The translations under genes and the position numbers were made by a program. Below, piece after piece: positions 1 through 64,000 of a stretch of 64,000 nucleotides of DNA. The stretch spans positions 1 to 64,000 of the forward strand of contig NZ_QLNP01000099.1 in the NCBI RefSeq assembly GCF_003261175.1. The letters are read 5' to 3'. This DNA comes from Arthrobacter globiformis. Its GTDB lineage: Bacteria > Actinomycetota > Actinomycetes > Actinomycetales > Micrococcaceae. The stretch's first letter is position 1. The number at the start of each line of letters is the position of its first letter. The notes under the pieces are model-generated. The model saw only the letters and a list, made by a program, of their open reading frames with translations. It was not told the DNA's origin and did not search any database.

Positions 1-93
1 TGTTAGCGGCCATGAAAAACTGCCCGTAGGCGGCCACGGAAATGCCCACTGACGGCCAGTAGAACTGCCCGTTGGTGGCCATGAGATCTGCCC
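1..93 (+). repeat. IS21 left end: four transposase-binding-type repeats
   Basis: The motif GGCCA followed 6-8 bases later by TGCCC occurs four times, with GGCCA at 8, 32, 54 and 77, a spacing of about 23 bases. Multiple terminal repeats of this kind are known binding sites for IS21 transposases. They mirror the right end. Confidence 0.85.
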
Positions 94-197
94 ACTTCCT
101 TACTGAACCTGCCGCGTCTTAAGCGGTGGGGGCCTCTCCCCGGGATTTGATGACGGTGTCTAGTCGCACCAAATGTCGTCCCAGGAAGAGGCCCTGT

Positions 198-1724
198 ATG
201 AAGCATGACGGAGAAATCATGGAAATTCTTGCTGCCTACGATCTGACCGGATCGTTGCGCGCCACGGCCGAGCTCACGGGCTGTTCGCACCACACTGTAG
301 CCAGGCATGTAGCGGCACGGGACGCCGGCCGGCCGATCGCCGAACCCGCGCCCAGGCCCCGGGTCACGGACACTTACCTGCCCAAGATCGAGGAATGGGT
401 CGAGGCGTCCAAAGGACGGATCCGTGCCGATAAAGCCCACGCGAAGCTCCTCGCCATGGGTTACGCGGGGTCCGAGCGATCCACCCGCCGGGCGATCGCG
501 CAGGTCAAGGCCGCGTGGCGGCTGGGACACACCCGCGTTCACCGACCGTGGATCACCGAGCCCGGGATGTGGCTGCAGTACGACTTCGGCGACGGACCAC
601 GGATCGGCGGGGTGAAGACCATCCTGTTCGTGGCCTGGCTGGCGTTCTCGAGGTTCAGGATCGTGATCCCGTTGCGGGACCGGACCGCGCCGAGCGTGTT
701 CGCCGCTCTGGACCGCTGCTTCCGGATCCTGGGCGGGGCACCGACCTATGTCCTCACGGACAACGAGAAAACTGTGACCACGGCCCACGTGGCCGGGGTG
801 CCGGTGCGGAACCAGCAAACCCTGGACTTCGCCCGCCACTACGGGGTCACAGTGCTGACCTGCCAGCCGGCGGACCCCGCCACCAAGGGCGGGGTCGAAG
901 CGTCCGTGAAGCTAGCCAAGGCCGATATCGTCCCAAAAGAGACCAACCTGCGGGCGGACTACGGTTCCTTCACCGCTCTCGAGGCGGCCTGCGAGGCATT
1001 CATGGACGAGGTGAACAACCGGGAGCACCGCACCATCCGGCGCAAACCGGCAGCGGTGCTGGCAGAGGAACAGCTCCGGCTGCACCGGATCCCGGAGACC
1101 GCGCACACGGTCGCGTTCGGAGTGGCCCGCACCGTCCCGGAGAACACCCCGATGGTCACCTTCGAGAACGCCCAGTACTCCGTGCCCGCGCATCTGCTCG
1201 GCGCGAGGGTGTTCGTCCGCTCCCACGGCACCGGGCCCGATGAACAGGTCATCATCGTCCACCACGGCTCCGCCGGTCCGGTCGAGGTCGCCCGTCATCA
1301 CCGGGCCAGGCCCGGCAGCCCCGCGATCATCGAAGAGCACTTTCCCGGAACCAGGACCAGGATCCCGGGCGACTACGCAGTGAAGGCCCGCAACGCCGGT
1401 GAGGCCGAGTTCCTTGCCATCGGCGAGGGCGCGAGGACCTGGCTCGTGGAAGCCGCCGGGACCGGGACGGCCCGGATGAACGTGAAAATGGCTGAGGCCG
1501 TGACGCTGGCCAAAATCGCCGGCGCCGAGGCGGTGGACCGGGCCCTGGGTGACGCCGCGCTTCATGGCCGCTTCGCTCACGGCGATCTGGCCTCGATCCT
1601 GAACGCCAACATCCGACGCACCACTACCCACGCCGCGGACGAGACCCGGTCCCTGACCCAGGGCACCAGTGCATGGGCCGGCCTGGGCACTGAACCCGCC
1701 CCTGTGAAGGAGCAGAACCGATGA
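198..1724 (+). CDS. istA: IS21 family transposase IstA
   Basis: The DDE recombinase that cuts and joins the element ends. About 508 residues. The N-terminus carries a helix-turn-helix (TGCSHHTVARHV, near residue 30). The catalytic core follows with QYDFGD, VLTDNEK and GGVEASVKLAK, supplying the D, D and E residues. The start at 198 is chosen because GGAAGAGG lies about 8 bases upstream; an in-frame codon at 126 would add 24 residues not typical of the family. The end overlaps istB by four bases (ATGA), implying translational coupling. No frameshift or stop is seen. Confidence 0.93.
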   Translation: MKHDGEIMEILAAYDLTGSLRATAELTGCSHHTVARHVAARDAGRPIAEPAPRPRVTDTYLPKIEEWVEASKGRIRADKAHAKLLAMGYAGSERSTRRAIAQVKAAWRLGHTRVHRPWITEPGMWLQYDFGDGPRIGGVKTILFVAWLAFSRFRIVIPLRDRTAPSVFAALDRCFRILGGAPTYVLTDNEKTVTTAHVAGVPVRNQQTLDFARHYGVTVLTCQPADPATKGGVEASVKLAKADIVPKETNLRADYGSFTALEAACEAFMDEVNNREHRTIRRKPAAVLAEEQLRLHRIPETAHTVAFGVARTVPENTPMVTFENAQYSVPAHLLGARVFVRSHGTGPDEQVIIVHHGSAGPVEVARHHRARPGSPAIIEEHFPGTRTRIPGDYAVKARNAGEAEFLAIGEGARTWLVEAAGTGTARMNVKMAEAVTLAKIAGAEAVDRALGDAALHGRFAHGDLASILNANIRRTTTHAADETRSLTQGTSAWAGLGTEPAPVKEQNR

Positions 1725-2509
1725 GCCCTGTCAGCACCACGAACACGACCGCCCCGCCCCTGCCGGCCGAACTCGAAGCACTGATGCGGCAGCTCAAAAT
1801 GCCCCACGCCCGGGCTTTGGCCCCGGAGCTGATTGCGACCGCACGCGCCCAGCGCTGGGAACCGGCAGAGATCATCAAGGCACTGTTCACCGAGGAAACA
1901 GCCGGCCGGGCCCGGTCCATGCTCGCCACCCGGCGCAAGGCAGCAGGCTTCCCCACGGGGAAAACCTTCGACGCCTGGGACCCCGCCGTCTCCTCGATCC
2001 CCGCGCCGACCCAGCAGGCCCTGCGCACCCTGGAATGGATCGGCCGGCGGGAGAACCTGGTCGTCTGCGGACCGTCCGGCACGGGGAAAACATTCTTCCT
2101 CGAAGCCCTCGGCCAGCAAGCCGTCGAAGCCGGCATGCGCGTGGCCTGGTTCAGGCTCGAGGACCTCGGCGCCCTGATCCGGGCCCACCGCACCGACGAC
2201 AGCGTCACCCGGGCCGTCGCCAGAATCCTACGCGCCGAACTCGTCGTGATCGATGACATCGGGCTCCTGCCGGTGGCCACCGACGCCGCCGAAGGCCTCT
2301 ACCGGGTCGTGGACGCAGCCTACGAAAAGCGCTCCGTCGCGATCTCATCGAACCTTCACCCGGCAGGCTTTGACGAGCTCATGCCCAAAACCCTGGCCAC
2401 CGCCACCGTGGACCGGCTGCTGCACCACGCCCATGTCTGCCAGACCAGCGGCGATTCCATCCGCCTCACCCAGGCCCTCGCGGGAAAAGGAGTCACCCAA
2501 CTGAACTGA
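1721..2509 (+). CDS. istB: IS21 family helper ATPase IstB
   Basis: A DnaC-like AAA+ ATPase that assists IstA in target selection and strand transfer. The 262 residues include a Walker A motif (GPSGTGKT, near residue 115) and a Walker B-like VVIDDIGLLP, then a sensor region with SSNL. Length and motif order fit the family. It begins inside the last codons of istA (ATGA overlap) and is followed directly by the repeated right end of the element. Confidence 0.93.
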   Translation: MSPVSTTNTTAPPLPAELEALMRQLKMPHARALAPELIATARAQRWEPAEIIKALFTEETAGRARSMLATRRKAAGFPTGKTFDAWDPAVSSIPAPTQQALRTLEWIGRRENLVVCGPSGTGKTFFLEALGQQAVEAGMRVAWFRLEDLGALIRAHRTDDSVTRAVARILRAELVVIDDIGLLPVATDAAEGLYRVVDAAYEKRSVAISSNLHPAGFDELMPKTLATATVDRLLHHAHVCQTSGDSIRLTQALAGKGVTQLN

Positions 2510-2548
2510 CACGACCCCACGATGGCCAACCCCGCCGAAACCTTCAGT

Positions 2549-2642
2549 GGGCAGATCTGTTGGCCATCACCGGGCAGTTTTACTGGCCACCAGCGGGCAC
2601 ATTAACTGGCCGCCCGTGGGCACAAACTACTGGCCATTGACA
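2549..2642 (-). repeat. IS21 right end: four inverted terminal repeats
   Basis: Four copies of GGGCA...TGGCC (starting at 2549, 2572, 2595 and 2618) are the reverse complement of the left-end GGCCA...TGCCC motif at the same spacing of about 23 bases. The outermost bases read ATTGACA, closing the element at 2642. Confidence 0.85.
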
Positions 2643-2776
2643 GTGGGCAGCCCGGTCGATGGCAAGCGAATTCGGTGAAGTGTTGACAGGATGCGCACAG
2701 CGCCGGTCTCGGACGGTGCCTCTGGGCCGGCATCTGCATGAGCGACGGCAGCCGCCACGGACTGTTCTATGCTCAT
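2643..2776 (-). pseudogene. 5' end of an unknown gene cut off by the IS21 element
   Basis: Reading leftwards from 2776, an ATG is preceded by GAGGAG seven bases upstream, a good ribosome site. The frame then encodes about 44 residues starting MSIEQSVAAAVAHADAG before it runs into the IS terminal repeat at 2642 and stops inside it. The rest of the gene is presumably to the left of the IS, outside the window. The product is not recognised. The ribosome site and the abrupt junction support a disrupted gene rather than a chance frame. Confidence 0.5.
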
Positions 2777-2905
2777 GCGGGACTCCTCATCAGGTCCATC
2801 AGGGACGAAGGGGGCAGTCGGCCGGCTGCCCACCACGTCTCACCAACGTCTGATTATTAACCACTTCCTGCAGGCAGGGAAGACCTGCCAGACGTGCTCC
2901 CGTCC

Positions 2906-4162
2906 TCAGCCTTCATCTGCCTCCGGCTTGTCCTGCGCCGTGATCGCCTTCTCCCGGTCCTCGAACACCTCCTCGCCCGGGCCGGAGAAGGCGCGGGAGC
3001 GCGCGACGGCCTCGATGGAACCCGCGAACATCTGGGAATCGTGCGGGTCCGCGGGGTGCCGGGGGCGGTCGTCGGCGGCGGATACCAGCGGCGCCCGCTT
3101 GGCTTCGGGGCGAGTCTTGGCCGCGGCCGGGGCCGTGGTTTCGATGCGCACGTGCGGGAGCGCCGTCGGGTGGTTCTGCTGCAGGAAGATCACGAGTTCT
3201 TCGCGGATGAGGCAGCGCAGGTCGAACAGCGAGGCGCTGTCCGAGGAGCTCACCAGGATGCGGACCCGGACGTAGCCGCTCACCGCGTCCGTGACCTGCA
3301 GGATGCCCACGCGCTCATCCCACAATGCGGTTTCGGCCAGGATCCTCTTGAGTTCCCCGCGCATCGCCTCGAAGGGGGAGCGCCAGTCGAGATCGAATTC
3401 CACGGTGCCCATGACCTCGGACCGGCGCCGGGTCCAATTTTCGAACGGAGTGGTGGTGAAGTAGACGGAGGGAAGAATCAGCCGGCGGTCGTCCCAGACG
3501 TGGACCACCACGTAGGTCAGGGTGATCTCCTCGATCCGGCCCCATTCCTTTTCGACCACCACGACATCGTCCACGCGGATCGCGTCCGTGAACGCGAGCT
3601 GGAGGCCGGCGAAGACATTGGTCAGGGAGGTCTGAGCGGCGAGACCGGCGACGATCGAGAACAGGCCCGCAGAGGCCAGCAGTCCGGCGCCGAGGGCCTG
3701 GCCCGCCGGGAAGGTCAACATGACGCTGCCCACGGCAACCACCACGATCAGGGCGACGCCGATCCTGCGGGCCAGAATCACCTGGGTGCGGAGCCGCCGT
3801 GCCCGCCGGTTGTCCGCCATATCCACCCGGTAGCGCGAGAGCACCAGGGCTTCGATGATGTGGAGCACGGCGATCCCCAGCCACGCAAGGCAGCCGATCA
3901 GGGCGACCAGCAGGGCGTGGTCAACAATCTGCCACCATTCCTCGTCCGCGCTCGTCAGCGCCAAGCCGATCCGGACGCCAATCAGGCACATCGCGAAGCG
4001 CAGCGGAAGCCGGGCCTTCCGGGACGTCTCCCGCAGGGCCGTGTTCTTGCGGTTGAGCTTGAGCACCAGCCGGCGCACCAGCCAGGACAAGGTGAGTCCC
4101 GCCGCTATGGCGAGGATGACGGCGAGGTAGGGTGCTGCGGGGGCGGTGAGGAGGTCTTGCAT
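2906..4162 (-). CDS. MscS-family mechanosensitive ion channel
   Basis: A small-conductance mechanosensitive channel homologue of about 418 residues, expected in the inner membrane as a turgor safety valve. Several N-terminal hydrophobic helices are followed by the pore-lining segment rich in Ala/Gly (GLFSIVAGLAAQTSLTNVFAG, with breaks) and the beta domain with DAIRVDDVVVVEKEWGRIEEI. The last 70 residues are hydrophilic and probably disordered. GGGGAG lies upstream; either the ATG at 4162 or the adjacent GTG at 4165 could be used. The 240 bases between its start and the MarR gene hold no recognisable gene. Confidence 0.92.
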   Translation of the reverse strand: MQDLLTAPAAPYLAVILAIAAGLTLSWLVRRLVLKLNRKNTALRETSRKARLPLRFAMCLIGVRIGLALTSADEEWWQIVDHALLVALIGCLAWLGIAVLHIIEALVLSRYRVDMADNRRARRLRTQVILARRIGVALIVVVAVGSVMLTFPAGQALGAGLLASAGLFSIVAGLAAQTSLTNVFAGLQLAFTDAIRVDDVVVVEKEWGRIEEITLTYVVVHVWDDRRLILPSVYFTTTPFENWTRRRSEVMGTVEFDLDWRSPFEAMRGELKRILAETALWDERVGILQVTDAVSGYVRVRILVSSSDSASLFDLRCLIREELVIFLQQNHPTALPHVRIETTAPAAAKTRPEAKRAPLVSAADDRPRHPADPHDSQMFAGSIEAVARSRAFSGPGEEVFEDREKAITAQDKPEADEG

Positions 4163-4408
4163 CACTTAAGTCTCCCCGCAAAACGGCTTGCAATCCGGTC
4201 ATTCGCCCTCTCGGATGTAGGTGACGCCAAAGGCGGCGACCAGACCGGTGCAGCGGCCGCGGACTAGACATGGGTGGACTCAGGCGACAGGACACATCGC
4301 GCGGTAGTTCTTCGTCCTCAGGTTGAAGCAGAGCGCCGTTGGTGGTCTACCACGCGGAACCCGGTAGCGCGTCGGCTGATGCTCACCCGAAGCGCGCGCT
4401 GCTGCGGC

Positions 4409-4984
4409 TCATCCGGAGGGCTCGAGCGCGCCGTTCCGCCGGTCCTTGCTGGACCCGGCTTGGTGGCCGCGTCCTTGCTCCCACGCGGAGGTTAGTTCCC
4501 GCAGGGGATCGACCAAGCCCTCGATGGCCCAGGCCGGGGCTTCGGCGAGTAGGGCATCTTCGAGGGCGAGCTGGGCGGGAATCACCTCGTCCACGAGCGC
4601 GGCGCCAGTGTCCGTGAGGACGAGCAGGGACGAGCGGCCGTCGGCCGGGTTGGCTTGCCGGCTCAGCAGTCCCCGAGCCTGGAGGGCGTTCAGCCGCATG
4701 GTGATCGCGGAACGCGGGGCAAGCAGCGTCTGGGCCAGCGTCGTTGGGCTCGGAGGTTCGCCCGTACGGCGCAGCTCGGAAAGCACGTCCAGCTCGCCGC
4801 GGGTGAGCCCGTAGTCGGCGAGGAAGGCGTCGCTGGCTTCGAGGATGAGGCGGGAAGCGCGCAGCACGCGGTGGATCACCCCGAGGCTGGCGAAGCTCAG
4901 ATCCGGGCGCAGCCGGGCCCACTCACGCTGCATCCGGTCCACGACGTCGCCATGAGCGGGCAGGCCGTCTGCGTCCTGATCCAT
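4409..4984 (-). CDS. MarR-family transcriptional regulator
   Basis: A winged-helix repressor-type protein of 191 residues. The central part (LTRGELDVLSELRRTG, then LAPRSAITMRLNALQARGL and the wing with NPADGRSSLLVLTDTG) is the MarR DNA-binding fold. It is transcribed away from a FUSC-family transporter with 109 bases between the starts. This is the usual arrangement for a MarR protein that represses itself and an efflux gene until a ligand binds. The ATG at 4984 has GGAGGA six bases upstream; longer in-frame extensions across the intergenic region are not credible. Confidence 0.9.
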   Translation of the reverse strand: MDQDADGLPAHGDVVDRMQREWARLRPDLSFASLGVIHRVLRASRLILEASDAFLADYGLTRGELDVLSELRRTGEPPSPTTLAQTLLAPRSAITMRLNALQARGLLSRQANPADGRSSLLVLTDTGAALVDEVIPAQLALEDALLAEAPAWAIEGLVDPLRELTSAWEQGRGHQAGSSKDRRNGALEPSG

Positions 4985-5043
4985 CCGGCTCCTCCGCGTC
5001 CCCGTGGCCGTCGCCTCGGTCAACCACAATAGTAGTTCATAGG

Positions 5044-5066
5044 TGTAGTAACATTGATGTACTTCA
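5044..5066. promoter_or_regulatory. Candidate MarR operator in the divergent intergenic region
   Basis: The AT-rich segment contains the palindrome ACATTGATGT (5051-5060) flanked by GTA...TAC, giving an imperfect inverted repeat of about 16 bases between the MarR gene and the transporter it faces. Position and symmetry fit an autoregulatory MarR site; no consensus is known for this protein. Confidence 0.4.
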
Positions 5067-5093
5067 TTCCTGTACCACTTCGGAAGGTTTTTA

Positions 5094-6164
5094 ATGACGC
5101 AGGCCACCCCCACGCGGTCCTGGTGGGCGGCAGTCTTCGACCTGGGCCCGCATGCCGGCGCCCATTGGACCGCCCTGCGCGCAAGCCTGGCGATCTTCGT
5201 GCCGCTGGTGGCTTGTTTGGCGTCCGGTCGCGGCGACCTGCTGCTGTATGCGGCGATCGGTGCCTTCACCGCCCTGTACGGACGACACGAGCCAGCTCGG
5301 GTACGCCTAGCCATGCAGGCGCAGGCGGGCGTGGTGCTGGTGGTCGGCGTCGTCGTCGGCGCCCTAGTGGCGACTGTCCCGTTCCGGCTCTGGCTGCTCG
5401 TCCCGGTCGCGGCCGCCTGGGCCGGCGTCGCGGTAGTGCTAGCCGAGCTGGGCCGATGGCATCCGGCCGGAGCTCTCAACCCGGTCTTCGCCCTCACAGC
5501 CTCGGCCACGGTCCCGATCGCGCTGAGCACGGTGCCCGCAGCCGTCCTCGCCGCGGCTGGCGCGGCCGTCTTCGCGCTGCTGCTCGCCCTCCCGGGTCGC
5601 ACCGCCCGCGACGGCGGCGACCCGGTGCGGTACTGGCTGTCGTGGCGCGGCCTACGCCCGTCCATCCCGGTGGGCCGCCACGCCGCCCGCTATCTGCTCG
5701 GTATCGCCGCCGCCGGCCTCGCCGTCGCGACCAGCGGCATCGGCCACCCCTATTGGACCTTCGTCACGGCATCCGTCCCCATGTCGGCACCCGACCTGCC
5801 CGCCCGCCTCACGCGCGCTGCCCAGCGGGTGATCGGCACCGCCGCCGGCCTCGGCGTCGCAGCCCTCGTCCTGGCCGCCCACCCCAGCAGCTATGCCGCG
5901 ATCATGGTGATCGCCGCGCTCCAGGCGTGCACCGAGCTGACGACCGGGCGCAACTACAGCCTCGGCCTGGTCTTCTTCACCCCGATGGCCCTTCTGCTCG
6001 GCGATCTCATGCTGCCAGCCCCGATCGGCACCCTCCTGACTGAGCGCGCCCTCGAGACCGTCATTGGCCTGACCATCGCCCTGGCCGCCACTGTCATCAC
6101 CCACGAAAGGCGCACTCCTACGAGCCGGACCCCACCGCGCGATCATCTGCTCGACCACGTGTAA
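5094..6164 (+). CDS. FUSC-family (fusaric acid resistance-like) membrane protein
   Basis: An integral membrane protein of 356 residues related to the aromatic acid/fusaric acid efflux (FUSC/ArAE) families. Two blocks of hydrophobic helices are visible (about residues 25-175 and 210-340), with the short motifs typical of the N-terminal FUSC domain (AIGAFTALYGRHEPARVR, HPYWTFVTA, RAAQRVIGTAAGLG). GGAAGG lies six bases before the ATG. Its divergent MarR neighbour suggests inducible export of an aromatic or toxic compound; the substrate cannot be told from sequence. Confidence 0.85.
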   Translation: MTQATPTRSWWAAVFDLGPHAGAHWTALRASLAIFVPLVACLASGRGDLLLYAAIGAFTALYGRHEPARVRLAMQAQAGVVLVVGVVVGALVATVPFRLWLLVPVAAAWAGVAVVLAELGRWHPAGALNPVFALTASATVPIALSTVPAAVLAAAGAAVFALLLALPGRTARDGGDPVRYWLSWRGLRPSIPVGRHAARYLLGIAAAGLAVATSGIGHPYWTFVTASVPMSAPDLPARLTRAAQRVIGTAAGLGVAALVLAAHPSSYAAIMVIAALQACTELTTGRNYSLGLVFFTPMALLLGDLMLPAPIGTLLTERALETVIGLTIALAATVITHERRTPTSRTPPRDHLLDHV

Positions 6165-6521
6165 AGGCGGCCACGTGGAGGCGAACCTGCCCTCAGCCGC
6201 GGGGCTCCTTGTCGCGTGGCGAGTTCAGTAGAGGCTCGATCATCGGCAGATGAGTGCACTCCCAACCCGAATAGGGACACACCCAGTTACTATCGCGCAG
6301 CATTGACGTGGGGCTTTCGTCGAGTTTCGGATGTCGAACGTACCCTTATGAGCAGGCTGCCGATGAGCTGAATGTCTCGGTGGTCCAGGACCCCGGGAAG
6401 CGGCCCTCGGCCGTCCGCACACATCGCCGCCCGCACACATTAGGTTGGACAGTGGCGGCCCCGGACTCCGTACCCGCGTTCCGGAGCGGAATTCTTCCTC
6501 GCCCGGAGTAGTTCCAGCAGT
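6165..6521. other. Gene-free stretch, 357 bases
   Basis: No open frame here has a credible start, ribosome site or recognisable product. It separates the FUSC gene from the following oxidoreductase and presumably holds that gene's promoter. Confidence 0.5.
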
Positions 6522-7568
6522 ATGGCCCTTCCTCCTCCCCGGATTTCCATTCTCGACCGTGCCAACGCCCGGGACGGGTTTCCTGCTGCGGACGCCCTGA
6601 ACCGGGTGCTGGAACGGGCCCAGCGGGCCGAGGAATGGGGTTACCACCGCTTCTGGGTCGCAGAGCACCACGCGGTGCCAGGCATTGCCAGTTCCGTTCC
6701 GGCCGTGCTGATGGCTGCCGTTGCTGCCCGGACGCACTCCATCCGGGTCGGTTCAGGAGGCATCATGCTTCCCAACCATCAACCACTCGTGGTGGCCGAA
6801 CAGGCGGCCACGCTGGAGGCTTTGCATCCCGGGCGGATCGACTTGGGCGTTGGCCGGTCTGTCGGTTTCACCCCGGCAGTGCGGAATGCGCTGCGCGCCG
6901 GGAAACAGGACGCGGAGCGGTTTGAAGACCAGCTCGCCGAGCTGCTTGCTTACCTGTCCGGAGCCGCTTCCATCACTGCCCGGCCGCGGAACGATTCGGC
7001 CACACCGGTATTCGTGCTGGCCACCGGTTCGGGAATCGATATTGCAGCCCGTGCCGGCCTGGCGGTGGTGCTGGGCGGGCCAGCCGTGTTCCGGAGGGAT
7101 CAGAACGGCACCCTCCCGGCGCTGGCAAGGTACCGCTCACAGTTCCGTCCATCACGCTGGTTCGAGCGGCCCTTCATCCTGGTTTCCGCCAACGTAGCAG
7201 TGGCCGCCACCCGCCAGGCGGCGAGGGAACTGCTTCTGCCCGAAGCGGTGGCGCTGGCCCGCTCCAGGACCACAGGCGAATTCGCTGCCTTGGCGCCCGT
7301 GGGACCGGCAGAGTGGGCGGGACTGACTCTCCGGGAAAAGCAAGCGGTCGAAAGGAGCCTGTCCACATCGCTCTACGGCACAGCCCCCGAGGTGCGGACT
7401 CAAGTCCAGCACCTGCTCGCGACGTCCCGAGCTGACGAGTTGCTGATCACAGGCGGAGCCTTCGACGTCGTGGCACAGGCGGAATCCGATCGGCTCCTGG
7501 CCGGGCTCTTCGTCCAAGACGAGCGCCGCAGCATGGACGACCGCCGTGGAGCCGCGGCATCCCATTGA
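6522..7568 (+). CDS. LLM-class (luciferase-like) flavin-dependent oxidoreductase, MsnO8 type
   Basis: A bacterial-luciferase-fold monooxygenase of 348 residues that would use reduced FMN or F420; substrate unknown. Typical motifs are the N-terminal strand with ISILDRANA, EEWGYHRFWVAEHHAVPG, IRVGSGGIMLPNHQPLVVAEQ, and LHPGRIDLGVGRSVG. Length and motif order fit the MsnO8-like subgroup. No strong Shine-Dalgarno is seen immediately before the ATG. It stands alone, with a convergent small gene downstream. Confidence 0.88.
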   Translation: MALPPPRISILDRANARDGFPAADALNRVLERAQRAEEWGYHRFWVAEHHAVPGIASSVPAVLMAAVAARTHSIRVGSGGIMLPNHQPLVVAEQAATLEALHPGRIDLGVGRSVGFTPAVRNALRAGKQDAERFEDQLAELLAYLSGAASITARPRNDSATPVFVLATGSGIDIAARAGLAVVLGGPAVFRRDQNGTLPALARYRSQFRPSRWFERPFILVSANVAVAATRQAARELLLPEAVALARSRTTGEFAALAPVGPAEWAGLTLREKQAVERSLSTSLYGTAPEVRTQVQHLLATSRADELLITGGAFDVVAQAESDRLLAGLFVQDERRSMDDRRGAAASH

Positions 7569-7659
7569 CGCCCACCTGACTTGACGCATCTGGCGCCCTC
7601 CCAGCGCGCGCAGCCATTCCGGCGGGGCCCGGTCCTATATATGGGCTGCGGTGGAGGAG

Positions 7660-7953
7660 CTACTGCTCGGCGCCGCCGTGCAGGGGGTCGTCGCTGGCGT
7701 CGCTGTCTGGTGTTGCGCCGAGGTCCTCCGGGGGCAGGTCGATGTTCCCGATCGCCTCGGACATATTGGGCATTCCGGGGACGCTGTAAGTATCCGGGAA
7801 GATGCCGTGGGCTTGTTCCTCGATCAGGGCTTCCTCTTCGCTGAAGCGGATCTCGTTCGCTTCGTCGCCGATGTCGCCCGGGATGTCCTCGCTGAACTTT
7901 GACGGGTTAGGAACTATAAAGCCGTTGAAGCTGTCTTCGCTGCTGCCGGTCAT
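7660..7953 (-). CDS. Small acidic protein of unknown function
   Basis: A 97-residue acidic protein (MTGSSEDSFNGFIVPNPSKF and onwards) without membrane segments or recognised domain. The start is decided by the ribosome site: AAAGGA abuts an ATG at 7962, leaving no spacer, but lies eight bases before the ATG at 7953, so the latter is preferred. Codon usage is typical of the window. Function unknown. Confidence 0.55.
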   Translation of the reverse strand: MTGSSEDSFNGFIVPNPSKFSEDIPGDIGDEANEIRFSEEEALIEEQAHGIFPDTYSVPGMPNMSEAIGNIDLPPEDLGATPDSDASDDPLHGGAEQ

Positions 7954-8205
7954 TTGGTTCATCCTTTCGTAAACCCCCAATTACCTCAGCCTATGCCCGG
8001 CAGCTCAGGTATGACCCGGACGCAACCGGGGGACTTTCAGGACGGTACCAGACCGGCAGGGAAACCGTCCGGCGGGCATTGTCGGATCCTCTCCCGCCAG
8101 CGTGGAAGACTGCCGTGACTAAAGTCCAGTCGGGTAGGACGTTTTTAGTATTGACTACGACGGCGCGCCGGCGGATCGTAACCTACTGGCGGAAGGAATC
8201 CTACA

Positions 8206-8790
8206 GTGAGCAACTACATTGTGCGTGCCCTGAAATTCACCTGCGTCGCCGACACCGGGCCCGACTGGGGCGGGACCGACGACCCGTACTGGATTTTCAC
8301 GGCTCTCGATCCCGGCGCGCAACAGACCAAGACTATGCGGTCAAGAGTCTTCGCCGAAGTGCCCCCTGGTGGAACCCGGCTGTTTCCGCCAGACAGTGTC
8401 GTTTGGCCGAAACAAGGGGACATCGACGGCGCCCCGGGTCCTATTGCCCTCAGCGTCCAACTCTGGGAGGAGGACCAAGGCAATGCAGAGGCTACCCGGA
8501 AAACGACCGAACATGCGCTGTCCGCTGTCGGATACCTGCCCCAGATAACGGACTGGGCCGCCCAGGTCGCGAGCGTCGTGGGATTAGCTGTTGTCGGCGC
8601 CGTCGAGGACGAGGTCATGGGAGCCAGAACATTCCTTTTCGAGCGGTTCAGGCTCGGAAAGCTGCTCAAAAATCCGGGGGATTCCTACGTTGAACGGTTC
8701 CTGTTCGGCGGGAACACGGGCGACCTTCTGTTCGAAGTGGCGGGGGTGCCGGACTATGAACTCTTTCTGCAGGTCGAGAGGGTGACCTGA
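8206..8790 (+). CDS. Hypothetical protein, probably beta-rich
   Basis: A 194-residue protein starting at GTG with GGAAGG nine bases upstream. The first 100 residues contain alternating strands with conserved-looking acidic/aromatic turns (TGPDWGGTDDPYWIFT). A hydrophobic stretch near residues 120-135 (VASVVGLAVVGAVEDEVMG) follows, and the end is again strand-rich (DLLFEVAGVPDYELFLQVERV). I do not recognise the family. It has no co-directional partner nearby. Confidence 0.6.
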   Translation: MSNYIVRALKFTCVADTGPDWGGTDDPYWIFTALDPGAQQTKTMRSRVFAEVPPGGTRLFPPDSVVWPKQGDIDGAPGPIALSVQLWEEDQGNAEATRKTTEHALSAVGYLPQITDWAAQVASVVGLAVVGAVEDEVMGARTFLFERFRLGKLLKNPGDSYVERFLFGGNTGDLLFEVAGVPDYELFLQVERVT

Positions 8791-9196
8791 GAGCCGACGG
8801 TAGCCGGCACTGCAAGCGCTGCGAGATCCATGCCGTTGGGAAAAGCTATCCGGTCGAGCGGGCCACCTGAAGATCCGAGGAATATCGGCGCTTTTGTTAG
8901 TGGGGCGCCTCCGGGAAACCCAGGCAATCGCGCGCTGCACCGACTTGCCGGTACCCAGTGAGCAGATTGTGGGTGCTGCTCCGCCAGCTTGTCGATTCGG
9001 CGTTCAAGGGCCAAAGAGAGATACCGCTACGTTTCTGATTAATTGGACCGACCTTCGAGTCATTCCTGCGGGTGTAGAAAAGGACCATCTTGCCTGTCCA
9101 GGGGGAAGCGGAACCAGGCTTGGGCCACCGTGAAATCACTGGACAGAGGAACGGTCCTTCGGACCAAGTAGCCTGCCCTTATACATCCCCCATGGT

Positions 9197-9412
9197 TTAC
9201 TCCGCCTCCGGGACGATGCCCGGAGACAGCGGGTAGCGCAGCAACGCCCCGATGCGTTCATCTCCTGGCATCGACTCCTTCGGCAGGAACCAGACGTCGG
9301 CGTCGGTCATAGCGGCCGCCCGCAGCAGGACGGCCTCGGCCGGTGCCTTTCCCAAGACTGCGGCTCCCGTGGCCTGGTCCTTTACGCGCCGACACGTACG
9401 TAGCGGTAACAC
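9197..9412 (-). pseudogene. C-terminal fragment of an unrecognised gene
   Basis: The minus-strand frame ending at 9197 encodes roughly 50 residues with strongly coding third-position GC (LLRAAAMTDADVWFLPKESM and PGDERIGALLRYPLSPGI) but has no plausible start or upstream domain. It adjoins the SDR fragment on the other strand, so it looks like the tail of a gene whose front was lost when this region rearranged. The 400 bases before it (8791-9196) hold nothing I can support. Confidence 0.35.
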
Positions 9413-9454
9413 CCAGCCCTTTACCCGCTACCTCGCGGGCGCGACACTGGCTCG

Positions 9455-9595
9455 ATGAAGAACCATGAGTGGTGGCTCCTGATCGGTCGCACCGGGCGTC
9501 CCGAAGATGTGGCCTCAACGGTCGTTCATCTGATCGATAACGGGTACACCACCGGAACCGTCCATCATGTCGATGGTGGTGCTCGCCTTGTCTGA
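9455..9595 (+). pseudogene. C-terminal fragment of a short-chain dehydrogenase (SDR)
   Basis: The 46-codon frame ends with IGRTGRPEDVASTVVHLIDN followed by GYTTGTVHHVDGGARLV and a stop. That is the standard last 40 residues of classical SDR enzymes (GRPEDVA, then TG and VDGG before the C-terminus). The preceding Rossmann fold and Tyr-Lys active site are absent. The stop overlaps the beginning of the next SDR-type frame, so two unrelated genes appear fused here by deletion. Confidence 0.75.
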
Positions 9596-10586
9596 TCGGA
9601 CGCGTGGGAGTGTCCTGGTTACTGGGGTCGGCGGAGTAATCGGCCGACATGTGGCCCAGGAGTACGCTCGTGCGGGTTGGAAGGTTCGGGGGGTTAGCCG
9701 CCGTCACGGGGAGGGGGCTGGATGGGAGCATCTTCCGGTGGATCTGCTGGATGCGGAGGCCACCCAGTCCGCGTTCAGGGCAGCGGCCGAAACAACGCAT
9801 CTGGCGTTCGGGGCCTACATCGAGAAGCCGACCACGCAAGAGCTCTCCGACGTGAATGTCGCACTGCTCAGGCATACCTTGAACGGCCTGCACGTGGTCG
9901 GGGCCCCGCTGCGCCACGTGACCCTGTACCAGGGCGGCAAGGCTTACGGCGCACACCTCGGGTATTTCAACACACCGGCCAAGGAGAGCGATCCGCGGCT
10001 CATTCAGCCTAACTTCTACTACGACCAGGAAGACCTCCTGCGGCAGGTTGCACAGGAACGCGGCTTCGAGCTCACGGTTCTGCGTCCCGAGGGCGTCGTC
10101 GGCTACGCGGTCGGAAACCCGATGAACCTGCTCATGGTCATCGCCGTCTACGCGGCGATCAGCCGCGCCCTGGGTCAGCCCTTGCGCTTTCCGGGCACGG
10201 TCGCGGCCTACGATGCGCTGTATCAGGTGACTGATGCCGACCTACTGGCCCGGGCGACCATGTGGGCCGGATCTGAGCCGGCTGCCGCGGGCGAGATCTT
10301 CAATGTCACCAATGGCGACCAGTTCCGGTGGCGGCAACTCTGGCCAGCCTTGGCCAGGCACTTCGGCATGGACTACGCCGAGCCCCAGCAAGTGCTCTTG
10401 GCCGAAGCGATGCCGCTGCACCGGGGCGTTTGGGAGAAGCTCGTCGAACAGTACGGCCTCGTCCGCACACCTTTCGAGGACATTGCTGGCTGGGACTTCG
10501 GGGATTTCCTGTTCCGGTCGGAGTTTGACCGAGTCGACCCTGCAGGAAGTAGCCCGGGACATCGGGAAGGCGGGAGGCAGGGCTGA
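9567..10586 (+). pseudogene. PRISE-like SDR (epimerase family), C-terminally truncated
   Basis: An extended SDR related to progesterone 5-beta-reductase/iridoid synthase-like (PRISE) proteins. It has the NAD(P)-binding motif VLVTGVGGVIGRHVAQEYA, then LYQGGKAYG, NFYYDQEDLL (the Tyr region) and RPEGVVGYAVGN. The family continues well past WDFGDFLFRSEFD, but here the homology stops near 10529 and the frame ends in 19 unrelated residues. The N-terminal ATG at 9567 lies in DNA belonging to the upstream SDR fragment and lacks a ribosome site. About 320 family residues remain; activity is doubtful. Confidence 0.7.
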
Positions 10587-11169
10587 GACCGCCGTGGTCG
10601 ACGCCCTCAATGAAGAGCAGGTGGATGCCTTTGTGGACGGGGTGGCGAGGAAAAGCGAGTCGATCGATGTCTCCTTCAACGTGATCTCCTACGGCGACAT
10701 CCAGCAGCCGCTGATGGAGATTGATGTTGATGACTTCACCTTTCCGATCACCGTGGCCACGCGCACCCACTTCCTCACCACCCGCGCGGCGGCCACCCAC
10801 ATGATCAAGCAAGGCTCCGGCGTCGTACTGATGTTCGGCGGTTCCGGACCGCAGACGCTCCCCGGGCTGGGCGGGTTCAAGGTTGCCCTGGATGCGATGG
10901 AGGGACTGCGCCGGCAGTGGGCGATTGAATTGGGCCCGCACGGCGTGCGTGTGGTCACCATGGTGACCAGCGGAATCATCGAGACCATCCCCCGGCAGGC
11001 CGAAGGCCGCGCGGAGATCGAGGAGGGAATCAAGAAGGCCTCGCTCCTGAACCGCACCACCACACTGGAGGATGTCGGGAGCACGGCATGGTTCATAGCC
11101 TCGGACAAGGCGGCGGCCATCACAAACGCCACGGTCAACATCTCCAGCGGGGCGATCCCGGACTACTAG
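10537..11169 (+). pseudogene. SDR-family oxidoreductase lacking its N-terminus
   Basis: In a different frame from the preceding gene, homology to a classical SDR begins abruptly at TLQEVARDIGKAGGRAETAV and runs to a normal C-terminus (AAAITNATVNISSGAIPDY). The first 35-45 residues, with the TGxxxGxG cofactor motif, are missing. The segment around GLGGFKVALDAMEGLRRQWA sits where the Tyr-Lys pair is expected in typical members. The junction with the PRISE-like gene falls within 10530-10537. Confidence 0.7.
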
Positions 11170-11425
11170 GACTACCTGTAGTTCCGCCTACTCCACGGCC
11201 GCCTTCACCCGCGTCGGCCACCCAGGGTGGCCGGATCCGCTGGCACCCCGGCAACGTCGAGCACGCCCCACCCCGATGAAACATCGCCATTCTAGGACGC
11301 GGATGGGGCCCGACGAGCGGACTGGGACCGCCGGCCGGGATCTGCCAGCGGTGCGGTGGGAGCCACACCCGAATCTGATAGCACAGGGGGTGTCGGGATC
11401 CCGGGGCGGGGGACAGAATGGGCCT

Positions 11426-12085
11426 ATGACGCGAATCGCAATCATCGGCGGCCACGGCAAAGTGGCCAGGGAACTCTCCAAGGTCCTGGCTGCGGACGGG
11501 CAGGAGGTCACTGCCATCTTCCGGAACCCCGCACACGCGTACGACGTCGAGGCAACCGGCGCCACCCCTGTCGTCCTGGACGTGGAGAACGCGACGACGG
11601 CGGAAATTGCCGAGGCGCTCCTGGGTCACGACGCCGTCGTATGGTCGGCCGGTGCCGGCGGCGGAAACCCTGCGAGGACCTACGCTGTGGACCGTGACGC
11701 CGCGATCCGCTCGATGGACGCTGCGGCGCAGTCCGGGGTCAGCCGCTACGTTATGGTGTCCTATCTTGGAGCCGGACCGGATCACGGAGTGCCCGTGGAC
11801 GACCCCTTCTTCCACTACGCGGAGGCCAAGGCAGCCGCTGACTCCTACCTGCGCGGCACCAGCCTGGACTGGACCATCCTGGGCCCCGGCGCGCTCACGG
11901 ACAAGCCGGGCAGCGGCCTGATAGACGTCCACGTCAACGGGCCGTGGCAGGCTGCCGAGACCGCCCGCGCCAACGTCGCCCTCGTCGCTGCCGCCGTGTT
12001 GGAGCTGCCCGCCGCGATCCGCCGGACCATCGGGTTTCGGGACGGAAGCGAGCCCATCGCCGCAGCCCTGGCAGCGGTGGCGTAG
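11426..12085 (+). CDS. NAD(P)H-binding protein (atypical SDR, NmrA/YwnB-like)
   Basis: A 219-residue Rossmann-fold protein: MTRIAIIGGHGKVARELSKV is the glycine-rich dinucleotide motif, followed by VVWSAGAGGG, SRYVMVSYLGAG and a C-terminal GFRDGSEPIAAAL. It resembles small atypical SDRs without the canonical Tyr-Lys pair, often annotated as NAD(P)-dependent reductases or regulators. The ATG at 11426 starts exactly at the Rossmann strand; the longer in-frame extension has no family support. It seems intact despite the broken SDR genes beside it. Confidence 0.82.
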   Translation: MTRIAIIGGHGKVARELSKVLAADGQEVTAIFRNPAHAYDVEATGATPVVLDVENATTAEIAEALLGHDAVVWSAGAGGGNPARTYAVDRDAAIRSMDAAAQSGVSRYVMVSYLGAGPDHGVPVDDPFFHYAEAKAAADSYLRGTSLDWTILGPGALTDKPGSGLIDVHVNGPWQAAETARANVALVAAAVLELPAAIRRTIGFRDGSEPIAAALAAVA

Positions 12086-12599
12086 CCCCAAGCCGGGGAA
12101 ATTGGGCACATGGAGCAGTTGGCACTCATGATCGAGGTCCTGCTCGCGACGGCGTCGCTGGAACCGCCACCACAACCCCATGGAGTCCGGGGAGAACGGC
12201 CGCGGTCGCCTCGATCCGCGTCCGCTCGGTATCGTCCGAGCCCACGGTAGCCTCGCGGCCGGCCCGGTCCAAGACTTTCACCGTGACCTCAGGAGCCGCG
12301 CGGCGTCGATCCCGGACGTCGGCCACTATCGTGTCCTGCTCCGGCGGAGTAGATTGAAGGAACACCCCGCTGCCGGACCGGGTCACAGTCCTTGAAGTCA
12401 CTGGCACGGCCTGACCATCCGGCAGGTCAACCGGTGGGCCACTTGGGCCTCTGGCGGAAGCGTGCCATGGCCGGGCGGTCGGCTGATTCGTCTGTTCGGG
12501 AAGCAACGGGGGCGGGGCCGGTCCGCTGTGCCTGTTCCGTGAAACACGGGACGCAGTGCACCCCACTACGGGAACGGGCATCTTCTGACGGGAGTCACG
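12086..12599. other. Unresolved stretch of about 510 bases
   Basis: No gene is recognised. The minus frame from about 12350 to 12126 has coding-like third positions (VTVKVLDRAGREATVGSDD) but neither a start with a ribosome site nor a known domain, so it may be another gene remnant. Confidence 0.35.
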
Positions 12600-13433
12600 A
12601 TGCGCGAAATACTTCTTCCGTCCGGTGAAGCTGTCCCGGTGCTCGGGATCGGAACGTGGGGGATGGGGGAGTACCCCGGCAACGCCGCGCGCGAGACGGC
12701 GGCGATCCAGATGGCCCTGGACCTGGGGATGTCCGTGGTTGATACCGCCGAAATGTATGGCAACGGCGCCGCCGAGGAACTCGTCGGCAGGGCGCTGTCA
12801 GCTCGCCGCGACGAAGCGTTCCTGGTCACCAAGGTCCTGCCGCATCACGCCACTCTGCGCGGAACCATCGCCGCTTGCGACGGCAGCCTGCGTCGCCTTG
12901 GAACGGACAGCATCGACCTGTATCTGTTGCATTGGCGGGGCCCTGTTCCGTTAGCGGAAACGCTCGAAGCCTTCGAATACCTGCAGCGCGCCGGAAAGAT
13001 CCGGCACTGGGGCGTTAGCAACCTGGACCTGGCGGACTTGGAAGACCTAATGCGTCTGCCCGGCGGACAGAAGGTCGAGACCGACCAGGTGCTGTACAAC
13101 CTGACCCGCCGGGGCGTCGAGTTCGATCTGCTGCCACGGTGCCTCGCGAGGGGCATCCCTGTGATGGCGTACTCGCCTCTGGAGCAGGGCCGACTGCTGG
13201 ACGATCCCGTGCTGGTCCGCATCGCAACCGAACACGGTGCCAGCCCCGCGCAGATCGCCCTCGCTTGGGTGCTCAGGCAACCGCCCGTCCTGGCGATTCC
13301 GAAAACCTCAAGCCCACACCATGTCCAGGAATGCCACCGCGCCCTCGACGTTCGGCTTACGCCCCGCGACCTGGCCGACCTGGATCGTGCCCATCCCCCG
13401 CCCACCCACAAACGCGTGCTCGAGGTGATCTAG
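12600..13433 (+). CDS. Aldo/keto reductase
   Basis: A TIM-barrel NADPH-dependent reductase of 277 residues. The catalytic tetrad can be read as Asp in VVDTAEMYGNG, the Tyr four residues later, Lys in FLVTKVLPHH and His in DLYLLHWRG. The C-terminal cofactor segment is present (LAIPKTSSPHHVQECHRAL). GGGAG stands five bases before the ATG. The C-terminus is slightly short but complete. Substrate unknown. It sits between broken genes yet shows no damage itself. Confidence 0.9.
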   Translation: MREILLPSGEAVPVLGIGTWGMGEYPGNAARETAAIQMALDLGMSVVDTAEMYGNGAAEELVGRALSARRDEAFLVTKVLPHHATLRGTIAACDGSLRRLGTDSIDLYLLHWRGPVPLAETLEAFEYLQRAGKIRHWGVSNLDLADLEDLMRLPGGQKVETDQVLYNLTRRGVEFDLLPRCLARGIPVMAYSPLEQGRLLDDPVLVRIATEHGASPAQIALAWVLRQPPVLAIPKTSSPHHVQECHRALDVRLTPRDLADLDRAHPPPTHKRVLEVI

Positions 13434-13502
13434 GCGACCTTCTCGGAACTGCATTCCAGGACCACATGCCCATTTATCCACACCACGTCAAGAGAACAAG
13501 CC

Positions 13503-13856
13503 ATGGACCTCGTGTGCTTACCTCAGTTCAAACAATTCTTCCGTCAAGCGGCCAGCCTGGATATCGACAAGGAAGACCTCCGGCGCTTTTACGACTTCGT
13601 CGGCGACAGAACATACAAACTGCTTGTGCCGGCGGAAGCCACGGCCAAGGCAAACGGCCGCGACCTTATCGAGCCGCACGACCTGCCCATCACCAAGGGC
13701 CTGCAGGAGTGCGAGGAGACAAAAGAGCGGCTCCCGCAGGTCTCCGGCGGCCTCGTGTCGCCTTGGCGCGCTGCTTCCGCCTCCTCGACGACAAGGTTAA
13801 AACCCCAAACGACCCACTGGGATAAGGCCGAACAGGTATCTGGGCTCCTGCTGTAA
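13503..13856 (+). pseudogene. DUF1931 (histone-fold) family gene with deletion and two frameshifts
   Basis: The start is a clear DUF1931 protein: FKQFFRQAASLDIDKEDLRR, AEATAKANGRDLIEPHDLPI, TKGLQE. Family members then continue for another 85 or so residues. Here about 40 codons are missing after LQEC, joining it to EETKERLPQVSGGL. After that the matching residues VALARCFRLLDDKVKT lie in another frame, and QTTHWDKAEQ...LLL returns to the first frame. The family alignment implies one base lost near 13757 and two near 13806. The open frame of 117 residues is a by-product; the histone-like protein is not made correctly. Confidence 0.8.
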
Positions 13857-14045
13857 AGGGGCCGCTTCCTGGCATCCTGAGCGACGAAGACAGTGACCGG
13901 GACTCGGTTCGCGCTGCCCAAACGGACCTGGACGCTGCCGACACAGTTCCGCTCGCGATCGCTGTCGCGCTGGTTGTTGCGACGATGGCGACCGCCAAAA
14001 AATGACCCTAGGCGCCCAGACCAGGGCCTGCTCACGTCCGTAGGC

Positions 14046-14231
14046 CTATGCGTTGGCAGGCTCGGGGCCTTCGTGGCCGTCGCTGCGCTCTCGGGCACCG
14101 CTGGAAGGGCAGACGTCGATCAACGACGTGCTCGGCGAGGGGTCGGCGCCGGTACCATTCGGCTGGTTCTGCCGATCCACGTCCAGCTTCTGGCTGGCCA
14201 GATCCGCCGCCTTATCGTCCCCTAAGAGCAC
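14046..14231 (-). CDS. Possible small hypothetical protein downstream of the RBBP9-like gene
   Basis: A 61-codon frame beginning GTG at 14231, in frame with and just after the stop of the preceding hydrolase gene. Codon third positions look coding and the product is hydrophilic (DDKAADLASQKLDVDRQNQP). No ribosome site or domain is recognised. It could be an independent small gene, a former extension of the hydrolase, or chance. The rest of 13857-14267 shows nothing supportable. Confidence 0.25.
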   Translation of the reverse strand: MLLGDDKAADLASQKLDVDRQNQPNGTGADPSPSTSLIDVCPSSGARERSDGHEGPEPANA

Positions 14232-14267
14232 CGCCTGGAATAGGCCGGGGACTACTTCAAGGGTGCC

Positions 14268-14897
14268 CTACGTGTACCGGATCGCGCCAAGCAGTGCCGG
14301 CAGCCTTGTGACGCCGTCGTCCTCCGTGAAGTGTCCTGCATGCGGGTGGACCTGCAGCCGTGCGTCCAGGCGCCTGGCGAGGTCATCGGATGCTTCCGGC
14401 GGCACGAAAGGATCCGTCTCGGAGCGGAGTACTGTTCGTTCCCTAATGCTTGTTGCTACCCGTTCAACGTCAACGTCAGTTGCGAGGAAGCCATCGAGTT
14501 CCGGCAGTGCTTCCAGTGGTTCGGTGAAGCCTGCCACCAATACAAGACCGCCCAGTTCCCATGGCTCCGGCAGCGTCGCGAGTACGCGTAGGACCGTGAC
14601 GACACCGAGGGAATGTGCCACAACTACCGTTGTCGCATCGGGCACTCCCAGTGCCGCGCTGACAGCGCTCTGCCATGCTGCCTTGGCAGGAGCGTCCGGG
14701 TCGGGGAGAGGCACGACTGTGACTGCTATGCCTTGAGCCTCGAGGACGCTTTGAAGCCATGGGAACCAGTTTGCATCCGGCGAAGACTCGTACCCGTGCA
14801 CGATGACGACGCGCTTGACAGATCGAACTGGTATCTTGCTGGCTGTTTCGGTCACAGGCACAGACTGTATCGGGGTCAGAGGTGCCTCGCCGGTCAT
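14268..14897 (-). CDS. RBBP9/YdeN-family serine hydrolase
   Basis: A small alpha/beta hydrolase of about 209 residues. VVIVHGYESSPDANWFPWL is the characteristic N-terminal strand of this family. The nucleophile elbow is VVVAHSLG, the acid is probably in SETDPFVPP, and the catalytic His is in HPHAGHFTEDDG. These proteins are small cytosolic esterases of uncertain substrate. The start is uncertain: ATG 14897 is used here, although the family usually begins only a few residues before VKRVVIVHG, so a later start is possible. Confidence 0.82.
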   Translation of the reverse strand: MTGEAPLTPIQSVPVTETASKIPVRSVKRVVIVHGYESSPDANWFPWLQSVLEAQGIAVTVVPLPDPDAPAKAAWQSAVSAALGVPDATTVVVAHSLGVVTVLRVLATLPEPWELGGLVLVAGFTEPLEALPELDGFLATDVDVERVATSIRERTVLRSETDPFVPPEASDDLARRLDARLQVHPHAGHFTEDDGVTRLPALLGAIRYT

Positions 14898-14982
14898 GCG
14901 TGGGCGGCTAAACTCGACGTACGACTGCCCCCCGGCCACGGCGGGCCGATTTCGGTCGGGCTTGGCGGCATCAGGTCTGCCA

Positions 14983-15480
14983 TCAGGAGGCGGGGTCCCG
15001 GTTCTCGCTGTTGATGAAAACCTGCACCGCCACGACGTGGGCTTCTGTCAGGCCCTCCTCGGGGTCCGGCTTCTCCAGCAGGACGGGTTGGTGGTACTGG
15101 TGCGCCCAGTCGTGCACGTCCGTCCCTAGTGCGTCGTCGACCCACACAACGGCGTCCCAATCCGCGGCGCTTTCGGCCTCCATTTTGTTCAACCACCTGG
15201 CTACCGACCCCAGCTTTGGCGTCTGTTGGCCCTCATCGTCCGGCACTGGTGCGATCGCCACCCGCAGCGGGCTCACCTCAAGCATCAGCTGCGCTTCGAG
15301 ACCGTCCAGAACATCTTCAGGTGATGTCGAGACCCAAGCGATCCTCCCTTTGGTGGCGAGCCGCCGCACCAGGGCAACCTTCAAATCCGAGAGATGGGCA
15401 TTCGCACCATGAGAATTGTCATCCGGCTGAAGCTTTGGGTTGAGCACACCGTTGACGTCCAGGAGGATGATTGGCTTCAT
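14983..15480 (-). CDS. HAD-like domain protein
   Basis: A 165-residue protein whose first residues MKPIILLDVNGVLNP match HAD motif I (DxDGVLN in many phosphatases). Here the second Asp is Asn, which usually weakens or removes phosphatase activity. WVSTSPEDVL corresponds to motif II (Ser/Thr) and VVWVDDALG to motif IV. It resembles the small HAD domains known from Swiss Army Knife RNA-repair proteins. A TATCGT hexamer ends seven bases before the ATG and no ribosome site is seen, so the message may be leaderless. Confidence 0.75.
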   Translation of the reverse strand: MKPIILLDVNGVLNPKLQPDDNSHGANAHLSDLKVALVRRLATKGRIAWVSTSPEDVLDGLEAQLMLEVSPLRVAIAPVPDDEGQQTPKLGSVARWLNKMEAESAADWDAVVWVDDALGTDVHDWAHQYHQPVLLEKPDPEEGLTEAHVVAVQVFINSENRDPAS

Positions 15481-15884
15481 GACCGAGACGATAGTCCGTC
15501 TCCAAGCCGGACGGTAGCCGGCGCCCCTTTTCCCCGGGTCATCTCAGCAGGCACGGGCCCTGCCTTTTGATGCAAGAGCGACAAGTAACAGCGGCCGCCG
15601 GTGAAACCCTGGAGCAAGGGCTGTTAGCGGTCTTATGCAGCGTCCCCTTGTCCTCCATGGAACGTTGTACGGCCATTTGTGAGTCCTCGAGCACCTACGC
15701 CCCTAATACCCGTGTATGCCTTCCAGGTGACATCAGATGACTCTTGTCGGCCTGGCTCTGGCGGCTTTTCTCGCTGCCTATCGAAGATAAGGCGGCCGTG
15801 GTAACTTCTGCTTGGATTAGGAGTTCCTCATGCGATTGCCTTCCAATCCAGCTCCTGATCCTGCTTTCGAAAGCAGAGGCAACG
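15481..15884. other. Gene-free stretch, about 400 bases
   Basis: No frame in this interval is supported by a start, ribosome site or homology. It separates the divergently transcribed HAD-like gene and the small gene at 15885 and should contain their promoters. Confidence 0.45.
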
Positions 15885-16157
15885 ATGGCAACTCTATTGA
15901 TCTTCCATGAGGTCGACGATGTTGACCACTGGCTCAGCTCGCCGCGACGCCAGGAACTCTTCGGACCATTGGGAATGACAGTTCGAACCTTTGTGGACCC
16001 GGGCAAAACCAACCGCGTCGGGCTGATCGTCGAAGTCCCGGACTTGGACACGTTCCAGCGAATGATGGAGTCCGAGGCAGCGGCCGACGCCATGAAATTC
16101 GACGGCGTTCGCCCCGACACGATCCTGATGCTGGTCGAACCCGAGCCCAGCACCTGA
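15885..16157 (+). CDS. Small conserved-looking protein, ferredoxin-like fold suspected
   Basis: A 90-residue protein beginning MATLLIFHEVDDVDHWLSSP, with GAGG five bases upstream of the ATG. The pattern (N-terminal strand, helix with DVDHW, strand LIVEVPDLDTFQRMMES, final strand with TILMLVEP) looks like the dimeric alpha-beta barrel/ABM-type fold. That is inferred from pattern only. No neighbour suggests a pathway. Confidence 0.6.
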   Translation: MATLLIFHEVDDVDHWLSSPRRQELFGPLGMTVRTFVDPGKTNRVGLIVEVPDLDTFQRMMESEAAADAMKFDGVRPDTILMLVEPEPST

Positions 16158-16368
16158 CCCGGGGGCCTAGTGCCGGCGTGAACTCTGCGGCTCCGGCCGG
16201 GACGCCGAGGCAGAGTTGCGAAATACAGCACGAGTGCACGGGGGATCATTTGGAGTGCCGGGCCGGACCGGTGCCCATCTGGCTGGGCAAAACGAGAAGT
16301 GCCAGTTTCTCTCCTTCGCCGTTGATCCGTCGGTGCCGGGGCGTGCGGAGGGCACTGACGGTAGGTCT

Positions 16369-17148
16369 TCACAGGGTGGTGATCAGCCCGCCGTCGATGG
16401 TGAAGTTTGACCCTGTGGCATTGGCCACCTTGTCGCTGGCAAGGAACAGCACGACGTCGGCGATTTCGGATGGGCGGCTGAATCGTCCCGTCGCCGCGCC
16501 AGAAGTGGCTGCGGAGGCAACATCCGCGGGGGTGCGGCCGGTCGCCCGGGACACGGTGTCGGCCACACCGCCGCTGCCGAGCCACAAGTCTGTCTCGACG
16601 GGCCCCGGGCTGACGCAATTTACCCGAATGCCTTGGCGACCGTATTCCTTCGAGAGTGATTTGGCGAAGTTCCACAGGGCCGCTTTCGCTGCGCTGTAGT
16701 CGATGACGGCAGGATCCGGCAGGAATGCATTAACCGAAGTCACATTAACAATCGTGCCCCCGCCCGCCTGCAGCATTTTCGGAAGGGCAGCCCTGGTGAC
16801 GCGCATGGCGGCCAGGAAGTTCAGGTTCAAGGAAGCGGCTCAGTCATCATCGGAGATCTCCAGGAAGCCACTAATTCGGGTTTTGGCGGCGCCGACATTG
16901 TTCACCAGTATGTCGACCTTTGTCCCGGCCGCATCGACGAGTGCTTGGCCGGCGTCCGGCGCCGATAAGTCAACTGGGATGAACTTGAGCTGTCCGTTCC
17001 CCGAAAGTTCCCCCAACTCCGGGGAGGTGGATCTTGCACCGGCAATGACGGTGGCGCCTTCGGACAGGAGGGCCCGAACAATGGCCAGGCCGATTCCTTT
17101 ACTGGCGCCTGTAACGACGGCTACTTTGCCGTGAAGTCCGAGTTCCAT
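16369..17148 (-). pseudogene. SDR-family oxidoreductase interrupted by one in-frame TGA
   Basis: Both halves of a classical SDR are in the same frame. Residues 1-102 carry VVTGASKGIGLAIVRALL and DILVNNVGAA. After a TGA at 16840-16842 come LNLNFLAAMRVTRAALPKML, the active-site region VTSVNAFLPDPAVIDYSAAK and the C-terminal NATGSNFTIDGG. Without the TGA the protein would be 258 residues, exactly family size. The codon follows EISDDD, where SDRs usually have Trp (TGG), so a single G-to-A change explains it. No other damage is seen. It follows a deleted hydrolase gene by four bases. Confidence 0.82.
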
Positions 17149-17152
17149 GGCG

Positions 17153-17632
17153 CTAGCATCCCTTGCTGCTCAGCCACCGCAAGGTGACGTCGGCGACGTC
17201 GTCCCAACCCTTGTCAATGGTCAGGGAGTGTTCCCGACCCTCTAACTCGTGGTAGTCGGCGACGGATTTGGGATTGTCTGCATAGAGCTTGAATGTTTGC
17301 TCGACGACAATCCTCGGCGCGGTGTTGTCTTCGGTTCCGGAAGTCAGGACTAGCGGACCCCTCTCAGCTTTGTGGGTGTCGACGGCGGCTGGTGAATTCT
17401 GGAACAAGTCGGCGGCCGCGTCCTCAAGGAGCGGGCGCCCGGAACCGGGAATGGACCACCTCTTGAAGAGTTCGTTGCCCGCGGTTGCGCCATCGCCGGG
17501 CCAAGCTGGAGCGATTGCCGTACAGCCGTGAGAACGAAACTTCTCCAGCCAGGGATCGCAGGAGCTGCAATGGAGCCACAGGCTGTGGATGAACACGACT
17601 GGGTGGTTGTGGTTTGCAGGGGAGTCGGACAC
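17153..17632 (-). pseudogene. Alpha/beta hydrolase with large in-frame internal deletion
   Basis: The 159-codon frame starts at GTG 17632 (AAAGGGG eight bases upstream). It matches the front of an alpha/beta hydrolase (PVVFIHSLWLHCSSCDPWLE, APAWPGDG) and then jumps directly to the C-terminal third (FKRWSIPGSGRPLLEDAAAD, TSGTEDNTAP, and the His motif EGREHSLTIDKGW). About 100 residues of the usual fold are missing, including the GHSFGG nucleophile elbow. The oxyanion-region HG is also HS. The frame is open but no catalytic serine remains. Confidence 0.7.
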
Positions 17633-18188
17633 TGCGATAACCCCTTTCTGGACTAGAAACCGACTTCGTACATAGGGCGAGACCAAGAACGTTTAGGCAC
17701 AGTTTGCGCCGATGTTTCGGCCATGGCCAGAGTCGGGTAGTCCTTGCTTTCTTCGCCGCCTGGGCGAAGCCGATGGCAGCAGCCACAGCGCTCGTACGCT
17801 GCAGGGAAACGGCTCGCCGCCAGCACCCGATCACTGCCGGCATGGGCCCTCGACAGAAACGCAGCCGAGGTTCATTTGTCCCTACGGGGATCCGGCGACG
17901 CTGACAGAGGTGCGTGAAATGGGACCTTAGAATTGCTGCCTTGACCGAACAGGCCACAGCTCACTGCCCGCGTGGAAGCAGCACGATCGGGCACAACGCG
18001 GGGGTCGCTCGCTACCACTGGTACCCCATTGCCAAGCGTGTTCGTGATATGGGTGAGCTGTTCACAAGGGCTCCCGCCGTCGAGCCCTTGGGCGTGCTCG
18101 CGCACACCCCCCCTATGTGGGCGATCCCTTGAGCGCCCAGGTAGTCGGAGCGGCGTCACGATATCGGACGCGGGCCCAATCTTTGTCT

Positions 18189-18257
18189 GCCGCAATCGGC
18201 CGTACTCTCGGGTTCCGCGACGGCAGCCAGCCCATAGCTGCAGCCCCGGAGGCGTTC
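18189..18257 (+). pseudogene. C-terminal remnant resembling the NAD(P)H-binding protein at 11426
   Basis: The short frame reading AAIGRTLGFRDGSQPIAAAP closely resembles the tail of the gene at 11426-12085 (AAIRRTIGFRDGSEPIAAAL). No other part of the gene is found here. The rest of 17633-18376 shows no supportable gene. It looks like the surviving end of a deleted paralogue. Confidence 0.45.
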
Positions 18258-18376
18258 TTAGCCCTTTCGAGGAGAGTGCGGATCCTGGCCAGCGGCGGGA
18301 GTACGAAGAGAACCTTAAGGTCCGGCCCCGGTCCAAGGGAGTGCCATCTTTAGAGTCGTGGGGCCATACTGGTTGA

Positions 18377-20308
18377 ATGATGGTCAGCGTCGGATCTGGG
18401 GCTGCGGGCGGGAAGCGGCCCGCGCCGGGCATGAGCCCGTTCCCTCCGATCGCAGACTACGCGTTTCTCTCCGACTGTGAGGCCAACTGCCTTATCGCCC
18501 CGAGCGGGCAGGTGGAGTGGATGTGCCTGCCGCGTCACGATTCACCGAGTGCGTTTTCCACCATGCTTGACCGGGCCGCGGGCGGTTTCAAGGTGGCTCC
18601 GCACGGCGTCCGGGAGCCCACTGCGCGACGCTATCTCCCCGGCAGTCTGATCCTGGAGACCACCTGGCAGACCAGGACGGGCTGGATGATCGTGAGGGAT
18701 GCCCTGGTGATGGGTCCGTGGCACCACACCGACGAGAGGGCCGGCCGGTACCGCCGGCCGCCGACGAACTACGAGGCCGAGCATTGCCTGCTGCGCACCG
18801 TCCGGTGCGTCAACGGTTCGGTTGAGCTCTCCGTGATGTGCGAGCCGGTCTTCGACTACGGCCGGCGCCGGGCACGGTGGGAGTTCTCCAGTCCCGGATA
18901 CGGAGAGGCCGTGACCGTCAGCGGCGATGAGGGGGATCCGGTGCTTCGTCTGACCACCGACCGACGGCTGGGCATCGAGGACTCCATCGCGATCATTCGC
19001 AGCCAGATGACCGAAGGCGACGAGGCGTTCATCGCGCTCTCCTGGACATCGCTGCCTCCACCGAGGACATGGGAGGAAGCCACCCGGAAGCAGTGGCAGA
19101 CCACCGAGTTCTGGCGGCAGTGGATCACGGTGGGGGAGTTCCCCGACCATCCGTGGCGGGAGGAGCTGCAACGCAGCGCGCTGACGTTGAAAGGCCTCAC
19201 CTATGCGCCGACCGGAGCGCTGATCGCCGCGCCCACCACGTCCCTGCCCGAGACGCCCGGGGGAGAGCGAAACTGGGACTACCGGTACACGTGGGTGCGA
19301 GACTCCACCTTCGCGCTGTGGGCCCTTTATACCCTCGGCCTGGACCGGGAGGCCGACGACTTCTTCTCCTTCATCCGCGACGTTGCCGCCGAGGACGACC
19401 TGCAGCTCATGTACGGCGTCGGCGGCGAAAGGGACCTGCCCGAGTCCATGGTTGAGGGACTCGCCGGCTACGACGGGGCGCGCCCGGTCCGCATCGGCAA
19501 CGCGGCGGTCCACCAGCGGCAGCTCGACGTCTGGGGCACGATGCTGGATTCCGTTTACCTTCACACCAAGTCCCGTGACCAGCTCCCCGAGCCGCTATGG
19601 CCCGTCCTGCTCCGCCAGGTCGAGCAGGCCGCCTCGCACTGGCGTGACACCGATCACGGCATCTGGGAGGTCCGTGGCGAACCGCAGCACTTCACGTCCT
19701 CCAAACTCATGTGCTGGGTGGCGCTGGATCGCGGCGCGCGGTTGGCGCGGCTGCACGGCGAGGCCGATTACGCCCGGAAATGGGACTCAATCGCGGAGGA
19801 GATCCGCGAGGATATTTGCGGTCACGGCCTCGACGATCGGGGAGTGTTTGTCCAGTCCTACGACACCACGAACCTCGATGCCTCGCTGCTCCTTGTCCCG
19901 CTCGTCCGGTTCCTGCCCGCCAATGATCCACGCGTGCGTGCCACGGTCTTGGCCATCGCCGATGAACTCACCCAGAACGGACTCGTCCTGCGCTACCGCC
20001 CCGAGCAGACCGACGACGGACTCACCGGTGCTGAGGGGACCTTCACCATGTGCTCGTTTTGGCTGGTCTCCGCCCTCGTCGAGATCGGAGAAGTGGCCCG
20101 CGCCAAAGCACTGTGCGAACGCCTGCTGTCCCACGCCAGTCCACTGGGGCTCTACGCCGAGGAGCTGGATCCGGTGAATGGCCGTCACCTCGGCAACTTT
20201 CCACAGGCGTTCACCCACTTGGCCCTCATTAACGCGCTCATGCACCTCATTCGCGCGGAAGAAACGGACCGTGCGAGGCAATTCTCCCCGGCTCACCGCA
20301 ACACGTAA
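18377..20308 (+). CDS. Glycoside hydrolase family 15 protein (trehalase/glucoamylase type)
   Basis: An inverting glycosidase of 643 residues. The N-terminal beta-sandwich begins FPPIADYAFLSDCEANCLIA, typical of actinobacterial trehalases and glucan hydrolases. The (alpha/alpha)6 barrel carries GGERNWDYRYTWVRDSTF, the proposed general acid region DHGIWEVRGEPQHFTSSKLM (near residue 430) and the general base region LYAEELDPVNGRHLGNFPQA (near 593). No signal peptide, so cytosolic. ATGATG at 18377 is used; ATG 18431, just before SPFPPIADY, is an alternative. Trehalose or maltooligosaccharide breakdown is most likely. Confidence 0.92.
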   Translation: MMVSVGSGAAGGKRPAPGMSPFPPIADYAFLSDCEANCLIAPSGQVEWMCLPRHDSPSAFSTMLDRAAGGFKVAPHGVREPTARRYLPGSLILETTWQTRTGWMIVRDALVMGPWHHTDERAGRYRRPPTNYEAEHCLLRTVRCVNGSVELSVMCEPVFDYGRRRARWEFSSPGYGEAVTVSGDEGDPVLRLTTDRRLGIEDSIAIIRSQMTEGDEAFIALSWTSLPPPRTWEEATRKQWQTTEFWRQWITVGEFPDHPWREELQRSALTLKGLTYAPTGALIAAPTTSLPETPGGERNWDYRYTWVRDSTFALWALYTLGLDREADDFFSFIRDVAAEDDLQLMYGVGGERDLPESMVEGLAGYDGARPVRIGNAAVHQRQLDVWGTMLDSVYLHTKSRDQLPEPLWPVLLRQVEQAASHWRDTDHGIWEVRGEPQHFTSSKLMCWVALDRGARLARLHGEADYARKWDSIAEEIREDICGHGLDDRGVFVQSYDTTNLDASLLLVPLVRFLPANDPRVRATVLAIADELTQNGLVLRYRPEQTDDGLTGAEGTFTMCSFWLVSALVEIGEVARAKALCERLLSHASPLGLYAEELDPVNGRHLGNFPQAFTHLALINALMHLIRAEETDRARQFSPAHRNT

Positions 20309-20599
20309 CCAAGTGCAGGTCGGGGTGGCAGCCGCAAGGTAATGCCATGCCTGTTTCAGTACAGAATGTTTGTCTGCCTCGGCTTGGAGGTCGTATGGGG
20401 CTTTTTCGCCAACTGGTCGGCGCCCAAGGAGTTGGCACTACGGAAGAAACGGCGGGATCATGGGAATTAGCGTCGGGCGATTCCCGCAGTAGCACCAGGT
20501 CCCACATCAGCAGCGCGCGTATTTGAGTAAGGTGTGGGGGTCCACGGGACCTGGGATGCTGGTCTACGTCCGCTACACATCACCCACCCCGTGCCGCAG

Positions 20600-21229
20600 T
20601 CAACTGGACTGGCCGAGGCTGACGACAAGGTTGATCGCCACTGCGACCACGAAGGTGGCGAAGAAGTAGGAGAGCAAAGCGTGCCCCAGGGCGATCCTGC
20701 GGGAGGGAGTGGATGACTCGTTCACATTGCTCGCGTTGTATGCCATGCCGATAGAGAATGCCGCGTAGGCGAAGTCGCTGTACGACGGGTCCTCATCCTG
20801 GTTGAAGCGGAAGCGATGGCGGTCGTCGTGGTAGTACATCCGAGCGTACTTGAACGCGTAGACAGTGTTCACGAGAGCCCACGCGAGCACCACGCCGAGA
20901 GCCGCCAGGATCGCCGCGGCCACACCGATGGGGTCCTTCTGCTGGCTGCGGATCAATGCAAAGACGACCGCCACGAGACTGGCAAATGTCGCGCCTGTGA
21001 TGAGGGAGTCAACGAGCCGTCGAGATCGACCTTCTTGGCGGGCTAGTTCACCCGTGGCCTCCGGACCAGCGGGCCACGCCTTAGTCCATGCCCAGATCAG
21101 GAAGACGCAGCCGGCGACAGACCACCCGATCAAGGGCGCGAGTTCGGGAGCACCGAGCAACGCCGGAACGAATGCGATAACGAGACCGATGATGGCCGAG
21201 ACTAGAGCCTTGCGATCAATATGCGACAT
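20600..21229 (-). CDS. DUF1345 family membrane protein
   Basis: A 209-residue protein with about five hydrophobic helices (ALVSAIIGLVIAFVPALL, FLIWAWT, LITGATFASLVAVVFALI, AAILAALGVVLAWALVNTVY, LLSYFFATFVVAVAINLVV). The family hallmark YSDFAYAAFSIGMAYNASNV is present. The ATG at 21229 has GGAGGG eleven bases upstream; a longer frame is open to 21484 but has no family support. Function unknown; the family resembles ion-channel-like small membrane proteins. The 290 bases between it and the GH15 gene hold nothing supportable. Confidence 0.82.
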   Translation of the reverse strand: MSHIDRKALVSAIIGLVIAFVPALLGAPELAPLIGWSVAGCVFLIWAWTKAWPAGPEATGELARQEGRSRRLVDSLITGATFASLVAVVFALIRSQQKDPIGVAAAILAALGVVLAWALVNTVYAFKYARMYYHDDRHRFRFNQDEDPSYSDFAYAAFSIGMAYNASNVNESSTPSRRIALGHALLSYFFATFVVAVAINLVVSLGQSS

Positions 21230-21664
21230 TGAAGTAGTTGCCCTCCAGTCTCGATTGAACGTGAAGGGTCCGATGGCCCACCGTCGGACTTCGTTGCGGC
21301 CGGCGTTACCGTTCGCCTGAAGAAGTTTTTCAAACCCAATGTTCTGTCCCTTCCGGAAAGAGGAAGTATGAATTTCGTTGCCGTGCCGCCGGCCTCCATA
21401 GGGCAGCGAAGTCAGGATGTCGCGGGGCCGCTCCCTGGTGAGCACATCGTACCCGGCCCGATGTTTAGCCCGCACATGGTGCACATATGCGCTGTCGAAG
21501 AATTCATCCGTCCCCGATTCTGGTGTTCCCGGGGCGAGTCTACGCGGGTCATTAGCCGTGAGTCAGCTATATCCTCGGTGGCGTGGGAACTATAGGATCT
21601 TGGCCGTTCTTGCTCTGCGCTTGGAAAGTCCCGCGGCGGTGTCAACCCGGAGAGTAAGGGCGCC
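21230..21664. other. Gene-free stretch before the NAD salvage operon
   Basis: About 430 bases without a supportable gene. It must contain the DUF1345 promoter on the minus strand. The right end leads into the NrtR operator region. Confidence 0.45.
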
Positions 21665-21720
21665 TTGTTGTCAAGGTGATAATAAGGGTGTTACTGTACT
21701 TGTTGTCAGCTTGATAATAA
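21665..21720. promoter_or_regulatory. Two tandem NrtR-type operators upstream of pnuC
   Basis: Two palindromes share identical arms: TTGTTGTCA-N3-TGATAATAA at 21665-21685 (N3 = AGG) and at 21700-21720 (N3 = GCT), exactly 35 bases apart. They lie 14 bases before pnuC, and the operon's third gene encodes an NrtR-type regulator. A possible promoter (TTGTCA, 17 bases, TACTGT) starts inside the first palindrome, so occupancy would block transcription. Assignment to NrtR is inference from context. Confidence 0.65.
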
Positions 21721-21734
21721 CGAATGGAATCCCG

Positions 21735-22403
21735 ATGAACGCCTTGCTCGACTGGATGAACTCCGCAGCGATCCCCAATCTTTTCGGCAATCCGGTGAGC
21801 TGGATCGAGATCATCGGCTTCGTCACCGGCGCGGCCTGCGTCTACGGCGTCGCACGTCAAAAGCTTTGGAACTGGCCGGTCGGGATCCTGAACAATTTGG
21901 CGTTTGTCATCCTGTTCCTGGGAGCCGGACTCTACGGGGAAACGGTCCTGCAGGTCATCTTCGCCGCCGTTGCCGTCTACGGCTGGTTCAACTGGATCCG
22001 CGGCTGCGCCGACACCGAGGGCAGGAACGACCTTCCCATCCGTGACGCCTCCCGCAACGAGATTCTCCTCGCCCTCGGCGCTACCGTCGTTGGGACCGCC
22101 GCCGTCGCCATGATCCTCACGCACGGAACCGACTCCCAAGTGCCGTGGCCCGACGCCTTCGTCTTGACAGCCTCCCTTGTCGCCACCTACGCGCAGGCCA
22201 AGAAGATCTTCCAGCACTGGCACGTCTGGATCCTCATCGATATCGTTTCCATCCCGCTGTACTTCAGTCGCACACTGACACTCACCGCCGTCCTCTATGT
22301 CGGATTCCTCGCCCTGTGTGTCTATGGCCTCATCGACTGGAAGCGCACCCGCCGCCTCCAGGCGCCGGCCAGCACTCCCGAAACCGTCACCGCAGGAGCC
22401 TGA
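21735..22403 (+). CDS. pnuC: Nicotinamide riboside transporter PnuC
   Basis: A membrane transporter of 222 residues with about seven helices that takes up nicotinamide riboside by facilitated diffusion. The substrate-site signature is seen as QKLWNWPVGILNN (near residue 45), followed by GLYGETVLQVIFAAVAVYGW and WPDAFVLTASLVATYAQAKK. It is first in a tight operon: nadR starts one base after its stop and phosphorylates the imported riboside. Expression is probably repressed by NrtR via the two palindromes just upstream. Confidence 0.92.
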   Translation: MNALLDWMNSAAIPNLFGNPVSWIEIIGFVTGAACVYGVARQKLWNWPVGILNNLAFVILFLGAGLYGETVLQVIFAAVAVYGWFNWIRGCADTEGRNDLPIRDASRNEILLALGATVVGTAAVAMILTHGTDSQVPWPDAFVLTASLVATYAQAKKIFQHWHVWILIDIVSIPLYFSRTLTLTAVLYVGFLALCVYGLIDWKRTRRLQAPASTPETVTAGA

Positions 22404-22404
22404 C

Positions 22405-23514
22405 ATGTACAAGAACTCCATGGTCATCGGCAAGTTCTACCCGCCCCACGCCGGCCACGCCCATCTCATCGCCGCGGCAGCCGCACAATCCGAGAACGTC
22501 TCGGTCCTCGTTCAAGGCAACCGCTTCGAATCTGTCACGGTTGCCGACCGGACCAGGTGGCTGTCGGTAGAGTTTGCGGACACTCCCGGAGTGCAGGTCA
22601 TCGCAATGCGCAACGACTGCCCCGAGGACTACCACTCGGAGGAGATCTGGAAGGCGCAGAACGAACTGATGCGCCTCGCACTGAAGTCCAGCGGCGTCAC
22701 CTCCATCGACGCGGTCTTCAGCTCTGAGGAATACGGAGTCCAGCTGGCGGAGGCGTTCGGTGCCGAGCACGTCCTTGTGGACCTGTCCCGAACCACCTAC
22801 CCGATCGGCGGGACACTGTGCCGTGAAGACCTCGGAGTCGCCTGGCCCTACATCATTGGCCCGGCCCGGCAGGAACTGGCCACACGAATCATCGTCGTCG
22901 GCGCTGAATCCACCGGCACCACCACCTTGGCCCGGGCACTTAGCGAGCACTACCGGCCCCGGTTCCCCCGGCTCGTGGATGTGTCCGAATACGGCCGCGA
23001 GTACACGTACGAAAAGTTTGACGCCCTGCGCGCCGAAAGAGCGGACGCGGTACTCGACGAGATGGTGTGGACCGAACAGGACTTCGGCCGCATCGGTGCA
23101 CGGCAGAACCAGATGGAAAACGACGCCGCCGACGTCTGCCCGTTGGTCATCGCCGACACCGACTCCCTGGCCACCACCCTTTGGGAGAGGTTTTACATCG
23201 GCGAACACAGCTACGGCTCCTACCATGCGGCCGAACAGCTGCCCCACCGGGACCTGTACCTGATCACCGATCATGAAGGAGTGGACTTCGAAGACGACGG
23301 ATGGCGTGAAGGGGAACACCGCCGGGCCGAAATGACCGAATGGTTCAAGGAGACTCTGACCGAGAAAGGGCACTCCTGGATCCTGGTCACCGGCGACCAC
23401 CACCGGCGCATGCAGACCGCGGTCGAGATCATCGACCTTATCCTCGCCCAGCGGAGCGGTTTCACCTCCCCGCCCTGGGCCACGCGCACCGTCCTGGACG
23501 GAGCCGAGGCATGA
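22405..23514 (+). CDS. nadR: NadR-type NMN adenylyltransferase / ribosylnicotinamide kinase
   Basis: A bifunctional NAD salvage enzyme of 369 residues. The N-terminal nucleotidyltransferase has VIGKFYPPHAGHAHLI, the (H/T)xGH signature. The C-terminal kinase has a P-loop, VVGAESTGTTTLARAL (near residue 165), and downstream DVSEYGREYT and VIADTDSLAT. It converts riboside to NMN and NMN to NAD. No N-terminal DNA-binding domain is present, unlike enterobacterial NadR. GGAG lies upstream of the ATG. Its stop overlaps nrtR (ATGA), so the genes are coupled. Confidence 0.92.
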   Translation: MYKNSMVIGKFYPPHAGHAHLIAAAAAQSENVSVLVQGNRFESVTVADRTRWLSVEFADTPGVQVIAMRNDCPEDYHSEEIWKAQNELMRLALKSSGVTSIDAVFSSEEYGVQLAEAFGAEHVLVDLSRTTYPIGGTLCREDLGVAWPYIIGPARQELATRIIVVGAESTGTTTLARALSEHYRPRFPRLVDVSEYGREYTYEKFDALRAERADAVLDEMVWTEQDFGRIGARQNQMENDAADVCPLVIADTDSLATTLWERFYIGEHSYGSYHAAEQLPHRDLYLITDHEGVDFEDDGWREGEHRRAEMTEWFKETLTEKGHSWILVTGDHHRRMQTAVEIIDLILAQRSGFTSPPWATRTVLDGAEA

Positions 23515-24257
23515 ACCGCGAACCGAGAGACGAGAAGGAGTTCCTCGACGCCTATGATTCCAAGGCCTATCCCTCGATCGCACTGACCGCGGACTTAGTC
23601 GTCTTCGCCGTGGCCGGGGGAGTGCTGCACGCTGCCATGGTCCGCCGCGGCGGCCACCCCTTCAAAAATGCGCTGGCCCTGCCCGGCGGCTTCGTCGGCC
23701 CTCACGAGTCGGCAGAGCAGGCCGCCTACCGGGAGCTCGCCGAGGAAACGGGCCTGGACCTGGGGCGCTTGCCGGTTCACGTCGAACAGCTGGCCACGTA
23801 CAGCAACCCGGACCGGGATCCGCGGATGAGGGTGGTCTCCGTAGCCCACCTGGCCCTGCTGGCCACGGACGGCCAGACCCTACCTAATATCTCGGCCAGC
23901 ACGGACGCCGCGGCCGCCGCATGGCACCCTGTTCATGGTGTTCTCCACGGCACTGAGCTGGCCTTCGACCACACCACCATCCTGACTAACGGACTGGACC
24001 GGCTGGCCGGGAAAATGGAGTACACGACCGTTGCTGCCCGCATGTTGCCCGAAGAGTTCACCATGACGCAGCTTCGCACCGTGTATGAGGCGGTCTGGAA
24101 CACCACACTCGCCGCCGGAAACTTCACCCGGAAGATGCTGCCCCAGCTCGAAGACACCGGCCGGAAATCCAAGGCTTCGATCGGGGCACCCGCGGCGCTG
24201 TTCACCGCCACCGACCGGCATATTCATCCGCCCTTGGCGAAGCCGGCCAGCAAGTAG
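23511..24257 (+). CDS. nrtR: NrtR-type regulator: Nudix domain plus winged helix
   Basis: A 248-residue protein with an N-terminal Nudix domain (LPGGFVGPHESAEQAAYREL then AEETGLDL) and a C-terminal winged-helix segment (GKMEYTTVAARMLPEEFTMT, LRTVYEAVWNTTLAAGNFTR, KMLPQLEDTGR). This is the layout of NrtR repressors, which sense ADP-ribose and control NAD synthesis or salvage genes. The Nudix box fits GX5EX7REXXEEXG fully, so hydrolase activity may be retained. Lying last in the pnuC-nadR operon, it probably autoregulates through the upstream palindromes. Confidence 0.88.
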   Translation: MNREPRDEKEFLDAYDSKAYPSIALTADLVVFAVAGGVLHAAMVRRGGHPFKNALALPGGFVGPHESAEQAAYRELAEETGLDLGRLPVHVEQLATYSNPDRDPRMRVVSVAHLALLATDGQTLPNISASTDAAAAAWHPVHGVLHGTELAFDHTTILTNGLDRLAGKMEYTTVAARMLPEEFTMTQLRTVYEAVWNTTLAAGNFTRKMLPQLEDTGRKSKASIGAPAALFTATDRHIHPPLAKPASK

Positions 24258-24651
24258 GGCAGCTGGCGCAGGTTTCTCGGATTTACGGAGGAAGCAGAAC
24301 GTGGGAGTCGGTGCCTGGGGGCCTGCTGTAATCGTCCGCCGGGTCCGGATGCAAGGGGGGAATGCGTTCCGGACCCGGCGATCTGCAGCTCAGGTTCGCG
24401 GCTACCTGTGCTGCAGTGACAAGACCTAGTGTGTACCCGGCACGTTGCGAAATGTGTGGAGCACCTGAGAGCCGGCGCGCACTTTAACCCCCCATTTGAG
24501 GGGGCCTGGCGTGCCTTCCAAGGTTTCCCCAAGCTGCAGTGACCGGTTCCGACCATAACGATGGGGCCCGCCGGCCGCGGACGGATCCGCACGTCGTCCG
24601 CATTGTCCTGGCCATGCTGCTGATGAGAGGCCGCAGGATTTGTCGCCGGCC
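24258..24651. other. Gene-free stretch with a small hairpin
   Basis: No gene is seen in these 394 bases. CCCCC-ATTTGA-GGGGG at 24489-24504 forms a short GC hairpin flanked by partly complementary CGCGC/GCGTG. It may end transcription from the convergent nrtR operon or the lipoprotein gene, but it has no T-tract. Confidence 0.35.
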
Positions 24652-25230
24652 TTAGGCCCCGGGGAACCTTGACCGGACGTCACCACCGGGGCAACGGTCC
24701 GCCTCCGTATCGTCAACGGTCACCTTCGCTGACCACTCAAACTTGTCCCCGAGACCCTCCAGCTTGGCGAGAGGGTACCGGACGCTGACCTGCTTGTCTG
24801 CGGCCACAGCTCCGGTGGTGATGTTTTCCCGCTTGCCGCTCCCAGCCTCGGTCACGAAGTTGGCGGTCTCTTTGCCGTCTTGGAACTCCACTCCTAGCTG
24901 GTATTCCTTGCTGCCGTCCGCGCTCCACGCCCTCACGGCATACAAAACGGTCCCGGTGGTCGGAACGTTCGTCACCGTGTTGAACGTGGCCAACATCTCC
25001 GTGCCGTCGCTGAACAGCCGAGCCTTGGCGAGGTCAACAGCCTTCGACTCTGAGTCGCCCGCCCTGTCCTCGCAGATCGACTCGCCGCCTACGGCCTTGC
25101 TCACAGCGCTAGGTTCAATGGCTGGCGTCGTTGCGGCCGACGGTTCCGGACTGGATTGCGTGCTGGGACTGGATCCGCATCCCGTGAGTGCGAGCACTGC
25201 GACGGCCAAAATCCCGCAAGATTTCCTCAT
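24652..25230 (-). CDS. Lipoprotein of unknown function
   Basis: A 192-residue secreted lipoprotein. MRKSCGILAVAVLALTGCGS is a signal peptide with lipobox LTGC. A Ser/Thr/Pro-rich tether follows (SSPSTQSSPEPSAATTP), then a beta-rich domain with GTVLYAVRAWSADGSKEYQL and KFEWSAKVTVDDTEADRCPG. Two further Cys (in ESICEDR and DRCPGG) could form a disulfide. No family recognised; probably displayed on the outer face of the membrane. Confidence 0.82.
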   Translation of the reverse strand: MRKSCGILAVAVLALTGCGSSPSTQSSPEPSAATTPAIEPSAVSKAVGGESICEDRAGDSESKAVDLAKARLFSDGTEMLATFNTVTNVPTTGTVLYAVRAWSADGSKEYQLGVEFQDGKETANFVTEAGSGKRENITTGAVAADKQVSVRYPLAKLEGLGDKFEWSAKVTVDDTEADRCPGGDVRSRFPGA

Positions 25231-25390
25231 GCGCCTATCTAACCACGCGGCAGCGCGACGACGAATAGCTTCTGGGACAGCGGATTAAGTTGCCTTGGAA
25301 CGCGTTCTGAGCCTGCGCAAACGCGTAGCCGTAGAGGCCGAAAAACAGGTAACTGCCACTGCTGCTCTATTTTCTGAGGGGGTGTTAACT

Positions 25391-25459
25391 ATGAGGCGGG
25401 CGGATAACAGTGTTGAAGCCCTCCGGACGGTCTGCCGGCGTCCGTCCGGGTCAGGCTAG
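25391..25459 (+). CDS. Possible 22-residue peptide ORF
   Basis: ATG at 25391 is preceded by GAGGGGG at a normal spacing of eight bases. It encodes MRRADNSVEALRTVCRRPSG and two more residues, with the TAG running directly into an 11-bp hairpin. A ribosome site followed by a tiny frame and a hairpin is suggestive of a leader or small-protein unit, but no downstream gene is obviously controlled. Equally it may be chance. Confidence 0.25.
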   Translation: MRRADNSVEALRTVCRRPSGSG

Positions 25460-25499
25460 CCGGGCTTGGTGCACTCCCCCAGCAGGTGCCAAGCCCGGC
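25459..25499. terminator. Hairpin, possible terminator
   Basis: GCCGGGCTTGG (25459-25469) and CCAAGCCCGGC (25489-25499) are perfect complements around a 19-base loop. There is no T-run. It lies between the lipoprotein gene's promoter side and the small gene at 25641. Confidence 0.5.
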
Positions 25500-25640
25500 G
25501 ACACCTCAGTGTTCCAGTGGTGTGACCTGCCAAGGCCGAAGCCTCCTCGCGACAAGACCTTCGCCTATCTTGCCTGAAACTTTCGCCGATCTTGCCCCAC
25601 CGGAGTGAGCATTAATTCGAGCCTAAGGGGGTGAACATCA

Positions 25641-25772
25641 ATGGGTGACGACAAAGAGGTGCTGGACTGGCTGTCTCCCCGCAAGCAGCGGGAAATCGAC
25701 AACCAGGCCGCGTTCCTGCGCTACCTGCTCGAGCGTGAAGACGCTGCCGCTGCAGGGGGCGAGAAGTCTTAG
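25641..25772 (+). CDS. Small acidic protein, 43 residues
   Basis: ATG at 25641 follows GGGGG nine bases upstream. The product (MGDDKEVLDWLSPRKQREID, then NQAAFLRYLLEREDAAAAGG and three more residues) is charged and probably helical, with strong GC in third positions. It ends 38 bases before the convergent hydrolase gene. Small size and codon bias support a real gene; function unknown. Confidence 0.45.
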   Translation: MGDDKEVLDWLSPRKQREIDNQAAFLRYLLEREDAAAAGGEKS

Positions 25773-25810
25773 GGCAGTTGCGGGACGGTGCGAGGACTGT
25801 AGCGGCAGCC

Positions 25811-26824
25811 TCAGCGCGTGTTGGTGGTCAGGAAGGCTTTGATCTTGCTGGCCATGGCCGGCGCATGGGCCCAGTGCAGGTAGTGCCCGCCGGGGAGTGC
25901 CACGATCTCATGGTTCCGTACGTTTTGCAGCCGGCTTTCGTGCAGGGCCACGTCCGCCGGGGTCTCCTTCGCCGAGGCAAGCAAGGTGAGCACGGGGAGG
26001 TCGTCCGGGTAGCGCATTCCTTGCACCTTGCGGGCGTTCTCGGCGATCCGGTTGGTCTCGTCGACGACGGAAGGGTTGCCGAAGTTCCAAATGGCCATCT
26101 TGCGGATCTGGTCCCGCTCGCGGGACGTGTAGGCGGTGCCGTCAGGTTCCACGAGGCCGGGCGCGATTGTGGCCGCCCAGCGGGGCAGGCCGCTTACTGC
26201 GATAAGGCCTTCCCAGTTGATGCCGCCGCTGGCGACGCCGGTCTCTTCGGCGTGGACCGTCCGGGCGGCGGGCACGGTGGGGTCGATGCCGATGACGGCC
26301 GCGACGTCGTTCCCGTACCGGTTGGCGTAAGCGAGCGTGTAGAAACCGGCGATGGAATGGCCAGCCAGAACATAGGGTCTTGGCACATGCGCGTTTGCCA
26401 GGGCCTCATGCAGCTCGGCAGTGATGTTCTCGACGCTGCGCTCCACCGGGGGCTGGTCGCTGTACCCGTAGCCGAACCCTTCCACGACAACGACGTCGTA
26501 GTCCCCGAGTTCCCGGATGAGCGGAGCAAAGTCCAGCGCCGGTGCTGGCGTGCCGAGGCCACTGAGCAACACGATGGTCTGTCCTGTCCTGTCGTTCCCT
26601 GGCGTGCGGGCGACGTTGAGGGCACCGTGGCTTGTCTGCACCCTTTGTCCGTATGGAGCGGTCGCGGAGCGCTCCACGTGGTTCATGGCGAGGTTGGCGA
26701 AAGCGGAGACCAGAAGGAGGCCAGCAAGGATGGCGGCCGTTAAGCCCAGTGTGCGTAGCCGGCGGCGGGGCTTCCTGCTCCGGGGCGGGGAAGAAGCCGG
26801 CCGTGAATGTCGAAAGTTGATCAT
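25811..26824 (-). CDS. Membrane-anchored alpha/beta hydrolase
   Basis: A 337-residue alpha/beta hydrolase with a basic N-terminus and one transmembrane or signal-anchor helix (residues about 25-46, LGLTAAILAGLLLVSAFANL). The hydrolase domain shows TIVLLSGLGTPAP (oxyanion region), VVVEGFGYGYSD, the nucleophile elbow VLAGHSIAG, an Asp in GIDPTVP and the His in PGGHYLHWAH. Orientation suggests an extracytoplasmic active site. It faces a GlxA-type regulator across 111 bases containing a palindrome, so it may be that regulator's target. Confidence 0.85.
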   Translation of the reverse strand: MINFRHSRPASSPPRSRKPRRRLRTLGLTAAILAGLLLVSAFANLAMNHVERSATAPYGQRVQTSHGALNVARTPGNDRTGQTIVLLSGLGTPAPALDFAPLIRELGDYDVVVVEGFGYGYSDQPPVERSVENITAELHEALANAHVPRPYVLAGHSIAGFYTLAYANRYGNDVAAVIGIDPTVPAARTVHAEETGVASGGINWEGLIAVSGLPRWAATIAPGLVEPDGTAYTSRERDQIRKMAIWNFGNPSVVDETNRIAENARKVQGMRYPDDLPVLTLLASAKETPADVALHESRLQNVRNHEIVALPGGHYLHWAHAPAMASKIKAFLTTNTR

Positions 26825-26833
26825 GGGCTAAGA

Positions 26834-26850
26834 CTGCCAACGGTCGGCAG
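26834..26850. promoter_or_regulatory. Palindrome between the hydrolase and GlxA-type regulator genes
   Basis: CTGCCAACGGTCGGCAG is a 17-base inverted repeat (7 of 8 pairs) located nine bases before the hydrolase start on the minus strand. Symmetry and position suggest an operator. Confidence 0.45.
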
Positions 26851-26935
26851 CGCGGGGGAGTGGTAAAAATTGCCAGTATGAAAAGGATCCTGCACACCGG
26901 GAACGGGACTGTGGCCGCGTGGGTACAGTGGCCTC

Positions 26936-27892
26936 ATGCACCGAGTTGTTGCTCTCGCCTTGCCGGATGTCGTCGCCTTTGACCTCGCCATTCCAGCGCA
27001 GGTTTTCGGCCACGAGGACGAGCGGCAGCTGTACTCGTTTGCGGTCTGCGCAGCCGAACCCGGCCTGGTCCCGACCACTACCGGCTACGCCATTCACGCC
27101 GCAGAGGGGCTCGAAGCCCTTCTGTCAGCCGACACCATCGTGGTGCCCGGGTTCAGCCCCCTCACGGACCCTCCGGCCAGTGTCTGCGACGCGCTTCGCG
27201 CGGCGGCTCGGAACGGTGCCCGGGTGGTGTCCGTCTGCACGGGGGCCTTTGCGTTGGCGGCTGCCGGCCTCCTTGACGGGAAACGCGCCACGACTCACTG
27301 GAGGAACGCCCAGCGCCTGCAAACCCTGCACCCGGCGGTCGCCGTCGACGCCGGGGTGCTGTACATCGACGAGGGCAGCGTCAGCACCAGCGCCGGGGTC
27401 GCGGCCGGCATCGACCTGTGCCTGCATCTGGTCCGCAGGGACTACGGCACCGAAGCAGCCAACCGCATCGCCCGTCGGATGGTTGTGGCACCCCACCGCG
27501 AAGGCGGGCAGGCGCAGTTTATCGAGCGCCCGGTGGCCGCGCCGCTGACCCATTTCGCTGAAACCTGCGCTTGGGCCAGGCAGCATCTGGCAGAGTCACT
27601 GACCGTCGTCGACATGGCTGATCACGCCGGCTGGGCACCGAGCAGCTTTGCGCGCAAATTCCTGGCAGACGCCGGGACAACGCCTTTGCGCTGGCTGACC
27701 AGCCAGCGCATTGCCGAGGCCTGCCGCCTGCTCGAAACGACCGACCTGACCGTGCATGCGGTTGCGGCCAGGACAGGCCTGGGAACGGCAGCCAACTTCC
27801 GACTCCACTTCATGCGCGAACTCAACACCACACCCTCCAGCTACCGCCGCCTCTACCAGGGGCGGAACCGCAGCCTGACGCGGGAAGCGTAG
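26936..27892 (+). CDS. GlxA-family AraC-type transcriptional regulator
   Basis: A 318-residue regulator with an N-terminal DJ-1/PfpI-like domain (VVALALPDVVAFDLAIPAQV, IVVPGF, VVSVCTGAFALAAAGLLDGK with the nucleophile-elbow Cys) and two C-terminal helix-turn-helix units (ESLTVVDMADHAGWAPSSFA, LTVHAVAARTGLGTAANFRL). Such proteins control diverse catabolic genes. TACAGT lies six bases before the ATG with no ribosome site, which fits a leaderless transcript. The divergent hydrolase is a likely target. Confidence 0.9.
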   Translation: MHRVVALALPDVVAFDLAIPAQVFGHEDERQLYSFAVCAAEPGLVPTTTGYAIHAAEGLEALLSADTIVVPGFSPLTDPPASVCDALRAAARNGARVVSVCTGAFALAAAGLLDGKRATTHWRNAQRLQTLHPAVAVDAGVLYIDEGSVSTSAGVAAGIDLCLHLVRRDYGTEAANRIARRMVVAPHREGGQAQFIERPVAAPLTHFAETCAWARQHLAESLTVVDMADHAGWAPSSFARKFLADAGTTPLRWLTSQRIAEACRLLETTDLTVHAVAARTGLGTAANFRLHFMRELNTTPSSYRRLYQGRNRSLTREA

Positions 27893-27994
27893 TGGCCAGG
27901 AGCACGCCCCTGAGTGCAGCGCGCCGGGTGGCACAGCGCGCGGATGGTAAGTACCGTCGTCGTAAGAACCAGCGCGCAACCAGTCAGGGGCAGC

Positions 27995-29245
27995 ATGAGC
28001 AAGAGCAGCAGGAACCGGAACAAGCGCAAGGGGCCCGCTGGCACCGGAAGTTCCGCCGCGCGCGGCTCTTCGCCCGCTTCCCTGAGCTCGTTCCGGGCCG
28101 GGCGGGCCGTGGACTCGCTCGCGCCGGCTTTTGTCCGGTGGTTCGACGACGGTGCCCCGGGTGCTGCTGCCACCGCCCTCGAATGTCTGGCAGCCATAGA
28201 AAGCGTTATGGGCCGGTATATGGACCGTGTGGCCGCTGCTGACCTGACACGCCTTGATCCTGCGATTCTGGCCGAAGCACTTGCTGCCGATCTTGCCGCC
28301 ACGGCGGCAGATGACGACCGTGGTGAATTTGTCATCGCTGCTGTGCACGGGTTCGTCGACTTCCTTGCGGAGACTGACCGGTGGTCAGGCCCAGCGGAGC
28401 AGCTCGCCGACGTCACCGACCTGCTCAACGCCCTTCTGGGGGAGACAGAGGAGTGGAGGCTCGTCGACGTGCCCGTTATTTCCGACGACGACGCCCTGCA
28501 GGCGTTCTCGGAGCTCCCGCTGATCCAGCGGACCACGGCACTGCTTCAGTGGATCGGCGATGCGAAGCCTGTGACCGGAACCGGTGCACTCCGGACGAAG
28601 GACATCGAAGCAGCGGCTGCGTGCGTCGGACTGAAAGCCAGGGGCGGCCCCAAACAGCAGGCTGGGCTCCCGCAGGCCGGGAACGGCGGTTCGGAAAGGC
28701 CCGTGCCGACAGTCCGCAGCATGTATGAGGTGCCGCTGCTGGCGCAGGTGTGGGAGGCGCTGGCCCGCACTGAGCTGATCAAGATCGGCTCAACGAAGGC
28801 CGCGCCGTCACCGGCCACCGCCGTCTTCCTGGCCGGCGGCACCCCGGACCGGCTGGAGGAGCTGGTGTTCTTCGTCGAACAGTTCCTCTCGGCCTCCCTG
28901 CTCGGCTACGACCCTGAACAGCCGTGGGACGTCCTCGTTGCCGCAACGGTGGCCTCGATCCTGCTGGCGGCGGCCTCAGCGGATCCTCCGCGGAGGGACA
29001 CTGTGCTGGACCCCCGCACGGGTGCGTCGCCGGAGGAAAGGGCGACCGTCGAGGCGCTGAAGGCAGCGGCCATGGGTCAACTGGAAGCACTCGCCGAGCA
29101 GGGGATCCTGACGATCGACACGCATTTCCGGGTACCGCCTGCCCTGGTCCGGTGCATAGCGAGCACCTATGAGGACGCATCGGTGCTGGAGGACCTGGGG
29201 CTGCTGGACATCCCGGACCTCGATGTGGATTCCGAGGATGCCTAG
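27995..29245 (+). CDS. Hypothetical protein, about 416 residues
   Basis: A long soluble protein starting MSKSSRNRNKRKGPAGTGSS, a basic, Ser/Arg/Lys-rich head, followed by mostly helical sequence (LEELVFFVEQFLSASLLGYD, VATVASILLAAAS) and an acidic tail (DIPDLDVDSEDA). I do not recognise a domain. GGGG stands seven bases before the ATG at 27995; the frame is open further upstream but that part is not coding-like. A ChaB gene follows after about 100 bases. Confidence 0.7.
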   Translation: MSKSSRNRNKRKGPAGTGSSAARGSSPASLSSFRAGRAVDSLAPAFVRWFDDGAPGAAATALECLAAIESVMGRYMDRVAAADLTRLDPAILAEALAADLAATAADDDRGEFVIAAVHGFVDFLAETDRWSGPAEQLADVTDLLNALLGETEEWRLVDVPVISDDDALQAFSELPLIQRTTALLQWIGDAKPVTGTGALRTKDIEAAAACVGLKARGGPKQQAGLPQAGNGGSERPVPTVRSMYEVPLLAQVWEALARTELIKIGSTKAAPSPATAVFLAGGTPDRLEELVFFVEQFLSASLLGYDPEQPWDVLVAATVASILLAAASADPPRRDTVLDPRTGASPEERATVEALKAAAMGQLEALAEQGILTIDTHFRVPPALVRCIASTYEDASVLEDLGLLDIPDLDVDSEDA

Positions 29246-29352
29246 GAAGACCCAAGCTTCTTGGGGCGGCCGCAGGCCCATGCAAAAGCCAAGCATCAGT
29301 GCCAAGCTGGTTGCATCCACGAACCGGCAGTTGATGAAGGAGCGCTGGTGGC

Positions 29353-29778
29353 ATGCCCAAGACCGGCAAGAACGATCACGCCCGCAAGGAGGAGCTTCCG
29401 TCGACCCTGCAGCGTTCTGAGCAGAAAGCCCAGGACACTTTCGCCAAGACCTACGATTCAGCCCTTGAGTCCTATGACAACGACGAGAGCCGGGCCGCCC
29501 GGACAGCCTTCGCATCCCTGAAGCACAGCTACGAGAAGGTGGGCGACCACTGGGAACCTAAGGAGAAGCGCGGCCCCTCTGACCAGCACGCGGCGGAGGG
29601 CCTGGATTCATCGGCTCCCACCGCCGGAGGGGTGGATGCGAACGCCTCCAAGGACCACCTTTACAAGCGGGCCCGGGAGCTGGACATCGCGGGACGCTCG
29701 AAGATGGACAAGGACGAACTTGTCGAGGCGATCCGGAAAGCCAACGATGCCGCGACACGGAAGGCGCGCGGGGACTGA
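29353..29778 (+). CDS. ChaB-family protein with Rho-N-like C-terminus
   Basis: A 141-residue protein. Residues 12-75 match ChaB: LPSTLQRSEQKAQDTFAKTY, DSALESYDNDESRAARTAFA, SLKHSYEKVGDHWEPK. The C-terminus (KDHLYKRARELDIAGRSKMD, KDELVEAIRKAN) is a Rho N-terminal/SAP-like helical motif that often binds nucleic acid. ChaB was named from a cation-transport locus but its role is unclear. AAGGAG is ten bases before the ATG. Confidence 0.85.
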   Translation: MPKTGKNDHARKEELPSTLQRSEQKAQDTFAKTYDSALESYDNDESRAARTAFASLKHSYEKVGDHWEPKEKRGPSDQHAAEGLDSSAPTAGGVDANASKDHLYKRARELDIAGRSKMDKDELVEAIRKANDAATRKARGD

Positions 29779-29780
29779 AC

Positions 29781-30305
29781 CTACCCTTTCCTAGGGCGGC
29801 AGTATGAGGACCCCGACGGCGTGCGCTCCAGCACGCCGAAATCGATCATGTAGCGGCGCAGCAGCACGACATCGTCCGTGTAGCCCAGGAGCCGTTCATT
29901 GACCTTTCGTTCGGAGAGTTCCTCGCCAGGTTCGAACGTCTCGCCGGCAATCCAAGCCAGGAGCTCCCGCCGTTCCGTCTGGTTCGCCGGATACCTGTCG
30001 ATCCGGCCAAGACGCATGAAGCGCGCCACTCCCGTCTGCGCCTGGCGTTTGGGCTGCTGGGTGAGGAGGTCGTGGAAGATGGTCTCCGACGCCTCCAGTT
30101 CATTGCCGGCACTCCGTTCGACCAGGCCAGCGTCGAGCAGGGCGGCGATGGCCCGGTCCCGCCGTTGGCCGGCCGGGCCGGACGACACGTCATCGTGCCG
30201 GGCTCCGAGGACAATTTGTGCGTAGGCGGTCCGCGCGTCGCGGTTGGCGAGGGCTGCCATGACCCGCCGCCAGTGTGGCCCACTCTGCCCGGCCTCTTTG
30301 CTCAC
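29781..30305 (-). CDS. DUF2087 domain protein
   Basis: A 174-residue protein. The C-terminal 80 residues fit DUF2087, a winged-helix-like domain: GRIDRYPANQTERRELLAWI, GETFEPGEELSERKVNERLL, YTDDVVLLRRYMIDFGVLER, SSYCR. The N-terminal half is helical (HWRRVMAALANRDARTAYAQ) and also looks HTH-like. This suggests a transcriptional regulator. The GTG start at 30305 is set by GGGGGAAG upstream. It converges on chaB, with the two stops two bases apart. Confidence 0.82.
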   Translation of the reverse strand: MSKEAGQSGPHWRRVMAALANRDARTAYAQIVLGARHDDVSSGPAGQRRDRAIAALLDAGLVERSAGNELEASETIFHDLLTQQPKRQAQTGVARFMRLGRIDRYPANQTERRELLAWIAGETFEPGEELSERKVNERLLGYTDDVVLLRRYMIDFGVLERTPSGSSYCRPRKG

Positions 30306-30704
30306 GGAACTTCCCCCTTTGCTCTGGTGCTTGCAGATTTTGCTCCGGTGCTGCCGGGCCGGCCCCGTTAGTGTTGGCGGGTACCACAGGAAAAATCGTA
30401 GTCCCGGGCCGGGCAGGCCGAAAGGCACGGTCGGAGGCCGGCACCTGGTCATGCGGACAGCTCTGGCGCCGGGCCGTCGTCGTGATGTGAAATGGTGCTG
30501 GGATAAGGCCGTGAGGGTGAATCTCCGGGAGCGGGCCTGAAACGGCAGAGAACAACCTGGGCTATTGCGCTGGCCGTGTTGGGCGCATGGCTTTATTGAA
30601 AGTCATACCAATGGTCCAGGTGGCCCGCTCACCCTGAGGGGATGCTCCGCCGCCCGGGTGCGAGGCATACTTGGGATTGCCGGCCCCAGCAACGGAAGAT
30701 TCTG
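30306..30704. other. Divergent intergenic region, about 400 bases
   Basis: No gene is supported here. It lies between the divergent DUF2087 and aldo/keto reductase starts and should hold both promoters. No clear operator symmetry was found. Confidence 0.45.
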
Positions 30705-31544
30705 ATGACGACACACTTAGCCATACCGAATGTCACCCTGAACAACGGCGTAAAGGTCCCGCAGCTCGGCTTCGGCGTCTTCCAGGTTCCGCCGGAGCAG
30801 ACCCAGCGCATAGTCGAGGACGCCCTGGAAGCCGGCTACCGCCACATCGACACGGCCGCGGCGTACCGGAACGAGGGCGCCGTCGGCGCCGCCATCGCTG
30901 CCTCGGGCATTCCGCGTGAGGACATCTTCCTCACCACCAAGCTGCGCAACGGCGAGCAGGGCGTGGCCCAGGAAGCCTTTCAGAACAGCTGCCAGGCCTT
31001 GGGCGTCGAGTACGTTGACCTGTACCTGATCCACTGGCCGGTACCGTCCCGGAACCTCTTTACCGAGGCATGGAAGGCGATGGAGAAGCTGCACGCCAGC
31101 GGCCAGATCCGCGCGATCGGTGTGTCCAACTTCCTGGCGGACCACCTGGATACACTCCTTCAGAGCGCGGACATCATTCCGGCCGTCAACCAGTTTGAGC
31201 TGCACCCGACGTTCCAGCAGTCCGAACTGGCCGCGAAGAGCCGCTCCCTGGGCATGGCCGTGGAGGCGTACAGCCCGCTGGGCCAGGGTGCTGATCTGGA
31301 CGCTGGGGCTGTGACATCCGTTGCCGGCAAGTACGGCGTCACCCCCGCCCAGGCGGTGCTGGCATGGCACCTCGCCCAGGGCAACATCGTCATTCCCAAG
31401 TCAGCCAACAGCGGCCGCATGCGGGACAACCTCGCCGCCGTCAGCGTCGTACTGACGCCTGAAGAGATGGCAGACATCACCGGCCTCGAAGGCGGTGCCC
31501 GCATCGGCTCTGATCCCGCCGTCGCCGCCCACAGCCAAATGTAA
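30705..31544 (+). CDS. Aldo/keto reductase (2,5-diketogluconate reductase-like)
   Basis: A 279-residue NADPH-dependent reductase of the AKR5-like group. LNNGVKVPQLGFGVFQVPP is the barrel-bottom hairpin. The tetrad is visible as HIDTAAAYRNE (Asp and Tyr), LTTKLRN (Lys) and YLIHWPVP (His). IVIPKSANSGRMRDNLAAV binds the cofactor phosphate. The ATG at 30705 has GGAAG six bases upstream. Its last codons are part of a short direct duplication. Substrate undetermined. Confidence 0.92.
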   Translation: MTTHLAIPNVTLNNGVKVPQLGFGVFQVPPEQTQRIVEDALEAGYRHIDTAAAYRNEGAVGAAIAASGIPREDIFLTTKLRNGEQGVAQEAFQNSCQALGVEYVDLYLIHWPVPSRNLFTEAWKAMEKLHASGQIRAIGVSNFLADHLDTLLQSADIIPAVNQFELHPTFQQSELAAKSRSLGMAVEAYSPLGQGADLDAGAVTSVAGKYGVTPAQAVLAWHLAQGNIVIPKSANSGRMRDNLAAVSVVLTPEEMADITGLEGGARIGSDPAVAAHSQM

Positions 31545-31566
31545 GCCACCCACAGCCAGATGTAAG
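31528..31566 (+). repeat. Tandem duplication of the aldo/keto reductase stop region
   Basis: Two 18-base copies, CCCACAGCCAAATGTAAG (31528-31545) and CCCACAGCCAGATGTAAG (31549-31566), differ by one base and start 21 bases apart. The first encodes HSQM and the stop codon; the second repeats it in the same frame after the stop. Confidence 0.8.
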
Positions 31567-31574
31567 GGGACCCG

Positions 31575-32075
31575 ATGAATTCCAATGAACTGTTGCTGGA
31601 CGCCTTCGGCCGTATCCGCGAGATCGTGGACGTCACACTCGACGGGCTCGACGACGAAACCCTGCTCCGCCGGCCCGCCGGCAACGGGAACTCCATCGCG
31701 TGGCTGATCTGGCACCTCAGCCGGGTAGAGGATGCGCAGGTTGCTTCCGCTGCCGGTCTGCCGCAGGTCTGGACCTCGCAGGGCTTTGCCGGCCGTTTTG
31801 GCCTGCCGCTCCCCGAACATGACACCGGCTACGGCCATTCGTCGGACAACGTCGACGCCGTCAGGGTGCCAGCGGAGCTGCTCGCCGACTACTACGAGGC
31901 GGTCCACCGGCAGACCGTGGAGGTTCTTAACGGCCTTGGCGACGATGACCTTGACCGGGTCGTCGACACCCGCTGGGACCCGCCGGTCACTTTCGGCGTC
32001 CGGCTGGTCAGCACCGTTGCCGACTGCCTTCAGCACGTGGGGCAGGCCGCGTACGCCAAGGGCCTGAAAGACTAG
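31575..32075 (+). CDS. DinB-family (mycothiol-transferase-like) protein
   Basis: A four-helix-bundle protein of 166 residues. The metal-binding His pattern is seen in SIAWLIWHLSRVEDAQV and TVADCLQHVGQAAYAKG. DinB/MDMPI proteins transfer low-molecular thiols such as mycothiol or detoxify compounds; the substrate is unknown. AAGGGG precedes the ATG. It lies 30 bases after the aldo/keto reductase, so the two may be co-transcribed. Confidence 0.85.
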   Translation: MNSNELLLDAFGRIREIVDVTLDGLDDETLLRRPAGNGNSIAWLIWHLSRVEDAQVASAAGLPQVWTSQGFAGRFGLPLPEHDTGYGHSSDNVDAVRVPAELLADYYEAVHRQTVEVLNGLGDDDLDRVVDTRWDPPVTFGVRLVSTVADCLQHVGQAAYAKGLKD

Positions 32076-32155
32076 GGGCGGGCCTAGCAGTCCATCCCCT
32101 TGCCTGGTGGTGCGGTTCCGAGGAGGATAAGCGGCAAAAACTCCAGGAGGCCGTG

Positions 32156-33130
32156 ATGACCCAGCTTGGCAAGTTTGAGAAGTACCTGATCGAGGAATTT
32201 TTCGACGACTACCGTGCCGGGGCCATGAGCCAGCACACCTTCACCCGCCGGGTGGCGTTCATCACCGGCAGCATGGCAGCCGCTTCCGCCGCGATGCTCC
32301 TGGTCGGCTGTACGCCGCAGGAAGTTCCGCGCAGCACCGATCCCATGCCCACTCCCAACCCGACGTCGGGCTCCGCCACAGACACGGCCTCCGGAGGCGC
32401 CGTTCCGGGGGCGAAGAGCCCGCTGTCCGTTCCCGAGGGAACAGCAGGAATTACGACGTCGACAGTCAAGTTCCCGTCCGGCGGCACCGAGATCAGCGGT
32501 TACCTCGCCCGCCCCGAAGCCGGGAAGCCCGGCCCCGCCGTCCTGGTCTGCCACGAGAACCGCGGGCTGACTCCCCACATCCAGGACGTGGCCCGGCGTT
32601 TTGCCAAGGAAGGGTATGCGGCCTTGGCGATCGACCTGCTGAGCAGGGAAGGCGGCACGGCCAGCTTGGACCGGGATGCCGTCCCGGGAGCATTGACGCA
32701 GGCCGGCGCGCAGCGGCACGTGGCGGACTTTTCGGCGGGATTCGACTACCTGCAGAAGCAGCCCTTCGTGGAGCAGGGGCGGATCGCCATGACCGGCTAT
32801 TGCTTTGGCGGTGGCATCACCTGGCAGTCGGCGGTCGAGATTACGGGTCTCAAGGCGACGTCGGCCTTCTACGGTCCGGCGCCCGACCTGGACAAGGTGC
32901 CGTCCATCAAGCCCGCGGTGTTCGGCGTCTACGCTGAGCAGGACGACCGGATCACCGGACCCATGCCGCAACTTCGGAATGCCCTGGCGGCCACGAGCGT
33001 GCGCAACCAGCTCAAGGTGTATCCCGGCGTCGACCACGCTTTCCACAACGACACAGGCGACCGCTACAACGAGCAGCAGGCAACGGCCGCCTGGAACGAC
33101 ACGCTGGCGTGGTTCAAGAAATACGTCTAA
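32156..33130 (+). CDS. Dienelactone-hydrolase family lipoprotein
   Basis: A 324-residue protein. A cytoplasmic leader of about 30 residues is followed by TRRVAFITGSMAAASAAMLL then VGCTP, a twin-Arg/lipobox-like signal, and a Thr/Pro-rich linker. The hydrolase domain carries the Cys nucleophile in MTGYCFGGG, Asp in EQDDRITG and His in GVDHAFHND, the dienelactone hydrolase triad. AGGAGG lies five bases before the ATG at 32156. Its unusual long leader before the signal is seen in other actinobacterial homologues. Confidence 0.88.
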   Translation: MTQLGKFEKYLIEEFFDDYRAGAMSQHTFTRRVAFITGSMAAASAAMLLVGCTPQEVPRSTDPMPTPNPTSGSATDTASGGAVPGAKSPLSVPEGTAGITTSTVKFPSGGTEISGYLARPEAGKPGPAVLVCHENRGLTPHIQDVARRFAKEGYAALAIDLLSREGGTASLDRDAVPGALTQAGAQRHVADFSAGFDYLQKQPFVEQGRIAMTGYCFGGGITWQSAVEITGLKATSAFYGPAPDLDKVPSIKPAVFGVYAEQDDRITGPMPQLRNALAATSVRNQLKVYPGVDHAFHNDTGDRYNEQQATAAWNDTLAWFKKYV

Positions 33131-33137
33131 CTGGTTA

Positions 33138-33725
33138 TCAGCTCGTGGCGCCCGGGATCTCTGCGGCAATCCCGCCGGCATCGGGGCCGGAGGCGTCGTG
33201 GGCGAGCGCCTTCTGGCGGCGGTAGACCTGGATCGCGATGGCCGTTGGAATGACGGCGAGGGCGACGGCCCGCATCCAGGGGTGGTCCAGGACGTGGCCG
33301 GTGACGGAGTCGAGGGAGACGCTGCCCGGCCCGCCGATCGTGAAGGATGCTGCCGCAAGTCCCAGGACGGCCGGGTATTCCAGGCCGCCCTCGGTGGCGA
33401 AGAAGCCGTTGGGGGCGTGCACGCTGGCCGCGACACCCATGGTGGTGGCAGCAGCCGCTCCGGCGGCCGGAGTGGCGAAGCCCAGCGCGAGTGCCAGCCC
33501 GGCACCCGCTTCGCCGAGGCCGGCCAGCACCGCGCTTGGCTTCGCCGGCCGGAATCCCATGGCGTGCATGCCCTGGCTGGTGCCCTCGATCCCGCCGCCG
33601 CCGAACCAGCCGAAGAGTTTCTGGGTGCCGTGGGCAATAAGGACGCCGCCCAGGCCCACGCGGAAAATGGTCTGTGCAGCGGTGGCGGCGGCTGGGGCGA
33701 CTGGGCTGATGCTCGTGCGGCTCAT
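33138..33725 (-). CDS. DoxX-family membrane protein
   Basis: A 195-residue integral membrane protein with four helices. The family signature is seen in FRVGLGGVLIAHGTQKLFGW and LAGLGEAGAGLALALGF. In mycobacteria DoxX partners superoxide dismutase in a membrane redox complex; no such partners are adjacent here. AGGAGG lies six bases before the ATG. It converges with the dienelactone hydrolase gene, seven bases between stops. Confidence 0.88.
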   Translation of the reverse strand: MSRTSISPVAPAAATAAQTIFRVGLGGVLIAHGTQKLFGWFGGGGIEGTSQGMHAMGFRPAKPSAVLAGLGEAGAGLALALGFATPAAGAAAATTMGVAASVHAPNGFFATEGGLEYPAVLGLAAASFTIGGPGSVSLDSVTGHVLDHPWMRAVALAVIPTAIAIQVYRRQKALAHDASGPDAGGIAAEIPGATS

Positions 33726-33788
33726 GTGAATCCTCCTGTAAACGGTTCAGCCTTTCGGCTGCTCTTCAGGCGATCTTGTCCGACGATT

Positions 33789-34202
33789 CTACGTCCGCGG
33801 GAGGTGCCCCTGGCGTCCGGCTTCACGCACCAGCAGCCGGATGTTTGCGTACAGCACTGCCCTCACCGCGTCGGGCTCCAGCCTCTGCCCGCGCCGGATG
33901 CGTGATTCCAGTTCCTTGCAGCAGCGCTCCAGCCGCAGAGCTCCGGCCATGGCGGACGTCGCCCTGAGGCTGACGACGGCGTCCGCCGCCATCCGGGCGT
34001 CGCCGCCGGCCAGGGCGCGGAGAATCTTCGACGCCCGGTCCGGCAACATCTGCAGGTAGTCATCCATGAAGGCCTCGGCGAAAGCCGGACCCACCTCGGT
34101 GGCAAGGACCTGCAGCGGACCGGCGTCCAGGACGGGGACGTCTTCTGTGCCGGTCACTTCGCACCGCCTGCTGTCCGTCGCATGTTGTGCCCATCGGTTC
34201 AT
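33789..34202 (-). CDS. HPt-like domain protein lacking the phospho-accepting histidine
   Basis: A 137-residue helical protein matching the histidine phosphotransfer fold: FMDDYLQMLPDRASKILRAL, GGDARMAADAVVSLRATSAM, AGALRLERCCKELES. In true HPt domains the motif is AHxLKxSSxxxGA; here it reads VVSLRATSAMAGA, so Val77 replaces the His. It therefore probably does not relay phosphate and may act as a binding or decoy protein. No histidine kinase is nearby. Start codon ATG 34202, moderate ribosome site. Confidence 0.7.
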   Translation of the reverse strand: MNRWAQHATDSRRCEVTGTEDVPVLDAGPLQVLATEVGPAFAEAFMDDYLQMLPDRASKILRALAGGDARMAADAVVSLRATSAMAGALRLERCCKELESRIRRGQRLEPDAVRAVLYANIRLLVREAGRQGHLPRT

Positions 34203-34299
34203 GCCGCGACCTTGCTGCGCGGCTTACCGGATACTTTTCCGCGGGGACCTCAAGACAGGAGAAACATTTGCCGATGTTCGGATCAAGAATGCGGGCCGG

Positions 34300-35424
34300 T
34301 TAGGCCCGCTCGAGCAGGACCATCACTTCGTAGTGCGTGGTTTGCGGGAACATGTCCAGCACCCTGGCCCGTCGTGCGGTGAACGTGGGGAGTGCCGCCA
34401 GGTCGCGGGCGAGTGACTGCGCATTGCAGCTGGAGTAAACAACGTGCTTCACGGAGGAGGATTCCAGCCAGCCGCACAGTTCCTTGCCGATGCCGCGCCG
34501 CGGCGGATTGACGATAACCAGTTCCGGCGCCTGGTCCGCGGCGACGGCAAAGGCCGTGGCATCGCCCGCCTGGAAGTCCATGCGCTCCAGCCCTGCCTCG
34601 TCGCTGCTGAGCTTGGCCGACACAATGGCTTCGCGGCTGGTTTCAATCCCGGTGACTTCGCGGGAGGGATCCGCGCAATGCAGGGCAAAGCCGCCCACGC
34701 CGCAGTACAGGTCCCACACTGACGACGGTGCCAGTTCGTTGACCCATTCGCGACCCTGCCGGTACAGGGCTGCCGCCATGTCGCTGTTCGTCTGGAAGAA
34801 ACTCTGCGGCCGGAGGTGGAGGTCGAGGTCATTGACGCGCATCCGCAGCGTCGACTGCTCGGTGAGCAGGATCTCGCGGTCGCCTTCCAGGACCGCCTTG
34901 TGCTCCGGGTGCAGGTTGACGGAGACAACCTTCACCTGCGGCAGGGATGCCAGGAGGGTGGGGAGGTGCTCCCGGATGCGCGGCACAAGCTTTTCCGAAC
35001 GCAGGACCAGGCGCAGCATGATCTCGCCGTCGGGGGACTCGGTGATGATCAGGTGCTTGAGCTCGCCGCTGCGCCGGGGGACATCGTAGGGCGTAAGGTT
35101 GGCCCGGCTGATGAAGGCTGCCAGGACGGGAAAGCAGGCGAGCAACCCGGGCGAGCAGACGCCGCACTCGCGCAGGTCGACGCCGCGGCCTTCGGCGCCA
35201 AGGATCCCGATGGTGGGGTTCTTGGCCGTTCCGGCCACCACCATCTTGGCCTTGTTGCGGAAGCCGGACTCACGGCTCCCGATAGGCGGCAGCCACTCCG
35301 CGGACGTGTGGGCGGAGAGAAGTGTCTGGCAGTGCAGCTGCTTGCCGGCCAGCTGCTCGTCATAGGGCCGGCCCATGTGGGTGCAGGAAAGGCAGCGGGC
35401 GGCATCGAAGTAGGAACATTGCAT
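34300..35424 (-). CDS. rlmC: 23S rRNA (uracil-C5)-methyltransferase, RlmC/RumB-like
   Basis: A 374-residue SAM-dependent methyltransferase. N-terminal cysteines (CSYFDAARCLSC, then CGVC near residue 87) form the iron-sulfur site of the RumB/TrmA family. The methyltransferase core has SFFQTNSDMAAALYR, VWDLYCGVGGFALHCADPSR, VIVNPPRRGIGKELC and the catalytic Cys in VVYSSCNAQSLARDL. No TRAM domain, which favours RlmC (U747) over RlmD. It starts exactly at the Cys-rich region, as in homologues. Next to rnz. Confidence 0.92.
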   Translation of the reverse strand: MQCSYFDAARCLSCTHMGRPYDEQLAGKQLHCQTLLSAHTSAEWLPPIGSRESGFRNKAKMVVAGTAKNPTIGILGAEGRGVDLRECGVCSPGLLACFPVLAAFISRANLTPYDVPRRSGELKHLIITESPDGEIMLRLVLRSEKLVPRIREHLPTLLASLPQVKVVSVNLHPEHKAVLEGDREILLTEQSTLRMRVNDLDLHLRPQSFFQTNSDMAAALYRQGREWVNELAPSSVWDLYCGVGGFALHCADPSREVTGIETSREAIVSAKLSSDEAGLERMDFQAGDATAFAVAADQAPELVIVNPPRRGIGKELCGWLESSSVKHVVYSSCNAQSLARDLAALPTFTARRARVLDMFPQTTHYEVMVLLERA

Positions 35425-35469
35425 GTCTGGTTAATTCTACTTTTTCTGTGGGCTTCTTCTGGCCGCGGG

Positions 35470-36363
35470 TCAGGACGGCGGCCGCTGCCGCCTGGGAAGG
35501 CTGATCCGGTCCAGATCGTTGGCAGGTACGACGGCGGTCCCTCCTGCGCGGGCCCGGGCCTGCTCGGCCAGGACATCCACGTCGCCGTACCGGGAGGAAA
35601 AGTGGGTGAGGACCAGCTTTCCGGCGCCGCCGTTGGCGGCCAGATCCCCGGCCTGCCCGGCCGTGAGGTGCGCGTACTGCGCCGCCAACGCGGCGTCGTC
35701 GTCGCTGAACGTTGATTCCGCGACGAGGAGATCGACGCCGTCGGCCAAGCCCTCGGCTCCCTCGCACGGGGCGGTGTCCATGATGAAGGCAAAGCACTGG
35801 CCGGCGCGCGGAATGCTGACATCCTCAAGCCGCACACCCCGCAGGACCCCCTCCCGCTGCAGACGGCCCGCGTCCGGGCCCGTGATGCCTGCCGCCGCCA
35901 GCCGCTCCGGCAGCATGGTCCTGCCATCCGGCTCCTTCAGCCGGTAGCCATAGGTTTCAATCCGGTGGCGCAAGGGCCGCACTTCGAGCCCCGGGGCGAT
36001 TTCCCCGGCATCCGAGTGGGGTCGCAGGCGGAGGTCGATGCCGGGCGAGGCCACGGAGACAAGTGCCCGGACAACGTCTTCCCCGGACGCGGGATAGTGC
36101 AGATGCACCGGGTGCTTCACGCCGTCCAGGGACATGCGGGACAGCACACCGGGAAGCCCGTAGCAATGGTCACCGTGAACATGGGTCAGGCAGATGCGGG
36201 TGATCTGGTTGGCAGAAACACCGGCATGGATCATCTGCCGCTGCGTGCCCTCGCCGGGATCGAAGAGGAGGCCCTCGCCGTCCCAGCGCAGCAGGTACCC
36301 GTTGTGGTTGCGCGTTCGCGTCGGGACCTGCGATGCGGTGCCAAGGACGACGAGTTCGCGCAT
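35470..36363 (-). CDS. rnz: Ribonuclease Z
   Basis: A metallo-beta-lactamase-fold endonuclease of 297 residues that trims tRNA 3' ends. MRELVVLGTASQVPTRTRNH and LLFDPGEGTQRQM open the fold, ICLTHVHGDHCYGLPG is the zinc site, FAFIMDTAPCEGA and LVAESTFSDDD follow, and VLTHFSSRY is the late His motif. The ATG at 36363 is used; extra upstream in-frame codons have no homology. It precedes rlmC by 45 bases, so both RNA-modifying genes may be co-transcribed. Confidence 0.92.
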   Translation of the reverse strand: MRELVVLGTASQVPTRTRNHNGYLLRWDGEGLLFDPGEGTQRQMIHAGVSANQITRICLTHVHGDHCYGLPGVLSRMSLDGVKHPVHLHYPASGEDVVRALVSVASPGIDLRLRPHSDAGEIAPGLEVRPLRHRIETYGYRLKEPDGRTMLPERLAAAGITGPDAGRLQREGVLRGVRLEDVSIPRAGQCFAFIMDTAPCEGAEGLADGVDLLVAESTFSDDDAALAAQYAHLTAGQAGDLAANGGAGKLVLTHFSSRYGDVDVLAEQARARAGGTAVVPANDLDRISLPRRQRPPS

Positions 36364-36592
36364 GTCACCGAGTGTCTCACAGGCCGGGCGGTCGGTAGAC
36401 GGGGCGCCGGGAACAGCTGCGCTCGCAGGCATCCGCGCCCTCAGTTGCCAATATTCGGCCTTCCACCCATCCACCGGCGATGTGGCAACGAATACAGCTT
36501 GAACCAACCGTTTCGGAGCCCCGTGCTGGCCTCGGAATGTAACCGCTGTAGCCGAACGGCGGTCCATTCACGCGTGCGAAAAGAGCCCACCT

Positions 36593-36847
36593 GTGGCTGA
36601 CAGACAGCTTGACCAGTTCCTCATGGAGGCCACTGCCTCCGACGACTGCTCCGGATTCACCCTCGGGCCGGACCCCCTGTACGGCTTGTACACCAGCTGG
36701 TGTCATGTCACCGGTGCCGTGCCATACCTGGAGGAGGTCTTCTGGGAAGGTATGCAAGGGCGCCTAAGCCCAGAACCGAACGGCCTCCGCATGAAAGGCC
36801 CGGCAGCTGCGGACTACATCCTCGCCAGCTATCCGGCGTCGGTCTGA
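36593..36847 (+). CDS. Small conserved hypothetical protein
   Basis: An 84-residue protein starting at GTG 36593 and containing ATASDDCSGFTLGPDPLYGL, YTSWCHVTGAVP and a C-terminal KGPAAADYILASYPASV. The composition and the Tyr-Gly-Leu-Tyr/Trp-Cys motif suggest a small folded domain, reminiscent of unnamed proteins in Arthrobacter relatives. No function assigned. It ends 50 bases before a strong hairpin. Confidence 0.65.
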   Translation: MADRQLDQFLMEATASDDCSGFTLGPDPLYGLYTSWCHVTGAVPYLEEVFWEGMQGRLSPEPNGLRMKGPAAADYILASYPASV

Positions 36848-36897
36848 ACATGGAGCGGGATCCCATGCGTTCCAGGACCTGAACAGCAGCAAAGCGC

Positions 36898-36945
36898 ATT
36901 GAGCACCGAGGGTGCCCGCCAATGCGGACACCCTCGGTGCTCAAT
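36898..36945. terminator. Bidirectional hairpin terminator
   Basis: ATTGAGCACCGAGGGTG (36898-36914) is perfectly complementary to CACCCTCGGTGCTCAAT (36929-36945). The 14-base loop can form an extra CCGC/GCGG stem. It separates the convergent gene at 36593 and the GH16 gene. Confidence 0.8.
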
Positions 36946-36964
36946 GTCGGCTTCGGCGGGTTGT

Positions 36965-38077
36965 CTACTTGTAGACGCGCACCCAGTCGACCTGCATCCA
37001 GGAAGGCGTGGTGCTGGAACCGTCAGGGAACCAGTCGAGCTGCAGCGTCTGGTGCACGCTGCCGGAGGGCTGGTGCGCCGGGTTCGTATCGGTGAACGTC
37101 TTCACGCCGTCGATGTAGCCTGTGATGCCGGCGGGAGTCCACTCCACCGCGTAGTTGTGCCACTGGGTGGTGTCAACAGCCTTGCTGGCGTAAGTCTGTT
37201 TGGTGCCGCTGCACGCATAGTGCAGGAAGAACTTCACCAGGGTTGTATCCGAGGTGCTCTCGGCGTAGTCAATCTCGTCACAGGTCGAGGACGCGGTGAC
37301 CGGATTGAGAATGAGGACGGGGTGGTATTCGGAATCCCGCCGGTTCGTCTTCATGCGGGTCTCCCAGCGGCCGTACTTCTGGTTGGCAAACTTTGCCGAC
37401 ATGCCGCCGGTGGTACCCGTCGAATCTCCGCTGACGGTTGCCGCGCCGTTGGCCACCGACCACGCCTTGGGGCTGCGGATACCCTTGCCCGCATGGCCGG
37501 GGCTGTTGTAGACGCTCCACTTGGTGCGGTCCGGTGTTCCGGCGTAGTTGAATTCGTCGCCGGCCACAACCGAACCCCAGCCAAGGGCGGTGGCGGCCTG
37601 CGTGCCGCTGCCAGCGGCGGGGGCCACGGCGCCGGCGGCCGCAGCAGGCTGAACGGGAGCCGCCGGCGCCTTCGGCGCAGCGGCTGTTGCGGGTACGGTC
37701 GTGGCGGGAGAAACGGCGGCAGGAGCGACGACGGCTGGCGCTGCCTTTGCGGGAGCAGCAGCAACGGCTGCCGGCACAGCGGCGGGTGCCGTCTTGGCCG
37801 CTGCCGTCTTGGTTGCTGCTGCCTTTGCGGCGGCAGCCTTCGCCGCTGCTGCCTTCGACGCTGCCGCCTTGGTTGCCGCAGTCTTTGCCGCTGCCGCCTT
37901 GGCGGCGTGGGCCGATACGGTCTTGGCGGAAGCCGACTCGGAGGCCTGGCTTGTCGATGCCGTTCCCACGGCGGCGGCAGCCTGACCGGCAGCCTGTTCC
38001 GTGGAGGGAGCGAGGCCGCATCCGGTCAGTGAAAGTGCGCCGATGCTGATGGCAATGGCTATGTTCTTCTTAAGCAA
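36965..38077 (-). CDS. Secreted GH16-family glucanase lipoprotein
   Basis: A 370-residue lipoprotein. The signal ends in IGALSLTGCG (lipobox LTGC). About 60 residues of Ala/Lys repeats (AAAAKTAATKAAASKAAAAK) and an Ala/Pro-rich segment form a tether. The catalytic domain has WSVYNSPGHAGKG, RWETRMKTNRRDSEYHPVLI and the GH16 signature DEIDYAE (near residue 268) with its two Glu and one Asp. It likely cleaves a beta-1,3/1,4-glucan or similar surface polysaccharide. The start is TTG 38077, six bases after GGAGG. Confidence 0.86.
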   Translation of the reverse strand: MLKKNIAIAISIGALSLTGCGLAPSTEQAAGQAAAAVGTASTSQASESASAKTVSAHAAKAAAAKTAATKAAASKAAAAKAAAAKAAATKTAAAKTAPAAVPAAVAAAPAKAAPAVVAPAAVSPATTVPATAAAPKAPAAPVQPAAAAGAVAPAAGSGTQAATALGWGSVVAGDEFNYAGTPDRTKWSVYNSPGHAGKGIRSPKAWSVANGAATVSGDSTGTTGGMSAKFANQKYGRWETRMKTNRRDSEYHPVLILNPVTASSTCDEIDYAESTSDTTLVKFFLHYACSGTKQTYASKAVDTTQWHNYAVEWTPAGITGYIDGVKTFTDTNPAHQPSGSVHQTLQLDWFPDGSSTTPSWMQVDWVRVYK

Positions 38078-38465
38078 AAGACCCCTCCGGGCACACGGCT
38101 GCCGCGCAGAAGGCAGCCACAATCTAGGTGGTAAAGAAAAGCACGAAGCGATTCTGGGCCCCGGTCGACGGGGCCGGAGCAGCCGAGTTGCCGCTCTGCG
38201 CATCCGGAGTCCAGCGGGGGCCTCCGGGGCCCCAGTGGGGCCGTCCCCTGGGGAACAGGTGTCAACGTTACTTGATCGTTACCAAGGCCCGCAAAACACC
38301 GGGAAGGCCGCAGCCCGGGCCGTGCAACCGCTTCCCCGCACCGACCTGCGGGAACACTTTTATGACGGCGACCGGAAACAAGGCGTCACCCGGTGGTCAC
38401 CGATAAGCGCCGGGGCCAGGAAAGATGAGTTGGACTGCCCGGCGCCCGGCGGAAAGAATGAGCGG
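38078..38465. other. Divergent intergenic region with 11-base direct repeat
   Basis: No gene is seen. GTTAC-TTGATC-GTTAC at 38267-38282 is a direct repeat at 11-base spacing, about one helical turn, which is how GlnR and PhoP half-sites are arranged in actinobacteria. It lies between the GH16 and AlkD-like gene starts. Confidence 0.35.
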
Positions 38466-39125
38466 ATGAGTGCTGGCGGCGAGTTCGTGGATGACACCCT
38501 GCAGCGTGAGGCTTCGTGGTACCGGGCCGAGGACATGCGCCACCGGTTCGGCAGCGGGATGCAGTACTACGGCGCGTCGGTCGGCGCGGTGCGCGGAACG
38601 GTCCGCGATGTTCTGCGCCGCCATGCCGGCCTGACCCACGATGAGATCACCGCCCTGAGTTCAGAACTGTGGGAGGTTCCTGTTTACGAGCGGCGCCTGG
38701 CCGCCGTCGTGCTCCTGCAATCCAAGCTGGAGTTGCTGACCAATTCCGACCTGACGCGCATGGAGGGCTTTGTGCGGGACGCACACATGCCAACGCTCGT
38801 GGACCCGCTCGCCGTCGACGTCGTTGGTCCGCTGATGGAAAGGCTCGGGGGCCAGGCGCGTGTGCGTGCGGACGCGGTGCTGGACCGGTGGGCGGGGGAC
38901 CCGGATGTCTGGCTCCGCCGCGCGTCGCTGATGGCGCCCCTGCGGGCACTTCGATCGGGTGGGGGCGACTGGGACGGGTTCGTCCGCCGCGCCAGGGCCG
39001 CCGCTGAAGTAGTACTACCGGAGACAACGACGGCGGACAGCTGCGCGGACCGGGAGGCCGTTGACGTGGTGCTGGACGCGGTGGCGGAGCGAAGGCCGGA
39101 GCTCCGGCTCTCCTTCCGCCGCTAG
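38466..39125 (+). CDS. AlkD-like DNA alkylation repair protein
   Basis: A HEAT-repeat-like helical protein of 219 residues. The pattern MQYYGASVGAVRGTVRDVLR, LSSELWEVPVYERRLAAVVL, VLDRWAGDPDVWLRRASLMA and the C-terminal helices match DNA alkylation repair enzymes (AlkD), which remove N3- and N7-alkylated purines without base flipping. The ATG at 38466 is used. It converges with amt, 37 bases between stops. Confidence 0.8.
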   Translation: MSAGGEFVDDTLQREASWYRAEDMRHRFGSGMQYYGASVGAVRGTVRDVLRRHAGLTHDEITALSSELWEVPVYERRLAAVVLLQSKLELLTNSDLTRMEGFVRDAHMPTLVDPLAVDVVGPLMERLGGQARVRADAVLDRWAGDPDVWLRRASLMAPLRALRSGGGDWDGFVRRARAAAEVVLPETTTADSCADREAVDVVLDAVAERRPELRLSFRR

Positions 39126-39162
39126 AAGCGGTCCTGCGACAGCCGAAGTGACAGCGGGACTA

Positions 39163-40533
39163 CTAGACGGAAGCCGGTGCCGGCTGCAGTTCCTCTGCCG
39201 TCTCGGGCGAGACGGCGTCATCTGCGGCCGCGTTACCCGGCGTGCCTGCAGGGCGAAGGACCGGAGACGCGCCGATGTGCTGGCGGAGCGGGTGAAACTG
39301 GCTGTGCCCCATGCTGCCGAACTCGTAGGCGCTCTCGGCGTGCTCGGACCGGTCGACGCCGGCAACTTCGGCCTCGTGGCTGACGCGGAAGCCAATGGTC
39401 TTGTGGATCGCGATGCCGATAATTGCGGTCATCAGCCCGGAGAGTGCGAGCGTGATGAGTACGGCAACGGTCTGGGCGATGAGCTGCTGAACGCCGCCGC
39501 CGTAGAAGAGCCCGCCGCCTTCGCCGTTCACGGGCAGGGCGATAAAGCCGAGGGCGAGGGTGCCCACCAGGCCGGAGCCCAGGTGTACGCCGACCACGTC
39601 CAGGGAGTCGTCGAAGCCGTACTTGAACTTCAGTTCGACGAAGAGTGCAGACGCCACGCCCGACACCAGGCCCAGGCCGATGGCGGCCACTGGGCTGATG
39701 TTGGCGCACGACGGCGTGATGGCCACGAGGCCGGCAACGGCACCGGACGCTGCGCCCAGGGAGGTGGGGTGGCCGTGGCGGACCTTCTCCGCGAGGAGCC
39801 AGCTCAGCATGGCGGCGCAAGGCGTAACCAGGGTGTTGACCCAGATCAGTCCGGCCTGCTCTGCCGTGGTGGCGGCGCCGGCATTGAAGCCGAACCAGCC
39901 GAACCAGAGGAGGCCGGCGCCGAGCATGATGAACGGGACGTTGTGCGGCCGGTGCCCCGGGTCCCTTCCGAAACCGTGGCGCTTGCCGACAATCAGAGCA
40001 AGTACGAGAGCGGCAACGCCGGAACTGATTTCGACGACGGCGCCGCCGGCGAAGTCGATGACCTGGCCAAAGACGGCGGTCACTGCTCCGCCCTGGCTCA
40101 TGAGGCCGCCGCCCCAGATCATGAAGGCGAGCGGGCAGTAGACGGCCGTGATCCAGATCGGCACGAAGAGGACCCAGGCGGTGAACTTGGCGCGGTCGGC
40201 GATCGCACCGCTGATGAGGGCCACAGTGAGGATCGCAAAGGTTCCGGCGAAGCCTGCCTTGATGAGGTCGGGAGTGCCCATGAGGCCGCTCAGGCCGAAG
40301 CTGGCGAACGGGTTGCCGAACAGGCCCAGGACGCCTTCGCCGGTGCTCATGGAGTAGCCCCACAGCACCCAGACGACGCCCACGATGCCGGCGGAGACGA
40401 AGCTCATCATGATCATGTTGAGCGAAGCCTTGGCGCGTGTCATGCCGCCATAGAAGAGCCCCAGTGCCGGGGTCATGAGCAGCACCAGTGCCGCCGACAC
40501 CATCATCCAAACGTTCGCCGCAGTGATTTCCAC
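39163..40533 (-). CDS. amt: Ammonium transporter Amt
   Basis: An 11-helix ammonium channel of 456 residues. Family motifs: TPALGLFYGGMTRAKASLNM, DFAGGAVVEISSGVAALVLA (with the D(F/Y)AGG and H/S substrate region), LLWFGWFGFNAGAA and GVHLGSGLVGTLALG. The cytosolic C-terminus beyond IHKTIGFRVSHEAEVAGVDR is longer than minimal. The GTG start at 40533 is set by AAGGGAAAG upstream. A GlnR-like array 85-122 bases upstream suggests nitrogen control. No glnK/glnD gene is adjacent. Confidence 0.94.
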   Translation of the reverse strand: MEITAANVWMMVSAALVLLMTPALGLFYGGMTRAKASLNMIMMSFVSAGIVGVVWVLWGYSMSTGEGVLGLFGNPFASFGLSGLMGTPDLIKAGFAGTFAILTVALISGAIADRAKFTAWVLFVPIWITAVYCPLAFMIWGGGLMSQGGAVTAVFGQVIDFAGGAVVEISSGVAALVLALIVGKRHGFGRDPGHRPHNVPFIMLGAGLLWFGWFGFNAGAATTAEQAGLIWVNTLVTPCAAMLSWLLAEKVRHGHPTSLGAASGAVAGLVAITPSCANISPVAAIGLGLVSGVASALFVELKFKYGFDDSLDVVGVHLGSGLVGTLALGFIALPVNGEGGGLFYGGGVQQLIAQTVAVLITLALSGLMTAIIGIAIHKTIGFRVSHEAEVAGVDRSEHAESAYEFGSMGHSQFHPLRQHIGASPVLRPAGTPGNAAADDAVSPETAEELQPAPASV

Positions 40534-40617
40534 GCGCTTTCCCTTCCCAGGAAACTCATCCTCTCCGCGGACCGCTGATGCCGGCGCCACGCCCCTCATT
40601 GATATTCGTGGACTTAT

Positions 40618-40655
40618 GTTTCGGGTCCGGGCGTGGCAAGTTACACGGGCGTTTC
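40618..40655 (-). promoter_or_regulatory. GlnR-box-like array upstream of amt
   Basis: Read on the coding strand the sequence is GAAAC-N6-GTAAC-N6-CGCCC-N6-GAAAC. The 11-base periodicity and three of four half-sites match the actinobacterial GlnR consensus (GTnAC-N6-GaAAC units). It lies 85-122 bases before the amt start. Assignment is inferred from consensus and target gene. Confidence 0.45.
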
Positions 40656-40944
40656 AAAAATCGCGTCTACGTAAAGCCCGCGTGACTGCAGTGTTTCGGG
40701 TTTGTTAACGGCACCTGATGGCCTGGGTGCTTTTTTGCTGGCTCAGCAGGCATATGGCCGGAAACGCGGGCAGAACCCCGTGAGCCGCGGTGAGGGCTGC
40801 CGCTGCTGCGCCGCGTTACCAGCAGATGAATGAAACATATCGACGTCCCGGTCCGTTGCCGGGGCGCCGGACGGCCTCGTCGGCCGGACCTGTTGACCGG
40901 CCTGACCTGTTGACCCGCTCGGAGCGGAGCCGCCACCATGGGAT

Positions 40945-41217
40945 ATGACTGAATCTGCAGCTACCGGCGATGACTACTTCACTGAGAATCCGCACGCGGA
41001 TGTTGCGGCGGAAGCGGGTGATGCCGCGGCGGGAGCGGACAGCTCCGCTACCGTCGAAGACATCGCCGGGGACGTGCGGGACGAGATCCGGCTGGGCCAC
41101 GTCGAGGACGAGGTGAGCCACGTGCTTGAGGAACGGCTGGACGAAGCCGGCATCAGCATGCGGCCTGAAGACGTGGACGACCTTGCCGAAGACATCGAAC
41201 GGGACGTATCCAGCTAG
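40945..41217 (+). CDS. Small acidic hypothetical protein
   Basis: A 90-residue, strongly acidic protein (VEDIAGDVRDEIRLGHVEDE, VDDLAEDIERDVSS) without Cys or membrane segments. The C-terminal half is probably helical. It ends eight bases before the DUF1810 gene and is likely co-transcribed with it. Family not recognised. Confidence 0.6.
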   Translation: MTESAATGDDYFTENPHADVAAEAGDAAAGADSSATVEDIAGDVRDEIRLGHVEDEVSHVLEERLDEAGISMRPEDVDDLAEDIERDVSS

Positions 41218-41225
41218 GGAAACCC

Positions 41226-41666
41226 ATGAACGACCCGCATAACCTGGAACGGTTCGTCGCCGCGCAGAACGACGGTGACACCTACGCCCATGCTCTGGAG
41301 GAGCTCCGCGCAGGCAGCAAGCGCAGCCACTGGATGTGGTTCGTCTTTCCCCAGATAGCGGGCCTGGGGCAAAGCGCCACCTCCAGACGGTACGCCATCG
41401 CATCCCTTGATGAAGCCCGGGCGTACCTGCAGCATCCCGTGCTTGGACCGCGGCTGATCGAGTGCGCCACCGCCGTCGATAACGTCGGCAACCGCGGCGC
41501 AGCGGAGATTTTCGGCGGCATCGATGCCCGGAAGCTTCAGTCCTCCATGACGCTGTTCCTGCGGGCGGTGCCGGACGAACAGGTGTTCCGGCGCGTCTTG
41601 GAGCACTTCTTCGGCGGGGAAGCTGACGCCTCCACCGACAGGCTGCTGGCAAGCCCGCGCACGTAA
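41226..41666 (+). CDS. DUF1810 family protein
   Basis: A 146-residue protein matching DUF1810: LERFVAAQNDGDTYAHALEE, LRAGSKRSHWMWFVFPQIAG, LGQSATSRRYAIASLDEARA, LGPRLIECATAV, IFGGIDARKLQSSMTLFL. The Trp-rich HWMWFVFPQ block is diagnostic. Biochemical role unknown. It follows the acidic small gene closely. Confidence 0.9.
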   Translation: MNDPHNLERFVAAQNDGDTYAHALEELRAGSKRSHWMWFVFPQIAGLGQSATSRRYAIASLDEARAYLQHPVLGPRLIECATAVDNVGNRGAAEIFGGIDARKLQSSMTLFLRAVPDEQVFRRVLEHFFGGEADASTDRLLASPRT

Positions 41667-41762
41667 GTGGTAGCTGCCCTTCACCGGGCCAGTTAGCGGA
41701 CCTAGACTGGGAGCACGAGCCAGCCTGCAGCCAGCGGGCTGGGCAGACGGAAGGACAGTGGC

Positions 41763-41939
41763 ATGGGTCTGGACGACAAAATCGACAACGCGGCAGAAAA
41801 GCTTGGCGGCAAGGCCAAGGAAGGGGCGGGCAAGGTTAACGACGATCCGGGCCTGGAGGCTGAGGGTAAAACCGACCAGGCCAAGGCCGATCTGAAGCAG
41901 GCCGGTGAAAAGGTCAAGGACGCCTTCAAGAAGGACTGA
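41763..41939 (+). CDS. CsbD-family stress protein
   Basis: A 58-residue, Lys/Glu/Ala-rich protein: MGLDDKIDNAAEKLGGKAKE, then GAGKVNDDPGLEAEGKTDQA and KADLKQAGEKVKDAFKKD. This is the CsbD pattern of repeated Lys-Ala-Lys and GxxxDxxxxEGK motifs. CsbD proteins are induced by general stress in many bacteria; the mechanism is unknown. GGAAGGA lies eight bases upstream of the ATG. Confidence 0.9.
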   Translation: MGLDDKIDNAAEKLGGKAKEGAGKVNDDPGLEAEGKTDQAKADLKQAGEKVKDAFKKD

Positions 41940-41940
41940 C

Positions 41941-42034
41941 CCAACAGGACCACCACGCCTGGCTCTCCGTCTCCAGCGGAGATTCGAAGGGAGTCCCGCC
42001 CTGGAAACCGCGGCAGGACCCCCTTTCCTGTTGG
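41941..42034. repeat. Long-range inverted repeat after csbD
   Basis: CCAACAGGA (41941-41949) starts just past the csbD stop and is perfectly complementary to TCCTGTTGG (42026-42034). The enclosed 76 bases contain further short hairpins such as CTCCG-TCTCCAG-CGGAG. It could be a structured 3' region or transcription terminator. Confidence 0.4.
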
Positions 42035-42143
42035 CATCCCTATAACAATTCGATGGATTCATTCCGGCATGCCTAGCGGCGGCCCTGTCCGGCGTGCAGA
42101 GTGAGGGTACCGATCCTCGGCCCAGTGATCGAAAGGCACCATC

Positions 42144-42803
42144 GTGCGCTCTGCCCCTCGCCCGCACTCGTTTGCTTTACTGGCGGCGGCCGTCGCACTA
42201 GGCCTGACCGGCTGCGGTTCCAGCCCCACGCAGGGCGTTTCGCCCGATACCCCGCCGTCCGCCGCCGCCTCGGGCACCACTGGTACCGCTGCTGGATACT
42301 CCGGAAAGCTGATCCCCTTCACGTTCCCTGACCGCCCGCTTTCCTTCCAGTACCCGGTCGAATGGCATGCCGGATATTTCGAGGGCGGTGGGAAGCCGTC
42401 GCTGTCGGGTACTGCAACCGTGTCTGACCCCCAGAGCACCAATGAACTCACCGCATATCTGGGCCAGATGGCAGACGCGGTGAGCCATCCGGTGAACAGG
42501 ACCGTCTTCGAGTCGGAACCGGTCCCGGGTCTGAGTGGGCAGCCCGCTCCTGCGGCCAACTACTCGTTCTACGTGGACCGGACGGACGGCAAGCCGACCT
42601 ACCGCATGCACCTGACGGCCGGGGCACCCGGCGAGGGCAAGTCCACCGCGCTTGACGGAATCATCCGTGTCGGAGAGGAAGTCCTTGTGGCTGAGGTGAA
42701 CTTCCAGAACACATTCGCCGATGACGACGCCGCCAAGGCCTGGCTCGCGGGGGCCGAGGGCCAGGCCTTTAAGGCGCTTCTTTTGAGCATGTCCTACCGC
42801 TAG
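42144..42803 (+). CDS. Lipoprotein of unknown function
   Basis: A 219-residue secreted lipoprotein: ALLAAAVALGLTGCGS carries lipobox LTGC, then a Ser/Thr/Pro-rich tether and a beta-rich domain (SFQYPVEWHAGYFEGG, YSFYVDRTDGKPTYRMHL, EEVLVAEVNFQNTFADDDAA). The layout recalls small PsbP/Mog1-like folds, but that is only a suggestion. GTG start 42144 with AAAGG upstream. Converges with the phosphoesterase gene. Confidence 0.78.
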   Translation: MRSAPRPHSFALLAAAVALGLTGCGSSPTQGVSPDTPPSAAASGTTGTAAGYSGKLIPFTFPDRPLSFQYPVEWHAGYFEGGGKPSLSGTATVSDPQSTNELTAYLGQMADAVSHPVNRTVFESEPVPGLSGQPAPAANYSFYVDRTDGKPTYRMHLTAGAPGEGKSTALDGIIRVGEEVLVAEVNFQNTFADDDAAKAWLAGAEGQAFKALLLSMSYR

Positions 42804-42834
42804 CAGGAGCCCTGGACCCGCCGTGCCGAAAGCC

Positions 42835-43338
42835 CTAGGTGGGGACCTCCACCAGCTGGACGTCGTCCAAACGCCCGTTCGCGACGACGGCGGTCATGTA
42901 CGTGCACACAGGTTGCCGGCGGCGGTCGGTGGGGGAGCCGGGGTTGAGCAGGCGCAGGCCGCCGGGCGCCACCGTATCCCAGGGAATGTGCGAGTGGCCG
43001 AAAACCAGCACATCGGTATCCGGAAAGAGGGCTTCGCAGCGCTGCTCCCGGCCCTTGGCCTGACCGGTCTCGTGGATCATGCTGAACCGGACGCCGTCGA
43101 GCGTCACCCTGGCCGTCTCGGGCAGACGCCTCCGAAGCTCCTCGCCGTCGTTGTTTCCGTAGACACCGATCAGGCGCCTGCTGCGCTGTTCGAACTCGTC
43201 GAGCAGGCCGGCGCTGATCCAGTCACCTGCGTGGAACACCACATCAGCAGTCTCGACGGCCGCCCACACCTGCTCGGGCAGTGCCCGGGCGCGCTTGGGG
43301 ACGTGGGTGTCGGCAACAAGGACCAGGTGCAGGCTCAT
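42835..43338 (-). CDS. YfcE/MJ0936-type metallophosphoesterase
   Basis: A 167-residue calcineurin-like phosphoesterase. All metal motifs are visible: VLVADTHVPKR (DxH), VVFHAGDWISAG (GDx), IGVYGNNDGEELR (GNxD), a His in SMIHETG and VFGHSHIPW (GHxH). Such proteins hydrolyse phosphodiesters of unknown physiological identity. The ATG at 43338 has GGAAG eight bases upstream. It is divergent from the Nudix gene. Confidence 0.9.
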   Translation of the reverse strand: MSLHLVLVADTHVPKRARALPEQVWAAVETADVVFHAGDWISAGLLDEFEQRSRRLIGVYGNNDGEELRRRLPETARVTLDGVRFSMIHETGQAKGREQRCEALFPDTDVLVFGHSHIPWDTVAPGGLRLLNPGSPTDRRRQPVCTYMTAVVANGRLDDVQLVEVPT

Positions 43339-43370
43339 CGAAGCATCTTCCCATGAGGCAGACTGGGACC

Positions 43371-43889
43371 ATGGAGAAAATCGTTCCGCCTTCGCCCGGT
43401 GATCCCCGCCGTCCCCTTGGCCCCCGTGACCCGGGCGATGCTTGGGTGGAGGGCGACCGCGGACGGTTCTGGGGGCGGTTCGGATCGGCCGGCCTCCTGG
43501 TCCACGATGCGGAAAAGGGCGTCCTGCTGCAGCACCGTGCCACCTGGAGCGACCACGGCGGAACCTGGGGACTTCCCGGCGGCGCGCTGCACCAGGGCGA
43601 GGACGCCGTGACCGGCGCATTGCGTGAGGCACATGAGGAGGCGGCTGTACCCGAAGAGAACGTCAACGTGCTCTTCACGTCCGTGTTCGACGTCGGCTAC
43701 TGGTCCTACACCACCGTGGCTGTGCGGGTGCTGGAGCCCTTCGAGCCGGCCATCAACGATCCCGAAAGCATCGAACTGCTGTGGATTCCCGTCGAAGAGG
43801 TGGCCGGCATCAACCTGCATCCTGCCTTTGCTGCCTCCTGGCCGGACCTGCGCGGCAGGCTGCTGGACGGCTCCGGTGTTGAACACTGA
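43371..43889 (+). CDS. Nudix hydrolase
   Basis: A 172-residue Nudix enzyme; the box GGALHQGEDAVTGALREAHE then EAAV fits GX5EX7REUXEEXG with Ala in place of the last Gly. The N-terminal strand is WGRFGSAGLLVHDAEKGVLL. The substrate could be a nucleotide sugar, oxidised nucleotide or similar. Its 3' end overlaps the DksA-like gene by 14 bases, so they are co-transcribed. Confidence 0.9.
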   Translation: MEKIVPPSPGDPRRPLGPRDPGDAWVEGDRGRFWGRFGSAGLLVHDAEKGVLLQHRATWSDHGGTWGLPGGALHQGEDAVTGALREAHEEAAVPEENVNVLFTSVFDVGYWSYTTVAVRVLEPFEPAINDPESIELLWIPVEEVAGINLHPAFAASWPDLRGRLLDGSGVEH

Positions 43890-44229
43890 GAAGTTCCGGC
43901 TGCTGCTGGAAGAGGAACGGGCGAGGAAGCTCGCTCTCCTGCCCGCGCTCAGCGCAGACATCGCCTCCGCGAATGCGGCCCGCCAGAACTCCAACGTCGA
44001 CGACGAGCATGACCCCGAAGGAGCAACCATCGCCTTCGAACTCTCGCAGGCGTCGGCACTTCTGGACCAAAGCCGGTCCGGATTGGCGGAGGTGGACGCT
44101 GCCCTTGAACGGATCGAAGCGGGCACCTACGGAATATGCGCGGTGTGCGGAGAGCAGATCGCCGAAGGACGGCTGGAGGCCCGCCCCTGGACCCCCTTCT
44201 GCATCCGGCACACAGGGGGCCGGGCTTAA
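43876..44229 (+). CDS. TraR/DksA-family zinc-finger protein
   Basis: A 117-residue protein: an N-terminal helical hairpin (KFRLLLEEERARKLALLPAL, ELSQASALLDQSRSGLAEVD) and a C-terminal zinc finger (YGICAVCGEQ and FCIRH), a C-C-C-H version of the DksA finger. DksA relatives bind RNA polymerase through the secondary channel. It starts at GTG 43876 or TTG 43879, inside the Nudix gene, in a different frame. Role presumably transcription tuning; unproven. Confidence 0.82.
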   Translation: MLNTEKFRLLLEEERARKLALLPALSADIASANAARQNSNVDDEHDPEGATIAFELSQASALLDQSRSGLAEVDAALERIEAGTYGICAVCGEQIAEGRLEARPWTPFCIRHTGGRA

Positions 44230-44312
44230 TCCCGTTCCGTCAGTGGAGGATACCCGGGACCTGTTCCGCCGGAGGGAAGAGCATCGTACTCTAGGGCTGG
44301 GAGGTGATTGCC

Positions 44313-44501
44313 ATGCAGGCAACCCAGGGAGACCGCATCATCATCCGGGGCAGGACAGTTGAGTCCTCGGACCGGCACGGTGAAATTCTGGAGGTCCGGG
44401 GCGCCGACGGAGCGCCGCCGTACCACGTCCGTTTTGACGATGGTCACGAGACCATCCTGTACCCCGGCGGCGACTTCACCGTCGAGCACCACACCACCTA
44501 G
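44313..44501 (+). CDS. DUF1918 family protein
   Basis: A 62-residue protein: MQATQGDRIIIRGRTVESSD, HGEILEVRGADGAPPYHVRF, DDGHETILYPGGDFTVEH. It matches the DUF1918 SH3-like small domain common in actinobacteria. GGGAGG ends eight bases before the ATG at 44313 and overlaps a GTG at 44304, so the ATG is the start. Function unknown. The next gene follows after eight bases. Confidence 0.9.
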   Translation: MQATQGDRIIIRGRTVESSDRHGEILEVRGADGAPPYHVRFDDGHETILYPGGDFTVEHHTT

Positions 44502-44509
44502 CTGCCCGG

Positions 44510-44983
44510 ATGACCGCACCGCCACGGCCCGACCGGACCCTGATCGTAGTTCTCGTCATCATTGCCGGTCTCGTCGCCGTGGCGCTCGCTGTGGTCTTTT
44601 TCCGGGGCGAGCCGGAGCCGCTTGCTGAGAATACGCCGGCGGGTGTGGTCCAGCGGTATGCGGCCGCCGTCCTGAACAATGACGCCGCGGCAGCCGCACG
44701 CTTCACGACTGATGGACGCTCCGGACAGCCGGACCGGCCGTGCGTGCCGGCGGACCGTCCTGAGACGGGCACGCTCCGGGTCACGCTGGCCTCCACCGTG
44801 GAGCATGCCGACACTGCGGACGTTCACGCCGTCCTGGCCACCTCCTACGGCAACGGTCCGTTCGGGAATTCCGAATATGAGACCGAGGCCGTTTTTAACC
44901 TTGAGCGGGTGAACGGCAACTGGCTCGTTGCCACTGCCCCATGGCAGCTCACCATCTGTCCCGTTCCGGCGGCGAAGCCGTGA
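44510..44983 (+). CDS. Single-pass membrane protein with NTF2-like domain (suspected)
   Basis: A 157-residue protein with an N-terminal membrane anchor (TLIVVLVIIAGLVAVALAVV) and an outside domain with NTPAGVVQRYAAAVLNNDAA, VHAVLATSYG and NLERVNGNWLVATAPWQL. That helix-then-strands order resembles NTF2-like accessory domains. Cys residues near both domain ends may bond. The stop overlaps the next gene (GTGA), so the pair is co-translated. Confidence 0.72.
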   Translation: MTAPPRPDRTLIVVLVIIAGLVAVALAVVFFRGEPEPLAENTPAGVVQRYAAAVLNNDAAAAARFTTDGRSGQPDRPCVPADRPETGTLRVTLASTVEHADTADVHAVLATSYGNGPFGNSEYETEAVFNLERVNGNWLVATAPWQLTICPVPAAKP

Positions 44984-46800
44984 GTACCGTCCGGCCTGGC
45001 TCACGCGAATCATCATCGCCGGCGGTGCCCGCGGTGCCCGCGGTGCGGCGGCTGGTGGTCTTTGTACTCCTCTTTGTCCTCGTGCTGATCGGCGCTTCCG
45101 GCGTGGGCGGCCTGTTTGAGCGGCTGCTTACCTCCGGCGCGGGGCTGGCCGGGAACGACGTCGGCAGCCTCGCCCGGTCCCTTGCGTTTGCGCTGGTCGG
45201 CGGGTCCATGGCCGCGGTCCTGTGGTGGCTCGTGTGGCGCCGGCAGGGGGAAGAAGCGGAGCGCTCCTCGGGTGCCTGGGGGCTGTACGTCTCCGGCGTA
45301 TACATCGTTGCCCTCATTGCTGCGGTTACGGCTGTGCTCGGCGCTGTATCGCAGTTGGTTGGGCTGCTGGCCCGCGCCGCAACCGGCGCGGCGGGTGCGT
45401 TGGGTGAGGGCCTGGAATGGCGTTCGTCCCTGGCTACGGGTGTGGTGTGGGCCGCCGTCTGGGCATGGCACCGGTGGATGTGGCAGCACCGTGGCAAGGG
45501 CCCGCGCCGGCTGGGAACCGTCCCGGCGCTCGCGGGCTCGGTGTTGGGCCTGCTGATAGGTGCCGGCGGGGCCGTGACTGCGCTTGGCAGTCTTCTCGAT
45601 GCGGCGCTGCGTGGGCTGGCAGGTACCCATGACGTGGGATCGCCCTGGTGGGTTTCGGTGCTGCAGTCACTCATCTGGGCCGGCGGCGGATTCCTGGTTT
45701 GGTGGTGGCATTGGGTCTCTGGCGAAGCGCGGCGCCTGTTCTCACCGCTGGCCAACGTGGCCGCGGCGGTCTTCGGAGTGCTTGGCGGCTGCATTACGGC
45801 AATGGCCGGCGCCGTCACAGCCGTGTTCGTCCTGTTGCGGCTGGTACTGGACCGCTCCGAAGACATGATCCGGCTCGTGGATCCCCTTGGCCCCGCGCTG
45901 GCCGCGGCAGCTGTCGGGTGCCTCGTCTGGCGCTACCACGCGTTGCTCACGGCCGCGCGGTCGGAGAAGATGCGGGCGACGGGGCTGCTGCTGGCATCGG
46001 GAGTGGCGGTGGCCGCTGCGGCCTCGGGTGTGGGGGTTGTAGTCAACGCCGCCTTGGGCTTTGCCGAGACAACGCTGGCGGGCACGGGCACGCGCACACT
46101 GCTGCTGGGCGGAATCAGTGCCCTGGTTGTGGGCGGTGCGGTCTGGTGGTGGGCGTGGCAGCCGGCGGACCGCCGCGGATCGGCGAGCGCCGATGATGCG
46201 GGCGGAGCAGATGGTGCAGACGGCCTGCCGGCCCGCGCCGCTGCCGGACGGCGCATCTACCTCGTGGCTATCTTCGCGATCAGCGCCGTCGTGGCCCTGA
46301 TCGCCCTGCTGGTGGTCGGCTACCAGACCTTTGAGCATCTTCTGGACCCGGTGCGCTCTGGAAACCTGGTGGGACGGATCCGGGCGCCGCTCGGACTGCT
46401 GACCTCCACCGCGCTCGTGGCCGCCTATCACTACAGCGTTTGGCGCAGGGAGCGTGTGCTGCCGGCGGAAACCGGCTCACTGCGGGAAACTGGCCGGGTG
46501 CAAGACGCCGGTCCGGTACGGACTGCGCGACGGACGATCGGCCAAGTCGTCCTGGTGACGGGCTCCGATCCTGTTCCGCTGTCACGCGCCATCCACGAAG
46601 CCTCCGGTGCCGACGTGACGGTCTGGCTGCGGTCCGGCCTACCGGCAGGGCCGGATCCGGAACAGCCGGATCCGGAACAGCCGGATGCCGGAACGCTTAT
46701 GGCCGCGCTGGAAGGTGTGAGCGCAGAGCGGGTGCTGGTCGTCGTCGGACCCGGCGTCCGGATCGATGTCATCCCGGTACGCCAACTGGGTAGCAGCTGA
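44980..46800 (+). CDS. DUF5671-type polytopic membrane protein
   Basis: A large membrane protein of about 606 residues with a dozen or more helices in repeated blocks. Each block has a pattern such as SLAFALVGGSMAAVLWWLVW, SLIWAGGGFLVWWWHWVSGE or RAPLGLLTSTALVAAYHYSV, as in DUF5671 repeats. The C-terminal 110 residues are soluble (RTIGQVVLVTGSDPVPLSRA; ERVLVVVGPGVRIDVIPV). A 15-base tandem repeat encodes PDPEQ twice. The start is GTG 44980, overlapping the previous stop. Function unknown. Confidence 0.78.
   Translation: MSTVRPGSRESSSPAVPAVPAVRRLVVFVLLFVLVLIGASGVGGLFERLLTSGAGLAGNDVGSLARSLAFALVGGSMAAVLWWLVWRRQGEEAERSSGAWGLYVSGVYIVALIAAVTAVLGAVSQLVGLLARAATGAAGALGEGLEWRSSLATGVVWAAVWAWHRWMWQHRGKGPRRLGTVPALAGSVLGLLIGAGGAVTALGSLLDAALRGLAGTHDVGSPWWVSVLQSLIWAGGGFLVWWWHWVSGEARRLFSPLANVAAAVFGVLGGCITAMAGAVTAVFVLLRLVLDRSEDMIRLVDPLGPALAAAAVGCLVWRYHALLTAARSEKMRATGLLLASGVAVAAAASGVGVVVNAALGFAETTLAGTGTRTLLLGGISALVVGGAVWWWAWQPADRRGSASADDAGGADGADGLPARAAAGRRIYLVAIFAISAVVALIALLVVGYQTFEHLLDPVRSGNLVGRIRAPLGLLTSTALVAAYHYSVWRRERVLPAETGSLRETGRVQDAGPVRTARRTIGQVVLVTGSDPVPLSRAIHEASGADVTVWLRSGLPAGPDPEQPDPEQPDAGTLMAALEGVSAERVLVVVGPGVRIDVIPVRQLGSS
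46651..46690 (+). repeat. 15-base tandem repeat inside the DUF5671 gene
   Basis: CCGGATCCGGAACAG occurs twice in direct succession (46651-46665, 46666-46680) followed by a partial third copy. The unit is a multiple of three and encodes repeated Pro-Asp-Pro-Glu-Gln, so copy number can change without a frameshift. Confidence 0.75.
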
Positions 46801-46845
46801 CGGCGTTCCCAGCCTTGAGAACGCCCTGAGCTGCTACCCAGTTGG
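46782..46845. terminator. Strong bidirectional hairpin overlapping the stop codon
   Basis: CCAACTGGGTAGCAGCT (46782-46798) pairs perfectly with AGCTGCTACCCAGTTGG (46829-46845), and an inner GGCGTTC/GAACGCC extends the stem. The left arm is the coding end of the DUF5671 gene (RQLGSS and stop), and TTTA follows the right arm. It separates convergent genes. Confidence 0.85.
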
Positions 46846-46847
46846 GT

Positions 46848-47552
46848 TTAGGAAACGGGCTGCCCCTTGATCGGCGACCGGTCGGCGCCGTATTCGGCGG
46901 TCACCAGGATGGGCAGGTGGTCCGACTTCCCCCGGGGGAGGGTTTCCACGCTTTCGATGTCGAGGCCCAGTGACGTGGCAAAGTCGAAGTGGCCCTTGAA
47001 GACCTTGTACCGGGTGTAGGTCCTGCGGTTGCTCAGGGACAGGGCGTAGCCGGAGTTCTTCATGTGCGTGTCAAGGCTCTTGGTGAAGAACGGGTAGTTG
47101 AAGTCGCCCACCATCAGGGTCATGAGGCCCGTGCCCATGCTCAGCAGCTCGGCATGCGCCGCGTGGATCTGCTTCCGCCGCAGTGAGTTGGAGGCCGTGA
47201 GCGGGGCGGCGTGGAACGAACCCACCACCAGCTCATGGTCGGTTTCGTTGTCCACCATCCGGGTGCCGATCAGCCGCTCATGGGCCGGTGCCATCACGCG
47301 GTCGTGCATCGACTTCTTCAGGGCAAAGGTCTGGGTATCCAGGGCCGTGAACCGGTCAGTCCGGTAGTAGATGGCCAGGCCCAGCCTGTTGCCCTTCGTG
47401 TAGTCGGCCAGATGGAGCGGGCCGAGCGTGTCAGGCAGATCGGTTGAGTCACATTCCTGAAGGCAAAGGACGTCTATCCCAAAGTTGCGGGCCAGACTCA
47501 TCAGTTCACCGCTCGCCTTGTGCTTGCGGAGGTTGTAGCTAATAACTCGCAT
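46848..47552 (-). CDS. Endonuclease/exonuclease/phosphatase family protein
   Basis: A 234-residue Mg-dependent phosphoesterase of the EEP fold: MRVISYNLRKHKASGE, IDVLCLQECDSTDL (the QE motif), LVVGSFHAAPLTA, LMVGDFNYPF (GDFN) and GKSDHLPILVTAEY (SDHxP). Such enzymes cut DNA, lipids or sugar phosphates; this one lacks a signal peptide. AGAGG lies about six bases before the ATG at 47552. It follows the VTC cluster on the same strand after about 150 bases but need not belong to it. Confidence 0.88.
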   Translation of the reverse strand: MRVISYNLRKHKASGELMSLARNFGIDVLCLQECDSTDLPDTLGPLHLADYTKGNRLGLAIYYRTDRFTALDTQTFALKKSMHDRVMAPAHERLIGTRMVDNETDHELVVGSFHAAPLTASNSLRRKQIHAAHAELLSMGTGLMTLMVGDFNYPFFTKSLDTHMKNSGYALSLSNRRTYTRYKVFKGHFDFATSLGLDIESVETLPRGKSDHLPILVTAEYGADRSPIKGQPVS

Positions 47553-47707
47553 CGAACACCTCTTCCGAGGGCTGCTAGAAGGACCAGTCTCCGAGTCTAC
47601 CCAGATCATCATATGGAGATCCGTACATTAAGCGCGCGTCCGGCGAGGCGAATATGCCGCGCCGGACGTATGCCGGATTCCACGGGTGCTTTGGCCTCTG
47701 GCCTGAA

Positions 47708-49270
47708 TTACCTTCCGCCGGGGCCGCGTCCCTGCGTGTACTCTCCGGCCGTGACCGTGCCGAGCTCCGTGGCGCCGTCGAGGGCGCCATCGCCCAGTCC
47801 TGACTGCACCTTCGCCGTGCCCCCGGTGTACACCGTGTACTGCTTTCCTGCTTCGATGCCCCCCGAGGATAGGACCAGCGAGCCGGTGGCTTTGGTGGTC
47901 ACAAAGGTGGCCACGAGCTTGCCGTCCGCGTCGGCCAGCTGCACGGTGGTGCCCGCCGGCACGGTCGAGGCGAAGGTGACCTGCACGCCTGACTGGGTGG
48001 AGCTTGTCCCCGGGGTGACAACCATGCCGGCGCTTCCTGCCGCGGCGACCGTTCCGCCGCTGACTGCCAGCTCGCCGTTGACATCGAGTGCACCGTTGCC
48101 GTTGCTTTCGGGCCCGTTGACCACCACGGTGCCGCCGGAGATGGAGGCGTTGCCGTTGGAGTCCAGGCCGTCGCCCTCGGAATTGATGGTGAGGGAGCCG
48201 CCGGAGATGTCCACGCTGTAGTCGCCCACCGATTCCCCGCCGCCGGGCCCGCCCATGCCGCCCCCTGGCTGGGCAGCGGTTGAGGCGCCGCCGGAGGCGT
48301 TCACGCCGTCATCGGTGGAGGTCACCCAGACCGTGCCGCCGCTGACGGCGATGTGCTGGGCTTCGAGGCCTTCCGACGACTCCGATACAGTCACGGTGCC
48401 GTTCGCGATGGCGAGCTGGTTCTGCGCCTTGACGCCGTCGTCCCCGGCGCTGACAGTGAGCTTGCCGCCGTTGACCAGCAGCCAGCCGCGGCCGTCGTCG
48501 GTGTCATTGTCTGATTTGAAGCCGTCACCGCCGGCGGTGATCTGGTAGGCCCCGTCCAGAAGGACCGCGTAGTCCTTGCCGCGGATGCCGTCGTCGGCTG
48601 CTTTCACTGTGACATTGCCGGCGGCCAGAACCAGGCCGTCCTTGGACACGATGCCGTCGTTGTACTGGCCGGTGACTTGAAGCGAGCCAGTCCCGGCCAG
48701 GGTCAGGTCGGCCATGGAGTAGAGCGCCGCGTTCGGCGCGTCGGTTCCCTGGTCAGCGTACGTGGCAGCGTCCTTGATGGAATTGGTGCTGCCGTCCTCG
48801 AGGAACAGGATGGCCTCGTTGGCGCTCTGGACGACGAACGGTGAGCCTGTTGAGCTGGCGAGGGTCGCGCCGTCGAGGATCACGCGGACCACGTCTTCTT
48901 CGCCGGCAGCGATCACCACCTTGCCGTCATCGAGGGCACCGGACAGCCGGTAGGTCCCGGCGGCGGTGATGGTGACGGTGTCGCCGTCGACCTTTACTCC
49001 GGCGGCGGAGCCCGCCGCCGCGGAGGCGCCGGCCTTGAGCGTGACGGCCACTTCGTTGGCCGCCTCCCAGGTGAGGTCGTCTGCGTCGTAATGCGTGTCC
49101 TCGGAGATCGAGGCTGCCGTCACCATCTGCGTGCTGGACGCTGTGCCGGTGCCCGACTGGCTGCCGGCGGCCGTTCCGTTGGAGGCCGTGCTTCCCGAGG
49201 CGGAGCAGCCGGCGAGGATGAGGGCCAGGGCGAAGGCGGCCACGGAGAAGGTCGTGCTGAATTTGCGCAT
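47708..49270 (-). CDS. Secreted carbohydrate-binding (DUF4353-like) lipoprotein
   Basis: A 520-residue lipoprotein (VAAFALALILAGCSA, lipobox LAGC). After a Gly/Ser/Thr-rich tether comes a long right-handed beta-helix-like region in which turns recur: ATYADQGTD, SKDGLVLAAGNVTVKAADDG, GKLTVSAGDDGVKAQNQLAI, SSEGLEAQHIAVSGGTVWVT, SGGSLTINSEGDGLDSNGNA. These DDG/EG turns typify carbohydrate-binding DUF4353 proteins found next to VTC and CotH genes. It is last in a five-gene unit and likely sits on the cell surface. AAGGA upstream of the ATG. Confidence 0.82.
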   Translation of the reverse strand: MRKFSTTFSVAAFALALILAGCSASGSTASNGTAAGSQSGTGTASSTQMVTAASISEDTHYDADDLTWEAANEVAVTLKAGASAAAGSAAGVKVDGDTVTITAAGTYRLSGALDDGKVVIAAGEEDVVRVILDGATLASSTGSPFVVQSANEAILFLEDGSTNSIKDAATYADQGTDAPNAALYSMADLTLAGTGSLQVTGQYNDGIVSKDGLVLAAGNVTVKAADDGIRGKDYAVLLDGAYQITAGGDGFKSDNDTDDGRGWLLVNGGKLTVSAGDDGVKAQNQLAIANGTVTVSESSEGLEAQHIAVSGGTVWVTSTDDGVNASGGASTAAQPGGGMGGPGGGESVGDYSVDISGGSLTINSEGDGLDSNGNASISGGTVVVNGPESNGNGALDVNGELAVSGGTVAAAGSAGMVVTPGTSSTQSGVQVTFASTVPAGTTVQLADADGKLVATFVTTKATGSLVLSSGGIEAGKQYTVYTGGTAKVQSGLGDGALDGATELGTVTAGEYTQGRGPGGR

Positions 49271-49324
49271 GGTGGTTCCTTGGAGGTCTTGGGGGGTCTT
49301 GGGGAGTCGAAAGCAGGGAGCGGG

Positions 49325-50083
49325 TCAGGCTGCGGGGGCCAGCCGCATGCTGTTCCGGAGCGTCCGGTTCCAGCGGTTGGCCGGCAGGTGCGGGTGCAGC
49401 GCGGCCATCCCGGTGGCGAACTTGGAGATCCTGGACGGCCGCACACCGTGTCGCCACAGGTGCCTGTCCAGCGGTCCGGCGGCCGACGCTGATTTGGTCT
49501 CGAGCACTACGCTGCCCGCCAGTACCCACGGCTCGCCGTCCCCGGTCTGCCAGGTGACGTCCGAGTCGATCGTTGCGCGGCTGCCGGACTCCGGGAGATA
49601 GAGGGTGGTCCGGCGGTAGCGGGTTTCCAGCACAGGACCCAGGGCGCCGTCCGGAACGTCGCCAACGGCCGTGGCCAGGGTTTCGTTGACGTACTCCAGG
49701 CCTTCCGCGGTGAGCCGGGAGCGGTCCGCGATGTCATAGGGGATGCGTTCCTTGACGGTGGCCGCCCGTGTCCCCTCGGTCTTGACCTCGAGGAAACTGG
49801 TGCCGGTGTCCGCATAGGTCCGGGTGCGGATCTTGTAGCGGCGGCGACGGCCGCGGGCCGCCAGCATGTAGCTGTCCAGCTGCGGAGTGTCGAAGTAGAC
49901 GGAGTCGTAGGCGAAGGACCGGAGGCCGTCCATTTCGAGGACCCGGGCCTGGCCGGCGAAGGTTGCCAGCACCTGCCGGGCAGTCGCGGCGGGGACCACG
50001 TACTTCCGGTCCACCCGGGTCTGCAGGGCGGCTTCTGCATTGAGCTCCTGGAGGCCGATCGGCGGCAGTCCGGCGAGGCTCAT
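49325..50083 (-). CDS. VTC-domain polyphosphate polymerase-like protein
   Basis: A 252-residue tunnel-fold (VTC/CYTH-like) protein with no membrane helix. Conserved basic and acidic positions are visible: TRVDRKYVV, YDSVYFDTPQLDSYMLAARG, RRRRYKIRTRTY, FLEVKTEG, KERIPYD, LETRYRRTTLY, VLETKSAS and RISKFATGM. In yeast VTC these residues hold polyphosphate and ATP. The start at 50083 has GAGGAG six bases upstream; an ATG at 50116, overlapping the previous stop, has a poor site. It likely works with the adjacent DUF4956 membrane protein. Confidence 0.86.
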   Translation of the reverse strand: MSLAGLPPIGLQELNAEAALQTRVDRKYVVPAATARQVLATFAGQARVLEMDGLRSFAYDSVYFDTPQLDSYMLAARGRRRRYKIRTRTYADTGTSFLEVKTEGTRAATVKERIPYDIADRSRLTAEGLEYVNETLATAVGDVPDGALGPVLETRYRRTTLYLPESGSRATIDSDVTWQTGDGEPWVLAGSVVLETKSASAAGPLDRHLWRHGVRPSRISKFATGMAALHPHLPANRWNRTLRNSMRLAPAA

Positions 50084-50112
50084 GAATGTCTCCTCGGTAG
50101 GAGGTGTGGCCC

Positions 50113-50727
50113 TCATGCCGCACCTGCCGCGGCGGAAGCTGCTACACCCGGGCCGTCCGGGCCGACCAGGCGGTTCCCGCGGGCTGGGAGGCAGGCGTAG
50201 CGGACGTCCACGATGGTCTTGTCGTTCACCAGGTCCAGTTCCTGCACGGTGACCGTGTGGACCTTCGCGGCGAGCAGCTCCTCAAGCCGTGCGGTGAGTT
50301 CGTCCTCGCGGGAAATGGCGCGGTCCAGGACGACGGTCTGGTGCCGGTAGGCGGGAAGGACCCACTCGTGGTCGCCGACGAACATGACGGCCAGCACCAG
50401 TCCCATGAGGGATAGGGTCAGCCAGACCGGTTCGACGCCAACGCCCGAGATCAGGCCCAGGGCCAGCGCGGAGAAGTAGTAGGCCACCTCGTGCTGGGCC
50501 AGTTCGGTGGAACGGAGACGGATGATCGAGAGAACCCCGAAGAGGCCCAGCCCAAGTCCCAGGCCGGCGGCGGAGCCGGAGAGCGCCGTGGCCACGGCCA
50601 GGACGCCGATATTCATCCCGAGATAGGACACGGCCAGGTCCCTGCGCCGGTGGCGGCGGATGTAAAGCGCGAAGGTGAGCACGCAGATGGCGATGACGTC
50701 TGCGGCGATAAGTATCAGGTGGTTCAT
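50113..50727 (-). CDS. DUF4956 membrane protein
   Basis: A 204-residue protein with an N-terminal block of four or so helices (LILIAADVIAICVLTFALYI, LGMNIGVLAVATALSGSAAG, VAYYFSALALGLISGVGV, LSLMGLVLAVMFVGDHEW) and a soluble C-terminus (ELTARLEELLAAKVHTVTVQ, ELDLVNDKTIVDVRYACLPA). The cytosolic RLRSTELAQHEVAYYF loop is characteristic. DUF4956 genes regularly neighbour VTC genes and may act as the membrane channel or anchor for the polymer. GGAGA precedes the ATG. Confidence 0.86.
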   Translation of the reverse strand: MNHLILIAADVIAICVLTFALYIRRHRRRDLAVSYLGMNIGVLAVATALSGSAAGLGLGLGLFGVLSIIRLRSTELAQHEVAYYFSALALGLISGVGVEPVWLTLSLMGLVLAVMFVGDHEWVLPAYRHQTVVLDRAISREDELTARLEELLAAKVHTVTVQELDLVNDKTIVDVRYACLPARGNRLVGPDGPGVAASAAAGAA

Positions 50728-50752
50728 GGGATTCTCCGGGTCTCGTGATGGG

Positions 50753-51832
50753 CTACTTGCTACGATTCACGGCCAAGCTGTGCCGGGGCTGTGCCGGAAC
50801 AAGGTCTGGTTTATGACCTTTGGTGAAAAGGAACCGCTGCTGGACGGCGTAGCTCACGGCGAACAGGGCGACTTCGGTGAGTAGCTTGGCGGGCAGGTCC
50901 GCGACGCCGGCGCCTGCCAGCGCCGTCAGGAGTGCGTAGTTCGCCGCCAGCATGGAGAACACGAGGGCGACGTATCGGGCGGCCGTGGCGCGGGCAGGCT
51001 TCTCGCCGCCGTGTTTGAACACCAGCCGGCGGTTGATCAGATAGTTGGCCGTGGCGCTCAGGCAACGGGCACCGACGACGGCCGCCAGAACCGAGTCGGT
51101 AGCCGCGCTGAGGGCAAGGAAGGCGACGGTGTCGATCAGGAAGCCGGCGAGGGACGACAGCAGGAACTTCAGCAGCGGGGCATAGATGCGCACCGAGTCC
51201 GCGAGCGGCCGGAAGTGCGATCCGGAGTTGCGGTCCAAATAGATGGTGGCGATGCCCACACAGGCGATGCCGTAGCCGGCCGTCGTGGCCTCAAGCAGGA
51301 GGTTCAGTTCGTATTCGTAGCGCTCACCGCCTACGGTCAGGAGCCAGGGCAGCATGGCTGCAGGGTAGCCGCGCAGCCCCGTCTGTGTGTCCGCGATGCG
51401 CTCGCCGGTGGCCAGCCGGAACAGCAGCCGGGTGGCGGCGTTGCCGAAGCGGCTGCGTGCGGGGACGTCGCCGGCGAAGGTGCGGGTGCCGAGCACCATG
51501 GAGGCGGCGTCAGTGCCGGCCACGCCGGCCACGCGCAGGATGTCCACGACGCTGTGCTGGCCGTCGCTGTCTGCACACACCACGTCCTGGCCGGGGAAGC
51601 GGTCCAGAATGAAGCGAAAGCCGGTTTTCAGTGCGGAGCCCTTGCCCAGGTTTGCCGGATAACTGATGACATGCGCGCCGGCCCGGCGCGCGCCGTCGAA
51701 AATCTGCCCGTAGGCCGGCCCGCTGCCGTCATCCACGACGACGAGACTGAGGGCGGGGTCTGCTGCGCGGATCGCGCCAATCACTTCAAGAAGCTGGATG
51801 TCCGGCTCGTAGGCGGGGATCAGGATGATCAT
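50753..51832 (-). CDS. GT2 glycosyltransferase fused to a GtrA-like membrane domain
   Basis: A 359-residue fusion. Residues 1-210 are a family 2 glycosyltransferase (MIILIPAYEPDIQLLEVIGA, LVVVDDGSG, ADSDGQHS with the DxD-type motif, ADTQTGLRGYPAAMLPWLL). Residues 225-355 form four helices of the GtrA family (FLLSSLAGFLIDTVAFLALS, SATANYLINRRLVFKHGGEK, AVSYAVQQRFLFTKGHK). It resembles polyprenyl-phosphate glycosyltransferases with a flippase-type partner. It starts nine bases after the glycosidase gene, in one operon. Confidence 0.9.
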   Translation of the reverse strand: MIILIPAYEPDIQLLEVIGAIRAADPALSLVVVDDGSGPAYGQIFDGARRAGAHVISYPANLGKGSALKTGFRFILDRFPGQDVVCADSDGQHSVVDILRVAGVAGTDAASMVLGTRTFAGDVPARSRFGNAATRLLFRLATGERIADTQTGLRGYPAAMLPWLLTVGGERYEYELNLLLEATTAGYGIACVGIATIYLDRNSGSHFRPLADSVRIYAPLLKFLLSSLAGFLIDTVAFLALSAATDSVLAAVVGARCLSATANYLINRRLVFKHGGEKPARATAARYVALVFSMLAANYALLTALAGAGVADLPAKLLTEVALFAVSYAVQQRFLFTKGHKPDLVPAQPRHSLAVNRSK

Positions 51833-51841
51833 GGCGGGACT

Positions 51842-52885
51842 TCACTTGCCGATGTACAGGATGTCAGAGGTGCCGCGCTCGCGGTTTGCACCCAGCGGAT
51901 TGTTGACCAGTGCGCCGTCGAAATACATGGTGGAGGAGCCGCCGCCGTCGAGGTTGTAGGCCGTTTCTGCGCCCAGATCCTTCATGATCTGCGCCATTCC
52001 CGTCATGGTCACGCCGGTGCTGTAGCCCGGGCTGCGGCCGTCAGCCACCACAAAGACCAGGTGGTTGGTGCCGATGAGCCCCACGGCGGTGCGCGGCTGC
52101 TCGCCCTGGATGGAATGGTTGCCGAAGTTGGTGTCCACCTCGACGTCCTCGATGCCGTCCACGATCTGGCTGTCCTGGACGATTGCCGGCCCGAAGGACA
52201 GGGTGTTCCAGACGCCGTCGGCGACCAGCTGCTCGGCGTTGGTGGCGGTTTCGTCGTAGACCTTCACGGTTCCGTCCCGGTAGAACGCCAGCCCCTGGCG
52301 GGCGCCCTCGTCGCGGTAGACAACACCGTTGCGGATGACGATGCCGGTGTCCCGGAAGCCGTAGTAGTCGCCGTTGACGGCGAAGATCGCGTTGTGGGCA
52401 GCCGCGATTTCCGAAGTGGTCTGGGTGATGTTCTCACCGAAACTGTCGTTGGCGAACGCGGACTTGAGCGTCGTGGCGTCGTCAAGGGCGACGTCGGCAA
52501 CGTAGTAGGTGACCGTGCTGTCACCGCTGCCGGTGACCACCGTGGAGATGTTGATGTTGGTGCCGTCGGCCGTGTAGGAGGTGTCCGTGACAGAGGCGGG
52601 CGATCCCACTGTCGTGGTCCCGGACGACGCGCCCTGGGCTGCCTCGTAGGCGGACACATCGGAAATCTCCACGTGCTGCACCACGAACCTGTCCAGCGCC
52701 CAGGCGGTGGCGCCGCCGGCGGACAGCGTGAGGGCGAGGGCTCCGGCGAGGATGGCCCGGCGCGTCGGCCTTGTCTTGCCGCGCTCGCGGGCTGGGCCGG
52801 GCGGGCCGGGGTACCCCGCTTCGCCGGGTTGCCGGGCGACGTCGGAGGAAATTTCTTTGCTGCGGGTGTTCTGCTGTGAGGTCAT
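51842..52885 (-). CDS. Phosphodiester glycosidase (NAGPA-domain) membrane protein
   Basis: A 347-residue protein with one N-terminal membrane anchor (RAILAGALALTLSAGGATAW) and an outside domain of the NAGPA family. Motifs: IFAVNGDYYGFRDTGIVIRN, PRTAVGLIGTNHLVFVVADG, GAETAYNLDGGGSSTMYFDG. The family removes GlcNAc from phosphodiester-linked sugars or trims exopolysaccharide. It is first of five genes on the minus strand and sets the theme of the cluster: surface phospho-glycan metabolism. Confidence 0.88.
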   Translation of the reverse strand: MTSQQNTRSKEISSDVARQPGEAGYPGPPGPARERGKTRPTRRAILAGALALTLSAGGATAWALDRFVVQHVEISDVSAYEAAQGASSGTTTVGSPASVTDTSYTADGTNINISTVVTGSGDSTVTYYVADVALDDATTLKSAFANDSFGENITQTTSEIAAAHNAIFAVNGDYYGFRDTGIVIRNGVVYRDEGARQGLAFYRDGTVKVYDETATNAEQLVADGVWNTLSFGPAIVQDSQIVDGIEDVEVDTNFGNHSIQGEQPRTAVGLIGTNHLVFVVADGRSPGYSTGVTMTGMAQIMKDLGAETAYNLDGGGSSTMYFDGALVNNPLGANRERGTSDILYIGK

Positions 52886-53030
52886 GCATCATTTGTATGG
52901 ACCGGACTTATGCCGGCCGTGAGCCGGGCATTTGAGGAAGCTGTGAAAAGCCCACAGCCAGCCGACGCTCCGTATCCGGAAGCGATAGAGTGAACCGGGA
53001 TTAACCGATCACGCTTTGAAGGAGTCACCG

Positions 53031-53834
53031 TTGACTGCTGAACTCCCGGAACTCGCCGGCGGCGACTTCTACTACCAGGACCTGGGCGGCGGCCGTTTCT
53101 GCTCCACCATCCACGCCCAGGGGGCCTGGAACGCCCACGAACAGCACATGGCCCCGGCGTCCGGGCTCCTCGCGGACCGGCTGGACCGGCATGAACCCCG
53201 GGACGACATGCGGATGGCCAGGCTCAGCTACGAAATCCTGGGACTGATCCCCGGCGGTGAATTTGACATCGTCACCTCGACGCTGCGCCCGGGACGCACC
53301 ATCGAGCTGCTGCAGGCTGAACTGGTGGCGGCCGGGCGTGTGGCCATCCGGGCGACTGCCTGGCGCATGGTCACCAGCGATACGGCCGCCGTGGCCGCCG
53401 TCGAGGACGGGGCCATTCCCTCGCCGGAAGAATGCAAGCCCTATGACGGTGTGAGCGTGTGGCCCGGTGGCTACATCCGCTCCCTCGAAATGCGGGTGGC
53501 GGAAGGTCACCGGCCCGGCGCCGGGAAAGTGTGGCTGCGCACCGACCATCCGCTGACGGACAGAAATGACAGCACGGACATGGCAAGGCTCATGGGTCTC
53601 GTGGACACCGCCAACGGCATTGCCACGCGGGTGCCTCCGGGCAAGGACAGTTACGCCTTCCCGAACCTGGACCTCCAAATCCACATGTACCGGCGGCCGG
53701 AGGGCGAGTGGCTCGGGCTGGACAACGCCGTGTCCTTCGGTGCCGACGGGATCGGCCTCACCTCGACGGTGCTCCATGACCGGTCCGGCCCGTTCGGCCG
53801 GGCGGAACAGATCCTCACCGTGCGGAAGAGCTGA
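53031..53834 (+). CDS. Acyl-CoA thioesterase-like (double hot-dog) protein
   Basis: A 267-residue protein with two hot-dog halves. DFYYQDLGGGRFCSTIHAQG opens the first; RMARLSYEILGLIPGGEFDI then VTSTLRPGRTIELLQAEL is the usual thioesterase helix-strand core; LVDTANGIATRVPPGKDSYA and LDLQIHMYRRPEGEWLGLDN belong to the second. TTG 53031 is the start because AAGGAG ends six bases upstream; an earlier in-frame TTG overlaps that site. Divergent from the NAGPA gene. Confidence 0.85.
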   Translation: MTAELPELAGGDFYYQDLGGGRFCSTIHAQGAWNAHEQHMAPASGLLADRLDRHEPRDDMRMARLSYEILGLIPGGEFDIVTSTLRPGRTIELLQAELVAAGRVAIRATAWRMVTSDTAAVAAVEDGAIPSPEECKPYDGVSVWPGGYIRSLEMRVAEGHRPGAGKVWLRTDHPLTDRNDSTDMARLMGLVDTANGIATRVPPGKDSYAFPNLDLQIHMYRRPEGEWLGLDNAVSFGADGIGLTSTVLHDRSGPFGRAEQILTVRKS

Positions 53835-53845
53835 TAGCTGGCTGC

Positions 53846-54229
53846 CTAGTGAAAGACCAGCCAGCCCGCCAGCGTCGCGAGGGCGGTCAGCAGGGCGCCC
53901 CACGCCATGTCCACAACAATGAGCTGCAGCGGCCAGGTCTTGAGCGTCGCGGCGTTGGTGAGATCGTACGTTGCGTACGCGAAGGCGCCCAGCGCCGCCC
54001 CATGCCCGACGGCGGTCAGCCAGGTGCCGCCGTCGAGTGCCGGCCGCAGGGCAAAGAAAACGATGCCCGCGATGTAAATCAAATAGAACGCCACGGCGTA
54101 CCCTAGATGGGGCCGGCTGGCCAGCAATTCACCGACGTGGCTGCGGTAGAACGGGTTCATGAGCTTGAGCCACACGGCGTCGATCACGGCGAAAGCAGCG
54201 GCGACGACCAGAAAGTGCAACACGACCAT
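53846..54229 (-). CDS. DUF2177 family membrane protein
   Basis: A 127-residue protein with about four helices: LHFLVVAAAFAVIDAVWLKL, LGYAVAFYLIYIAGIVFFAL, LGAFAYATYDLTNAATLKTW, LIVVDMAWGALLTALATLAG. The YATYDLTN and VDMAWG motifs are the DUF2177 signature. Its ATG lies only 16 bases from the divergent ligase ATG, with TAAGCT five bases upstream, so a leaderless start is possible; an in-frame ATG at 54247 is an alternative. Confidence 0.85.
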   Translation of the reverse strand: MVVLHFLVVAAAFAVIDAVWLKLMNPFYRSHVGELLASRPHLGYAVAFYLIYIAGIVFFALRPALDGGTWLTAVGHGAALGAFAYATYDLTNAATLKTWPLQLIVVDMAWGALLTALATLAGWLVFH

Positions 54230-54245
54230 AAGGGAGCTTAGCAAC

Positions 54246-54995
54246 ATGCAGCAGGCCGGGGCTGATTCACGCACTCTGACCCTCGTCCGGCAGGAGCAGT
54301 CCCTCGGCGCAGTCCGTGACCTTGATTTCGGGATCGAACTGCTCGGCAAGGCCAGGGCCGGGGACATCGGATCCACGCTTCGGCTGTACCGGCCCGCACC
54401 GACTGTTGCCTTCGGCCAGCGCGACACCCGCCTGCCCGGCTTTGGCGCCGCCGCCCAGGCCTGCCGCGAACTGGGGTTCGAGCCGCTGATCCGCAAGGCG
54501 GGAGGCCGCGCGGCTGCGTACCATGAGGGCACTCTGATCATTGACCACGTGGAGCCGCACAGCGATGCGATCGCCGGAGCCAAAGGCCGTTTCGCATTTT
54601 TCGGCGAAATGCTGGCGGGAGCACTCCAGAGTGTTGGCGTGCACGCCGCCGTCGGCGAGATTCCGGGGGAGTACTGTCCGGGCGAATACAGCGTCCACGG
54701 CTTCGCGCCCGGGGCCCCTGACCACCGGATCAAGCTCGTCGGCACAGCCCAGCGCGTGGTGTCCGGCGCCTGGCTGTTCAGCTCCGTCGTGGTGGTGGAG
54801 GATTCGGCGCCCATCCGCGAGGTGCTGACGGCCAGCTACGAGGCCCTGGGGCTGGACTGGGATCCCGCGACCGCCGGCGCGGCCAACGACCTTGTGCCCG
54901 GCCTTGACGTCCAGGCCATCGAGGACGCGGTGGTCCGCACCTACGCGGAGTACGCCATGCTGGGGCAGGCGGACTTCAGCAGTCTTCGCGCCTAG
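54246..54995 (+). CDS. Lipoate-protein ligase A-like protein
   Basis: A 249-residue protein of the biotin/lipoate A/B ligase family. LRLYRPAPTVAFGQRDTRLP matches the family's RxxxPxVxxG-type motif, LIRKAGGRAAAYHEGTLIID is the RxxGGxxxxHxxxxL signature and KLVGTAQRVVSGAWLFSSVV contains the catalytic Lys. It would activate lipoate or octanoate and attach it to a carrier protein. AAGGGAG lies nine bases before the ATG. Confidence 0.88.
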   Translation: MQQAGADSRTLTLVRQEQSLGAVRDLDFGIELLGKARAGDIGSTLRLYRPAPTVAFGQRDTRLPGFGAAAQACRELGFEPLIRKAGGRAAAYHEGTLIIDHVEPHSDAIAGAKGRFAFFGEMLAGALQSVGVHAAVGEIPGEYCPGEYSVHGFAPGAPDHRIKLVGTAQRVVSGAWLFSSVVVVEDSAPIREVLTASYEALGLDWDPATAGAANDLVPGLDVQAIEDAVVRTYAEYAMLGQADFSSLRA

Positions 54996-55019
54996 CGCTG
55001 CACCCCGCCGTCGGCCGGT

Positions 55020-55382
55020 CTACTCGGTGGCCGGCGGGATCTGGCAGATCATGAGGACGTTTCCGTCCGGGTCCCGGAAGTTGAACCACTGGTCATCGTT
55101 GACTTCGGTGAGTTCCACGCCCCGGGTTTTCATGAAGGCATGGGCCGCATGGATGTCCGCGGTGTTGAAGTGGAACGCAGGAACCTGGAAAACGGCGCCG
55201 GGGGAGTAGATCTCGCTGTCCAGGACGAGGCCGGCCCCCTCCATGGGGAGTATGTACAGATGGTCCAGCAGGACCTTGTCACCGGCGGGCACGCCCAGCA
55301 TGCCGCAATACCAGTCGCGGGCTTCCTCGATATCGCTGACGGGGACAAAGACGGTGCCGATCTGCGGGGAAACTGGACTCAC
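55020..55382 (-). CDS. VOC-family (glyoxalase/dioxygenase superfamily) protein
   Basis: A 120-residue vicinal-oxygen-chelate protein: IGTVFVPVSDIEEARDWYCG, LYILPMEGAGLVLDSEIYSP, PAFHFNTADIHAAHAFMKTR and FNFRDPDGNVLMICQIP. Two beta-alpha-beta-beta-beta modules form one metal site. GTG 55382 is the start, seven bases after AAAGGA. Function not assignable within the superfamily. Confidence 0.85.
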   Translation of the reverse strand: MSPVSPQIGTVFVPVSDIEEARDWYCGMLGVPAGDKVLLDHLYILPMEGAGLVLDSEIYSPGAVFQVPAFHFNTADIHAAHAFMKTRGVELTEVNDDQWFNFRDPDGNVLMICQIPPATE

Positions 55383-55543
55383 AGCAAATCCTTTGGAACG
55401 CGGGAAGGAACTCGAACTGTAACGCGCTGGACTGGCCGTCGCCGGGAGCGGGGCCCGCCGGGATTTTTCGTACCCGGACCTGTCGATTTCAAACGCGCAG
55501 GAGAGGACGATTAAGGGACAGCCGCTGAAAAAGGAGGTCGGTG

Positions 55544-55789
55544 ATGTGTTATTCATCGCGGGCGGATTTCGGCTGGGACACCCGGAAGGATGCCCTCCGG
55601 AAGCCTGAGGTGCACCGGGAGCCGGTGCCGCCGGAAGCTGCTCCCGGGGAGCCTGTGGACCGTCCGGAACCCCGGACCCACGCGGACAGCACCAGGCTGT
55701 GGGCCTTCCTGGCCCGCCGCAAGGAGCCCCGCCGCGGGGAAGCCCACGCTCGGAGGCCGGTGAACAACCGGATCGAGGAAAAGGTCTGA
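55544..55789 (+). CDS. Small basic hypothetical protein
   Basis: An 81-residue protein, MCYSSRADFGWDTRKDALRK, followed by a Pro/Glu-rich middle (PVPPEAAPGEPVDRPEPRTH) and a basic end (LWAFLARRKEPRRGEAHARR). AAGGAGG lies at good distance before ATG 55544; an in-frame GTG three bases earlier would leave too little room. The N-terminal MCYS/ADFGW motif looks conserved. Ends at a strong hairpin. Confidence 0.68.
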   Translation: MCYSSRADFGWDTRKDALRKPEVHREPVPPEAAPGEPVDRPEPRTHADSTRLWAFLARRKEPRRGEAHARRPVNNRIEEKV

Positions 55790-55794
55790 ACAAA

Positions 55795-55829
55795 CCAGCA
55801 AAGGCACCGGAATCCGGTGCCTTTGCTGG
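55795..55829. terminator. Bidirectional hairpin terminator
   Basis: CCAGCAAAGGCACCGG (55795-55810) pairs perfectly with CCGGTGCCTTTGCTGG (55814-55829) across a three-base loop, between two convergent genes. Confidence 0.88.
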
Positions 55830-55853
55830 TGAATCTTGATTGTGGCGTCCGCC

Positions 55854-56111
55854 CTACGCGGCGAGCCTGCTCTTGACCTCGGCTGCGGACGGGTTCGTGG
55901 CAGCGGTGCCGTCCGGGAAGAGGACGGTGGGGACGGTGCGGTTGCCGCCGTTGATCTGCTCCACGAGCTCGGCCGTGCCGTCGACCTCTTCGATGTTGAT
56001 CTCGGTGTAGCCGATGCCCTGGGCGTCCAACTGCTTCTTCAGCCGGTTGCAGTAGCCGCACCAGGTAGTCGAGAACATGGTGATGGTGCCGTCTTCGGGG
56101 GTAAAGTCCAC
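55854..56111 (-). CDS. Mycoredoxin (glutaredoxin-like)
   Basis: An 85-residue thioredoxin-fold protein: TITMFSTTWCGYCNRLKKQL carries the CxxC active site (residues about 17-20), GIGYTEINIEEVDGTAEL and NGGNRTVPTVLFPDGTAATN (TVP cis-Pro) follow. Mycoredoxins use mycothiol instead of glutathione to reduce mixed disulfides and occur in actinobacteria, supporting the host assignment. GTG 56111 is the start, five bases after GAGGAG. Confidence 0.9.
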   Translation of the reverse strand: MDFTPEDGTITMFSTTWCGYCNRLKKQLDAQGIGYTEINIEEVDGTAELVEQINGGNRTVPTVLFPDGTAATNPSAAEVKSRLAA

Positions 56112-56213
56112 GGGCTCTCCTCGGATTGATATGGTCCTGTCGGTTTCCTTCCCCACAACCGTAACCCGGGCACCGGTATTCCCCGGCCTCTGTTGCAATG
56201 GCATGCTGGTGCC

Positions 56214-56963
56214 ATGTGTGGACGTTACGTCATGGCCCGGGCAGTCGGGGATCTGCTGGCCGAATTCGACGCCGAACTTGAAAACGAAACCGAAATCCCG
56301 CCGTCGTGGAACGTTGCGCCCACGGACGGCGCGCCCATCGTCCTGGAACGGCTTATCGACGGCGGCACGGTCCGCCAGCTGCACGTCGCCCGCTGGGGCC
56401 TGGTGCCGTCCTGGGCGAAAAGCCCGGGCATCGGCGCGAAGATGATCAACGCCCGGAGCGAGTCGGTCCTCGAGAAGCCGGCCTTCCGCAAGGCGGTGCA
56501 GTCGAGGCGCTGCGCAGTCCCGGCGGACGGCTACTACGAATGGAAGCAGGGCGAGGGCCGCAGCAAGCAGCCCTACTACGTCCACCCCCGTGACGACTCG
56601 GCTATGGCCTTCGCCGGACTGTACGAGTGGTGGAAGGACCCGTCCGTGCCGCCGGGGGAACCCGCCCAGTGGATGCTCTCGATGTCCATCATGACGGCGG
56701 ACTCACCGCCGGCGGGAACTGAAGGCACCGTGTTCGCCGAACTGACATCGCTCCACGACCGCGTCCCGCTGCCCATGAGCCGCGACACCATGGCGGCCTG
56801 GCTTGACCCGCAGGTTGACGACGCTGCCGGCCTGGTGGACCTCGTCCGGTCCGGCGTGAAGGACGTTGCCGCAGGCTGGCGGGTGGACTCGGTGGGCAAG
56901 GCTGTGGGCAACGTCCGCAACAACTCCCCGGAGCTCATCGAGCCCGTGGAGGCACTCTTCTGA
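56214..56963 (+). CDS. SOS-response-associated peptidase (SRAP/YedK), abasic-site crosslinker
   Basis: A 249-residue HMCES/YedK protein. After Met removal, Cys2 (MCGRYVMAR) forms a thiazolidine crosslink with abasic sites in single-stranded DNA. Other motifs: PPSWNVAPTDGAPIV, ARWGLVPSWAKSP, MINARSESVLEKPAFR, RCAVPADGYYEWKQGEGRSK, and the catalytic His in SLHDRVPLPM. The start must be ATG 56214 to expose Cys2; no strong ribosome site precedes it. Confidence 0.92.
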   Translation: MCGRYVMARAVGDLLAEFDAELENETEIPPSWNVAPTDGAPIVLERLIDGGTVRQLHVARWGLVPSWAKSPGIGAKMINARSESVLEKPAFRKAVQSRRCAVPADGYYEWKQGEGRSKQPYYVHPRDDSAMAFAGLYEWWKDPSVPPGEPAQWMLSMSIMTADSPPAGTEGTVFAELTSLHDRVPLPMSRDTMAAWLDPQVDDAAGLVDLVRSGVKDVAAGWRVDSVGKAVGNVRNNSPELIEPVEALF

Positions 56964-57023
56964 GGCTGGCTTCTGAGGTTCCCGGGCTGGCGGACCTGAC
57001 CGGCATCAGTTCCAAGCGCGCAA

Positions 57024-57446
57024 TCAGACGGTGACCTGGCCGCCGTCGTCCACTGTCCACGTGGGGTTGAAGGCAATTTCCCAGCGGAAGCCGTCCGGAT
57101 CGGCGAAGTATGCGGTGTAACCGCCCCATGGTTGGGTCTTGGGAGGGGCCACGACGGACGCGCCGGCCGCCTCTGCCTGAGCGATTACCTGGTTTACCTG
57201 CTCGGCGCTGCCGACGTTGTGGCTGAGCGTAATGCAGGGGACTGCCGCGGGAGCATCAACGGAGGCCTCGGCCCGCATCTGCCCGGCGTCCCACAGGGAA
57301 AGAATCAGGCCGTGGTTGGCCTGGATAAAGACCACTTCGTCGGGAACCTCGCGGTGTACCGGCCAGCCCAGGCCCTCCACATAGAAGCGCCGGGAGGCGG
57401 CCACGCTGCGCACTCCCAATGAAATAAAATCGACTCTGGGCTGCAT
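57024..57446 (-). CDS. VOC-family protein
   Basis: A 140-residue glyoxalase-superfamily protein: VDFISLGVRSVAASRRFYVE, GLGWPVHREVPDEVVFIQAN, GYTAYFADPDGFRWEIAFNP. Related in fold but not close to the VOC gene at 55020. It diverges from the chorismate mutase gene with 14 bases between starts, so promoters must overlap the coding ends or the messages are leaderless. Confidence 0.87.
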   Translation of the reverse strand: MQPRVDFISLGVRSVAASRRFYVEGLGWPVHREVPDEVVFIQANHGLILSLWDAGQMRAEASVDAPAAVPCITLSHNVGSAEQVNQVIAQAEAAGASVVAPPKTQPWGGYTAYFADPDGFRWEIAFNPTWTVDDGGQVTV

Positions 57447-57460
57447 GGTTCGATACTGTC

Positions 57461-57787
57461 ATGATCATGCCCACAAATCACGGAGACGAGAAAAACGCCC
57501 AGGCTGACCGGGAACAGCTCGCCGCCGTGCGGGTTGCGGTGGACGAGGTGGACGAGCAGATCGTCACGCTGATCGCGCGCCGCGAGCGCCTGATCCGTAT
57601 CGCGGGAACCCTGAAGGGTGACGACGCCGAAGTACGCGCGCCGGGACGCGTGGAGCGGGTCATTGAGCATGTGCGCTTGGCCGCCGAGAAAAAAGAAATA
57701 GACCCGGACATCGTGGAAACCACGTACCGGGCCATGATCTCGAAGTTTATCGAGCTGGAGATGAAAATCCACAACGACAACAGCTGA
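57461..57787 (+). CDS. Chorismate mutase (AroQ type)
   Basis: A 108-residue helical protein: LAAVRVAVDEVDEQIVTLIA, RRERLIRIAGTLKGDDAEVR, APGRVERVIEHVRLAAEKKE, IVETTYRAMISKFIELEM. It matches the AroQ chorismate mutase domain that makes prephenate for Phe/Tyr synthesis. Arg in RRER and Lys in TLKGDD correspond to substrate-binding positions. It is not fused to prephenate dehydratase. Confidence 0.85.
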   Translation: MIMPTNHGDEKNAQADREQLAAVRVAVDEVDEQIVTLIARRERLIRIAGTLKGDDAEVRAPGRVERVIEHVRLAAEKKEIDPDIVETTYRAMISKFIELEMKIHNDNS

Positions 57788-57897
57788 GCTGTTGCTTCTG
57801 CCTGCGGACAAAGTTGCGTCTGCTGATAGGCGCGCCGGGGCGCGGGGCCGGCTGATCCGGGCTGCCGCCCGGTGCCGCTCGCAGTGGCGCTGACCCT

Positions 57898-58284
57898 CTA
57901 GAGCTTCTCCTCGACAGGCACGCCGGACTGGAATTCCCGCCCGTCGGCCTCGCTGAACGCGGACATGAGGTGGCTCTTGTCCAGCCCCAGTACCGTGCTC
58001 ATGGGGAAGTTGCCCGTGATGGTGTTGCCCGAGTGCTGAACGCTGCTGAGATCGAAGTTCTCCTCCGTGCCGTCATGGCTGAAGGAGTAGATCGAGACCG
58101 CCTCGCCGTTCATGAACTCGATTCCCAGCCTCCGTTGATGAGAATAATCCGGAGTGGCTGCCACGAGCCCCACAACAAAGGCGCCCGATGCTGGAATGTT
58201 GCCGTCGATATCGAATCTGGCCACCAATGTGCTTTCTTTGGCGGCGATGCTTACCTGCTTCAGGAGCGCGTCATTGGAACTCAT
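57898..58284 (-). CDS. Hypothetical protein, beta-rich
   Basis: A 128-residue protein starting ATG 58284 with AGGA upstream. Alternating strands (TLVARFDIDGNIPASGAFVV, LGIEFMNGEAVSIYSFSHDG, TITGNFPMSTVLGLDKSHLM) suggest a small beta-sandwich. Family not recognised. It is transcribed away from the SOS box 80 bases upstream, which could in principle also influence it. Confidence 0.65.
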   Translation of the reverse strand: MSSNDALLKQVSIAAKESTLVARFDIDGNIPASGAFVVGLVAATPDYSHQRRLGIEFMNGEAVSIYSFSHDGTEENFDLSSVQHSGNTITGNFPMSTVLGLDKSHLMSAFSEADGREFQSGVPVEEKL

Positions 58285-58362
58285 GGGACCATCCTGCCCT
58301 GTGAGCCGCCGTCCGTCCACACCCATCTAGGTTTTGTCCCCGGCCCGGCGTAGACTGGAACT

Positions 58363-58382
58363 ATTCGAATACATATTCGAAT
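58363..58382. promoter_or_regulatory. LexA (SOS) box upstream of DUF6504-dnaE2
   Basis: ATTCGAAT-ACAT-ATTCGAAT is a perfect palindrome containing TCGAA-N6-TTCGA, matching the actinobacterial LexA consensus TCGAAC-N4-GTTCGA except for the inner C/G, here T/A. It lies 70 bases before the DUF6504 start and governs a translesion polymerase gene, as expected for an SOS box. Confidence 0.8.
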
Positions 58383-58418
58383 GACTGCTTTGAATGACTG
58401 CTGTAAATGACTGCGTAT
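58380..58418 (+). repeat. Three tandem 13-base repeats between the SOS box and DUF6504
   Basis: AATGACTGC followed by four variable bases occurs at 58380, 58393 and 58406, each copy 13 bases. The first copy overlaps the right edge of the SOS box by three bases. They fall in the untranslated leader if translation starts at 58452. Confidence 0.75.
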
Positions 58419-58451
58419 TTTCTGCAGGAAGACTGGTATCCGGAGGCACCC

Positions 58452-58817
58452 ATGGGAACGTTCAGCGAGTCTGTTGACGTCGTTTGCGCACCTACCGGTG
58501 AGCCGGCGGAGCTTCGCTGGGGCGGCAGGGAGTACCGGGTCTGCGCCGAACCGTTGCGCTGGTACGAACGCCGCCAGTGGTGGGCCGAAGAACGGCGTGC
58601 CCCGCTGGGTAGCGGCCCCGGGCTTGTTGACCATGAGATCTGGCGGGTGCAGGTCCTGCCTGCCGGCAGAAGCAGCCCGCAGGAAATACCGGCTGCAGAA
58701 CCCCCTGAACCACTAACGCTTGACCTGGTGCGGCATACCGGGAGCGGACGCTGGCGGCTGCTCCGCATCCACGACGCACTCCGGCCAAAAGACGCACTCC
58801 AGCACAAATCAGCATGA
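58452..58817 (+). CDS. DUF6504 family protein, partner of DnaE2
   Basis: A 121-residue protein: SESVDVVCAPTGEPAELRWG, GREYRVCAEPLRWYERRQWW, WRVQVLPAG, LTLDLVRHTGSGRWRLLRIH. DUF6504 is regularly found just before dnaE2 in actinobacteria and is assumed to assist mutasome function. GGAGG five bases before the ATG at 58452 sets the start; an earlier in-frame ATG lies in the 13-base repeats. It overlaps dnaE2 by four bases (ATGA). Confidence 0.85.
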   Translation: MGTFSESVDVVCAPTGEPAELRWGGREYRVCAEPLRWYERRQWWAEERRAPLGSGPGLVDHEIWRVQVLPAGRSSPQEIPAAEPPEPLTLDLVRHTGSGRWRLLRIHDALRPKDALQHKSA

Positions 58818-61800
58818 GCTTCACTCACCTCCACGTTTCCACCGCCTTCAGCGCCCACTACGGTGTCTCCTGGCCGGATGAACTTGCCCAGTCGGCAGCG
58901 GCCCAGGGAGCAACCGCCCTTGGGTGCACTGACCGGGACGGCCTCTATGGCACCGTAAAACACCTCAAGGCATGCATGGCTGCGGGTATTGACCCCGTGG
59001 TCGGCGTGGATCTGTCAGTGTTCGACGACGAGGTGGACCATGAGGGCAGGGTGCCGGGTGCGCAGATAGTGGGCGCACGGTTTTCCAAAACCCGGTATTC
59101 GGCGGACCGAGTCACCGGGCGGGTCGTAGTGGTGGCGCACGGCCATAACAACGGTGCGGGGTACAAGGCACTGTGCCGGCTGATTTCCGACGCCCACGCC
59201 CGCACCACGGGCAAGGCGGGGGGAACGGTGCCCGTTGCCATCACCAGGGCTGAACTCGCCTCACGCGTCCTGGACCCGGAAACCCTGAAGCCGGTGCTCA
59301 CCGTGCTGCTGGGCCCCGATTCCGACGTCGGTCTGGCCTTGGGCGGGCGGCGGTACCTCCGGCCCCGCACCCTTTTTAAAAGCTGGCTTGACGCCCTGCC
59401 CGCCGGAAGCGTCGCGGCAGAGATCGTCACGCACCTCAGCGCACCGGGTGAACCCTTGAGCACGGCCCATGCGGTCCGCATGCTCAAGCTGGCACAGGAG
59501 TACGGCGTGCCCGCCGTGCTCACCAACGCCGTCCGTTACTGCGAGGAGGACGGGGCTGCCACCGCCGACGTCCTGGATTCGGCCCGCACGCTCAAGTCGC
59601 TTCCCGAACTCTCCGCCGAGCCGCTGCTCCAGCCCAACGGGCAGGGCTGGCTGAAAACCCCGGATCAAATGGTGGAGCTGGGCAAGGAAATCATCCATGC
59701 CGCCGGCTACGGTGCCGCCGATCTCCAGGTGCTGCTCGCACAGACTGAGGCGCTCGCGGACCGGTGCCGCATGGATCCCGTGTCCGACATGGGCTGGAAG
59801 CAGCCGGTGGTGCCCGAGGCCGCCGTCATCGGCATTGAGGGGGACCCGCTTGCCGAACTTGCCCAGCGCTGCGAGGCCGGAATTGCCCGGCGATTCCCCG
59901 GCATCTCGGGGAAGGCGGAGGCAGACATGCGCGCCCGGCTGCAGCATGAGCTGAAGATCATCGCCCGCCTCGGCTTTGCCTCCTACTTCCTCACCGTGGC
60001 CGAAGTTTCCCGGATGATCCTGGACATGAATGTGAGGGCGGCAGCCCGGGGATCGGGTGCTTCCAGCCTGGTCAACTACCTGATCGACATCAGCCAGGTA
60101 AACCCCCTCCAGCATGACCTGATCTTCGAACGGTTCCTCTCCGGGGACCGGTCCACGCTGCCTGATATCGACATCGATGTGGAAAGCGCGGAGCGGCACA
60201 ACGTCTACCGGAAAATCTTTGACCGGTTCGGCTCCCAGCGCGTCACGCTGATGAGCATGCAGAACGGCTACCGCGCTCGCGGTGCGGTGCGGGACGCCGG
60301 CATGGCTTTGGGGATGGACGACGGCGATGTCGGCGAGATTGCCAAACAGCTGTGGCGCTTTTCGGCACGGAAATTCCGGGAGGCCCTGGAGGAAAAACCG
60401 GAACTTCGCGAGTTCGCCGGACGGGTGGAACAGCGGAACTTTTCTGAGAACCAGCAGCTGGACCTCCTGGTGGACCTCACCGAACGGCTGGACCGCCTTC
60501 CCCGCCACATCTCCATGCACCCCTGCGGGGTGATCCTCGGCGATGCCACCCTGCTGGACCGGACCCCGGTCCAGCCCAGCGGGCTTGGCCTGCCCATGAG
60601 CCAGTTCGACAAACACGACATGGACCCGATGGGCATGCTGAAGCTGGACGTCCTGGGTGTCAGGATGCAAAGTGCCATGGCCTTTGCCGTGCGGGAGATC
60701 ATCCGGATCCACCCCTCCAAGGCTGAAGTGGTGGCAGCCGGAGCCCATCCCGCTGGACCTGGGGGCAACGGGCCGGATTACATCGCCGAGGACGGCCTGA
60801 TCGACCTCAATGCGGTGCCCCTGGATGATGAGCCGACGTATGAGCTGATCAGAAGCACCCACACGCTGGGATGCTTTCAGATCGAATCGCCGGGCCAGCG
60901 GGAACTGGTGGGCAAGATGGCCCCGCGTGAGTTCAACGACCTCATCATCGACATCTCACTGTTCCGTCCCGGCCCCATGAAATCCGACATGGTCCGGCCC
61001 TTCCTTGAACACAGGCACGGCTTCGCACCGGAGACCTACCCGCACCCTGACCTGAAGCCGGTGCTGCAGGAAACCCACGGGGTGACGGTCTTCCATGAGC
61101 AGATCCTGAGGACCTTTGATGTGATGACCGGCTGCGGGCTGGCGAAAGCCGACGAGTTCCGCCGGGCGCTGAGCAACGAGGTCAGGGAGGGCCAGGTTGA
61201 GGAGTTGTTCCGCCGCGAGGCAAAGGCCAGGGAGTATTCGCCGGAGGTGGTGGACAAGGTCTGGGGCACCCTGAAATCGTTTGCCAGCTTCGGGTTCTGC
61301 AAAGCCCACGGCGCAGCCTTTGCGGTGCCCACTTACCAGTCCGCCTGGCTGAAGGCCCACCATCCGGAGGCCTTCCTCGCGGGCCTGTGGGAGCACGATC
61401 CCGGCATGTACCCCAAGCGACTCCTTGTGGCAGAGGCGCGGCGCATGGGCATCCCCATCCTTCCGCTGGACATTAACCGCAGCGGGGCGGAATACCGGGT
61501 GGAGCGTGTCGCGGAGGGCCCTGGCCGGGGAAAGCTGGGCATCCGGCTGAGCCTCAACGGCATCTTTGGGCTGTCCGGTACTGAACTGAAAAGGATCGTT
61601 GCAGGCCAGCCCTATGACTCACTGGCGGACCTGCGGGCACGCTCCAGGCTGAGCAAACCCAGCATCAAGCGGCTCGCCCAGCTCGGTGCCTTTGACACGC
61701 TGCACCGGGAATCCGGCGGAACAGCCAACCGGGCAGACCTTGTCCACCACCTGCAAAGCCTGCAGAGCAAGCCGGCAAAGAAAGGCGCCGAAGTCATTGA

Positions 61801-62425
61801 GGGACAACTGGCGCTGCCCCTGGGGGATGTCGAGCTGCGGAACGTCAAGCCCGGGCTGCCTGAGCCCACCACAGTGGAGAACGTCCGGGCGGAACTCGAC
61901 CTGATGGCGGTTGACGTCAGCGAACACCTGATGTCCAGCCACCGGCCCCTCCTGGACAAGCTTGGCGTAACCACCGCGGATAAGCTTCTGGGGCTGCGCA
62001 ACGGCACGGAGGTACTGGTGGCCGGCGTGAGGATCGCCACCCAGACCCCACCCATGCGCGGCGGCAGGCGCGTGGTCTTCATCAGCATCGACGACGGCAC
62101 CGGGTGCGTGGATTCCGTGTTCTTCCATGAGGCCCAGGAGCATGCTGGACCGCTGCTGTTCGGGACCCGGCTGCTGCTGATCCGGGGAACCACCCGACGG
62201 ACCGGTCCGCGCGGCATCAGCCTCAGCGCCAGCATGGCCTGGGACCTCAGCCAGGTGGACACCCTGCCGTTCCCCGAACCGGAAAACGGTGAAAGGGGGA
62301 GCGCTGACCCTGGACAACGTGAGCCAGGGGACGCCGGACCAGATCACTCTGAACAGGACTTCTTGCAGCCGGGACCCCTGGAGGGCATCAGCAGAAATCT
62401 GGCCATCACCGGCCTGGGAAGCTGA
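58814..62425 (+). CDS. dnaE2: Error-prone DNA polymerase DnaE2 (ImuC)
   Basis: A C-family polymerase alpha subunit of 1203 residues used for damage-induced mutagenesis. Order of parts: PHP domain (FTHLHVSTAFSAHYGVSWPD), palm with PDIDIDVES (near residue 450) and MGMLKLDVLGVRMQSAMAF, fingers (TLGCFQIESPGQRELVGKMA, FRPGPMKSDMVRPFLEHRHG), then HhH and OB domains (VLVAGVRIATQTPPMRGGRR). The N-terminal region is shorter than in DnaE1, and the final 50 residues are Gly/Pro/Glu-rich. It is SOS-controlled with DUF6504. No imuA or imuB is adjacent. Confidence 0.94.
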   Translation: MSFTHLHVSTAFSAHYGVSWPDELAQSAAAQGATALGCTDRDGLYGTVKHLKACMAAGIDPVVGVDLSVFDDEVDHEGRVPGAQIVGARFSKTRYSADRVTGRVVVVAHGHNNGAGYKALCRLISDAHARTTGKAGGTVPVAITRAELASRVLDPETLKPVLTVLLGPDSDVGLALGGRRYLRPRTLFKSWLDALPAGSVAAEIVTHLSAPGEPLSTAHAVRMLKLAQEYGVPAVLTNAVRYCEEDGAATADVLDSARTLKSLPELSAEPLLQPNGQGWLKTPDQMVELGKEIIHAAGYGAADLQVLLAQTEALADRCRMDPVSDMGWKQPVVPEAAVIGIEGDPLAELAQRCEAGIARRFPGISGKAEADMRARLQHELKIIARLGFASYFLTVAEVSRMILDMNVRAAARGSGASSLVNYLIDISQVNPLQHDLIFERFLSGDRSTLPDIDIDVESAERHNVYRKIFDRFGSQRVTLMSMQNGYRARGAVRDAGMALGMDDGDVGEIAKQLWRFSARKFREALEEKPELREFAGRVEQRNFSENQQLDLLVDLTERLDRLPRHISMHPCGVILGDATLLDRTPVQPSGLGLPMSQFDKHDMDPMGMLKLDVLGVRMQSAMAFAVREIIRIHPSKAEVVAAGAHPAGPGGNGPDYIAEDGLIDLNAVPLDDEPTYELIRSTHTLGCFQIESPGQRELVGKMAPREFNDLIIDISLFRPGPMKSDMVRPFLEHRHGFAPETYPHPDLKPVLQETHGVTVFHEQILRTFDVMTGCGLAKADEFRRALSNEVREGQVEELFRREAKAREYSPEVVDKVWGTLKSFASFGFCKAHGAAFAVPTYQSAWLKAHHPEAFLAGLWEHDPGMYPKRLLVAEARRMGIPILPLDINRSGAEYRVERVAEGPGRGKLGIRLSLNGIFGLSGTELKRIVAGQPYDSLADLRARSRLSKPSIKRLAQLGAFDTLHRESGGTANRADLVHHLQSLQSKPAKKGAEVIEGQLALPLGDVELRNVKPGLPEPTTVENVRAELDLMAVDVSEHLMSSHRPLLDKLGVTTADKLLGLRNGTEVLVAGVRIATQTPPMRGGRRVVFISIDDGTGCVDSVFFHEAQEHAGPLLFGTRLLLIRGTTRRTGPRGISLSASMAWDLSQVDTLPFPEPENGERGSADPGQREPGDAGPDHSEQDFLQPGPLEGISRNLAITGLGS

Positions 62426-62584
62426 CCGGCCCCTCCCATTTCCGCTTTTCCGCCACCATGTTCCACTCGGCCGCCACCGTGGCGCTTTGGCTCGCCACTT
62501 CCGCAACAGATAGCATTGACGAGGCTGGCTGTGGTCCCCGTACGCCACAAGCTACGAAGCCTGAACTTTGAATAGGAGACACCC

Positions 62585-64000
62585 GTGTCAGATGCCCAGC
62601 AGATCACCCTCATCGTCGATGGCGAAGAAATGAAGGTGACTACCGGGACCACCGGCGCGGAACTCTTCTTTGAGCGCCGCGACGTCGTAGTGGCCCGGGT
62701 CGACGGCGAGCTCAAGGACCTGGACCAGTCCCTTCCCGAGGGTGCCCAGGTTGAAGGCATCACCATCGATTCCCCCGACGGGCTCAACGTGCTGCGCCAC
62801 TCCACCGCCCACGTGATGGCCCAGGCCGTGCAGCAGCTGCGCCCGGACGCCAAGCTGGGCATCGGTCCCTACATCACTGACGGGTTCTACTTCGACTTCG
62901 ACGTCGAGGAGCCCTTCACCCCGGAGGACCTGCGCCAGCTGGAAAAGATGATGCTCAAAATCGTCAACCAGAACCAGAAGTTCGTCCGCCGCGTCGTCTC
63001 CGAGGACGAGGCCCGCGAAGCCATGAAGAACGAGCCATACAAGCTCGAACTGCTGGGCAAGAAGAACGACGCCGCCGATGCCGGCGAAGGCGTCAACGTC
63101 GAAGTGGGCGCCGGCGACATCACCATCTACGACAACGTCGACCGCAAGAGCGGGGACAGCGTCTGGTGCGACCTGTGCCGCGGCCCCCACCTGCCCAACA
63201 CCAAGCTCATCTCCAACGCCTTCGCCTTGACCCGGTCCTCGGCGGCGTACTGGCTGGGCAACCAGAACAACCAGCAGCTGCAGCGCATCTACGGCACCGC
63301 GTGGCCCACCAAGGACGCCCTGAAGGCGTACCAGGAACGCATCGCCGAGGCCGAACGCCGCGACCACCGGAAGCTTGGCGCCGAGCTGGACCTGTTCTCT
63401 TTCCCCGACGAGCTGGGATCGGGCCTGCCGGTCTTCCACCCCAAGGGCGGCATCATCCGCAAGGCCATGGAGGACTACTCCCGGCAGCGCCACGTGGACG
63501 CCGGCTATGAGTTCGTCTACACCCCGCACATCACCAAGGGCCACCTGTACGAGGTCTCCGGTCACCTGGACTGGTACCGCGACGGCATGTTCCCCGCGAT
63601 GCACATCGACGCGGAGCACAACGAGGACGGCACCGTCCGCAAGCCCGGCCAGGACTACTACCTCAAGCCGATGAACTGCCCCATGCACAACCTGATCTTC
63701 CGCTCGCGCGGCCGGTCCTACCGCGAACTGCCGCTGCGGCTCTTCGAATTCGGCTCCGTCTACCGCTACGAGAAGTCCGGCGTGGTCCACGGGCTGACCC
63801 GCGTGCGCGGCATGACACAGGACGACGCCCACATCTACTGCACCCGCGAGCAGATGAAGGACGAGCTCACCACCACACTGAACTTCGTCCTCGGCCTGCT
63901 CAAGGACTACGGCCTGGACGACTTTTACCTCGAGCTGTCCACCAAGAACGAGGACAAGTTCGTCGGCGACGACGCCACCTGGGAGGAAGCCACCCGCACC
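62585..64000 (+). CDS. thrS: Threonine-tRNA ligase, 3' end outside the window
   Basis: The first 472 codons of ThrRS. An N-terminal TGS domain ([20 protein letters not shown]) is followed by the editing domain with [17 protein letters not shown] and [15 protein letters not shown], then the class II catalytic core: [50 protein letters not shown]. Start GTG 62585, five bases after AGGAGA. The 160 bases upstream show no T-box features I can recognise. The window ends mid-gene, so completeness is unknown. Confidence 0.95.

Follow-up and report, generated by a model that had tools for sequence, protein, structure and literature searches.

The yeast-type VTC complex, which has SPX and DUF202 membrane domains, and the locus analyzed here (part of the window, i.e. 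the whole analyzed stretch of 64,000 nucleotides of Arthrobacter globiformis DNA) have in common a membrane partner and a VTC tunnel domain in which the main active-site residues are conserved; the membrane part of the present locus is, however, a separate protein of a different Pfam family, and neither SPX nor DUF202 was detected by Pfam scan in any of its five proteins. In Gram-positive bacteria, DUF4956, VTC (PPP) and CotH have been documented as accessory genes of pel operons (PMC7112168, 2020); the available sections of PMC12345266 (2025) describe SIR_1592-1594 of S. intermedius as such a DUF4956/PPP/CotH set at the Pel locus and state that the arrangement was not found outside the Pel locus in the analyses of that study. 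The window shares with the Pel-linked set the DUF4956 and VTC (poly-phosphate polymerase) families, clustered with an exported protein, but this protein is of the Cthe_2159 family instead of CotH, and NAGPA and GT2-GtrA are additional. A further likeness is offered by NELoc-2 of C. perfringens, a disease-strain-associated locus whose two VTC genes lie close to CotH and to the gene of a putative glycosyltransferase, described without mechanism in the accessible part of PMC2879425; its partner genes differ from those of the window. Known transmembrane glycosylation systems consist, according to the available text of PMC8035078, of GT-A, a GtrA flippase and GT-C, whose genes are often not neighbours; the GT2 and GtrA parts of these CsbB-GtcA-YfhO type systems are also present in the window, but are fused there, and the sole recurrent partner of GT2-GtrA is NAGPA (best 80 of 590 relatives), an unlinked GT-C being possible. 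No published account of the five-gene unit or of the NAGPA and GT2-GtrA pair was found in the open-licence literature, mostly covered by titles and abstract openings; a search for papers on the poly(glycosyl 1-phosphates) of Arthrobacter walls likewise yielded none.

Gene organization of the locus

ORF analysis of the window revealed five minus-strand ORFs between positions 47708 and 52885 (Table 1). Their coordinates and Pfam matches agree with the genes, families and intergenic gaps (9, 25, 29 and 54 bases) that had been proposed in an earlier, sequence-only reading, with one reservation: the 29-base gap between DUF4956 and VTC follows from the ATG at 50083, which is preceded by AGGAG, and is start-dependent, because an alternative in-frame upstream ATG at 50116 would result in a 4-base overlap with the DUF4956 stop. 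A four-base overlap is likewise seen at the first VTC start of some relatives (e.g. L037 and L043). Promoter and terminator scans of the cluster gave no signal above chance.

Table 1. Coordinates and domain matches of the five genes of the locus
Gene product	Coordinates	Strand	Length (aa)	Pfam match (E-value)
NAGPA-family phosphodiester glycosidase	51842..52885	-	347	NAGPA PF09992 (6e-40)
GT2-GtrA fusion	50753..51832	-	359	PF00535 Glycos_transf_2 (1.4e-9); PF04138 GtrA_DPMS_TM (1.6e-12)
DUF4956 membrane protein	50113..50727	-	204	PF16316 (6.6e-60)
VTC-domain protein (triphosphate tunnel family)	49325..50083	-	252	VTC PF09359 (6.5e-27)
Cthe_2159-family beta-helix lipoprotein, lipobox LAGC	47708..49270	-	520	PF14262 (7.7e-74)

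The DUF4956-VTC core and its exported partners

DUF4956 and VTC were both present in the identical 47 of 149 same-family genomes, neither of them occurring alone in any. The two genes lay on the same strand at a distance of at most 600 bases in all 50 places of the family and in 39 of 40 places of the phylum (40 of the 45 places outside the window were counted; G246, G294, G442, G267 and G421 were left out), and the pair occurred in both gene orders; at locus L091, DUF4956 was present and no VTC was found. The comparison of gene order suggested in the sequence-only reading thus revealed a neighbourhood conserved far beyond chance, the 50 family places all retaining the DUF4956-VTC pair. DUF4956-VTC is the core module of the cluster, often with an exported partner. 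A response regulator and a histidine kinase were located within 7 kb of the pair at 24 of the 50 family and 15 of the 40 phylum places.

The exported partner varies. The Cthe_2159 lipoprotein of the window matched the solved relative 4peu at an E-value of 2.4e-34; members of this family bind acidic polymers, and the protein is a candidate surface binder of such polymers. Cthe_2159 was detected in 24 of the 149 same-family genomes, 23 of which belong to the 47 with DUF4956-VTC, and CotH in 12, of which 11 belong to them (the genomes G087 and G007 contain Cthe_2159 and CotH, respectively, without DUF4956). Both were absent within 5 kb at 27 of the 50 family and 7 of the 40 phylum DUF4956-VTC places; in locus L090, one natural protein begins with VTC and continues through a membrane segment into CotH. 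CotH, put forward in the sequence-only reading as a frequent VTC companion, had no match anywhere in the window's genome (completeness 99.98%), and it is ruled out as an essential part for this genome. PelG was likewise not matched in the window's genome, nor in any of the 149 same-family genomes, and a Pel link is rejected for the same-family sample. Indeed, CotH adjoins DUF4956-VTC at five of the 50 family places without PelG; DUF4956-VTC with adjacent CotH thus exists without PelG, in contrast to the available sections of PMC12345266.

Tunnel residues of the VTC protein and model of DUF4956

A profile of 26 VTC members matched yeast Vtc4 at 1.5e-21. The tunnel active site of Vtc4 comprises K200, R264, R266, K281, K294, R361, R373, E426, K455 and K458. 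In the MAFFT map, K27, R86, R88 and K101 of the window's VTC protein pair with Vtc4 K200, R264, R266 and K281; R158, R169, K197 and K221 with R361, R373, K428 and K458; and E195 with E426. Eight active-site residues (K200, R264, R266, K281, R361, R373, E426 and K458) are therefore conserved in this map, and the basic tunnel residues noted in the sequence-only reading are borne out by eight basic residues that pair with Vtc4. K294 is conserved only in the profile alignment and unpaired in the MAFFT map. In the accessible part of PMC4641920, K458 is named, the tunnel family is stated to include hydrolases and cyclases also, and an acidic patch is described for the tunnel hydrolases. Vtc4 K455 is replaced by Arg and T198 by Asp (D25) in the window's protein. 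By the AtTTM3 motif, R23 and K197 would occupy two of the acidic-patch positions, but D25 a third one.

Bacterial VTC domains carry a polyphosphate-polymerase annotation; polyphosphate production by a bacterial VTC-domain protein was not found in the literature passages covered. The window's genome contains a PP_kinase (PPK1-type) match, so that VTC would not be its sole polyphosphate enzyme.

Since a membrane partner accompanies VTC, DUF4956 is a concrete candidate for the exit route of the VTC product. The AlphaFold2 model of DUF4956 (pLDDT 77, pTM 0.55) is predicted to consist of five helices followed by a beta-alpha-beta-beta (ACT-like) tail. Y22, R70 and R72 are invariant in an alignment of 28 diverse members, and both arginines are placed on the cytosolic side by a loop-by-loop charge count of the topology predicted from sequence. 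No solved structure matched the model at an E-value of 0.001 or better, which was counted against a DUF4956 channel; ACT-bearing proteins were matched by Foldseek at chance-level E-values only. Spread of DUF4956 on plasmids was not supported: among 72,556 plasmid records, relatives were present in just 2, each of them a very large replicon.

The NAGPA and GT2-GtrA pair

The NAGPA protein starts with a hydrophobic, twin-arginine-like segment (TRRAILAGALALTLSAGG), and it is therefore probably exported; a hydropathy scan reported no membrane segment. Its matches to solved NAGPA enzymes had E-values between 8.5e-9 and 1.6e-7, and an exported bacterial protein was matched with an E-value of 2.6e-11; the motifs RTAVG and NLDGGGSS are conserved in the alignment to a solved NAGPA enzyme. 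In GT2-GtrA, a DPM-synthase-type glycosyltransferase domain precedes a GtrA membrane domain within one chain; polyprenyl-phosphate-sugar synthases are its closest NCBIfam models, with every match far below cut-off, and both synthesis and flipping of a polyprenyl-phosphate sugar are predicted for the protein.

The NAGPA loci compared come from the 80 best matches among 590 confirmed relatives, a sample biased to close kin. Within these best 80, a six-frame profile search placed GT2-GtrA immediately 3' of NAGPA in every locus, and tblastn, with overlaps disallowed, in 79, the single miss being probably explained by the no-overlap rule. Based on both searches, twelve loci that apparently lacked GT2-GtrA in the ORF tally (including L178) were recognized as an ORF-calling artefact; the apparent 731-aa NAGPA::GT2-GtrA fusion of L178 contains no Pfam GT2 domain mid-protein and looks like a wrong frame, and at L121 GT2-GtrA is cut down to about 120 codons. 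In the 28 loci that lack DUF4956 (among the best 80 of 590), the pair had no recurrent third neighbour; in consequence, NAGPA is the best candidate enzyme for using the flipped sugar. The strict pairing suggests that the substrate of the bacterial phosphodiester glycosidase is the lipid-linked sugar made next door: NAGPA may act on the polyprenyl-phosphate sugar predicted for GT2-GtrA and not on the VTC product.

With regard to linkage, all five genes were found in order in 43 and DUF4956 in 52 of the best 80 of 590 NAGPA loci; for 24 of the other 28, DUF4956 was encoded elsewhere in the genome (a raw count, uncorrected for background rate), resulting in 76 of 80 loci whose genomes encode it, the genomes of L121, L158, L161 and L185 being those with the pair and without DUF4956. 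The NAGPA subfamily occurred in 14 of the 149 same-family genomes, 13 of which have DUF4956, VTC and Cthe_2159. The pair can sit elsewhere in the genome, apart from DUF4956-VTC: in G142, NAGPA, GT2-GtrA and Cthe_2159 stand in a row and the DUF4956-VTC pairs are far off. The cluster is thus composed of two separable modules, the DUF4956-VTC core and the NAGPA and GT2-GtrA pair. The unit proposed in the sequence-only reading is supported in its conservation and its VTC core, and so is its proposal that NAGPA and GT2-GtrA add sugar transfer and phosphodiester cleavage, in line with the functions predicted from the families; the single unit is refined into two modules.

Proposed function and alternative explanations

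Based on the observed gene content, linkage, co-occurrence and conserved active-site residues, together with membrane topology and export signals predicted from sequence, we tentatively advance as the most probable account a translocating polyphosphate-type polymerase that is coupled to a lipid-phosphate-sugar cycle, the two together producing a phosphate-rich polymer at the surface and attaching sugar to it; a polyphosphate product, its passage through DUF4956, a lipid-linked sugar as the NAGPA substrate and a surface acceptor are what we infer. VTC and DUF4956 would work together as a translocating polymerase made of two proteins: the VTC tunnel, in the cytosol, would polymerise phosphate from ATP, like yeast Vtc4, and hand the anionic chain, as it lengthens, to DUF4956 at its cytosolic mouth. 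DUF4956, with its invariant arginines, would pass the chain across the membrane. On the outer side, the chain or a glycan partner may be held, perhaps via calcium, by the Cthe_2159 beta-helix lipoprotein, a slot that the kinase-fold protein CotH would take in some other lineages. GT2-GtrA would make the polyprenyl-phosphate sugar and then flip it; since this compound is a sugar-1-phosphodiester, the bond class of NAGPA, the exported NAGPA would act on it outside, removing or transferring the sugar, freeing the carrier lipid and replacing the usual GT-C transferase. Both modules would act jointly on the surface polymer. Against this account stand the substitutions at the K455 and T198 positions of Vtc4. 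In addition, GT2 synthases of the GT2-GtrA type usually invert and give a beta product, and the linkages on which human NAGPA is active are alpha. The Pel and aggregation changes reported in the available sections of PMC12345266 concern mutants of the S. intermedius DUF4956 and CotH homologues, no such change being given for the VTC mutant, which also speaks against this account.

The DUF4956 and CotH mutants rather fit a less probable explanation, in which DUF4956-VTC would not export but would regulate or assist the synthesis of surface polysaccharide: VTC would bind or turn over a triphosphate or nucleotide signal, which the ACT-like tail of DUF4956 would relay to envelope enzymes. According to the same sections of PMC12345266, the mutant of the DUF4956 homologue formed more Pel, the amount was reduced in the CotH mutant, both were less aggregated in one medium, and an ACT domain is described in the homologue; the predicted tail of the present DUF4956 model (despite ACT matches at chance level) and the nearby response regulator and histidine kinase genes point in the same direction. 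The tunnel, however, retains the Vtc4 polymerase residues, including the equivalent of catalytic K458, and the absence of PelG from the same-family genomes rules out Pel itself as the target in this case.

Two further explanations concern the sugar module. That NAGPA and GT2-GtrA only recycle carrier lipid, NAGPA hydrolysing polyprenyl-phosphate sugar outside, with no sugar acceptor, as the outside counterpart of the cytosolic UshA, is rather improbable. In the accessible text of PMC11898649, the cytoplasmic UshA (YqjL) of B. subtilis frees undecaprenyl phosphate from monophosphate-linked sugars, and the missing third gene beside the pair would be expected; but a synthase next to the hydrolase of its own product would constitute a futile cycle unless separately controlled, and the presence of Cthe_2159 in 13 of the 14 genomes that have the NAGPA subfamily suggests a surface target. 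Arthrobacter walls contain poly(glycosyl 1-phosphates), and NAGPA might trim sugar-1-phosphate from such phosphate-bridged wall glycopolymers, with GT2-GtrA and a distant GT-C decorating the same polymer. This matches the NAGPA bond class, as judged from the family name, and the often scattered GT-A, GtrA flippase and GT-C genes of known systems (available text of PMC8035078), but it leaves the DUF4956 encoded in the genomes of 76 of the best 80 of 590 NAGPA loci unexplained; we consider it quite improbable. Least probable of all is a bolder combination of the translocating-polymerase account, in which DUF4956-VTC would be a bacterial polyphosphate translocase delivering polyphosphate outside the membrane, either as the polymer held by Cthe_2159 or as a phosphoryl donor that would let CotH kinases work without ATP, and in which, in addition, NAGPA would use the flipped polyprenyl-phosphate sugar as donor in a glycosylation cycle that needs no GT-C. 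The control genome, that of the laboratory organism C. glutamicum, contained matches to DUF4956, VTC and CotH (presence of each, not adjacency), so that their role is directly testable in that species.

The five-gene cluster and its VTC protein

The five minus-strand genes read from the sequence alone were borne out, and their family assignments were confirmed by Pfam matches above the curated cut-offs; the NAGPA, DUF4956, VTC and Cthe_2159 proteins matched no NCBIfam model at E 0.001. The gaps of 9, 25, 29 and 54 bases agreed with the coordinates as computed, the third (29) hinging on the choice between two VTC starts (see table). The genome (88 contigs, 4.88 Mb) contained a single DUF4956 match. 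Arthrobacter species were among the closest named relatives: NAGPA showed 90% identity with A. globiformis locus L122 and 91% with the best segment of locus L138 (profile search, best 80 of 590 relatives), and DUF4956 95% with L122.

Coordinates of the cluster and of single loci (L-numbers, fetched loci)
Source	Position	Strand	Feature
Window	47708..52885	minus	NAGPA, GT2-GtrA, DUF4956, VTC, Cthe_2159 (order along the minus strand)
Window	50083	minus	VTC start candidate 1, preceded by AGGAG
Window	50116	minus	VTC start candidate 2, four-base overlap with DUF4956 stop
Window	44941-46800	plus	619-aa protein, three DUF5671 stretches; no visible tie to cluster
L067	7035-7998		VTC in three ORF pieces next to intact DUF4956
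L090	5563-7935		VTC and CotH read as one 790-aa protein
L202	8382-11973		Copy that looks decayed: fragments of NAGPA, of a response regulator and of a histidine kinase; one short GT2-GtrA piece; DUF4956/VTC absent

A profile built from 26 VTC proteins matched yeast Vtc4 at 1.5e-21, better than Vtc2 and Vtc3. In the MAFFT map, K27, R86, R88, K101, R158, R169, E195, K197 and K221 corresponded to Vtc4 K200, R264, R266, K281, R361, R373, E426, K428 and K458, respectively. At the places expected, from the motif of the tunnel hydrolase AtTTM3, to form its acidic patch, R23 and K197 were basic at two and D25 was acidic at a third. Relative to Vtc4, K455 was replaced by Arg and T198 by Asp; Vtc4 K294 paired with K111 in the profile alignment and was unpaired in the MAFFT map. 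K458 is reported to be catalytic in Vtc4, and a tunnel hydrolase to have glutamates in place of four basic Vtc4 residues (PMC4641920).

The DUF4956-VTC pair and its third gene

Among 149 Micrococcaceae genomes (family sample, the window's counted), DUF4956 was present in 47 and VTC in exactly those 47, each spread over 16 of 32 genera; 102 genomes had neither and none had either one singly. Fisher values for co-occurrence in this sample are no true probabilities because the sampled genomes are kin. In the control genomes, both occurred in the same 3 of 14. VTC lay on the same strand within 600 bases of DUF4956 at all 50 family places (49 fetched loci and the window). In the phylum sample (396 Actinomycetota genomes, 44 with DUF4956), it adjoined DUF4956 at 39 of 40 places fetched from 45 outside the window, the exception (L091) being a 6 kb contig. 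DUF4956 came before VTC in the family sample; a different part of the phylum sample had the reverse order, VTC-DUF4956. The split VTC of L067 is due either to gene decay or to an error in sequencing. A response regulator and a histidine kinase were found within 7 kb of DUF4956 at 24/50 family and 15/40 phylum places (e.g. L036, L087, L089, L100, L101); no such pair was labelled alongside the window's cluster.

Same-strand Cthe_2159 stood beside the pair at 18/50 family and 19/40 phylum places, and CotH at 5/50 and 9/40, one phylum place having both. Within 5 kb on any strand, one or the other was present at 23/50 and 33/40 places, and neither at 27/50 and 7/40. Genome-wide, 23 of the 24 Cthe_2159-encoding family genomes (exception G087, 85% complete, 390 contigs) and 11 of the 12 with CotH (exception G007) belonged to the 47. 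The choice between them required at least six changes on a quick, rough DUF4956 tree of 141 rows. A crude motif scan detected a hydrophobic N-terminal segment in 34/38 Cthe_2159 and 21/24 CotH sequences and a lipobox in 28/38 and 12/24, some misses being truncated or over-extended ORFs (L078 and L079 have a lipobox by eye); the third protein therefore most likely acts outside the membrane. In the VTC::CotH protein of L090, the two domains are separated by a basic linker and a membrane segment, which is compatible with VTC inside and CotH outside; this fusion comes from a single genome and may stem from a lost stop codon.

DUF4956, a poly-phosphate polymerase and CotH have been described as accessory to pel operons (PMC7112168). 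Another paper reports altered Pel and aggregation in mutants of two of the three genes, VTC not among them, and states that no such arrangement was detected away from the Pel locus (PMC12345266). Here PelG, our sole Pel marker, was found in 0/149 family genomes, and the DUF4956-VTC pair was adjoined by CotH at 5/50 and by Cthe_2159 at 18/50 family places. The trio thus appears to be an envelope module of wider scope, of which the five-gene form with NAGPA and GT2-GtrA is a new variant.

NAGPA and the GT2-GtrA fusion

A profile search of genome contigs with the NAGPA alignment yielded 590 confirmed relatives; the locus counts in this section refer to the best 80 of these. GT2-GtrA was located directly 3' of NAGPA in 80/80 loci (truncated in L121), with DUF4956 present in 52 and VTC in 50. 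The five genes were collinear in 41 loci with DUF4956 within 1.2 kb of GT2-GtrA, or in 43 within 3 kb (tblastn also 43), labelled as Arthrobacter (23), Pseudarthrobacter (6), Paenarthrobacter (6), Microbacterium (4), Cellulomonas (2), Virgisporangium (1) and Sporosarcina (1). The last, L181 (Sporosarcina beigongshangi), had 65.6% G+C, and its five-gene cluster came with CotH and with a two-component pair; this contig is probably mislabelled or contaminated. Three further loci left the contig after DUF4956 or VTC, L191 had no Cthe_2159, and at five loci DUF4956 was on the opposite strand.

For 24 of the 28 loci lacking DUF4956, the genome encoded it elsewhere; none was found in the genomes of L121, L158, L161 and L185, two of which are MAGs. 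Altogether 76/80 loci lay in DUF4956-encoding genomes, compared with 44/396 and 47/149 in the phylum and family samples, a baseline that may differ in the families of the 28 loci. Beyond the NAGPA/GT2-GtrA pair, no gene recurred in more than seven of the 28; one set of seven was scattered, and another set was an antisense ORF across GT2-GtrA itself. No recurrent GT-C neighbour was seen there, with imperfect ORF calls and some contigs ending early.

Predicted DUF4956 topology and proposed mechanism

Y22, R70 and R72 of DUF4956 were invariant in 28 diverse members. Its AlphaFold2 model (pLDDT 77, pTM 0.55) comprised five helices followed by a beta-alpha-beta-beta tail. Mean K+R over 30 members was 4.6 in loop 1-2, 2.1 in loop 3-4 and 2.2 after helix 5, with none in loops 2-3 and 4-5, so that R70, R72 and the tail are predicted to be cytosolic by the positive-inside rule. 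In Foldseek, no solved structure matched the model at E <=0.001 (best hit, an RNA ligase, 0.028); ACT-bearing matches were at chance level (TyrA 0.034, aspartate-kinase domains 0.5 to 0.9). An ACT domain is reported in a DUF4956 homologue (PMC12345266).

VTC on the inner side, DUF4956 as the membrane protein and an outer protein that binds or has a kinase fold make up the layout expected of a translocating polymerase; the chemical steps proposed here for both modules are inferred. Yeast VTC synthesizes polyphosphate in the cytosol and delivers it to the vacuole (PMC4641920). The window's genome also has a PP_kinase match, and VTC would therefore serve another job than bulk storage. In transmembrane glycosylation systems, GT2 and GtrA supply the donor side and a GT-C enzyme is the final component (PMC8035078). 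The constant partner in the 80 loci is NAGPA. Its bond class, a sugar-1-phosphodiester, is present in polyprenyl-phosphate sugars. Cytosolic UshA of B. subtilis is proposed to act on such lipids (PMC11898649). NAGPA may be its outside counterpart, or a transferase.

Distribution of the cluster

At our own threshold of >400 bits, the NAGPA subfamily occurred in 14/149 family genomes, 13 of which carried DUF4956, VTC and Cthe_2159. In the exception, G085, NAGPA, regulator and kinase were fragmented, with one short GT2-GtrA piece and DUF4956 and VTC absent. The cluster was present in 3/8 same-genus genomes sampled (the window's counted) and is therefore an accessory locus. On the quick DUF4956 tree, rough and with many long branches, the attached state needed at least seven changes. 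In G142, NAGPA, GT2-GtrA and Cthe_2159 were consecutive, with DUF4956-VTC pairs elsewhere in the genome.

Follow-up and report, generated by a model that had tools for sequence, protein, structure and literature searches.

Five minus-strand genes of the soil bacterium Arthrobacter globiformis make up a cluster of two modules: a core module of DUF4956, VTC and Cthe_2159 genes (with CotH in place of Cthe_2159 in many relatives), and an accessory module of NAGPA and GT2-GtrA genes. They lie in a stretch of 64,000 nucleotides of contig NZ_QLNP01000099.1, hereafter the window. Among the explanations considered, we tentatively favour a two-part surface operon, in which VTC and DUF4956 would synthesise polyphosphate and transfer it to the surface, with a lipid-carried sugar used nearby. 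The component families are all known, and from the way they are linked, roles of bacterial VTC proteins can be proposed and put to the test.

Gene content and junctions

The five open reading frames placed by the first-pass annotation at 47708-52885 are real and present in the window, and the names given to them are borne out, each Pfam match being above its cut-off:

51842..52885, minus strand: NAGPA-type phosphodiester glycosidase, 347 aa
50753..51832, minus strand: GT2-GtrA, probable polyprenyl-phosphate sugar synthase with a GtrA membrane domain, 359 aa
50113..50727, minus strand: DUF4956 membrane protein, 204 aa
50113..50116, minus strand: ATGA overlap of the DUF4956 stop and the likely VTC start, read from the sequence
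49325..50116, minus strand: VTC (triphosphate-tunnel) protein; 263 aa if it begins at 50116, the likely start
47708..49270, minus strand: Cthe_2159-type beta-helix lipoprotein, 520 aa, lipobox LAGC

Three of the intergenic gaps given in that annotation (9, 25 and 54 bases) stand, whereas the fourth, of 29 bases, presupposes that VTC begins at the ATG at 50083, which would give a protein of 252 aa. The in-frame ATG at 50116, which overlaps the DUF4956 stop by four bases (ATGA), is probably the start, because the same overlap occurs in 55 of 55 DUF4956-VTC junctions with the window's gene order (drawn from the 80 NAGPA-type loci described below plus L034 and L071), and in 32 of 35 junctions of that order in a second, wider set, in which the window is one entry and some places are counted twice. 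The argument falls short of proof, given that 50083 also has a good ribosome-binding-like sequence ahead of it. The overlap is not universal, being absent at L033, L065 and L085 of the wider set and present in only 3 of 30 loci with the reversed order (VTC before DUF4956); this was counted against the favoured explanation. Judging from the stop/start overlap, DUF4956 and VTC may be translationally coupled, and the spacing of the five genes points to a single transcript. A consensus scan found no sigma-70-like promoter in the cluster, and terminator-like matches were at chance level (2 vs 3.0 in shuffles), the minus-strand match falling within the GT gene.

Conservation and modular structure

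Comparison of gene order in relatives indicates that the unit is conserved, as had been proposed. Nine of 11 congener loci retain all five genes in order, one more has four in order before the contig ends, and one is without NAGPA and GT2-GtrA. Since the order is kept in these loci, the arrangement is more than chance. The identical five-gene order is also found at L071, in a different family of the same order. Full-length VTC is present in 11 of 36 congeners, with a fragment in one more; the operon is absent from most congeners and is therefore dispensable, a point also counted against the favoured explanation.

Within the phylum, 49 VTC loci were found in 46 genomes, after five second pieces of split VTC matches were dropped. 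DUF4956 is near 48 of them. Cthe_2159 accompanies the VTC core at 20 loci, CotH kinase at 23 and both at one, so that one or other partner is present at 44 of the 49; of the five loci with neither, G202 and G279 are on short contigs. These neighbour counts used 26 of 50 Cthe_2159 matches (weaker and split ones were dropped), all 40 CotH matches and 19 of 21 NAGPA matches. The expectation that VTC sits beside DUF4956, with CotH or DUF4353 neighbours, is thus seen in relatives; DUF4353 is presumably the old name of Cthe_2159. The window's own genome has no CotH match, and a control genome, that of Corynebacterium glutamicum, gave matches to VTC, DUF4956 and CotH.

The NAGPA gene of the window's type is followed by GT2-GtrA in all 80 loci in which it was found. 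Fifty-five of these pairs adjoin DUF4956/VTC and 25 do not (some on short contigs), while at 45 of the 49 VTC loci no NAGPA lies closer than 6 kb. The earlier proposal of a conserved, surface-directed unit around VTC is supported, with the refinement that the unit consists of two separable modules and is not one five-step pathway; that either module can occur in the absence of the other was likewise counted against the explanation that we favour. One NAGPA set comprised 78 places, namely 74 of 119 matches (the 75 best less G343, which was not searched for GtrA) and four others (G046 twice, G054 and G397); another comprised 79 of the 80 loci (L150 was left out), trimmed to the last 330 residues. 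A segment of L066 in the wrong frame had entered the CotH profile used in the 80-locus scan. This profile underlies all five CotH matches of that scan, with ORF reading as further evidence for L115; Pfam confirmed CotH in the proteins that were checked individually.

The encoded proteins

The VTC protein matches Pfam VTC (PF09359) with 95 bits against a cut-off of 23, and has a closed, Vtc4-like triphosphate-tunnel fold. The positions aligned with Vtc4 K200, RxR, ExK and K458 are invariant in 49 homologues, which confirms the tunnel residues claimed in the first-pass annotation. R23 and K197 are basic, as in Vtc4. D25 is acidic where Vtc4 has T198, and the fourth acidic-patch position was not placed; through D25, the protein may retain part of a hydrolase-type metal site. 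The place of the Vtc4 arginine that we take to be R361 is not conserved among the homologues, and this and the acidic D25 were both counted against the favoured explanation. No TM helix was found in the window's VTC protein, and by Pfam and a hydropathy scan it consists of the VTC domain alone, with neither an SPX domain nor a Vtc1-type membrane domain.

The DUF4956 protein (PF16316, 202.1 bits, 6.6e-60) is predicted to have five membrane helices followed by a beta-alpha-beta-beta domain, in an AlphaFold2 model of only moderate confidence (pLDDT 71.6). R70, R72 and G91 are invariant in 48 sequences. Of 48 relatives, 12 match MgtC (PF02308) with E values of 1 or less, the best being 6e-6, whereas the window's own protein has no MgtC match at E 1. 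DUF4956 thus appears to be a membrane protein of five helices with a remote resemblance to MgtC. Its likeness to MgtC and not to the Vtc1 channel, and the moderate model, were counted against the favoured explanation as well.

The Cthe_2159 lipoprotein (PF14262, 248.7 bits, 7.7e-74) matches 4peu/4phb at E 2.4e-34, and 54 of 56 relatives carry a lipobox-like motif. The beta-helix family to which it belongs binds acidic glycans.

NAGPA matches PF09992 over the whole domain (positions 1-168 of 169; 137.6 bits, 6e-40), as well as NAGPA crystal structures, e.g. 6pki (8.5e-9). The family acts on sugar-1-phosphodiesters; a polyprenyl-phosphate sugar is itself a sugar-1-phosphodiester. The residues after TRRAILAG, which we take to be a twin-arginine-like motif, look by eye like a signal peptide, although this segment went unflagged in a hydropathy scan at 1.5; the protein is probably exported.

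GT2-GtrA matches GtrA (PF04138, 48.1 bits, 1.6e-12) and GT2 (PF00535, 38.5 bits, 1.4e-9), and scores 66.4 bits (2.4e-18) with the PpgS model, far under the cut-off of 370. The fusion is not novel as such, because Pfam names PF04138 'GtrA/DPMS' (GtrA_DPMS_TM) and 5mlz, a solved archaeal dolichyl-phosphate-mannose synthase, has a GT2 domain together with a membrane domain of this kind. Both proteins place GT2 before a GtrA/DPMS membrane domain, but the match to the 5mlz sequence is at E 0.86 only, and the regular neighbour here is NAGPA. At L070, a PMT_2/YkcB-type transferase replaces GT2-GtrA next to NAGPA.

Proposed function

In the two-part surface operon that we favour, the cytoplasmic VTC protein would build a phosphate chain from ATP in its tunnel, as its fold and residues suggest. 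It would be translated in a coupled manner with DUF4956, probably acting as a complex with it, and DUF4956 would deliver the chain to the membrane or through it. Outside, the Cthe_2159 lipoprotein may hold the product at the surface, CotH kinase taking its place in other lineages. From the families and their pairing, GT2-GtrA is predicted to make and flip a polyprenyl-phosphate sugar, and NAGPA, working extracellularly, to act on the sugar-1-phosphodiester bond in this lipid or its derivative; the same surface material would thereby gain or lose sugar.

The VTC protein shares with the yeast VTC complex its tunnel fold, the catalytic lysines and arginines, the basic R23 and K197 and a membrane partner. 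It differs in lacking the SPX and Vtc1-type domains, in keeping an acidic D25, and in having a membrane neighbour that weakly resembles MgtC. Three-component extracytoplasmic glycosylation consists of a synthase, a GtrA-type flippase and a GT-C transferase. The accessory module would likewise produce a lipid-phosphate sugar within the cell and display it on the outside, but no GT-C gene recurs beside NAGPA-GT2-GtrA in the 24 VTC-less loci that were clustered.

The label 'polyphosphate polymerase' that bacterial VTC proteins carry in annotations comes from homology. PMC7112168 calls VTC 'poly-phosphate polymerase' and describes cotH, VTC and DUF4956 genes that occur together with loci for the Pel polysaccharide. 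The grouping of VTC with DUF4956 and a CotH-type partner in those Gram-positive cotH-PPP-DUF4956-DUF4832 genes, as far as described there, is the same as here, except that Cthe_2159 replaces CotH, and NAGPA and GT2-GtrA replace DUF4832. None of the literature passages covered describes an assay of what a bacterial VTC protein makes.

An unlikely alternative, though the strongest, is that VTC puts phosphate on a surface glycan or protein and does not make free polyphosphate, the operon being one for a phosphoglycan whose sugar-phosphodiester links are edited by NAGPA. The activity of the NAGPA family, the linkage of the modules in 55 loci, the CotH kinase of other lineages and the Pel association all agree with it, but VTC has the closed tunnel and residue set of Vtc4, and most VTC loci have no NAGPA nearby.

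It is improbable that VTC-DUF4956 is an MgtC-like intracellular sensor or regulator of ATP or phosphate that governs the surface genes next to it, with no export. The MgtC matches, one ACT domain match in a DUF4956 relative (6.6e-4), the architecture of membrane helices with a small C-terminal domain, which MgtC/SapB shares, and a GGDEF-EAL protein that follows VTC in L031 point this way. Against it, the Cthe_2159/CotH pairing suits a product that leaves the cell, as does one VTC-TM-CotH fusion frame found among relatives, which suggests synthesis inside the cell with the partner outside.

Equally doubtful is a loose island of surface genes, with the modules as mere neighbours of no shared product: in 24 of the 25 VTC-less NAGPA-GT2 loci no other neighbour recurs in more than four, the modules of G054 are ~14 kb apart and extra genes separate them in L020 and L023, but of 36 congeners, 10 carry a full-length NAGPA of this type and every one of these also has full-length VTC, such a NAGPA being absent from the 25 that lack full-length VTC, and the linkage is also kept upstream and divergent (3 loci) or downstream and opposite (1 locus).

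More speculatively, and with little probability, VTC-DUF4956 could be a minimal two-protein machine for making and exporting polyphosphate, the chain serving outside the cell as phosphate donor for CotH in some lineages and as a surface polymer held by Cthe_2159 in others; in the window's lineage NAGPA could be the missing extracytoplasmic transferase, moving sugar directly from the GT2-GtrA polyprenyl-phosphate sugar to the surface polymer. The ATGA overlap of VTC with DUF4956 seen in this lineage, the alternation of CotH and Cthe_2159 and the fusion frame together make the question of the VTC product testable. Export of polyphosphate, if it occurs, might give CotH and other secreted kinases a phosphate donor without ATP. 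The NAGPA-GT2-GtrA pair also points to a new use for a phosphodiester glycosidase family.

The DUF4956-VTC core and its alternating partner

The five genes named in the first-pass annotation of the window were confirmed, as were their strand and extent:

47708-52885, minus strand (all five): NAGPA, GT2-GtrA, DUF4956, VTC, Cthe_2159 lipoprotein

The proposal made there, that the unit makes, exports and trims a phosphate-linked glycan or a polyphosphate-decorated polymer at the cell surface, stands in part: families, fold, residues, overlap, partner alternation and linkage were observed here, and its export and product steps are kept as proposals. Source names carried by homologues include Arthrobacter, Pseudarthrobacter and Paenarthrobacter, and a DUF4956 labelled A. 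globiformis is 94% identical to that of the window. No treatment of the operon VTC-DUF4956-Cthe_2159-NAGPA-GT2-GtrA was recognised among the papers listed from an open-access library. A 619-residue membrane-type protein with five DUF5671 matches is encoded at 44941-46800 (plus strand) of the window.

VTC was found in 42 of the 396 genomes of the phylum sample. The positions of four more families were compared in these and four order-level genomes (46 in all), where DUF4956 lay within 6 kb of VTC at 48 of 49 loci. The third component alternated: 20 loci had Cthe_2159 alone nearby, 23 CotH alone, one both and five neither (p 4e-8 in a 2x2 table that ignores relatedness of the genomes). A single genome (G259) has loci of both kinds, and CotH had no match in the window's genome. 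VTC, DUF4956 and CotH genes have already been described together, in Pel loci (PMC7112168).

In one compared locus (L066:3510-5882, minus strand), a single 790-residue frame joins VTC (29-232), a hydrophobic stretch (307-325) ending in the lipobox-like VAAGC, and CotH (427-769). If translated as read, this single case, in which an internal start is possible, suggests that VTC lies inside the cell and CotH outside. At another locus, the gene directly after VTC (L031:10456-13569, plus strand) encodes periplasmic-binding-type, GGDEF and EAL domains in one protein, which hints at a link with cyclic-di-GMP.

Gene order and predicted translational coupling

The intergenic gaps reported earlier hold except that between DUF4956 and VTC, given as 29 bases from an ATG at 50083. 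The correct VTC start is probably another in-frame ATG, at 50116, which shares the sequence ATGA with the stop codon of DUF4956. At loci of the window's kind, all 55 DUF4956-VTC junctions overlap by these 4 bases with VTC in frame, against 35/82 NAGPA-GT, 18/47 GT-DUF4956 and 4/54 VTC-Cthe_2159 junctions. In a second set, comprising the window and 34 further DUF4956-first loci with some places counted twice, the overlap was present in 32 of 35, versus 3 of 30 loci with VTC first; predicted translational coupling would therefore be a property of the DUF4956-first order, and not of the DUF4956/VTC pair everywhere. The VTC-first order is that of a second lineage (L037-L058 and others), mostly without the overlap.

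Proposed mechanism

In the DUF4956 model (pLDDT 71.6), five long helices accompany a beta-alpha-beta-beta domain. Across 48 sequences, R70, R72 and G91 are the only residues that never vary; 12 of these sequences have Pfam MgtC matches (best 6e-6) and one matches ACT_4. The positive-inside rule would place the RRHRRRD loop, R70/R72 and the C-terminal domain on the cytoplasmic side of the membrane, the side of VTC. VTC may build a phosphate chain and hand it over to DUF4956, a putative channel, through which the chain would leave the cell to be bound outside. Given that PPK1 is also present in 40 of 50 genomes, including the window's, VTC does not seem to serve the ordinary cytoplasmic polyphosphate pool, an argument that is absent for the other 10.

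The sugar module

When the window NAGPA was scanned against named genomes, the best 80 of 390 relatives were used, and all 80 were followed on the same strand by GT2-GtrA, the aligned ends lying a median of 12 bases apart (range 0-441). Among these 80, DUF4956 was present at 55 loci, VTC at 53, Cthe_2159 at 53, the three together at 51, and CotH at 5. When linked, the VTC module lay downstream in line in 51 cases, upstream and divergent in three, and downstream in the opposite orientation in one. DUF4956/VTC was absent from 25 of the loci; in 24 of these, no other genuine neighbour was shared by more than four. In a tree of 79 NAGPA proteins, the link to the VTC module must change seven times, at least three of them forced by well-supported branches.

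Of 78 NAGPA places in a wider sample, four have GtrA no more than 3 kb away. They are the four of the window's type (the window, G046, G054 and G397), three of which were included as already known cases; the phylum sample proper gives 1 of 74. In genome G241 (L070:3415-6442, minus strand), NAGPA adjoins a PMT_2/YkcB-type transferase in place of GT2-GtrA; nowhere else in the phylum sample do CotH and Cthe_2159 occur at a single locus. Transferases of this family use lipid-phosphate sugars. NAGPA may use a polyprenyl-phosphate sugar. A second, different NAGPA-type gene of the window's genome lies outside the window (G000:C73:36562-37131).

Distribution and loss

Full-length VTC occurs in 11 of 36 congeners, with a fragment in one more, and in 5 of 22 further genomes of the order. 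Gene order in relatives, proposed earlier as a check, bore out the cluster at 9 of the 11 congener loci.

Congener loci compared with the window
L020, L021, L022, L023, L024, L026, L028, L029, L030: all five genes in order
L025: four genes in order as far as the contig end
L027: without NAGPA and GT2-GtrA

Additional genes separate GT2-GtrA from DUF4956 in L020 and L023. Ten congeners have a full-length NAGPA of the window's type, each also with full-length VTC. The operon looks like an accessory one that is often lost. Because G013 retains relics of both NAGPA (L036:1828-2265) and VTC (L019:544-648), and NAGPA fragments are left in G020 and G002 too, loss appears to have happened repeatedly. 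Near the cluster or its remnant, L023:9131-11038 and L036:4208-6101 encode small exported proteins that by eye resemble biofilm proteins of the TasA/camelysin type. Response-regulator-like proteins, likewise recognised by eye, are encoded immediately upstream of NAGPA at L029:6465-6851, L030:6593-6979 and L115:6790-7677. An Arthrobacter-like operon is also carried by a contig labelled Sporosarcina beigongshangi (L153, GC 0.654), a label that probably reflects contamination.
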